From positions 1 to 32,985 of the forward strand of contig JAKMGP010000172.1 in NCBI GenBank assembly GCA_022424905.1: a DNA stretch of 32,985 bases, read 5' to 3'. The notes under the pieces were generated by a model, which had not been told where the DNA came from, did no database searches, and saw only the letters and a program-made list of their open reading frames with translations. The DNA comes from Akkermansiaceae bacterium (lineage in GTDB: Bacteria > Verrucomicrobiota > Verrucomicrobiia > Verrucomicrobiales > Akkermansiaceae). Below are positions 1-32,985 of this stretch, in pieces; the first letter of the stretch is position 1, and every line of letters begins with the position of its first letter. The translations under genes and the position numbers were made by a program.

Positions 1-2
1 TG

Positions 3-872
3 GGCGTAAAGTCGGTCATTGGTCCGATTGGGGGATTACAGACGGTTCCGAAAGCGGCAAATCCAGTCATAAGAAGTCGCATGATGGAGGCTATTCGAAC
101 AGTGGCCGTAAAGTTTTTTCGTTTTAATCCAGTAGGACTTTTAACGGCCTGGAAAGCTGATTTGCTTGTGATGGCAAATGGGGCCAATCAGAAGGTCATG
201 CCCAAAGCTATTCGAGATAAAGCTGTGACTGGTTTGCAGCTAGGGACTCCAATTATTACCGCTCGGCCTTGTCCTGATCTGGAAGGCCCTATCGTTTTTC
301 ATTGGTCGGGGCGTTTTGTGGATCACAAGGGCCTTGAACTTTTAATACGAGCAGTTAGTCACCTTAAAACTACTTCTCCAGACGTATACAAGGAGGTGAG
401 AGTGGTTGTCTCGGGAAGTGGGCCTTTAGAGAAATTTTATCGAGATTTGATAGCTGAGCTTGGACTTGAAGAGGCCTTTGAGTTTCTTGGGTGGGTGACG
501 TTGGATGAAATGAATGCGATTTGGGATCGCAGCCATGCCTTTATTTTTACGAGCCTCCGCGAGACAACTGGAATGGCTCTTCAGGAGGCGATGATGAGGG
601 AGGTCGCGCCTATCGTGATCGATAATGGAGGTCCTGGTGAAATGGTTACAGATGAGAGTGGGATTAAGGTTACCGGGGAAAACTTAGAAGAGCTTGTGTC
701 CCATTTGGCGAACGCGATGATGGACTTGACACTGGACCCTGCACGGGGAATTGAAATGGGGGTAAAAGCGCGTGAGCGTGCCCTCAAGCACTATTCATGG
801 GATGCTGTGGGATCTCAAATGCTAGATCTTTATAAAGCCCTCTTAGGAGGCCAAAAACCCGAATTGAAATGA
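3..872 (+). CDS. GT4-family glycosyltransferase, 5' end cut by the window edge
   Basis: Retaining glycosyltransferase of the GT-B fold, GT4 family, transferring a sugar from a nucleotide-sugar donor, probably to a growing surface polysaccharide at the cytoplasmic membrane face. The frame is open to the left edge. The ATG at 81 is internal, because the codons before it encode GPIGGLQTVPKA, the glycine-rich stretch typical of GT4 acceptor domains. The donor domain shows HWSGRFVDHKGLELLIRA, then SGSGP, FLGWV and the E-x7-E pair (codons at 561 and 585) followed by a PIVIDNGGPGE segment. The stop overlaps the next start by 4 bp (ATGA), so the two are translationally coupled. The sugar specificity cannot be read from sequence. 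Confidence 0.88.
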   Translation, partial: GVKSVIGPIGGLQTVPKAANPVIRSRMMEAIRTVAVKFFRFNPVGLLTAWKADLLVMANGANQKVMPKAIRDKAVTGLQLGTPIITARPCPDLEGPIVFHWSGRFVDHKGLELLIRAVSHLKTTSPDVYKEVRVVVSGSGPLEKFYRDLIAELGLEEAFEFLGWVTLDEMNAIWDRSHAFIFTSLRETTGMALQEAMMREVAPIVIDNGGPGEMVTDESGIKVTGENLEELVSHLANAMMDLTLDPARGIEMGVKARERALKHYSWDAVGSQMLDLYKALLGGQKPELK

Positions 873-2074
873 ATATATTTCAAACATCTACCGCTTTTTA
901 TCCCAGTATGGGAGGAGCCCAGCTTCATTGGTTTACGATTGGTAAGATGCTGGCAGAACGAGGGCATACTGTGACGGGTTGCGGGCAGTGGAAAGATCAT
1001 CGAAATCGCTACTTGATCGACTCAACCTTAAAGGCTCCGTGGGGTGACGATGTCTATGAAGCGGGCCCCATTAAGGTTCATCGTTATCAGCCGAGTGGTT
1101 TTGCGAGAGCCTGGATGGCTCCTCTCTTACCCCTCTGCCTGCCTTTACCTGAGATTGGTTATCCCCTGATCAGCCGTTACTTCGCGGGCAAGATGAGGCA
1201 AATGGATTTTAAGCCTGATGTTGTGATGAATATCCGCATCGGGCGGGAGCATTTTTCTTGGGCGTCTTATCATGTTGCCAAAAAACAGGGAGTGCCTTTC
1301 GTCATTTGTCCGAATTATAGCCCACGGATGCAAAGTAAGTTTGGGCAATTAGTGATGCGGAATTTTTTTCGTCTCCTGAGAGCTGCGGATGGTGTGGTGG
1401 TATTTACTCCTGCCGAGCGGGATGAGATGATCCGGCTCGGTGTTAAATCAGAGAATATTCTTTTAATTGGGGTTGGGCCATTGCTTGCAGATGAGTGGGA
1501 CACTGGAGCCTTTCGCCGGGACTATGGCATTAAGGATAAGATGGTGCTCTTTCTGGGGCAGAAGTTGGAATACAAGGGATTCGATACCCTGATTGAGGCG
1601 GCTCCCAAGGTTTGGGAAAAGCACCCTGAGACAAGCTTCGTTTTTATCGGGCCCCATTATCCTGGAACCAAGGAAGTTTTTGATAAGATCGACGATCCGC
1701 GAGTCGTTGATATCCCGCGGATCGATGCTTTTGATCCGATAAAAGTGGCTGCTTTAGATGCTGCGAATGTCTTTGCGCTCCCCTCACGACAAGAAGGAAT
1801 CGGGGGAGTTTATATTGAGGCATGGGCCCTGAAGAAGCCCGTGATTTCATGCAAAATTCCCTTTCTCACCATCCGTGATGGGGTCGATGGAGTGATGGTT
1901 CAGCAAGATGCAGATCTTCTTGCAGACAAACTTTCATGGTTTCTTGACCACCCGGAAGAGGCAGAAAAAATGGGGCAGGCGGGATTTGAGAGGGTTCAGG
2001 ATGAATACAGCTGGGAGCTTATTGTCTCCAAGGTTGAGGGATTTTTCAAAGAACTGATTAAGCGCAAACAATAG
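869..2074 (+). CDS. GT4-family glycosyltransferase
   Basis: A second GT-B glycosyltransferase, 401 aa, full length for GT4. The N-terminal half opens with a Rossmann strand followed by PSMGGAQLHWFTIGKMLAERGH, the glycine-rich acceptor-domain loop. The C-terminal half carries LFLGQKLEYKGFDTLIEA, then FVFIGPHYPG, LPSRQEG and the E-x7-E pair E309 and E317. The role is inferred as adding one sugar in assembly of a surface polysaccharide, together with the glycosyltransferase it overlaps and the epimerase 6 bp downstream. No Shine-Dalgarno lies close to the ATG, so initiation probably depends on coupling to the upstream stop codon. Donor and acceptor are unknown. Confidence 0.9.
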   Translation: MNIFQTSTAFYPSMGGAQLHWFTIGKMLAERGHTVTGCGQWKDHRNRYLIDSTLKAPWGDDVYEAGPIKVHRYQPSGFARAWMAPLLPLCLPLPEIGYPLISRYFAGKMRQMDFKPDVVMNIRIGREHFSWASYHVAKKQGVPFVICPNYSPRMQSKFGQLVMRNFFRLLRAADGVVVFTPAERDEMIRLGVKSENILLIGVGPLLADEWDTGAFRRDYGIKDKMVLFLGQKLEYKGFDTLIEAAPKVWEKHPETSFVFIGPHYPGTKEVFDKIDDPRVVDIPRIDAFDPIKVAALDAANVFALPSRQEGIGGVYIEAWALKKPVISCKIPFLTIRDGVDGVMVQQDADLLADKLSWFLDHPEEAEKMGQAGFERVQDEYSWELIVSKVEGFFKELIKRKQ

Positions 2075-2080
2075 CGAATT

Positions 2081-3238
2081 ATGGAAAAGAAAAAAGTAGT
2101 GGTTGTTGCGGGCACGCGACCAGAGGTCATTAAGATGTCGTCGGTCTATATGGAGCTACAGCGGTCAGATTTGTTAGAGCCTGTCTTTCTTTCGACGGGG
2201 CAACATCGTGAAATGTTAGCTCAGGCTTTTGGGGCTTTTAATCTAGTACCTGACCATGATCTAGAGTTGATGAAGCCTGGCCAAGATCTTACTGGTTTGA
2301 CCGCGCGTGTTCTGCAAGCGGTAGGCGCGTATCTTGAGGAGACTCGTCCGGATGCCGTGTTAGTTCAGGGCGATACGACGAGCGTCTTGGCATCGGCCAT
2401 GGCGGCCTTTTATCAGAATATTCCGGTTGGGCATGTTGAGGCTGGGCTTCGGACCTACGACATGCAATCGCCATGGCCCGAAGAAATGAACAGACGTCTG
2501 GTTTCTCCACTTTGTCGTTGGCATTTTCTTCCGACCAAGGTGAGTAAGGCGAATCTCTTACAGGAGAAGATTTGCGAAGCCAGTTGTCATGTGACGGGAA
2601 ATACTGTCATCGATTCGCTTTTGTGGATGAGCAACAAGGTGAATGCTGAAGAAGATCGAACCGGAGCCGTGGCGGAGCGGCTCAATATCCCTGCCTTTTT
2701 TCGGGAGAATTTCCTAGAGCAAAAAGATAAGCGTTGGATTCTTGTGACGGCCCATCGTCGTGAATCGCACGGAGGTGGGTTTGATGATATTTGCAAGGCA
2801 CTCCGACAGTTGGCAGGAGACCACCCTGGGGTGGGAATTCTCTACCCGGTTCATTTAAACCCAGCGGTGCGAGAGCCCGTGATGGAGCAACTCGGAAACC
2901 ACGAGCGCATTGCTTTGGTAGAACCTGCAGGCTATGAAGATTTTGTCTGGCTGATGAACCGTTGCTACTTTACTTTAAGTGATTCTGGTGGAGTGCAGGA
3001 GGAAGCCCCTAGCCTCGGCAAACCGGTCTTGGTAATGAGAGATACCACCGAGCGTCCGGAGGGAGTCGAAGCTGGGACTTGCGAATTGATAGGAACTGAT
3101 CCTAAAAAGATTTGCACGGCAGCTCGTGTGCTTCTGGAAGAGGGCGCTGAATATGAGCGGCGAAGCCAACTTAAGAATCCTTATGGTGATGGCAAAGCGG
3201 CAAAGCGAATTAGAACAATTCTTGAAGCTTCGCTATAA
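2081..3238 (+). CDS. wecB: UDP-N-acetylglucosamine 2-epimerase (WecB type)
   Basis: Interconverts UDP-GlcNAc and UDP-ManNAc in the cytosol, feeding ManNAc-type sugars into surface polysaccharide. At 385 aa it matches the family. Visible motifs in order: GTRPEVIKM (11-19), TGQHREM (39-45), QGDTTS with D98, GHVEAGLRT with E120, PEEMNRR with E134/E135 and R138, VTGNTVID (171-178), VTAHRRES with H225, and SDSGGVQEE followed by RDTTERPEG near the C-terminus. These are the UDP-binding and catalytic positions known from WecB. It lies 6 bp after the glycosyltransferase and 38 bp before the aminotransferase, so probably one operon. A relative acting on a 2,3-diacetamido uronic acid nucleotide (the WbpI role) is possible given the WbpE-like neighbour, but the motifs look like WecB. 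Confidence 0.93.
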   Translation: MEKKKVVVVAGTRPEVIKMSSVYMELQRSDLLEPVFLSTGQHREMLAQAFGAFNLVPDHDLELMKPGQDLTGLTARVLQAVGAYLEETRPDAVLVQGDTTSVLASAMAAFYQNIPVGHVEAGLRTYDMQSPWPEEMNRRLVSPLCRWHFLPTKVSKANLLQEKICEASCHVTGNTVIDSLLWMSNKVNAEEDRTGAVAERLNIPAFFRENFLEQKDKRWILVTAHRRESHGGGFDDICKALRQLAGDHPGVGILYPVHLNPAVREPVMEQLGNHERIALVEPAGYEDFVWLMNRCYFTLSDSGGVQEEAPSLGKPVLVMRDTTERPEGVEAGTCELIGTDPKKICTAARVLLEEGAEYERRSQLKNPYGDGKAAKRIRTILEASL

Positions 3239-3276
3239 ATGACAATAAACTTAGAGCTTATTTACTTATAAATTTA

Positions 3277-4374
3277 ATGGAATTCATCGATTTAAAATCC
3301 CAGCAAGCTCGCATTAAAGCGAAAATTGATCAGCGTATTCAAGATGTCTTGTGCCATGGCCGTTATGTGATGGGACCTGAGTTGGATGAGTTGGAAGAAC
3401 GGCTGAAAAATTATGTAGGCACGAGACATTGCATCGGAGCGTCAAGCGGCACTGATACCTTGTTGATTGCTATGATGGCATTGGGGATTGGGCCAGGAGA
3501 TGAGGTGATTACGGTGCCTTTCACATGGATTTCGACAGCCGAAATGATTGCGCTGATTGGCGCGACTCCTGTGTTTGTTGATATTGATGAAACAACCTGG
3601 AATATGGATGTTTCAAAACTGGAATCGGTAATTACCGAGAAGACGAAAGCGATTATGCCGGTTGGGATTTTTGGTCAGACTGCTGATATGACAGGGATCA
3701 ACGAAATTGCATCTCGGAACGGAAATCTTCCAGTCATTGAAGACGCCGCGCAATCCTTCGGTGCCACTCATCATGGCAAAAAGTCAGGTGGGCTTTCGAC
3801 GATTGGATCAACCTCATTTTTTCCGTCTAAACCTCTGGGTTGTTATGGAGACGGGGGAGGGCTGTTCACTAATGATGACGAGTTGGCTGAAAGAATGCGC
3901 CACATCCGGGTGCATGGCCAAACGGAGAGGCACCATCATCCCATCTTGGGAATCAATGGTCGCCTTGACACATTGCAAGCTGCGATCCTTCTGGAAAAAC
4001 TTGAGATTTTTGATGATGAAATTTTGAGAAGACAGAAGGTGGCCCAAGCTTATGGAGATGGAATTAGAGATTCATCTGTTACGGTTCCGAGAGTGGGGCC
4101 AGGGAATACCTCCGTTTTTGCTCAATATACGATTCTATCATCGAATCGTGATGCGCTTGCGGCTTCTTTGAAGGAGGCCGGAATTCCTTCTGTGAGTTAT
4201 TACGCGGTACCACTTCATTTGCAGCCCGTCTTTGATGGCCTTGGCTGTAAGAAGGGCCAATTTCCTGTTACGGAAGATGTGGCATCACGTGGCCTAAGTT
4301 TGCCAATGAATCCATATTTGAGTGGAGAAGAGGTAGCTGCTGTTTGTGACGTGATTGTAAGTGCAGAAGGTTAG
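3277..4374 (+). CDS. wbpE: DegT/DnrJ/EryC1-family PLP aminotransferase, WbpE-like
   Basis: PLP-dependent sugar aminotransferase that would put an amino group on a keto-sugar nucleotide. The closest remembered relative is Pseudomonas WbpE, which makes the 3-amino group of UDP-GlcNAc(3NH2)A. Seen: N-terminal MEFIDLKSQQARIK, SSGTD phosphate loop (56-60), EDAAQS (155-160) with D156 and Q159 for the cofactor ring, and SFFPSKPLGCYGDGG with K185 as the Schiff-base lysine, the same number as in WbpE. RLDTLQAAIL (about 228-237) is also typical. Length 365 aa is normal. It is the last gene before a strong terminator. The dehydrogenases and acetyltransferase of that pathway are not in the window, so the exact sugar is inference. 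Confidence 0.88.
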   Translation: MEFIDLKSQQARIKAKIDQRIQDVLCHGRYVMGPELDELEERLKNYVGTRHCIGASSGTDTLLIAMMALGIGPGDEVITVPFTWISTAEMIALIGATPVFVDIDETTWNMDVSKLESVITEKTKAIMPVGIFGQTADMTGINEIASRNGNLPVIEDAAQSFGATHHGKKSGGLSTIGSTSFFPSKPLGCYGDGGGLFTNDDELAERMRHIRVHGQTERHHHPILGINGRLDTLQAAILLEKLEIFDDEILRRQKVAQAYGDGIRDSSVTVPRVGPGNTSVFAQYTILSSNRDALAASLKEAGIPSVSYYAVPLHLQPVFDGLGCKKGQFPVTEDVASRGLSLPMNPYLSGEEVAAVCDVIVSAEG

Positions 4375-4405
4375 GCATTAAAAAACATAAAAAGCTTTAA
4401 AAGTG

Positions 4406-4440
4406 AAAAGCGGTTCCCAAGGGGACCGCTTTTGTTTATC
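4406..4440 (+). terminator. Rho-independent terminator after the polysaccharide operon
   Basis: Bases 4406-4418 pair with 4421-4433 (AAAAGCGG...CCGCTTTT arms with one G-T wobble), giving a long GC-centred stem with a tiny loop, followed by a T-rich tail. It ends transcription 30-60 bp after the aminotransferase stop and insulates the DUF1800 operon. The flanking A-run also allows partial function on the opposite strand. Confidence 0.85.
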
Positions 4441-4461
4441 TAGCCTTCAGTTTCAATGATT

Positions 4462-4466
4462 GAGGT
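4462..4466 (+). promoter_or_regulatory. Ribosome binding site deciding the DUF1800 start
   Basis: GAGGT sits 4 nt before the ATG at 4471. No such site precedes the earlier in-frame ATG at 4456. The shorter start also gives a cleaner signal peptide (basic n-region then a hydrophobic run). Confidence 0.5.
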
Positions 4467-4470
4467 CACG

Positions 4471-6684
4471 ATGTCTATACGCTCCAAGACTTTTGGCTGT
4501 TTGGGCTTTGCATGTATCACCACATCGTTGATTCACACCGCTTTTGGTCAGCTTGATTTTGATAATGATGGTCTTAGCGACCTTTGGGCTGAAGTCTATA
4601 AAGCACAAAATTTATCAGCGGATGCTGATACGGATGGGGATGGATACAGTAATCGATTTGAAAGTAAGATTGGTTCTGACCCTTTTGATCCGGAATCCTA
4701 TTTTGGGCTAAACAGTTATCGGTTTGAGGCTGATAATACCCTCTTGATTTTTGATTTTCAGACGATCAAAGGAGTGAGGTATTTTATTGAATCAGCCGGG
4801 AAAATAGGACCAGAAGCTGTTTGGAGAACTGATACCGTGATCGATTCTAACGATAATGGCTCCCAGATCATCGAGCAAGTTATTGATCGGGATTCTGACT
4901 CAACTCGATTTTTCCGGGTGAGGCAGGTCATTGACGAAGACCGCGATGGTTTGACCTCATGGGAAGAATGGCAACTTGGATTAGATGATCAAGATTCCCT
5001 GAGTAACGGAGGAGAAGACTCTGATTTCCATTGGGTTGTTGATCGTCATTTGACTGGGCTTGATCTCGAATTGCGCGATTCTATTTTGAAGGTTGTATTT
5101 GGTTTGAATATCGAGGTGCGCGAACCAGTTGTATTTAAGGGGGTTGATCGTACCCCGGAGGAGGTTTCTAGATTTCTAAACCAGGCGACCTTTGGCCCGA
5201 CCTTTGATATGATTCAGGATTTTCATAATTCTGGTGAGTCATTTGCTGCCTGGATTGATTCTCAAATTGCGATGTCCCCAACCTTGATTACCGAGTCCAT
5301 GGAAAGGGAAGTAATGGGTGGAGCTAGTAGAAATCATCAATTATTTCACCGGGGGTGGTGGCGGGCAACGGCAAAGGGGGCCGATCAACTTCGTCAAAGG
5401 ATGGCTTTTGCGCTCAGTCAGATATTGGTTGTTTCAGGACAAGGTTCGGATGTCGTGAGAGGAAGCCCTGAAGCGGCAGGGGCCTATTATGAGATCCTGC
5501 AAAATCAAGCGTTTGGAAATTACGCAGATTTACTGGAAGCTATTACCTATAATCTCGGAATGGGAACCTATTTGGGGCATCTAAGAAACCAGAGCGAGGA
5601 TCCTGAATTAAGAATCTTTCCAGACGAAAATTATGCGCGGGAGTTGATGCAACTTTTTTCCATTGGCTTGTGGGAATTAAATGAGGATGGGTCGAGAAAG
5701 TTCGACCATATTGGAAAAGCGATTCCAACCTATACGAACTTTCATATCACAGAGCTAGCCAAGGTGATGACCGGATTTAACTGGGGCGGGACCAATAGTT
5801 TTTACGAATATAAGAACCGGCCTGATCTTCCGATGACAATCTGGGAAACCCATCACGAGAGGGGAGAAAAATTTCTTGTTAATGGTGGATATCTTCCCGC
5901 TGAGATGGAACCCGCTCATGATGTCCGACTTGCTATTGAGAACTTGGTAAATCACCCCAGCGCAGGGCCCTTTATCGGGCGATTACTCATCCAAAGATTT
6001 GTGACGAGTAATCCTTCGCCTGCCTATATTCGTAGGGTTGCTCGTGCATTTTCGGATAATGGCAAGGGAATTAGGGGTGATTTAGGAGCTGTCATTAGAT
6101 CAATCTTATTGGACCCCGAAGCTCGGAGTGAGTCTATTAGTCAGGGGGAAAGATATGGGAAAATGAGAGAGCCCTATCTTACCTACGCTCATCTATCTCG
6201 GGCATTTTCGTCAAAAAATGAAGATGATGTTTTCTACATTCTTACCGATAGGCACTTAGATTATTTTGGCCAAAGACCATTAATGTCACCCACCGTCTTT
6301 AATTTTTATTTGCCAAATTATCAGCCTGCAGATGAAACGATTGAGGGGAACTTTTTTGCGCCAGAGTTTGAGATTTTAACGCCCCTTCGGTCGGTGCTTT
6401 GGCCGAACTTACTTAGAAGTAATATTGAATTAGGCTTTGCATACTCTCCAAACTTTACTCATCTGACGAGAGCGCACGATTTTTCAATCGAACGTTCTCT
6501 TGTTAACTATCCCGAAAGCTTAGTGGATCGGCTTGACCTAGTTTTTACTTATGGAACTTTGAACCAAGAAACGAAAGAGATCATTTTGAAGATGATGAAT
6601 GATGCCGGGTTGAGTGATGAAAAAAAGCTATGGACAGCGATCTATGTGGTCATGACTTCTCCTGAATATGTAATTTTGAGATGA
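4471..6684 (+). CDS. Secreted DUF1800 family protein with calcium-binding-type N-terminal head
   Basis: DUF1800 protein of unknown biochemical function; the family is abundant in Planctomycetes and Verrucomicrobia and usually paired with DUF1501, as here. An alternative start is the ATG at 4456. The N-terminus is a signal peptide (MSIRSKTFGCLGF...TAFG). It is followed by aspartate-rich thrombospondin-type-3/EF-like loops (DFDNDGLSDLWAE, DADTDGDGYSNRFE, later DEDRDGLTSWEE) that suggest Ca2+-stabilised packing. Between them lies a small module with YFIESAGK...W...RFFRVRQV, also seen in two other proteins of this window. DUF1800 proper starts near residue 230 at SRFLNQATFGPTFD, continues with RQRMAFALSQILVVSG, ENYARELMQLFSIG and KVMTGFNW, and ends with a C-terminal SPTVFNFYLPNYQP. 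Its stop overlaps the next start (ATGA). Confidence 0.9.
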   Translation: MSIRSKTFGCLGFACITTSLIHTAFGQLDFDNDGLSDLWAEVYKAQNLSADADTDGDGYSNRFESKIGSDPFDPESYFGLNSYRFEADNTLLIFDFQTIKGVRYFIESAGKIGPEAVWRTDTVIDSNDNGSQIIEQVIDRDSDSTRFFRVRQVIDEDRDGLTSWEEWQLGLDDQDSLSNGGEDSDFHWVVDRHLTGLDLELRDSILKVVFGLNIEVREPVVFKGVDRTPEEVSRFLNQATFGPTFDMIQDFHNSGESFAAWIDSQIAMSPTLITESMEREVMGGASRNHQLFHRGWWRATAKGADQLRQRMAFALSQILVVSGQGSDVVRGSPEAAGAYYEILQNQAFGNYADLLEAITYNLGMGTYLGHLRNQSEDPELRIFPDENYARELMQLFSIGLWELNEDGSRKFDHIGKAIPTYTNFHITELAKVMTGFNWGGTNSFYEYKNRPDLPMTIWETHHERGEKFLVNGGYLPAEMEPAHDVRLAIENLVNHPSAGPFIGRLLIQRFVTSNPSPAYIRRVARAFSDNGKGIRGDLGAVIRSILLDPEARSESISQGERYGKMREPYLTYAHLSRAFSSKNEDDVFYILTDRHLDYFGQRPLMSPTVFNFYLPNYQPADETIEGNFFAPEFEILTPLRSVLWPNLLRSNIELGFAYSPNFTHLTRAHDFSIERSLVNYPESLVDRLDLVFTYGTLNQETKEIILKMMNDAGLSDEKKLWTAIYVVMTSPEYVILR

Positions 6685-8099
6685 TGAAGAGAGAAAACCA
6701 TAGTGGGAATAGTGGATACACGAGGCGTGATTTTCTTGGTGAGGCTAGCTGTGCGGCCCTTTCTGGTAGTACTGCTTTTAGCAGTATTCTGAACCTTAGC
6801 CTTTTGAGTGACCTGGCTGCTGATGAACTACCAGCAGGGGACGATTACCGAGCGCTGGTCTGCGTCTTTCTCTCTGGCGGGCATGATTCCTTTAATATGT
6901 TGGTCCCTAGAGGATTTGATGCATATCAAGAATATGCCGAAATCCGTCGAAATCTTTCCCTCTCGCGTGATGATCTACTGCCCCTCTCCGATCCAGAAGA
7001 AACCGAGCAAGAACTTGGTTTGCACCCCGAGCTTCACAAGACTCGTGACGCTTTTGACAGTGGAGACTTGGCCTTTGTGGCAAATGTAGGGACGCTTCAG
7101 CAACCTGTAACAAAGGATAATTATGAATTATCGCCCCAATTTTTGCCAGATGGTTTGTTTTCCCATTCCGACCAACAAAAGCAGTGGCATACTTCTCTAC
7201 CAGACCGTTCATCGACGAGTGGGTGGCTCGGAAGACTCTCTGCGACACTGCAAGATTTGAATCAACCTGGAAGCTTTGCCTCTGCGATCTCGGTTGCTGG
7301 TGTTAACCTTATTCAAACATCCCCGGGAGTTTTGCCTTACGTGATTGGAAATGAGGGAAGTAAGGGATTGGTTGATTGGAACAACCCAAATTGGGCGCAT
7401 GGAAGGTCAGTCGTAAGTAGCCAGCTTGATTTAGAATATGAAAATCTTTTGCAGCGGATCTTTTTGAGCCGGAAGAAAGACGCCTTGGAGAGAAACAAGG
7501 TGTTTTCTGAGGCAGTAGAAGCTATCGATCTAGAGGGAGTTCAAATTAGCGGTGGTCCGTTGGGTGATCAACTAAAGATGGTTTTGAAAACTATCCGGGC
7601 AAGGACGGATTTGGGTGTACGCCGCCAAACATTTTTTGTGGAATTAGGGGGGTGGGATTTGCACTCACTATTAATCGAACCTCATCGTCTGCTTTTAAGG
7701 CAGCTTGATGATGCCCTCGGTGATTTCCAAAAGGCCTTGAACGCTGATGGGCTGTCGGATCACGTGACAACATTTACGGCATCCGACTTTGGGCGGTCCT
7801 TGACCTCTAATGGTCAAGGAAGTGACCATGGTTGGGGAGGCCACCAGATAGTTGTGGGAGGCGCTGTTGATGGGGGCCGGATCTATGGAGAATATCCTGA
7901 GCTTTATGAGGATAATCCTCTCGACGTGGGAAGAGGAAGAATCATTCCAACAACTTCCGTTGATGAGTATTTCGCGGAGCTAGCTTGTTGGTTTGGGGTG
8001 TCACGGCAACAGTTGCCGATTGTGATTCCTAATCTGAACCGTTTTTACGATTTGACTCGGGTGGAGCAGCCACTTGGGTTCATGAATCTTGGCGAGTAA
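6681..8099 (+). CDS. DUF1501 family protein with Tat signal
   Basis: DUF1501 proteins are exported proteins distantly related to the sulfatase/alkaline phosphatase superfamily; their substrate is not established. The N-terminus has the twin-arginine pattern YTRRDFLG at residues 13-20 followed by an Ala/Ser-rich hydrophobic stretch, so export is probably folded and by Tat. The family core is visible: ALVCVFLSGGHDSFNMLVP near residue 57, FVANVGTL, then in the C-terminal third FTASDFGRSLTSNGQGSDHG, WGGHQIVVGG and GGRIYGEYPEL. Length (472 aa) is normal. The ATG overlaps the DUF1800 stop, and the next gene starts one base after its TAA, so the three are made together. They presumably act as one extracytoplasmic unit. 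Confidence 0.92.
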   Translation: MMKRENHSGNSGYTRRDFLGEASCAALSGSTAFSSILNLSLLSDLAADELPAGDDYRALVCVFLSGGHDSFNMLVPRGFDAYQEYAEIRRNLSLSRDDLLPLSDPEETEQELGLHPELHKTRDAFDSGDLAFVANVGTLQQPVTKDNYELSPQFLPDGLFSHSDQQKQWHTSLPDRSSTSGWLGRLSATLQDLNQPGSFASAISVAGVNLIQTSPGVLPYVIGNEGSKGLVDWNNPNWAHGRSVVSSQLDLEYENLLQRIFLSRKKDALERNKVFSEAVEAIDLEGVQISGGPLGDQLKMVLKTIRARTDLGVRRQTFFVELGGWDLHSLLIEPHRLLLRQLDDALGDFQKALNADGLSDHVTTFTASDFGRSLTSNGQGSDHGWGGHQIVVGGAVDGGRIYGEYPELYEDNPLDVGRGRIIPTTSVDEYFAELACWFGVSRQQLPIVIPNLNRFYDLTRVEQPLGFMNLGE

Positions 8100-8100
8100 C

Positions 8101-8634
8101 ATGAAAGCGACGCTTGTTTTTCTAGTGGCTTTCTTGATTGGCCTAATTTGCCTTTTTAAGAGCGATGAGTCTCCAAGCGCGCTAATTCAAGAGCCGATTA
8201 AAAAGCCGCCCCTAGATCAAAAAGGAAAAAATCAGCTTGTGGTTTTATCTGATGCGCCCTTTGCAAAAAAATTTGGGCAAGGACAGTTGTCTATTCACGA
8301 GGAATTAGATTTGATTCAGTTAGCGTTTCAGGACTATCGTTCTTTTGTCAAAGAAGGATATCGTCGGCCGATCGGAGGCAATCGTGATTTTGTCAAGGCG
8401 ATGACGGGAAATAATTTTTACCGAATTGCTCCTATTCCACCGCGACACCCAAGGATTAATCGTCGTGGTGAGCTCACCGATCGGTCCGGTAATCCTTATG
8501 CGATTCATCCTTTGTCAGAGGATGCTATTGAAATCCGTGCCGCCGGAAAAGACGGAGTCCTCTGGACTGAAGACGACGTTGTCAATCTTACGCTCGCAGG
8601 AAGAGAGCTGAAGAAGAGAGTAAATAAACGTTAA
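8101..8634 (+). CDS. Small membrane-anchored protein, third member of the DUF1800-DUF1501 unit
   Basis: 177 aa, no assignable function. ATG 8101 is preferred over the in-frame TTG at 8089 because it gives MKATLVFLVAFLIGLICLF, a single N-terminal membrane or signal segment directly after the start. The rest is polar. The C-terminal part runs INRRGELTDRSGNPYAIHPL, then IEIRAAGKDGVLWTEDDVV. This resembles the C-terminal pattern of type II secretion pseudopilins of the GspG kind (polar 'D-x-x-G-N-P-Y', then an 'S/A-x-G-x-D-G...T-x-D-D' loop that binds Ca2+). There is no pilin prepilin-peptidase motif at the N-terminus, so homology to that loop is inference. Similar small proteins follow DUF1501 genes in other Verrucomicrobia, from memory. 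Confidence 0.72.
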   Translation: MKATLVFLVAFLIGLICLFKSDESPSALIQEPIKKPPLDQKGKNQLVVLSDAPFAKKFGQGQLSIHEELDLIQLAFQDYRSFVKEGYRRPIGGNRDFVKAMTGNNFYRIAPIPPRHPRINRRGELTDRSGNPYAIHPLSEDAIEIRAAGKDGVLWTEDDVVNLTLAGRELKKRVNKR

Positions 8635-8641
8635 TTGATTA

Positions 8642-11137
8642 CTAGAATGCGAGGCGGTAAAAACGAGGGCCGCCCTCGTCTGGAATGGGCGCGACCATTC
8701 TGCGGTAGTTTTCTGGGAGATTCGTCTGATCAGAAGCTGGCAGTATTTCCGGCGAAATTGTTGTCCAGATTTTCAGATTTTCACTTGTTTCAATTCTATA
8801 TTCGAGGCCAGGGCCGGCTGCAATGGGTTCCCAAAAAGTTAGGTGAAGTTGGCCTGTTACATCATGAGTTATCTTAGGATATCCCGGTGGGATGGAAGCG
8901 TCCGGTTCGAGGATGGAATTACCGAAAGCGCTCTCAAGGGTATCTGAGAATCCATCTTGGTCGAGGTCGTCGATATCAGGGATGCCGATGATTAAGCTTG
9001 CGCCTGCTGAGGAGGAGACTTTGAGTCGAAGGTCATTATTTTTAAGGCCGCTTCCTTGAGCCCCCGATGGACGAAAATGTATTTCGGAAACAATGAAGCT
9101 CTCCTCTGAGCGATTAATTTTATGGCCTTCGATAAGGAGTGGCCGGATTGTTCCCGAACCGATCTGAAGAAGTGCTGAGATTTCATCTTCACTATCAGTT
9201 GTTCGGAGTGTCGCAAGCAGCACCGCTTGATTACCTTCGCTTATCAAAGATTCGGCATGTAGCTTCGTGATTGAATAGTCTTGTTCATGAGTCACTAAGG
9301 TCTGGTTTTCCCGGGCGAGAACTATCGGAGTTCGCCCTGCTCTTGCTGAGATTAGTGCGAGATCATTTCCAAGAGATCCCAACACTAAAATCCCTCTCTT
9401 TTGGGGAATTGGTGGTAGCAAATCCAGAGTCAGTAATAAATCGCGCCCTTCGATTAGATCGCCTTCCTGGATGATTAGATCAAGTTCTCCAGCCTTAGAA
9501 ATTGTAGCTACGAATTGATCATCAGTTTGGTTAACGGATCCTCCCGATAAACATCCACTGAAAATCAAATTGTCCTCCTTCAAGGAAATGGGGGCAAAAA
9601 ACTCCGAAATCGTGGAATTTTGAGGCAAACCACTGTAAGGCTGAAAAGCGGAGACGTGAGGGTAAAAATCCCCAGTATTCTTGGTTAAAATGACGCTTTT
9701 AGGTTCGCCTTGATTCCATTGGATTTGGGCCATAATTGCCATGCTACGGTCAGCAGAAAAAACCATCGGGGTATCTGGAATTGAACTTACGATTGGGAAA
9801 TCATTGGAATTTAGAAAATCACCTTCTATCAAAATGGGAGTGATAGATTCATCTCTCTGAAGAGCGACGATCCGTTTTTGATTACCTCCCGCTGAATCTT
9901 CGATAGAAGCCGAAAAAATGACAGTCTGGTCATAATCTGTCACGAAAGAGAATGTCTGATCAGGCGAAAAGGTAAAACCGGCTTCAATGGGGTCGGCTGG
10001 ACCATTTTCTATCGCGACGATTGTGGGATATTGGGGGTGGCCAACGAGGAGGGAGGAGAGTTCTTGGCCTGCCAAAAGAACCTTTGGAGCTAAGACGACT
10101 CTTTGATTGTTAAGGATCGCATGAGTGGTGTCTGATGAGATGAGATATGTTAAGTCTTCATTACCACCCGGGACCTGCAAGCCCGACATCGCAGTTTGAA
10201 GCCCTCCGCTATGTAAAGCAAACCGAGTTCCATCATTGGTTTGGACTAATGCTAGATATTGCAAATCTCCCGATGCGGATATAATCGGTGGAAATAAATC
10301 GAGGTAGTTTTGCTGGGGTGTTTTCGAAGCCCATAAAGTGCCACGGATCATAAGTTCCTGGAAATCTGGTTGGGACCAAGTCCGTGCATCATGGCCGTTA
10401 GCGTGATAGAAAACCCGGCCATTCTGCTCATTTCTCACCCAAGTATAAGGTTCGTCCCACCCGCCATGGTCCTCTCGATAACTTAAAAGTGTGATATCAC
10501 GATTTAGGTTTTGGTGGAGGTAGGGCTCATCAAAACTTGAGTATGGAGACAGGCCTTGGAGGATCGGATGATTGAGATCTACCGAATATGTTTCATCGCC
10601 TGCAAAGGGGAAATTTGGATGGATAGCAAGATTGTCAGGCAATTCTCCCGGAGCTTGTATAAGCCTAGCTGTGAATTGAGCGATAGAATGGTGCCCTCGA
10701 AACGCTCCCCCAAGAATCCTCGCGAGAGTTGCGTTACTTCGTGCGACATAGGCAATAACATGCATACCAACCATCCCACCTCCACTTTGAATATAGTTTT
10801 CTAGGGCGGAGGTTTGCGCTGGCGAAAAGGCATCGTGATTACCAAAGAAAAAAGAGCCGTGGTATTGATTGAGATTACTGAGATTTAGATCGTTACGATT
10901 AGTGGAGGTCGTGAATTGAATTCCACGTTCCCCAAATTTTTGACGCACCGAAGATAAAAAAGAGGCAGGGCGATGGTGAGAATTATTTTGTTGCGAGAAG
11001 TAAAAAATCTTCTTTATGGAAGGAGAGGGACCGCCTGATGCGACGTGCACCTCAACCTCTGCCTTGAGCCCACCGGCTAACAAGGTCCCTAAGCCTAGGA
11101 AAACCTGCATTGTCGAAGATTTATTTTTCGTTCTCAT
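8642..11137 (-). CDS. Exported ThuA-domain protein with repeat region and C-terminal Ca-type module
   Basis: Start ATG at 11137 is chosen for its normal signal peptide (MRTKNKSS...LGLGTLLAGGLKA); a TTG at 11155 with an AAGGGTGG site is the alternative. The first about 280 residues form a ThuA-like (class I glutamine amidotransferase fold) domain: KKIFYFSQQNNSHHRPAS, GSFFFGNHD, FSPAQTSALENYIQSGGGMV, NGRVFYHANGHD and LMIRGTLWASK. ThuA-like domains are common beside sulfatases and sugar oxidoreductases, but their activity is poorly defined. About 450 residues follow of degenerate beta-rich repeats marked by 'I/L-x-EGD/H' turns (ILIEGDFL, IIQEGDLI, LLIEGHKI). Then come DIDDLDQDGFSDTLESAFG and the C-terminal YRIETSENLKIW...PRFYRLAF module. 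It is the last gene of a leftward operon. It stops 7 bp from the convergent small gene at 8634, with no terminator hairpin visible between them. Confidence 0.82.
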   Translation of the reverse strand: MRTKNKSSTMQVFLGLGTLLAGGLKAEVEVHVASGGPSPSIKKIFYFSQQNNSHHRPASFLSSVRQKFGERGIQFTTSTNRNDLNLSNLNQYHGSFFFGNHDAFSPAQTSALENYIQSGGGMVGMHVIAYVARSNATLARILGGAFRGHHSIAQFTARLIQAPGELPDNLAIHPNFPFAGDETYSVDLNHPILQGLSPYSSFDEPYLHQNLNRDITLLSYREDHGGWDEPYTWVRNEQNGRVFYHANGHDARTWSQPDFQELMIRGTLWASKTPQQNYLDLFPPIISASGDLQYLALVQTNDGTRFALHSGGLQTAMSGLQVPGGNEDLTYLISSDTTHAILNNQRVVLAPKVLLAGQELSSLLVGHPQYPTIVAIENGPADPIEAGFTFSPDQTFSFVTDYDQTVIFSASIEDSAGGNQKRIVALQRDESITPILIEGDFLNSNDFPIVSSIPDTPMVFSADRSMAIMAQIQWNQGEPKSVILTKNTGDFYPHVSAFQPYSGLPQNSTISEFFAPISLKEDNLIFSGCLSGGSVNQTDDQFVATISKAGELDLIIQEGDLIEGRDLLLTLDLLPPIPQKRGILVLGSLGNDLALISARAGRTPIVLARENQTLVTHEQDYSITKLHAESLISEGNQAVLLATLRTTDSEDEISALLQIGSGTIRPLLIEGHKINRSEESFIVSEIHFRPSGAQGSGLKNNDLRLKVSSSAGASLIIGIPDIDDLDQDGFSDTLESAFGNSILEPDASIPPGYPKITHDVTGQLHLTFWEPIAAGPGLEYRIETSENLKIWTTISPEILPASDQTNLPENYRRMVAPIPDEGGPRFYRLAF

Positions 11138-11200
11138 AGCCTTTAAAAGTCTCAAGCCACCCTTTCAAAGGAAAGGGGCGATCAGAGGAAGAAGAATCAA

Positions 11201-12655
11201 TTAGAGTCGTGGTGGATTCACTGGAGTTGTTGGGGTTTTCCCACTTGATTTAAGACGTAGGCTTTTCCGGAGCAATCCTATTTGCTTTCGAATCTCTGGG
11301 CTGGGGTCTCTAGCCAAGTTATGAAATTCGTTGGGGTCGTCGGCATGATCATAGAGCTCAATTCCTGCTTTCCCTTCTGACCATTCGGTATAGCGCCATC
11401 TGGTTGTTCGGATACTACAACCCATCGTCATTTTCTTCAGGCGGTTGTCGGGAGGCCTTAGAATTTGGGTGATGGCTTCTCCTTTCCATTCAGCCAAAGG
11501 GTTTTCGAGTAAGGGCGCAAGGCTGCGACCGGCCAGCTTTTGCGTTTGTGGGTGAGGCAGGCTAGCGAGATTAATTAGGGTTGGGTATATATCGACAAAC
11601 TCTACGATTTGACTGGAGCTTTTCCCATTTCCTCGGGCCCGCGGATCGAGAAAAATAAGAGGGGCACGGGCCCCCTCTTCAAATAGGGTGCGCTTTTGCC
11701 AGATTCCTTGATGTTCTCCAAGGTGGTAACCGTGATCGCTCCAAAAAACGATAATAGTGTTTTGAGCTAAGCCGAGTTCGCCGAGCGAGTTTAGAATGCG
11801 CCCGACTTGAGCGTCCACGAATGAGACGCACGCATAGTAGGCTTGCAGCGCTTTCAGGCAGGTCTGTTCTTCGAGGTTATAATTAGGAATGGGGTTGTTG
11901 TGGGCAAAAGCAGCAGCAGGAATATCTTCCCGATCATCTGCTGGGGCAAAGGGTAGCCGCAACTTTTCGATCGGATAGAGGTCGAAGTATTTTTTGGGAG
12001 CGACGTAAGGGGTGTGCGGTCGAAAAAACCCTACCGCGATGAAGAATGATTCATCTTTGTGCTCCTTTATCAATTTGATGGCCTCGCTTGCAATCATGCC
12101 GTCAGTTTGCTCTTCATCGGTGCCGTCAGCAGCAAGCCAACTGAGAGCCCCGGAGATTTTTCGGTGGGGTTCGGCATTAAATATCAACTCTTCGTCGGTT
12201 TTATCTCTGCCCCTCGGGTTAATTGTTTTTTGCCATGAAGGAGCATCGTCGAAGCCATCTGTTCCAATGCTGGCAGGGACATTATAATGATAGATCTTAC
12301 CGACTCGCGAGGTTGCGTATCCGTTGTTGAGGAAGTGTTGCGAGAGAGTGGTGACCTCCGGAACTTCGTCGCGGAAGTGGCGATCGAGATCATAGACCTT
12401 GATCTGATCGGGACGCAGCCCAGTCATTAATGAAGCTCGGCTAGGGTTGCATAAGGGGATTTGATTGTATGCCCGATCAAATCGCACTCCCCGCATCGCA
12501 AGGCGATCAATGTGGGGTGTTTTGGCGACAACATCACCATAGCAACCGAGAGAGGTGGCGAGGTCGTCGACCGCGATGAAAAGGACATTTGGATTTTTAA
12601 CCTTGCTGTGAAGAAGGCCAAAACAAGGAATAAGCGTTAGAAAAACACGAATCAT
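11201..12655 (-). CDS. Sulfatase, iduronate-2-sulfatase-like
   Basis: Type I formylglycine-dependent sulfatase, 484 aa, hydrolysing sulfate esters outside the cytoplasm (signal peptide [18 protein letters not shown]). The activation motif is C69-N-P-S-R followed by [10 protein letters not shown]69 would be converted to formylglycine by an FGE or anSME enzyme that is not in this window. Metal-site pieces are VDD (29-31) and [31 protein letters not shown] and [20 protein letters not shown] resemble iduronate-2-sulfatases, pointing to a uronate or similar sulfated sugar in a polymer. The start lies 10 bp after the stop of the upstream LTD/CotH gene without a Shine-Dalgarno, so translation is probably coupled. 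The exact substrate cannot be told. Confidence 0.93.
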
Positions 12656-12665
12656 GTACTGGAGT

Positions 12666-15600
12666 TTACGGATTCATCTCAACCGAAAGTCGAAAGTATT
12701 TGCTTCCGGATAAGGTGGGTGTCGCAGCACGAACGGTAATATAAGTGATCCCGTTAGCTTGAGGATTAGAGGTCACGACGCTAGTATCACTCCTCCAGTT
12801 AATGAGATCGTCACTGGTCTCGGTGGTAATCGTTACGTCGCTGAGGTTTGAGCGAACTTGATAAGTGAAAGTCGCTAAGAGTTCGTCGTTGACCGTCGTG
12901 AAAGAGGCCTGCCTGACAACTGTATTTGTTAAATCAGCGCCTTGGGCGTAGAGAACCAAATTGGCATCTGAAGTTCCGTTGGCGATATCTCCGGGGCTTG
13001 ACCCGGGTGTTGTTGGGCTACCGTAAGTTTGCTTAGCCCATTGGGTGTAAGAAAGCTTGGTTTCAAACCCCGGGGTCCCATTTGGAGTGTTTGAAGCTTG
13101 CCACTTTCCGGCTTCACCAAGCTGACTCGAGGGTGTCCTCGCACTTACGAGATACAAACTTGGGCCATTGCCATCTGGCATGGTTGGCCACGGGTCCTTA
13201 TCGTTGTATTGGAAGGAAAAGACGACGTTGTTTTCAGTGTCTCGCAGCTCGAGAGTTTCGCCTCCGTTCGAGAGATTTGAATCACGATCAAATTCACCGA
13301 GTATAATTGCTTCATTTTCAATTCCATATCTAGCGAGGAAGGCTTGGCGATGACTTACGATAATTCTTCGCGCGCTCGGAGCGATGGTGCTCCCCTGTGG
13401 AAAGGTAAAAGCTAAGCCTCGTGTAAATTGGTAATCGCTGAGGTCGATTTCATTTCCTGAAGTATTTAGAAGCTCAAGGAATTCATAATCGTCTTTATTG
13501 GCTGAGACTGCGAGTTCTCCAGCGGTTGAGGCATCTGCGGGATGATAATGAATTTCGGTGACGAGAAGGTTTTCGGCACTCGCGGGATTAGCGATGGAAA
13601 AATAGGATTCTGTGAGAGCAGACCATTGCCCGGACTCAGTCAGGGTGCGAGCTTTGATGATCCTACTCGTATTGAGCTCAATGGGGCCTGAATACGAGCG
13701 CGCTGAAGGAGAGATCTGTGACGGTGTAGAATTGCTAGAGGTCAATGCCGCTTCGATGAGGAAGTCGCTGCTTCGAGGTGAGGTATTTTGCCCGTGAATG
13801 GCCAAAACGTTTGTGCCTACTTGGAGTTGGGATACCTGAGGTGTAAGGTCAAAGTTTTCAAAAACAACGGCTTCATCGTCACTGGTTGGTGATGAAGCTG
13901 TCGAGTTCCAGGCTGATGTGCCATAGTTCGACCAAGAAACTAAGGTGCCATTGAGATAGGCTGCAAAGCCATCATCGTAACGCATCTGAAGAAGGAGTGA
14001 GCTCAGGGATTCAAGCGTCTTTAGATCTGGGACCTCAAACTGGTAGCGTAGGTAAAGAGAGGGATTCGTGTCCCACATCTCATCAACAGCAGTCGATATG
14101 AAGGGAAGGTAATTTCCTCTTGAACTTCGTTCATACCCAACACCATTGGTTCCGGAGATCCAGCTGGTGAGGTTGGAAGGCGAGTTGATGGAACGCCACG
14201 AAAAGCCAATCTCGTTGTCGATGAGAGCATCGGGAATGATGACGCGAACATTTGAGTTTTCTCCGATTAAGGTAGTTGTGGACGTGAACCCTGCGAGGCG
14301 TGGATCACTACCGTCAGTGGTGTAGTAGATGGTTGAATTATTTGTCCCGGTATTCATCGAGACTTCAATGGGTGTTGCCGAGTTTGCTCCGAAAGGTAGG
14401 ACGAGTGGCGCTTCGATGTCTGGATAAAGGCTCACTTGGCGGAATTGATCTAGGATTTCCGCAGTCCGATTGGGCAGGAACTGATCTCGAACCCAGTTCA
14501 CTGCCGGTAACCATTCATCATTTCGAGTAAATGGGGAAAACCTGTCTTGCTCGAGCCATGCTTGGACACCCCAGCGGGCTGATTCGGCTACGACAGGACT
14601 TCGCACGGCGTCGGTGTAGTGGCTCCAGTTTTCTCTTAGAGGGCCGAGGGTCAGAGCCCCTCCGAAAAAGCAGTGTTTCCTGAGTCGATCTGCGAAGAAT
14701 AATTGGAATTCGGGATATCTGCGCAAGGCATCATAAATAATTCCAGGTGATCGCGCATTTTTGATGCGGCTGAAATCGTTTTCAAATGTCTGTAAATCTG
14801 AAAAGGGAATACCCATCGACATCTCAGCATCCCAGTTATAGAAAAAAAACTTGGTTGTGCCATTGCGGCTCTTTCGCCCGACATACCAATTCTTGTCATC
14901 GGAGAAGGTTGAGATATCCCGACCGTTGAGAAAAAAGGGAGAGAGCCAATCTTCGTCACTCGCCCAGATTCGTTGGATCATGGCATCGGCAAAATTCTCG
15001 AGATCCAGATATTCCTGAATTGCTGCGTAGTCGTTGCTAGAGTTGATCCCGCTTTCTGCGAGATCAATGAGAGCGTCCCACGCCGTCCGGCTACCGGCTT
15101 CGACTTCCTGGCCGTGTTTGACGACATCCCAATCTTCTGGATCACCTCCGTGGTGGTCTGCGTTGTAGTGCTCATGGGGGAATTCTTGCAATTCGTAGAG
15201 TCCCCAGTATTGCCCGTTAAGAAAAACATTCACATGGCGTCCATATGGAGAGGGTTGGCCCATCTCTCTTTGCAGTTCGTGTAAAAATTGGTTACGGACA
15301 AAGCTGGCCTCCCGCCACCTGCTGTCGAAGGTCCAAGCATCGTGACCGCCCCCTCTGAGAAGGAGGGATTTGAAACTCTTTACGGGTGAGCTTGGAAAGA
15401 CTTCATGTTCCAACCGGGAGTTGCCATAGTCGTCGCGAAAGTAGATCCTCAGTGGTTTTTTAGGATGCTGTCGCGAGTTGCCTCCGTGGATACGAAGGCC
15501 TGCGGGTTCATGGACCGAATCATCGGGGTTTGCTGGATTAAAATATTCGAAGTGAATTTCGCGTTCACTCCCCCGGCCCTTATCGTCTGGATTTTCGTAG

Positions 15601-16496
15601 ATCCCTCTTCGGCCAAGAACGGTGTCTTGCTCAAATGAGAGCGAGACTACGGGGAGTCCTTTCAGTGCTTCGCGAAGCTCGTCCCGGTAGGTGAGGGAGT
15701 TGGCGATCTCCGGATTCATCTCCGATTGATTGATGATGTCTCCGGTGAATAAATAGGATTGCGCATCAACATTTGTTGGAACCATTCCCTCTTTATAAGC
15801 CATCGCACGCACTATTGTGCTAGATGCAATGAGAAAAGGGCCGTCGTAAATGATCCCTGTTTCTGGAGTGGGCTTCGTTCCGTTGAGGGTGTAGCGGATG
15901 GAAGCGTCATCAGTTTGGGTTGAAATTCCGGTAACAAAAAAACCTTCGTAGAAACCTCTCTTCTTAGTGAAGACCGTGTCGGCTACGAATCCGATCAAAG
16001 CAGTTCCATTCATTTCCCTAGGAGAAGGAGGATCAAAGAACCCCTTGATGCCGTTGCGTTCAATCCCGTAGGAAATATCGCTTCTTTGTTTCGGGTAATC
16101 CTTAAATTCCGAGACGATTTGCCCAGCCGCATTGGACAGCTGCAAAGATCCGCCGGAAGCCGCGATTGAAAAATTGGTGTGAAGTCGGTTGGAGTCCAAT
16201 CTATTTTTTCCTGAGGAAAACACAATTATCCGACCATAAGCTGGTAAACTTGTGCCAGCGGGGAAGGTCCATTTTTGCGGAGTCTCTGGGTCATCACTCA
16301 AAGAATAACCAGTGAGGTCAGCTTCGAGATTTTCAGGATTATGAATCTCAATCCAGTCGCTTGATTCACCATCCTCGTCTTTGAGGGAGGATTGATTGCT
16401 TGCTAGAAATTCGGAGATGACGGGCCCTGCTTTTACTCCGCTGGTCGCGACGAAAAATCCAGTTAGAAGCGCATAACGGAACATCTTTCTAAACAT
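12666..16496 (-). CDS. Exported multidomain lamin-tail / CotH kinase-like protein (1276 aa)
   Basis: Signal peptide [23 protein letters not shown]. Domains by rough residue: lamin-tail domain 25-155 ([38 protein letters not shown]); chitobiase-type beta-sandwich 190-245 ([15 protein letters not shown]); CotH kinase-like domain about 279-620 ([56 protein letters not shown]); a second [10 protein letters not shown] sandwich near 725; a galactose-binding-like domain about 795-930 ([18 protein letters not shown]); a second lamin-tail domain 979-1140 ([20 protein letters not shown]); C-terminal [11 protein letters not shown]...KYFRLSVEM module. Known CotH proteins phosphorylate spore-coat proteins. 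Whether these large bacterial versions are active kinases is not known. Its place between the SGNH hydrolase and the sulfatase suggests work on, or attachment to, an extracellular polymer. Confidence 0.88.
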
Positions 16497-16567
16497 GCGC
16501 TCTTATTGCGAAAGAACAATCAATGAGTTGTAGTTTGGAGGTCTTAATTTGATGCTTTTAAGGAATT

Positions 16568-17440
16568 TCAGTTAATGCCAGCGGCTTTTTCTTTTGCTTC
16601 TTCGAGTGAAAGGCCAGCTTTAACGCCAGGACGGGTGTGGCCGATATGAGTGAGCCAAGCGGGGGCAAGGATGTTTTGTTTGGACTGAAATTTTTTGACG
16701 AGGCTGCTTGGGAGTTTTGGGAGTGGTTGTTTTAGGAGGGCTTGATAAATGGTTTGGGCCATCAGACGGTGGCCGTCCCGGTTGATATGAACGCCATCAT
16801 TGGAGAGGTGGTAATCTGGATCGATAGTTCGTTTTTCTACCATGTGTTTGTTGATCGGTGTGTGAATATCGGCAACTTGGACAACACGTGATTTCAGCGA
16901 GAGGATGAAGGTGGCGTAGCAAGCGATTACTTCGGAGTCGTAGTGCTGGTAAATTTTGGTCCAGGAAAAGACGGGCGAATTTTTTCCAACAAGCTTGTTC
17001 TTTATCCCAGGAGCTTGGGGATCAAAAGGGGGTGGGGTAAGGAGAATGAGTTGGGCGCCGGAGGCATTAACTTTGTCAATCAGGCTATGAATCCCTTTTT
17101 GATATTGGATGAATCTACGCCCTGAGAAAGGGTGATAAATGCCATCGTTCATACCGTAACAGGCGATGACGAGATCGGGGTTGATTTTGCTAAGGGCGCG
17201 GGTGAGGCGCTCGGTAACATCAGGTCTGGGGAAGGGATGAGGTGGTTCGGAGAGGCCGGTCACTCCTTCGGAAGGAAGGCCTAGGGGGATGATTTCGGGA
17301 GTGTGTTCCTGAAGTGCGAGGGCCGCTTGGAGGTCGACGACATAGTCGCGAGCGGCGGTGATGGAGTCACCAAGGAAGAGGATACGATTGGCAGTGAGAA
17401 GAGGGCTAGGCTCCCTTGCGAGATCACTTTTTTTTCCTAT
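16568..17440 (-). CDS. SGNH/GDSL hydrolase, frame without a normal start (-1 continuation of the upstream gene)
   Basis: SGNH-fold esterase or acetylhydrolase, about 290 aa if read from the A9 run. Block I is LFLGDSIT (catalytic Ser codon at 17365-17363). Then come SEGVTGLSEPPHPFPRPD, block III IACYGMNDGIYHPF, LLTPPPFDP and block V LSNDGVHINRDGHRLMA with the Asp/His pair. This is the carbohydrate-esterase-like branch common in Planctomycetes and Verrucomicrobia. The first GTG (17263) would remove block I. Between 17446 and the GDSIT codons there is no ATG, GTG or TTG in this frame, and no signal peptide. The frame is the -1 frame of the propeller gene, which ends at 17437 just after nine A's (17440-17448). 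Slippage there would yield one exported two-domain protein of about 589 aa. Alternatives are a sequencing error in the run, a broken gene, or a non-standard start. Confidence 0.8.
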   Translation of the reverse strand: MGKKSDLAREPSPLLTANRILFLGDSITAARDYVVDLQAALALQEHTPEIIPLGLPSEGVTGLSEPPHPFPRPDVTERLTRALSKINPDLVIACYGMNDGIYHPFSGRRFIQYQKGIHSLIDKVNASGAQLILLTPPPFDPQAPGIKNKLVGKNSPVFSWTKIYQHYDSEVIACYATFILSLKSRVVQVADIHTPINKHMVEKRTIDPDYHLSNDGVHINRDGHRLMAQTIYQALLKQPLPKLPSSLVKKFQSKQNILAPAWLTHIGHTRPGVKAGLSLEEAKEKAAGIN

Positions 17441-18336
17441 TTTTTTTTAAGATGGGCGCGAACTAGGGCGCTTTGCTTGGCGTCAAGAATCTCCCAGCAA
17501 GCTAGACCGTTTCCGACAAGTTCGTATTCATCAAATGTCCAGACGACCTTTCTCTCTTTATCGAGTTCGACGATCTGGGGGTTCTTATCACCGGCGTGGC
17601 AGTTGCCGATGACAAGATTGCCATTCGGAAGCTCCTGAAGGTCGGTGGTCCAGGCGAGTTCGATATTGGTGCCGGGAATTTTCTTTTTCATTTCCCAAAC
17701 AACTTTTTTATCCGGAGAGATTTCGAGGATTGAATTGCCGCTTCCTGATGCGATGAGAGTATTCCCGTTTTTGAGACGGATTGCTCCGAAGACGCGAGTT
17801 TTGGTCGCGTATTCCCAGACGATTTTACCGGTGGAATCGTATTCGGTGACGACCCCGGGGCTTTCGGCACAGGAGAGGTAGTGGCCATTGGGAAGGCTTT
17901 TGAGCATGCGAGTTTGGTGGCGGCCATTTTTTGGCAAGGGGACTTCTTTGACAATCTTGCTCTTTTTGTCGAGGTGGACGATGCGCCCGACACCGCTTTC
18001 GGCGATCATGGTGTGGCCGTCTTTGAGGCGCTGGAATGCGTGAACGTTGGCACCCTTGGAGTCGTATTTCCAAGTGATTTCCTTCTGCAGGGTGATCTCG
18101 GAGGTAATGGACCAGGAGTCGTGAAAGAGAATGTTACCGTTGGGAAGAAATTGGAGATCGTGGTGTCCGGTGTGACCGCGTTCAGGGCCTCCAGTTTTAT
18201 GTTCCCAGATAACGGTTCCGTCGAGTTCGCAGATCGCAAGAATGTTTTTACCATAGGAAGCTCCCACGAGAACAAGGCGATCTTCTTTAGCCAAGAGGGT
18301 CAGGGGCAGAAGGAAGAGTAGAACAATCAGTTTCAT
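17437..18336 (-). CDS. Exported PQQ-like beta-propeller protein
   Basis: Start ATG 18336 gives the signal peptide MKLIVLLFLLPLTLLA; the upstream in-frame TTG at 18375 would add an unlikely leader. The mature part (about 285 aa) has at least five blades ending in a Trp-rich strand: GTVIWEH, KEITWKY, GKIVWEY, KKVVWEM, RKVVWTF. Each is followed by an L-x-N-G-N/H turn (FLPNGNILF, LKDGHTM, LPNGHYLS, LKNGNTLI, LPNGNLVI). This is the PQQ-like / quinoprotein-like propeller pattern; no PQQ-binding dehydrogenase residues are recognisable, so a binding or scaffold role is likely. The ORF stops at TAG right after AAA AAA AAA, where the -1 frame continues into the SGNH hydrolase. It is the first gene of the leftward operon. 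Confidence 0.83.
   Translation of the reverse strand: MKLIVLLFLLPLTLLAKEDRLVLVGASYGKNILAICELDGTVIWEHKTGGPERGHTGHHDLQFLPNGNILFHDSWSITSEITLQKEITWKYDSKGANVHAFQRLKDGHTMIAESGVGRIVHLDKKSKIVKEVPLPKNGRHQTRMLKSLPNGHYLSCAESPGVVTEYDSTGKIVWEYATKTRVFGAIRLKNGNTLIASGSGNSILEISPDKKVVWEMKKKIPGTNIELAWTTDLQELPNGNLVIGNCHAGDKNPQIVELDKERKVVWTFDEYELVGNGLACWEILDAKQSALVRAHLKKK
17440..17448 (-). promoter_or_regulatory. A9 slippery run joining propeller and SGNH frames (candidate frameshift site)
   Basis: On the minus strand the propeller gene reads CTT AAA AAA AAA TAG. Slipping back one base at the A9 run reads through as AAA ATA GGA AAA and continues without a stop into the GDSIT block of the SGNH hydrolase. Runs of nine A's are known sites for RNA polymerase slippage and A-AAA-AAx for -1 ribosomal shifting. 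A second A8 run follows at 17428-17435. Function here is inferred from frame geometry only. Confidence 0.45.
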
Positions 18337-18375
18337 GATTGAGGAGAATAAGGATAGAGGACGCCGGAGGTCCAA

Positions 18376-18467
18376 TACGGAATATTAAATTCTGAATAAG
18401 TAAGCTTGAGAAACGATCTTACTTGGACTCGCAGAGCACTTTTGAAAGGTGGGCGATGATCGCATTC
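18376..18467. other. Gap between carB and the exported-protein operon, with a weak hairpin
   Basis: It holds a perfect 7-bp inverted repeat (AAGTAAG at 18398-18404 with CTTACTT at 18418-18424, 13-nt loop). Leftward it is followed by AT-rich sequence but no T-run, so it is at most a weak terminator for carB. Any promoter for the operon starting at 18336 would also have to lie here; no convincing -35/-10 pair is seen. Confidence 0.35.
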
Positions 18468-21400
18468 TTAAGCAATGCCATGATGCTCTTGGAGCGAAGT
18501 TACGGTTAGCTCGTTTTCTAAGAGAGCGCGGATTGCTTTTACGCTAGCTTCTGCGGCAGCGAGGTTCGTGCAGTGACTGATTTTATGTTGCACAGCACCA
18601 GAGCGGATTTTGACTTCATCTTCGCGGGCTTCGTGGCCGCTTGGAGTGTTGATGATGAATTGGATATCACCGTTTTTCATCATGTCGATGACATTAGGGC
18701 GCTTGTGCTCTGCCAGTTTGTAGAGACGCTCGACCTTGATGCTCTCATCATTGAAACTCTTATAGGTTCCGCCAGTGGCGTGGATTTTGAAACCGAGTTC
18801 GGCGAGTTCTCTGGCCACAGGAATTGCTCGTTCTTTGTCACGATCGTTGACAGAAAAGAAGACGTTCCCTTCTTTGGGTAGCGGGTTAAAGGCACTCATC
18901 TGAGACTTGGCATAGGCCATACCTAGGTTGGAGTCAGCTCCCATGACTTCGCCAGTAGATTTCATTTCTGGTCCGAGAACAATATCGATCCCAGGGAAGC
19001 GCCCCCACGGGAAGACGGCCTCTTTCACGCAGAAGCAAGGGGGAAGAATCTCCTCGGTGAAGCCAAGATCAACAAGCTTCTCCCCAACCATAATTTTAGC
19101 GGCTAGTTTGGCGAGAGGAACCCCGATGGATTTTGAAACGAAGGGAACGGTGCGGCTGGCACGCGGATTCACTTCGATGACATAAAGTTCGTCATCTTTA
19201 ATGGCGAATTGGATGTTCATTAACCCCCGGACTTCAAGTTCTTTAGCAAGAGACTTTGCCCCTACAAGGATTTCGCTTTTGATTTTGTCGGAGAGGCTGA
19301 ACGCGGGAATCACACAAGCGGAATCACCAGAATGAATTCCGGCTTGTTCGATATGTTCCATGATTGCTCCAACAACAGAGGTGTCTCCGTCTGAAATGCA
19401 ATCGACATCGATCTCGGTGGCATTTTCGAGGAAGCGATCGACAAGAATTGGGCGATCCGGAGCGACATCAGTAGCGTTGCGGATGTAGTGGCGAAGTTCG
19501 TCGTCGTTATAGACGATCATCATACCGCGACCACCGAGGACGAAACTAGGACGGACAAGGACGGGGTAGCCAATACGCTCGGCGATTGCAACGGCCTCGT
19601 CCTCGGAAATTGCAGTGCCGGCTTCAGCTTGTTTAAGGCCAATTTTATCAAGAAGAGCTGAGAAGAATTTGCGATCTTCGGCTAGTTCGATGGACTTGGG
19701 TGAGGTGCCAATAATAGGCACGCCGTGGCGCTCGAGATCGGCCGCAAGGTTGAGAGGTGTTTGGCCACCAAATTGCACAATAACCCCATCGGGCTTTTCT
19801 TGATCGCAAATGTTCAGCACATCCTCGAGAGTGAGTGGTTCGAAGTAGAGCTTGTCCGAGGTATCGTAGTCCGTAGAGACGGTCTCGGGGTTTGAGTTGA
19901 CCATCACGGATTCGTAGCCGAGTTCGCGGAGAGCGAAAGAAGCATGCACGCAGCAGTAGTCGAACTCAATGCCTTGGCCAATACGATTAGGGCCACCTCC
20001 GAGGATGACAATTTTCTTTTTGTCGGTCTCGCGGGCTTCGTTTTCGTCACCGTAAGTTGAATAGTAATAAGGAGTGGCGGCTTCAAACTCGGCGGCGCAG
20101 GTGTCCACGAGGCGGTAAGTTGGAATAATGCCTTTCTCCTTACGCGCAGCTCTGACTTCGTCTTGGCTGATTCCGCGAGCGTGGGCAATCTGGACATCGG
20201 AAAATCCAAGCTTTTTTGCGGTCCTTAAATCGAGGTTGGAGAGGTCTTTTCCTTCCTCAACAATAATGCGCATGTTCTCAAGGAACCATGGGTCGATTTG
20301 AGTGGCATCGAAGATTTCTTCGATCGTCCAGCCTTGCTCGAAGGCGACCTTGAGCCAGAAGATACGCTCAGCATTTGGGACATGGAGTTTGCGTTCCACT
20401 TGTTCGCGTGAGGCTTCGGGGTCCTTACCGTCGAAGCCGAAACCAAAACGCCCAGTTTCGAGCGAACGGAGTGATTTTTGGAGTGATTCTTTAAAAGTCC
20501 GGCCGATTGACATGGCTTCTCCAACGGCCTTCATAGAGGTAGTGAGGACGGGATCAGCAGTGGGAAATTTCTCGAAAGTGAAGCGAGGAACCTTGGTGAC
20601 TACGTAGTCGATGGTTGGCTCGAATGAGGCCGGAGTCTCGCGAGTGATGTCATTTGGGAGCTCGTCGAGAGTATATCCGACAGCAAGCTTAGCTGCAATT
20701 TTGGCGATTGGGAATCCAGTGGCTTTTGAGGCGAGTGCAGAAGAGCGGCTGACGCGCGGGTTCATTTCAATTACAATGCAGCGGCCAGTCTTGGGATCGA
20801 CGGAGAATTGAATATTCGAGCCGCCAGTTTCAACGCCGATTTCACGAATCACAGCGAAGCTTGCATCGCGCATGATCTGGTATTCGCGATCCGAAAGAGT
20901 CTGCGCGGGGGCCACCGTAATCGAGTCACCGGTGTGAACACCCATAGGGTCAAGGTTTTCGATGGAGCAAATGACAACGCAGTTGTCCGCGTGGTCACGC
21001 ATGACTTCCATTTCGTATTCTTTCCAACCGAGAAGGCATTCTTCGACGAGGACTTCGGTAGTGGGCGAAAGGTCGAGACCGCGGTGAACGATCATTTCGA
21101 ATTCCTCCTTGTTGTAGGCGATGCCGCCACCGGTCCCGCCGAGAGTGAAGGCGGGCCGTATGACGAGTGGCATAGAGCCAATTTTATCGGCGATGATCTT
21201 GGCCTCTTCCATGGAGTGGGCAACGCCGGAGGTTGGAAGATCGAGACCGATCTTGATCATGGCGTCTTTAAACCGTTGTCGGTTTTCACCCTTGTCAATG
21301 GCGTCGGCGTTTGCCCCGATCATTTTGACGCCGAGCTTGTCAAGCGTGCCGGCATGGAAGAGATCCATGGAAACATTGAGTGCGGTCTGGCCCCCAAGGG

Positions 21401-21665
21401 TGGGAAGAAGAGCGTCAGGCTGCTCTTTAATAATAATTTTCTCAATGACATCAGGCGTGATCGGCTCGATGTAGGTCCGCTCGGCAAACTGCGGATCGGT
21501 CATGATGGTGGCTGGATTGGAGTTTACTAAAACGACCTCGTAACCTTCTTCGCGGAGCGCCTTGCAAGCTTGTGTGCCGGAGTAGTCAAATTCACATCCT
21601 TGTCCGATGACAATGGGGCCTGCTCCTACGACGAGAATTTTTTTGATGCTGGTATTCTTCGGCAT
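18468..21665 (-). CDS. carB: Carbamoyl-phosphate synthase large subunit
   Basis: Makes carbamoyl phosphate from ammonia (channelled from glutamine by CarA), bicarbonate and two ATP, for pyrimidine and arginine synthesis in the cytosol. The 1065 aa show the full duplicated architecture. First half: [19 protein letters not shown] and [10 protein letters not shown], then an ATP-grasp domain ([12 protein letters not shown]). An oligomerisation region follows at about 400-550. Second half: [19 protein letters not shown] and [11 protein letters not shown], then a second ATP-grasp domain ([11 protein letters not shown]). The C-terminal MGS-like allosteric domain (about 936-1065) includes [16 protein letters not shown] 21665 has no Shine-Dalgarno but an A-rich leader. 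carA is not adjacent on either side. Very high confidence in identity. Confidence 0.98.
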
Positions 21666-22001
21666 TTTTTAAAGCGGTGGGGCTAAAACTTCGTGTATCT
21701 GCCAAGGGCGCGAGGTTTTGTAAAGAGTGATCGCTTTTTCGGGGGCTTAAGATGCAAAAAAGCTTGGCCTCTTGCGAATATGACCTGTTTTATGGAAATC
21801 GATGCCCCTGCTTTCGGAGTGAGAGCGAAGGCATTTTAAGAAGGTAGAACGATAGAGGTTTTCATACAGTGATGCTTTGACATCGCAGTGTTCTCTGGAG
21901 CAGCGCTACTTTTGAAACTCTGTTTGGACCAGGGTGATTTTTGCGAACAATTTTTTTTGAGAAGGATTTTGGATTGAGTCTATGGCTTTTGGAGGTCAGG
22001 G
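21666..22001. other. 336-bp divergent intergenic region (carB / acyltransferase)
   Basis: No convincing gene. It must carry the carB promoter leftward and the acyltransferase promoter rightward. On the minus strand TTTACA (plus 21719-21724) lies 17 bp from CAGATA (plus 21696-21701), a possible but weak sigma70-type pair for carB. The right end has a strong ribosome binding site. A 19-codon reading frame at 21780-21839 has no support. No riboswitch, PyrR-type hairpin or dif-like site was recognised. Confidence 0.5.
21991..21996 (+). promoter_or_regulatory. Strong ribosome binding site of the acyltransferase
   Basis: GGAGGT, 5 nt before ATG 22002. It is the best Shine-Dalgarno match in the window and decides this start over the in-frame ATGs at 22011 and 22014. 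Confidence 0.8.
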
Positions 22002-24008
22002 ATGGGGTGGATGATGACGAAGCACTACCGCCCGGAAATCGATGGCCTTCGCGCTATTTCGGTGATTGGAGTGGTTTTGTTCCACCTCGAGCTGGGTTTT
22101 CCTGGCGGTTTTGTGGGGGTCGACGTCTTCTTTGTAATTTCGGGTTATCTCATCACAGGGATTCTCCTCCGACAACTCGGTGAAGATCGGTTCTCTCTGA
22201 TGGAGTTTTGGGCGCGGAGAGTTCGCCGAATCGTTCCGGCCGCCATGGTAATGGTGGTTGGGGCTCTTCTGATTGGTGCATTCCTGCAAACTCCGGAGCG
22301 CTACGCCTCCTTGGCTCGGAGCGCAATGGCTCATGTCCTAATGGCGTCGAATTGCTACTTCACTCGCGATCAAGGCTATTTCGCCGAAAAATCCGACTAT
22401 GAACCGCTCCTTCACACCTGGTCGCTTTCGGTTGAAGAACAATTTTATCTGATCTTTCCTCTTATTGTTTGCTTCGTGTGGAAGCGGGCTCCGCAACGGC
22501 TCGTTCTCGTCTTAATAAGCGCTGCCTTGATTTCTTTCAGTTGGAGTTGGTTCGAAGTTGTTAATAATCCCAAGTGGGCCTTTTTCCTTCTTCCCGCCCG
22601 TGGCTGGGAACTCCTTGTGGGAGCGCTCTTGGCGATTCTGCCTCAAAAGACAATGCGCTCTTTTTGCGATGAAGCTTGGGCTGGGTTGGGCCTCGTCTTG
22701 GTGTTAGCTCCCATGTTCTTTTTTGATCGGCAAACCGCTTTTCCTGGTCCTGCCGCTCTGGCCCCGGTTCTCGGAGCAGTTCTTCTTATTTGGACTGGTG
22801 GAAGCACAAAAGTTGGCAAGTTGCTGGGCTGGAGAGCTTTAGTTAAGATTGGTCTTATTTCTTACTCGCTCTACCTGTGGCACTGGCCTTTTGTGGTTTT
22901 TGCTCGCGAAATGATACTTGAGCTGACGCCTACTTGGAAGATTTCGCTACTGGTTGCATCACTTCTGGCTGGTTACTCTTCTTGGCGATGGGTCGAGATG
23001 CCTTTCCGTTCGGGGTTTCTTTTGGCCACGCGGAGGCGGTCTTTGATCTTCGGGATGACATCGGCAGTGATTCTTTTTGTAATTGCCTTCTCCGTTAAAG
23101 CTAGCGGCGGATTTCCTTCAAGGCTACCCGCTGAACTGAGGCTCATTATTTCCGATATCACCTGGAATGGTGCCGAATACACGAGTGCGAAAAGCGAGGC
23201 AATTCCTATCGGTTTTCAGGATGACGGACCGGTGGATTTTGTCTTGTGGGGAGATAGCCATGGCGCTTCGGCAGCGCCCGCTGTTAATGTAGTGGCGACC
23301 GATTTTAAGCTCAAAGGTCACGCGTATCTTAATAATGGAACGCCTCCCGTGACTGGCCTCTGGTTCGCCGACATGCATGCAGCCGCAGCTGCAGAAATGG
23401 TCGCTTTAAACGAAAGGGTGCTCGCTGAAATTATCGACTCGAAACCAATGGCTGTTTTCCTTGTAGGACGATGGGTGGCGCGTTGCGAAGGTTACAATGA
23501 AGCGGAAATGGTTGGCGAACCCGACAGCCTCCGATTCACCACTATGTTAGTCGACTCGATGATTCCTGAGCCGACTTTTAAAGAGGCGAGTAGTGCCCTT
23601 GCTCGACAAATCAAAGCGATGGGAGCAAGACTTGCGGTTCACGGGATTAAACTCGTCATTTTTCAACAGGTTCCCGAAAGCAACGAAAGTCGGACTGCCT
23701 CGCGATTTTATTCCATGAAACGTTTCTCCGGGACATCAAAAGTCCCTCAATTCACGACGACTAAAGATGAATTTTTAAAGCGGCAGGAACGCACGATGAA
23801 GCTCCTTGAAAATCAGACCACCGAAAATATCAGTGTTATCGACGCGAGCAGTCGATTCTTTTTCGGGAATCATGATCAGCTCAAAGTTTATGCTGAACGA
23901 TCCTACTATCGCGATGAGGACCACCTTACCCGGGCTGGCGCAATGCACTACTTAGAGCCAGCTTTCAAAAAGTTTATGAGCTGGATCCCACGCGAAGAAT
24001 CGAAATAA
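22002..24008 (+). CDS. OafA/YrhL-like membrane acyltransferase with C-terminal SGNH domain
   Basis: Integral membrane O-acyltransferase (acyltransferase_3 family), 668 aa, expected to move acetyl or similar groups onto surface polysaccharide or LPS sugars. It opens with YRPEIDGLRAISVIGVVLFH and GGFVGVDVFFVISGYLIT, the family signature with the conserved His and the first helices. Then come FWARRVRRIVPAA, TWSLSVEEQFYLIFPL and roughly ten hydrophobic segments up to about residue 365 (SYSLYLWHWPFVVFAREM inside). The periplasmic C-terminal part is an SGNH domain: VLWGDSHG with Ser419 and DEDHLTRAG with D640/H641, a layout seen in OafA. It is monocistronic with a strong ribosome binding site; its last 35 bp overlap the 3' end of the convergent GNAT gene. 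Confidence 0.93.
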   Translation: MGWMMTKHYRPEIDGLRAISVIGVVLFHLELGFPGGFVGVDVFFVISGYLITGILLRQLGEDRFSLMEFWARRVRRIVPAAMVMVVGALLIGAFLQTPERYASLARSAMAHVLMASNCYFTRDQGYFAEKSDYEPLLHTWSLSVEEQFYLIFPLIVCFVWKRAPQRLVLVLISAALISFSWSWFEVVNNPKWAFFLLPARGWELLVGALLAILPQKTMRSFCDEAWAGLGLVLVLAPMFFFDRQTAFPGPAALAPVLGAVLLIWTGGSTKVGKLLGWRALVKIGLISYSLYLWHWPFVVFAREMILELTPTWKISLLVASLLAGYSSWRWVEMPFRSGFLLATRRRSLIFGMTSAVILFVIAFSVKASGGFPSRLPAELRLIISDITWNGAEYTSAKSEAIPIGFQDDGPVDFVLWGDSHGASAAPAVNVVATDFKLKGHAYLNNGTPPVTGLWFADMHAAAAAEMVALNERVLAEIIDSKPMAVFLVGRWVARCEGYNEAEMVGEPDSLRFTTMLVDSMIPEPTFKEASSALARQIKAMGARLAVHGIKLVIFQQVPESNESRTASRFYSMKRFSGTSKVPQFTTTKDEFLKRQERTMKLLENQTTENISVIDASSRFFFGNHDQLKVYAERSYYRDEDHLTRAGAMHYLEPAFKKFMSWIPREESK

Positions 24009-24477
24009 CTAGACCACGCTTTTCACCAAACACCTCGGCAATTTCTTTCAAATGTCCCGAATCTTTGAAGCCTAATTTTTCGTTCACTCGCCGCGAAGCT
24101 TCATTGTGATCAAAGTAAAAGCTTAGGAGATTCTCTACGCCCAGCCGAGGACACTCCGTGATCATCTTTTTCTTGAGACGAGTTCCAAGACCTTGCCCTT
24201 GATGGCTTGGGCAAATATAGGTGCTGATTTCAGCTGTTTTATCGTAAGCTGGCCGACCCGCGTAAAATGACCGCAGATAGACGCACGCGACCACCTTGCC
24301 TTCATCTTCTGCCACCCAGCATGGTCGCCGATCTGGATCAAATTCCTGAAACCAAGCCCACCGCTCTTTCACCGTTACGGGCACCAAGTCAGCGGTCGCT
24401 TTCCCGCCTGAAATCGAATCGTTATAAATCGAAACAATCGCAGGAAGATCGGCGTCAGTGGCATCGCGAATGATCAT
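23974..24477 (-). CDS. GNAT N-acetyltransferase, phosphinothricin-acetyltransferase-like
   Basis: Cytosolic acetyl-CoA-dependent acetyltransferase of 167 aa. The start MIIRDATDADLPAIVSIYND is the typical opening of the Pat/YncA group (amino-acid and glutamate-analogue acetyltransferases). Motif A is TYICPSHQGQGLGTRL (86-101) with the Q-x-x-G-x-G/A pyrophosphate loop. FYFDHNEASRRVNEKLGFKDSGHL (about 124-147) is motif B with the N-x-x-S-x-x-x-x-E-K-L-G-F pattern. The substrate is not determined; methionine-derivative or phosphinothricin-like amino acids are usual for the group. It overlaps the acyltransferase tail to tail by 35 bp and diverges from the ligase gene across 62 bp. Confidence 0.88.
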   Translation of the reverse strand: MIIRDATDADLPAIVSIYNDSISGGKATADLVPVTVKERWAWFQEFDPDRRPCWVAEDEGKVVACVYLRSFYAGRPAYDKTAEISTYICPSHQGQGLGTRLKKKMITECPRLGVENLLSFYFDHNEASRRVNEKLGFKDSGHLKEIAEVFGEKRGLVISILRVGSSS

Positions 24478-24539
24478 CGGCTAGAGTGTATCAAGCAACT
24501 TCCCATTCGCAAATCAAAGGCTAGGTCTTACTGTGCCGC

Positions 24540-27170
24540 GTGCCACTTAGGTTTGATCCCAAATCGCTCCACTTTCCAGATCTAGGAATGTGGCTTGATC
24601 CACATCGGCCAAGGCCCTTTGCTTTCGTCTCGCACGGCCACGCTGACCATTTTGCACGACACCAACGCGTGCTTTGCTCACCTGGCACTGGCCACATCCT
24701 CGTTAAACGCTACGGCGTCAAAGCCTCGACAATTGAAGCGCTCGATTGGGGTGAGCAAAGAATTATTAACGACCACCACATCACCCTCTATCCTGCTGGT
24801 CATATCACAGGATCGGCCATGATTCGAATCGAGGGCCCGGATCAATCGGTCCTTTACACCGGTGACTTTAAAACTCGATCTTCTCATACTGCCGAAATCG
24901 CGGAGTTCCCGAAGTCAGACATTCTCATCATGGAGACCACCTTCGGGCGACCGCAGTTCGTCTTCCCGCCAACCGATGAGATTGAAAAAGATATCTCCCG
25001 CTTCGCTCGTGAGACTCTCGACGACGGGGAAACGCCTGTCTTTCTTGCTTATTCGCTCGGTAAAGCTCAGGAAGCTCTCGCCATTTTACACAATGCCGGA
25101 ATTGAAACGGTCGTGCACAAAACAGTTTTCGAAATGACGCAAGCTTGTCGCGACCTTAAAGTCGATTTGCCCAAACCTGTTCTCTTAGAAAAAAATATTC
25201 CGCCTGGAGTTGCTATCATTGCCCCGCCCAATGCTGTGCGGGCGCGCGTGATTCGCAGTCACAAAAAACGTCGGACTGCCATGCTCAGCGGATGGGCCCT
25301 TACTCCTGGTTCGCAATACCGTTACCAAGTTGATCAAGTCTTCCCACTTTCCGATCACGCTGATTACCCTGGCCTCCTCGAGTCAGTCGAAAAAGTCTCC
25401 CCTTCCCTAGTCTATACTCTACACGGTAGCACTCGCAAATTCGCCCGTGATCTCCGGGCCAGAGGCATCGAAGCATGGTCGATTTATGGCGACGACCAAC
25501 TCGAGCTCCTCGAATCTGCTTCTCCTGAACTTCCGCTCAAAAAAGAGCTTCCACGGCCTTCCTCCGATCTTCGTGAACTCAGCGAACTTCTCGAATCGCT
25601 TACCACTACCGCCTCTCGACTTAAGAAAATCGAACTTCTCTCGATTTTTCTCCAAGATCGCACCAACCAAGAACTACCGGTTGTTACTCGTTGGCTCAGC
25701 GGATCTGGTATCACTCATCTCGGCAATGTCATGATCCGGCAAGCCCTCCTCGAAGTCACCGGTTTCCCCCTCGCTAAATACAAAACTGTCTCTGCAAGCC
25801 AAAATGACTCCGCTCGCACTGCGAGACTTCTTCTGGAAGAAGCACCCCTTAATCCCCTTGCTCATTCCTTCAAAGAAGTTGCTACGCATTTCGACCAACT
25901 GCGTAGAGCTAATGGCGCCCTTGCTAAAACTCAGCTCCTCTCATGTTATCTCTACCAATGCCATCCGGCGGAAGGCGAGACTATGGTCCGGCTCCTCACC
26001 GGCGGGCTTCGCGCCGGAGCTAAGGAAGGACTTTATGAAGAAGCTGTGGCTCAGGCTTTTGATGTATCGCACTCGGATATTCGCTATGCCTCGATGCTCA
26101 CCGGCGATCTTGGCGAGGTCGCTATCGCAGCAAAAAATAAAACACTCGCTGAGATCCAATTGCGGCCTGGCACGCCTATCAAACCGATGTTGGCTTCTCC
26201 CACTGAAGCTGCGGAAGACATTATCAAATGGCACGATAGCAAAGATATCCCACTTTGGCTTGAGCCAAAGTACGATGGGATTCGGAGCCAACTTCATGTT
26301 ACTTCAGATGGGGCTCATCTTTTTTCTCGTGATCTGCGCTCACTTGATGATGAATTCCCCGAGATCCTTGAGGCTGCTCGGACCCTTCCCCCATGCCTTT
26401 TAGATGGTGAACTCATCGCCTACGCGGAAGGAAAACGGCTTACTTTTTTCGACCTCCAAAAACGACTTGGCCGGAAGAAAATTCAGGGTGATCTCTTTCT
26501 TGGAGCCGCCATCCCGGTAAAATTTATGGCCTTCGATTGTCTCTATTCCCAAAGAGCACTCATTGATGCTCCCTTGGAAGAACGCCGGAAAGCCCTCGAA
26601 TCGCTGGAACTCTTCGGCCCCTTTACACTAGTGCCCTTCATTCGTCTCGACGGAGCTGATATCGAAGCTTTGGAGCGAGAATTTAAAAAAGCAATGTCTG
26701 ATGACAATGAAGGACTCATCGCAAAAAATTGCTCATCGAGTTATCAGCCGGGTCGACGAGGTCAGTCATGGAAGAAGCTCAAAGGTGTGATGCCGACTCT
26801 CGATTGTGTTGTTATCGCTGCTCAGCAAGGACATGGAAAACGGTCAGGACTACTATCGGATTACACTTTTGCTGTGAGGGACAAAAAATCCGGCGAACTT
26901 CGGACCCTAGGAAAAGCCTACTCTGGCCTCACGGACGATGAAATTGAAGATCTCACCGACCATTTCCAAAAGACCACGATTGAAAGAATCTCACGACGGG
27001 TCGTGAAAGTCAAACCGACCATCGTGCTGGAAATTGCCTTTGACAAGATTCGTCTCTCAAAGCGCCACGATTCTGGCCTTGCCTTGCGATTCCCGCGGAT
27101 CAAAGCGATCCGGCACGACAAAAATCTGGATGAAATCGACACTCTTCAAACTGCCCAAAAATTACTTTAG
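24540..27170 (+). CDS. Fused MBL-fold DNA exonuclease and ATP-dependent DNA ligase
   Basis: Single 876-aa chain, GTG start (an in-frame TAG at 24522 limits other choices). Residues 1-335 are the ligase-associated metallo-beta-lactamase exonuclease: SHGHADH (H32, H34, D36, H37 metal ligands), PAGHITGSAM, LYTGDFKTR, METTFGRP and PLSDHADYPGLL. Residues about 345-535 are the ligase N-terminal DNA-binding region. Residues 545-760 are the adenylation domain: LEPKYDGIR with nucleophile K577, SRDLRSLDDEFPE, LDGELIAY, MAFDCLY and EGLIAKN, closing with WKKLKG. The rest is an OB fold. In the known four-gene repair cluster (Lhr-type helicase, phosphoesterase, exonuclease, ligase) these are separate genes; here two are joined and the other two are absent nearby. 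Expected role: end processing and sealing in DNA repair. Confidence 0.93.
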   Translation: MPLRFDPKSLHFPDLGMWLDPHRPRPFAFVSHGHADHFARHQRVLCSPGTGHILVKRYGVKASTIEALDWGEQRIINDHHITLYPAGHITGSAMIRIEGPDQSVLYTGDFKTRSSHTAEIAEFPKSDILIMETTFGRPQFVFPPTDEIEKDISRFARETLDDGETPVFLAYSLGKAQEALAILHNAGIETVVHKTVFEMTQACRDLKVDLPKPVLLEKNIPPGVAIIAPPNAVRARVIRSHKKRRTAMLSGWALTPGSQYRYQVDQVFPLSDHADYPGLLESVEKVSPSLVYTLHGSTRKFARDLRARGIEAWSIYGDDQLELLESASPELPLKKELPRPSSDLRELSELLESLTTTASRLKKIELLSIFLQDRTNQELPVVTRWLSGSGITHLGNVMIRQALLEVTGFPLAKYKTVSASQNDSARTARLLLEEAPLNPLAHSFKEVATHFDQLRRANGALAKTQLLSCYLYQCHPAEGETMVRLLTGGLRAGAKEGLYEEAVAQAFDVSHSDIRYASMLTGDLGEVAIAAKNKTLAEIQLRPGTPIKPMLASPTEAAEDIIKWHDSKDIPLWLEPKYDGIRSQLHVTSDGAHLFSRDLRSLDDEFPEILEAARTLPPCLLDGELIAYAEGKRLTFFDLQKRLGRKKIQGDLFLGAAIPVKFMAFDCLYSQRALIDAPLEERRKALESLELFGPFTLVPFIRLDGADIEALEREFKKAMSDDNEGLIAKNCSSSYQPGRRGQSWKKLKGVMPTLDCVVIAAQQGHGKRSGLLSDYTFAVRDKKSGELRTLGKAYSGLTDDEIEDLTDHFQKTTIERISRRVVKVKPTIVLEIAFDKIRLSKRHDSGLALRFPRIKAIRHDKNLDEIDTLQTAQKLL

Positions 27171-27179
27171 ATAGGAGTC

Positions 27180-27911
27180 TTATCGCTTCTTCGCGAGATG
27201 AACTTTCGCTTCTTTTTTCGTTGTGAAGGGATCTGGGTCCACTTCATACCAAGACGATTTCTGGATTCGGTCGCGGTTATAGGGTGGTGCAAAAATATCC
27301 ACTAGCTGTGTCAGTTTTTTTGCTTTTAACCGATGGATATTTCGCGCTTTTGATGTCAATGAGGACACCGAGGTCTTCTTGAGAATCTCGTGGTTCGTTT
27401 CTTTAAGGAGGACATGTTTATGGTCCGGCTTTTCTCCGAGAAGATCGTAATTCCAAGTTTCAATCTCGCCTGAAGCGCAGAGGATTACTCCGGTCATCTC
27501 CGGATGATCGTGGTGAGAAATTTCTTCTTCTTCTTCAAATTGCAAAAGAGTCACGTGGAAGTCGCGCTGTTTTTCGAGAGGTTCAAAATCCACCCGTTTG
27601 TTTCCAAGGCCGCGATGAGCTTTTTTGAATGCTTCTAGCAAATATTCGTCTTTTAAGTTGAGCCGTGAACAAAGTTCTGCCGCTTTGGTGACGTAAGCTG
27701 ATTCATCCCAATCGTCAAGGTGTTGACGGGTTGCTTCTTTTTCGACTGCTTCGAGGAAAGCGTCCCAATTGATCGTTTGCATTTCAGACAAGCGGCCTTG
27801 GCAGGCATTGGCTCGGGTCGCTAAGGCTGTAAGGCTTGGTAGTGCCATCGTCAGCCCTAAAAAACCAGGCAAGGAGGTTCGGATAAAATGTCTGCGATCA
27901 TAATCATCCAT
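27180..27911 (-). CDS. Thiol dioxygenase-like cupin (PCO/ADO type) with Tat signal
   Basis: 243 aa from ATG 27911 (a TTG at 27929 is the alternative and is used for the numbering here). The N-terminus DYDRRHFIRTSLPGFLGL matches a twin-arginine signal, followed by a hydrophobic stretch and Ala-rich end. The rest fits the cysteamine/plant cysteine dioxygenase family (PCO_ADO): FHVTLLQFEEEEEISHHDHP with H140 and H142 as iron ligands, ETWNYDL, then ARNIHRL with H199 as third ligand and VDIFAPPYNRDR. These enzymes add O2 to a thiol to give a sulfinate. Family members usually act in the cytosol, so an exported one is odd. The ORF ends 9 bp from the convergent ligase stop. Confidence 0.72.
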   Translation of the reverse strand: MDDYDRRHFIRTSLPGFLGLTMALPSLTALATRANACQGRLSEMQTINWDAFLEAVEKEATRQHLDDWDESAYVTKAAELCSRLNLKDEYLLEAFKKAHRGLGNKRVDFEPLEKQRDFHVTLLQFEEEEEISHHDHPEMTGVILCASGEIETWNYDLLGEKPDHKHVLLKETNHEILKKTSVSSLTSKARNIHRLKAKKLTQLVDIFAPPYNRDRIQKSSWYEVDPDPFTTKKEAKVHLAKKR

Positions 27912-27929
27912 CGCCAAAATTATTGTCAA

Positions 27930-28111
27930 ATAATGGCAAAGACAAGCTTGGGCTGAAAATTGGAACCCTTTCTCATGAAGTTATCATATTAAATTAGGCA
28001 ACTTCTGAGTTGTTTGGCGCTCACCAGACGGGGATATTAACTCCCGAGGAATTTTCATCAGCGCAAGAAATTGTATGCTACGTTCAAACGTTTCTCGTCC
28101 CCATTCACGTT
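27930..28111. other. Divergent gap between dioxygenase and giant CotH gene
   Basis: About 180 bp with no gene. An AT-rich imperfect palindrome (ATTATT and AATAAT arms around 27920-27934) overlaps the possible dioxygenase TTG start and could be an operator, but there is no further support. No clear ribosome binding site precedes 28112. Confidence 0.3.
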
Positions 28112-31100
28112 ATGTCTCAATTCTGGCGTTTCTTTTTCCCCTTAATCCTGACTGGGTGCCTTTCGGCTCAGATTCGCATTAACGAGTTCATGGCCTCAAA
28201 TACGAGGGCTTTTCCCGATATTGTAGATTTTGAGGATTACCCCGATTGGATCGAGCTCCATAATCCTAACCTTGAGGACGCGAGTCTTGACGGGTTTTTC
28301 CTTAGCGATGATCCCGCCTCTCCGTTCAAATGGCCGATTCCTGATGGCGCGGTTGTTCCGGCTGGAGGATACTTGCTTTTCATGGCGGACGGTAACGATG
28401 CTGGCCTCGGGGAATCCCACCCAAGGGGATATTGGCCGTGGCGGGATTTTACAACCGAGCGGTACCACACTAATTTCGGATTGAGCGCTGAGGGAGAATC
28501 GGTCGTCTTGACTCGGACGACAGGCGCTACGTCTACGACGCTCGTCACCACTGGTTCTCGGTGGGCTTATTTGGACGATGGTTCGGATCAATCAACTCAG
28601 TGGAGAGCGCGTAATTTTGACGACAGTGGTTGGGCCTCGGGCCTTGCTGATTTTGGATACGGCGACGACCCCGTCACTGAAGTCTCATATGGCGGAGATG
28701 AGGATAATAAATATATCACGACCTACTTCCGGCATAAATTTGACGTAACAGATTCCAGTCTTTACCAAAATCTTTCGCTCGCTCTTCAAGCGGATGATGG
28801 GGCTGTTGTCTATTTAAATGGGGCGGAGGTCGTTCGTGATAACATGCCAGCTGGCATCATTACCTCACTCACGACAGCCGTTGGAAGTGTCGGCAGTAGT
28901 GAGGCAGATTTTCTTAACTACCTTATCCCTGTCTCCGGGTTGGTGACGGGTGAAAATGTCCTCGCGGTTGAGATTCATCAGCGAAGTGCTGACAGCTCGG
29001 ACATCCGCTTCGACCTTTCTCTTGAGGCTTCTTATTACACCGGAGTCGTAACGGTGGATACGATCTCCTACGGTAGCCAAGTTACCGACATTTCTTATGG
29101 CCGTGATGCTGAGTCGCCTAACATTTGGAAGCAGTTTGCCGAATCTACTCCAGGATCTGCCAATACGACTGCTGAGGTTACCAGCCTGCGTCTTTCTAGT
29201 CGTGGAGTTACCATTGCTCCGCGAGCCGGCTTATATTCTTCTGATCAAATCATTAGTCTTAGTACGACTGAGGGAGAGATTTATTACACCTTGGATGGGA
29301 GTAATCCGTCTACTTCGGCTACGCTTTATACGGAGCCTTTCCCGATTAGCGCAACCACCATTGTAAGAGCCCGTGTCTTCGAAGCCGGTAAGGTTCCTGG
29401 CCCTATTCTGACTTCGACATATATCTACGGAGAGTCTTTTAATGGCCTCCCCATCGTCTCTGCTGTGGCCGATCCCGAAACTCTCTTCGGAGATGAAATC
29501 GGGATCTACGACAACGAGCACGAACCGGTCCGCAGCAGAATGAATGAGGTTTATAAAAAGAAGGACGCACCCGGGCATGTTGAATTTTTTCCCGTGGATG
29601 GGAGTGAGGGGTTCCAAGTCAATGGTGGCTTCCGTATAGGTGGCGAAAACAACTGGGGATCTCATGAGCAAAAGGCTCTTAACTTCACTTTGCGCGGGAA
29701 ATATGGTGATGATGCTATCAAATATGACCTTTTCCCCGGAAGCAATATTCCTGTTCATACCGCTATCGCTTTTCGCGAAGGTGGTGATGATTGGGATGAT
29801 GCGATGCTTCGCGATGCCATGTGGAACACCATTGCAGAAGGTCGCCTCGAGGCTGAGACCAATGCCTCTCGTCCGTGCGTTGTTTTTTTAAATGGAGAAT
29901 ACTGGGGAGTTTATAACATTCGCTCACGCTGGGACGAGCAATGGCTCTTCGAACATTACGGTGTCGACAATGGCGAATATGACCACATTGGATATGGCCG
30001 CTTTACAAGTAGTAGCACGACTCTAGGTGTCGAGAATGGTGACTTAGAAGATTGGCTTGAACTCCTAGAATTTATCGACGCGAACGACATCAACGAAGCT
30101 GGCAATTGGGCCTTTGTGGAGTCGCGCGTTGATCTCGATAGCTTCATCGATTTTATCGTTTCTGAGTCATTCGCTAATAATACTAGCTGGGGCCATAACC
30201 GCGAAATTTGGAAGGCCCACAAACCTGGTAGTAAATGGCGGTGGTTTCTCCCCGACATGGATCGCACTTTTAAAGATTCGGATATCAATCGTAATGTTTT
30301 CGACGATATCTTGAAGGACGACGCCCTGCTCGACCGCATTAAAAACCAACCTACTTTTAAAGCTCGGCTGGCCCAGCGCTACGCGGCTCATATTGCTTCT
30401 ACTTTTTCCTCTGCTCGGATTAACAAGATCATCGATTCCCTCGGTGCTATTATCACACCGGAGCTCGATCGCCACAAAGAGAAGTGGGATGGGAGCATTG
30501 ATGCTGATGACCAGGCCCGCGATCTCAAAGAAATCAAAGACTACAACGAAGAACGGTTGACTGAAGTTCACGACGAGATCGACTCCGAACTTCGCATCGA
30601 CCCAGCTGTTGATATTACTTTTGTGGCCAATGGTTCTGGTTCCTTCCGTATTGAGGGTGTTGAAGTCGAAGCTGGGACCCTCAAACTTTTTCCAAACCTC
30701 AATACCACTGTCGAAGCTGTTCCTGCTCCTGGCTTTGCTTTCGTTTCGTGGGAAGCTCTTCCGGGAGAGGCTACCACAATTCTCAATTTTGCTGGTCCTG
30801 CAACTCTAACTGCCAACTTCATTCCTGCTGGTGGAATTGTTACGGGGGGCACCCTCGCTTCAAATACGACGTTTACGCTCGCGAACTCACCCTATTTTAT
30901 CGAGACCGATCTTATTGTCCCTGCTGGCACGACTTTAGATATCGATCCCGGAGTTGTTCTCGAAATGGCGACTGGACGCAATATCCGCGTTATGGGCACT
31001 CTTGAAATTAAGGGCACAGCTGGTCGGGAGGTTATCATCCGCGGACGGAACAACACTACCTGGGGAGGACTTTCATTTGAAGAACCTTTGACGACTTCTA

Positions 31101-32985
31101 CTCTCACGCATCTCATCGTGCGGGATGCTTCGCGTGGTCAAGAGCCCACTCTTTATCCGGCGGGGATTGCTGGTTTAAATGCCGATGTTGTTATCGACTT
31201 TCTGAATATTTCTGGGGGACGTGGCCCTCTCTTTTTTCGGGGTGGCTCGACAATCCTACGTGACAGTTTTGTCGACATTCCGATTACGGGCGATGGCATT
31301 AATATCAAAGGTGGCTACGCCGAAACTCACCGCACGACCTTCCTAGGAAACAACTCTGTCGATACCGATGCTATCGACTACGATGGCGTGATCAATGGGA
31401 TCATCAAGGGTTGCCGAATCTATAATTTTCGTGGGTTCAACAGCGACGGAATCGATACTGGTGAGCAATGTGTTGATGTTCTCATTGAAGGAAATTCTAT
31501 CTTTTATAATTCTGATAAGGGGATCTCAGTGGGCCAAGGTTCAACTGTCATTATGAGAAATAACCTTGTTGTCGGCTGCCTTCAGGGTGTTGGTGTTAAA
31601 GATGCTGGTTCAGCTATTTTGATTGATCAAAACACTTTTGTTGACTGCGCGGAGGCTGTCGCCTCTTTTGAGAAGAATTTTGGCAAGGGTGGAGGAGCTG
31701 CAATTATTACCAATAGCATTTTTTCAAAATGCGGAGTGCCAGTGAGTTCCGACGCCTTTTCTACGCTTACGGTCTCTTACAGTCTGAGCGATACCACTCC
31801 GCTCGTGGGCTCCAACAACCTTATAGCTGACCCCCTGTTCGTCGATGCTACCGACCTCAACTTTCAGCTTTTGCTCGAATCACCCGCAAAAGATAGTGGT
31901 GACCCAGCTCATACCCTCGATCCTGACGCGACTCGTGCCGACCGCGGCGCACTCTACACTTACTCATCAGATGACTATCCTTTTGAAATCGGCAAAACTG
32001 TGGTCATTAACGAAATTCTTGCAAATTCTGGAACTGCGCCTGATTGGATAGAGCTACACAATCGATCTTCGAGCCCGGTTAATATCGGGGGGTGGTTCCT
32101 CAGCGATGATGGTAGTGATCTCGCAAAATATCGAATTCCTCTTAATACTGTTCTCCCAGCAAATGGTTACCTGACCTTCTTTGAGGATATTAATTTTGGA
32201 CCTGAAAGTGCTGACCCAAATCGGATTACGGGCTTTGGACTCAGTGATAATGGAGAAACCGTGCATCTCACGTCTGCTATCAATGACGTTCTGACAGACT
32301 ATCGGTTTAAGGAAAATTTTGGAGCTTCGCTGGAAGGGACCACACTCGGATACTATTACAAGTTAGGATCGGGAACCTACAACTTCATTGCTTTGCAAGA
32401 TCCCACTCCGACCGCGCCCAACGCTGCGCCTAAAATCGGGCCCATCATCATTTCTGAGGTGATGTATAATCCAGCCATCGATGGCGCTTCGGAATATCTT
32501 GAGTTACTAAACATCAGTGATTCTTCGGTCTCTCTCTTTGATAATACGACTGGTAAGGCTTGGCAATTTAGCGATGGAATTGACTACGAATTTCCTGCTG
32601 GGGCCCCTCTCGTTATGGCTCCGGGTGAGCGTATTGTTCTCACCCGAAGTCTCACCGCATTTAACTCGGAATTTACGACACCTGAAGGAACTCGTGTTTT
32701 CGAGTGGCTCACTGGAAAACTTTCTGGGGGTGGTGAGACCGTCCAACTTGCTCGCCCTGGCCCCGTTAACGACCTCAATGAAGTACAATATGTTCGGGTT
32801 GATCGGGTAAAATATAACAACAAAGCCCCTTGGCCGATCAGCCCGGATGGCGATGGTCCTTCGCTCACGAAAATTGCCGAGAATCAATATGGAAATGACT
32901 ACCTCAACTGGCGTGCCGCTGCTGGCAGCCCCGGAGCTGGGGCCCCCGGGCTTTCTTATGACGACTGGGTCATCTCTAATAACAT
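28112..32985 (+). CDS. Giant exported lamin-tail / CotH / beta-helix protein, 3' end outside the window
   Basis: Open without a stop from ATG 28112 to the right edge: 1624 codons and continuing. Signal peptide MSQFWRFFFPLILTGCLSAQ; the C at residue 16 might be a lipobox. Domains by rough residue: lamin-tail 21-135 (IRINEFMASNTRAFPD); galactose-binding-like 163-310 (ALQADDGAVVYLNGAEVV); chitobiase-type sandwich 368-437 (IYYTLDGSNPSTS); CotH kinase-like 444-817 (LPIVSAVADPETLFG, FLNGEYWGVYNIRSRWDEQ, WFLPDMDRTFKDSD); InlB-type repeat 835-907 (VEAVPAPGFAFVSWE); right-handed beta-helix 910-1280 (ILRDSFVDIP, GINIKGGYAE, VLIEGNSIFYN, VIMRNNLVVG); lamin-tail 1297-1420 (VVINEILANSG); another lamin-tail from 1445 (IIISEVMYNPAIDG). 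It shares its first domains with the 1276-aa protein at 12666-16496. No Shine-Dalgarno. Confidence 0.88.
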   Translation, partial: MSQFWRFFFPLILTGCLSAQIRINEFMASNTRAFPDIVDFEDYPDWIELHNPNLEDASLDGFFLSDDPASPFKWPIPDGAVVPAGGYLLFMADGNDAGLGESHPRGYWPWRDFTTERYHTNFGLSAEGESVVLTRTTGATSTTLVTTGSRWAYLDDGSDQSTQWRARNFDDSGWASGLADFGYGDDPVTEVSYGGDEDNKYITTYFRHKFDVTDSSLYQNLSLALQADDGAVVYLNGAEVVRDNMPAGIITSLTTAVGSVGSSEADFLNYLIPVSGLVTGENVLAVEIHQRSADSSDIRFDLSLEASYYTGVVTVDTISYGSQVTDISYGRDAESPNIWKQFAESTPGSANTTAEVTSLRLSSRGVTIAPRAGLYSSDQIISLSTTEGEIYYTLDGSNPSTSATLYTEPFPISATTIVRARVFEAGKVPGPILTSTYIYGESFNGLPIVSAVADPETLFGDEIGIYDNEHEPVRSRMNEVYKKKDAPGHVEFFPVDGSEGFQVNGGFRIGGENNWGSHEQKALNFTLRGKYGDDAIKYDLFPGSNIPVHTAIAFREGGDDWDDAMLRDAMWNTIAEGRLEAETNASRPCVVFLNGEYWGVYNIRSRWDEQWLFEHYGVDNGEYDHIGYGRFTSSSTTLGVENGDLEDWLELLEFIDANDINEAGNWAFVESRVDLDSFIDFIVSESFANNTSWGHNREIWKAHKPGSKWRWFLPDMDRTFKDSDINRNVFDDILKDDALLDRIKNQPTFKARLAQRYAAHIASTFSSARINKIIDSLGAIITPELDRHKEKWDGSIDADDQARDLKEIKDYNEERLTEVHDEIDSELRIDPAVDITFVANGSGSFRIEGVEVEAGTLKLFPNLNTTVEAVPAPGFAFVSWEALPGEATTILNFAGPATLTANFIPAGGIVTGGTLASNTTFTLANSPYFIETDLIVPAGTTLDIDPGVVLEMATGRNIRVMGTLEIKGTAGREVIIRGRNNTTWGGLSFEEPLTTSTLTHLIVRDASRGQEPTLYPAGIAGLNADVVIDFLNISGGRGPLFFRGGSTILRDSFVDIPITGDGINIKGGYAETHRTTFLGNNSVDTDAIDYDGVINGIIKGCRIYNFRGFNSDGIDTGEQCVDVLIEGNSIFYNSDKGISVGQGSTVIMRNNLVVGCLQGVGVKDAGSAILIDQNTFVDCAEAVASFEKNFGKGGGAAIITNSIFSKCGVPVSSDAFSTLTVSYSLSDTTPLVGSNNLIADPLFVDATDLNFQLLLESPAKDSGDPAHTLDPDATRADRGALYTYSSDDYPFEIGKTVVINEILANSGTAPDWIELHNRSSSPVNIGGWFLSDDGSDLAKYRIPLNTVLPANGYLTFFEDINFGPESADPNRITGFGLSDNGETVHLTSAINDVLTDYRFKENFGASLEGTTLGYYYKLGSGTYNFIALQDPTPTAPNAAPKIGPIIISEVMYNPAIDGASEYLELLNISDSSVSLFDNTTGKAWQFSDGIDYEFPAGAPLVMAPGERIVLTRSLTAFNSEFTTPEGTRVFEWLTGKLSGGGETVQLARPGPVNDLNEVQYVRVDRVKYNNKAPWPISPDGDGPSLTKIAENQYGNDYLNWRAAAGSPGAGAPGLSYDDWVISNN

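Follow-up and report, generated by a model that had tools for sequence, protein, structure and literature searches.

A conserved, putatively slippage-made fusion of a beta-propeller and a startless SGNH hydrolase in an Akkermansiaceae bacterium and its relatives

In a stretch of 32,985 nucleotides from an Akkermansiaceae bacterium (contig JAKMGP010000172.1; "the window"), a gene for a secreted beta-propeller ends on a run of nine A's directly before its stop codon, and an SGNH hydrolase frame without a usable start codon lies behind it in the -1 frame. We interpret this arrangement, which recurs in related genomes, as a conserved gene fusion made by slippage, whichever machine slips, and on the sequence comparisons below put the probability of this reading at roughly 0.84. 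Most readings of the propeller gene would stop at its TAG and yield a secreted propeller alone; a fraction would shift to -1 on the A-run and continue into the hydrolase, yielding one exported fusion protein that takes its start codon and signal peptide from the propeller and carries the SGNH esterase behind a flexible linker. One A added by the polymerase, or a ribosomal -1 shift, would give the identical protein. That slippage occurs, its rate and the use of its products we infer from comparing genomes, all of which are drafts.

The genes of the locus lie on the minus strand. carB (21665-18468, identified by eye from its translation) is followed by the propeller gene (18336-17437, 299-aa 0-frame product; ORF, Pfam and model), the startless SGNH frame (17446-16568, 292 aa from stop to stop and 290 aa after the slip; ORF, Pfam, alignment and model) and, 3' of it, a CotH/LTD gene (16496-12666). 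The propeller gene reads CTT AAA AAA AAA TAG at its 3' end, as the original prediction had it to the base. The A9 run, our proposed slip site, occupies 17448-17440 and offers A_AAA_AAA in the -1 register; the 0-frame TAG (17437-17439) follows directly 3' of the run, and the TAA that bounds the hydrolase frame upstream (17449-17447) overlaps it. The hydrolase frame opens with a fast-evolving linker region, of equal length in four aligned genomes (17387-17446), and then has the GDSIT block with the catalytic serine (17357-17371; sequence and alignment).

Relative to the propeller the SGNH frame is at -1, and its first ATG, GTG or TTG is a GTG at codon 61, GDSIT standing earlier, at codon 25 (counting from 0). 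The frame scan agrees with the original prediction that GDSIT precedes every usable start and that no such codon separates it from the upstream TAA; the frames also give the fusion length that had been forecast alongside the 299-aa propeller form, about 589 aa (299 + 290 = 589). Overlapping or abutting frames of which the second has no start of its own are what is looked for in a slippage or frameshift pair, and the only initiator within reach of the hydrolase would be the propeller's, by way of a -1 shift. Read-through of the 0-frame stop is not supported: the next stop comes 54 codons on, and the intervening sequence is not hydrolase.

The A9 is the only one in the window, where dinucleotide shuffles average 2.05, so its occurrence is unsurprising by count, and the whole genome has 41 A9 matches in 4.05 Mb, overlapping ones included. 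Its weight lies in its position, the absent start codon and its conservation, not in its count. An open -1 frame past a gene end is likewise nothing unusual: 15 gene ends of the window were tested, and three besides the propeller's have one of more than 370 codons. A search of the same genome with the pattern AAAAAAAAANTAG found no matches, which is uninformative on other A9-TAG junctions because the pattern does not match A9-TAG itself. A second run, of eight A's, lies 4 nt beyond the A9 (17435-17428, minus strand) and is absent from the three closest counterparts described below (G038, G023 and G017); in our genome (G000) it could allow a further slip, out of the hydrolase frame.

The translated propeller ORF begins MKLIVLLFLLPLTLLAK, and residues 1-16 (MKLIVLLFLLPLTLLA; 18289-18336, minus strand) look by eye like a signal peptide, in keeping with the earlier statement that the propeller has one and the SGNH frame none. 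Four propeller-type Pfam families, ASST and PQQ_2 among them, score above cut-off. A model from a shallow alignment of 3 sequences (mean pLDDT 80.4) has the closed fold of an ASST/PQQ-like beta-propeller and matches 3no2 best in the PDB (TM 0.73/0.79). Since the model closes in a helix (residues 286-297) just ahead of the C-terminal lysines, and since the free propellers of relatives, L244 excepted, terminate within a few residues of the same place, the propeller-only product is, as modelled, a complete protein.

The SGNH frame belongs to the SGNH/GDSL hydrolases, with PF13472 and PF00657 above cut-off. Residues G26, D27, S28, G56/G64, N100, D217 and H220 are invariant in 37 sequences; in this family the catalytic roles fall to Ser28, Asn100, Asp217 and His220, and G56/G64 presumably holds the glycine of the SGNH block. 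A model from the 37 sequences has an intact fold (pLDDT 92.5), with linker residues 1-7 below 50. A sequence search for hydrolase relatives of known structure found none at E 0.001, and the nearest solved folds, at 16-21% identity, are esterases and acetyltransferases (BT4096, polyvinyl alcohol esterase, PatB and PbeAcXE). Because these matches are remote, they do no more than suggest an ester-cleaving role on a glycan; judging from the same fold matches, an acetylated or otherwise esterified carbohydrate is the likely substrate.

We searched for the SGNH protein in 38 genomes (our own, the genus and the order), 34 of which had some match, and for the propeller in 27 genomes of the genus. The same 292-aa SGNH frame was found in G023 (92% identical) and G017 (86%), and the propeller search added G038, so that a startless SGNH frame stands at -1 behind the propeller in four genomes. 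The junction reads CTT-A9-TAG in G000, G038 and G023 and CTT-A8C-TAG in G017; in all four the frame after it has 290 stop-free codons, the first start codon comes at codon 61 or 98, and the order carB, propeller, hydrolase, CotH is syntenic. In neither gene is any bin less conserved than the first 30 nt past the junction, where the four genomes agree in 12 of 30 columns; each propeller bin has 20-28 such columns. Because the -1 frame is closed directly upstream in these four, the shift must fall inside the run.

Some other features of the region were noted in passing. A sulfatase between the CotH and ThuA genes (11201-12655) has no match in the G038 locus L062, where ThuA directly follows CotH. 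On the plus strand, 22002-24008 encodes a second SGNH-type protein close to the locus, an acyltransferase-3 protein whose SGNH domain is C-terminal; 24540-27170 encodes a GTG-started 876-aa protein that by eye fuses a metallo-beta-lactamase-type nuclease to an ATP-dependent DNA ligase; and a 1658-aa frame, CotH/LTD-like by eye (28010-32985), runs past the right contig end. A plasmid search with the locus DNA gave no match; matches in NCBIfam were far below cut-off.

A second architecture was found in G004 and G040, where the same propeller (84-85% identical) ends GGA10G-TAG. Here the -1 frame encodes a different protein, of 573 aa counted from the junction, in which a peptidase-like domain bearing the HExxH motif HELAH precedes an SGNH domain. 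Its first ATG, GTG or TTG comes only at codon 233 in G004 and codon 207 in G040, both within the peptidase-like domain. This domain matches ATLF and Peptidase_M90 in Pfam, below curated cut-offs only. In both genomes the -1 frame is open for 51-52 codons further upstream of the run, which is therefore the likely but not the only possible slip place. The G004 locus has the CotH neighbour in common with the four and no carB in the flank examined; at the G040 locus there is only a CotH-like match of 34%. In all six genomes with an intact downstream frame the TAG lies immediately 3' of the slippery codon, and the organisation, with a slippery run in the overlap, is kept among non-identical homologues, although the six are close relatives and the counts not independent.

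Relatives of the downstream genes also occur on their own, as peptidase-like plus SGNH proteins in G010, G002 and G018 and as SGNH alone in G013, in each case with an ATG and a signal-like N-terminus. In the six, by contrast, the downstream gene has neither start nor signal peptide, the two things that the propeller offers. The propeller tree unites the four as a clade (97/99) within a group of nine (100/100) that also holds G004, G040, G020, G021 and G003. In the hydrolase tree G004 and G040 group with the free-standing G010 and G013 (87/92), not with the four, and the propeller search found no match in G010 or G013. The two architectures may therefore be separate events; a single origin with later loss of the peptidase-like part, and two captures at one lysine-rich tail, would both fit.

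Both frames are under protein-level selection. In the six pairs of the four genomes dN/dS (Nei-Gojobori) is 0.16-0.31 for the SGNH frame, 0.87-2.6 for the same DNA in the other two frames, and 0.06-0.10 for the propeller; for the G040/G004 downstream protein it is 0.161 at dS 0.50. Given this purifying selection the hydrolase is very probably translated, although such selection speaks for translation of the frame and not for its route. Between G000 and G023 the hydrolase dS, at 0.14, does not reach half the propeller value next to it (0.345; 16568-18336 vs L145), which hints at interspecies recombination.

Loss of the arrangement can also be seen. G021 and G003 have CT-A8-CTAGC at the junction site, a changed register, followed in G021 by a hydrolase remnant (32 aa at 50%; tblastn E 2e-4, blastn E 1.6e-8) and in G003 by a weak one (tblastn E 0.07; blastn E 0.001 against G023 DNA). 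In G020 the propeller, 86% identical, does not end on such a run, and no hydrolase was found in the 3.6 kb examined downstream of it.

As a control we scored 110 hydrolase loci, drawn from among the best 80 of 492 and 30 of a second list (two of 112, cut by contig ends, were set aside), some genomes entering twice. A start codon lies upstream of the SGNH block in 104; the 6 startless loci all come from the four genomes, two of which are counted twice. G004 and G040 score as having a start here, because start codons in their peptidase-like domain precede the SGNH block. On the propeller side, an A-run of at least 8 in the last 36 nt occurs in 8 of 49 propellers (24 plus 25 order-level loci; L244, which runs 33 codons past its match, is counted as is), and all 8 are followed by a hydrolase or its remnant. 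The six have runs of 10, 10, 9, 9, 9 and 8, both remnant genomes have one of 8, and the other 41 propellers reach at most 7; in the examined flanks of these 41 we found no hydrolase or peptidase-like match (16 searched at E 1e-3, 25 at E 1e-6). Left unscored were the propellers of G039 and G246, which a contig end truncates, and those of three distant genomes (G135, G138 and G242). No probability is attached to this association, because the genomes are related. A frame of at least 150 codons is open past the propeller in 7 of the 25 order-level loci; in 6 of these an ordinary start lies within 10 codons of the junction, and in the seventh, L242, the first start is at codon 33.

Conserved A's alone would be weak evidence, because AAA is the usual lysine codon here: each propeller has 16-18 AAA and 7-9 AAG codons, and of 19 lysine columns common to the four, 11 are AAA throughout and 5 mixed. 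Lysines coded by AAG or by short A-runs also close many of the other 41 propellers, which suggests that the slip site arose from a lysine tail already present.

As to which machine slips, the evidence leans to RNA polymerase over the ribosome, at about 55:45, because the runs of 8-10 A exceed the A6 of a heptamer and no conserved stimulator accompanies them. In that case the mRNA would gain one A at the run. More than seven A's is the length named for transcriptional slippage in PMC3711429, and all six exceed it, with A9 in three, A10 in two and A8 in one. The alternative, which overlaps our preferred explanation, leads to the same product and falls moderately short of an even chance, is a ribosomal -1 frameshift in which two lysyl-tRNAs would slip on A_AAA_AAN before the TAG. 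That register, a heptamer of the X_XXY_YYZ type, is found in 6 of 6 genomes, as the shifty A_AAA_AAG in G040 and G004, and G004 has a tRNA-Lys(UUU) and no CUU among the 30 of 35 tRNA matches examined. All six shift one way only, and a single shift direction is given in section 10 of PMC3711429 as favouring ribosomal frameshifting. Against the ribosome, the runs are longer than a heptamer needs, and neither of the dnaX-type stimulators, a downstream hairpin or an upstream Shine-Dalgarno sequence, was found. In each of the six genomes 60 nt upstream and, downstream, 60 nt and 100 nt were folded without pseudoknots; z-scores of -1.3 to 1.7 over these 18 folds show no significant or conserved stem-loop. 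The four have no Shine-Dalgarno-like sequence upstream of the run by eye, and the 30 nt beyond the junction are, as said, the most variable. In G040 and G004 an AAGGA abuts the run, presumably closer than the corresponding spacing in E. coli dnaX. Of 32 tRNA matches in our own draft genome 30 were examined and included no tRNA-Lys, so this genome does not settle the tRNA question.

The remaining explanations are all improbable. The hydrolase could be made separately, as a cytoplasmic protein, by reinitiation at a non-standard start near the TAG or at another internal start. Stop and frame do overlap, an AUA stands at the junction in three of the four, and each of the four has an AUC immediately ahead of the SGNH block; however, the junction codon varies (ATA in three, CTA in G017, GTA in G040 and G004), an internal start in G040 and G004 would also need to be non-standard, and the free-standing homologues have signal-like N-termini, so that we consider this route unlikely. 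About as improbable is phase variation, in which replication would alter the run length and switch the fusion on or off between cells. A homopolymer at a secreted-protein gene, with lengths that vary among species, would suit it, but none of the six genomes has the ON register, the length is 9 in three species, and 8-10 is short for a hypervariable tract. Still less probable is that the hydrolase is a pseudogene left by deletion: decayed remnants do stand at the same place in G021 and G003, but low dN/dS, a frame of equal length kept stop-free in four species, invariant catalytic residues and a confidently modelled fold argue against it. Least probable of all is the alternative offered by the original prediction, in which the gene is really one fused frame and a single base was misread or misassembled. 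A-runs are error-prone in some sequencing chemistries, but this reading is excluded in practice because six genomes with three junction sequences (A9-TAG, A8C-TAG, A10G-TAG) all keep the -1 relation and the missing start. Its other alternative, a fusion made by slippage, has gained from the homologues it had proposed to look for: the A9 is kept in G038 and G023 and varied to A8C in G017, the hydrolase copy is not degraded but under purifying selection, free-standing homologues have ordinary starts, and decay is seen in the two relatives with a changed register.

Fusions of this kind are already known. One close parallel is tssM1 of Citrobacter rodentium, where PMC4256274 describes transcriptional slippage on an A11 run shortly before a stop, with the extra A's measured in mRNA; these open the frame of the downstream half, and short and long products are reported as both required. 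Section 8 of PMC4256274 places neither a Shine-Dalgarno sequence nor a hairpin near that run, as here. In its account, however, tssM1 is one interrupted gene, its run lies 28 nt ahead of the stop, and the frame of the downstream half is called +1. Our run abuts the stop, the frame is -1, and the fusion would link two domains known elsewhere as separate proteins, of which the second has here neither start nor signal peptide. The dnaX genes that consist of two ORFs with A7-A10, Chlorobium species among their hosts, and the A9 of Thermus thermophilus dnaX (PMC3711429, section 23) are a further parallel; the two-ORF genes share the -1 offset at the DNA level and a run length of 7-10 among orthologues; as treated there, dnaX is one gene for a polymerase subunit, whereas here the domains are secreted and the cargo varies between species. 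As in phage lambda G/GT, as outlined in PMC5009743, a minority product would gain a domain when the frame shifts by -1 late in the first gene. In the ORF pairs of IS elements, section 5 of PMC1088944 takes conserved ORF organisation with an A9 in the overlap as the sign of functional slippage, a sign also present in G000, G038 and G023; 6 of the 7 such A9 cases in that paper are IS elements, whereas our genes are chromosomal, have conserved neighbours and include no transposase. According to the accounts in PMC4256274, PMC3711429, PMC5009743 and PMC1088944, examples of recoding kept across species to join two domains come mostly from mobile elements, from phages and from a small number of other genes, dnaX and tssM among them.

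A search of the open-licence literature found no earlier report of a propeller-hydrolase slip pair. In lambda G/GT the shift is ribosomal and uses a different heptamer; the A-run and the secreted proteins set our case apart from it. What is unusual here, beside tssM1, two-ORF dnaX, the IS elements and lambda G/GT, is that the cargo behind the run differs between species.

We tentatively propose, at a little under even odds, that the slip site is a reusable fusion joint in the lysine-rich propeller tail. Such a joint would have arisen in that tail and captured adjacent enzymes (SGNH, or peptidase-like plus SGNH), which have lost start and signal peptide of their own, would set the ratio of scaffold to enzyme and would export the enzyme only as a fusion, a break of register being followed by decay as in G021 and G003. 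On the slippage reading, the enzyme's start and signal peptide would have been replaced by a slip, and an ordinary gene caller would probably report the propeller but overlook the hydrolase or cut it short. How such a fusion originates and is lost can be tested directly on the natural series of no run, run with intact cargo and run whose cargo has decayed.
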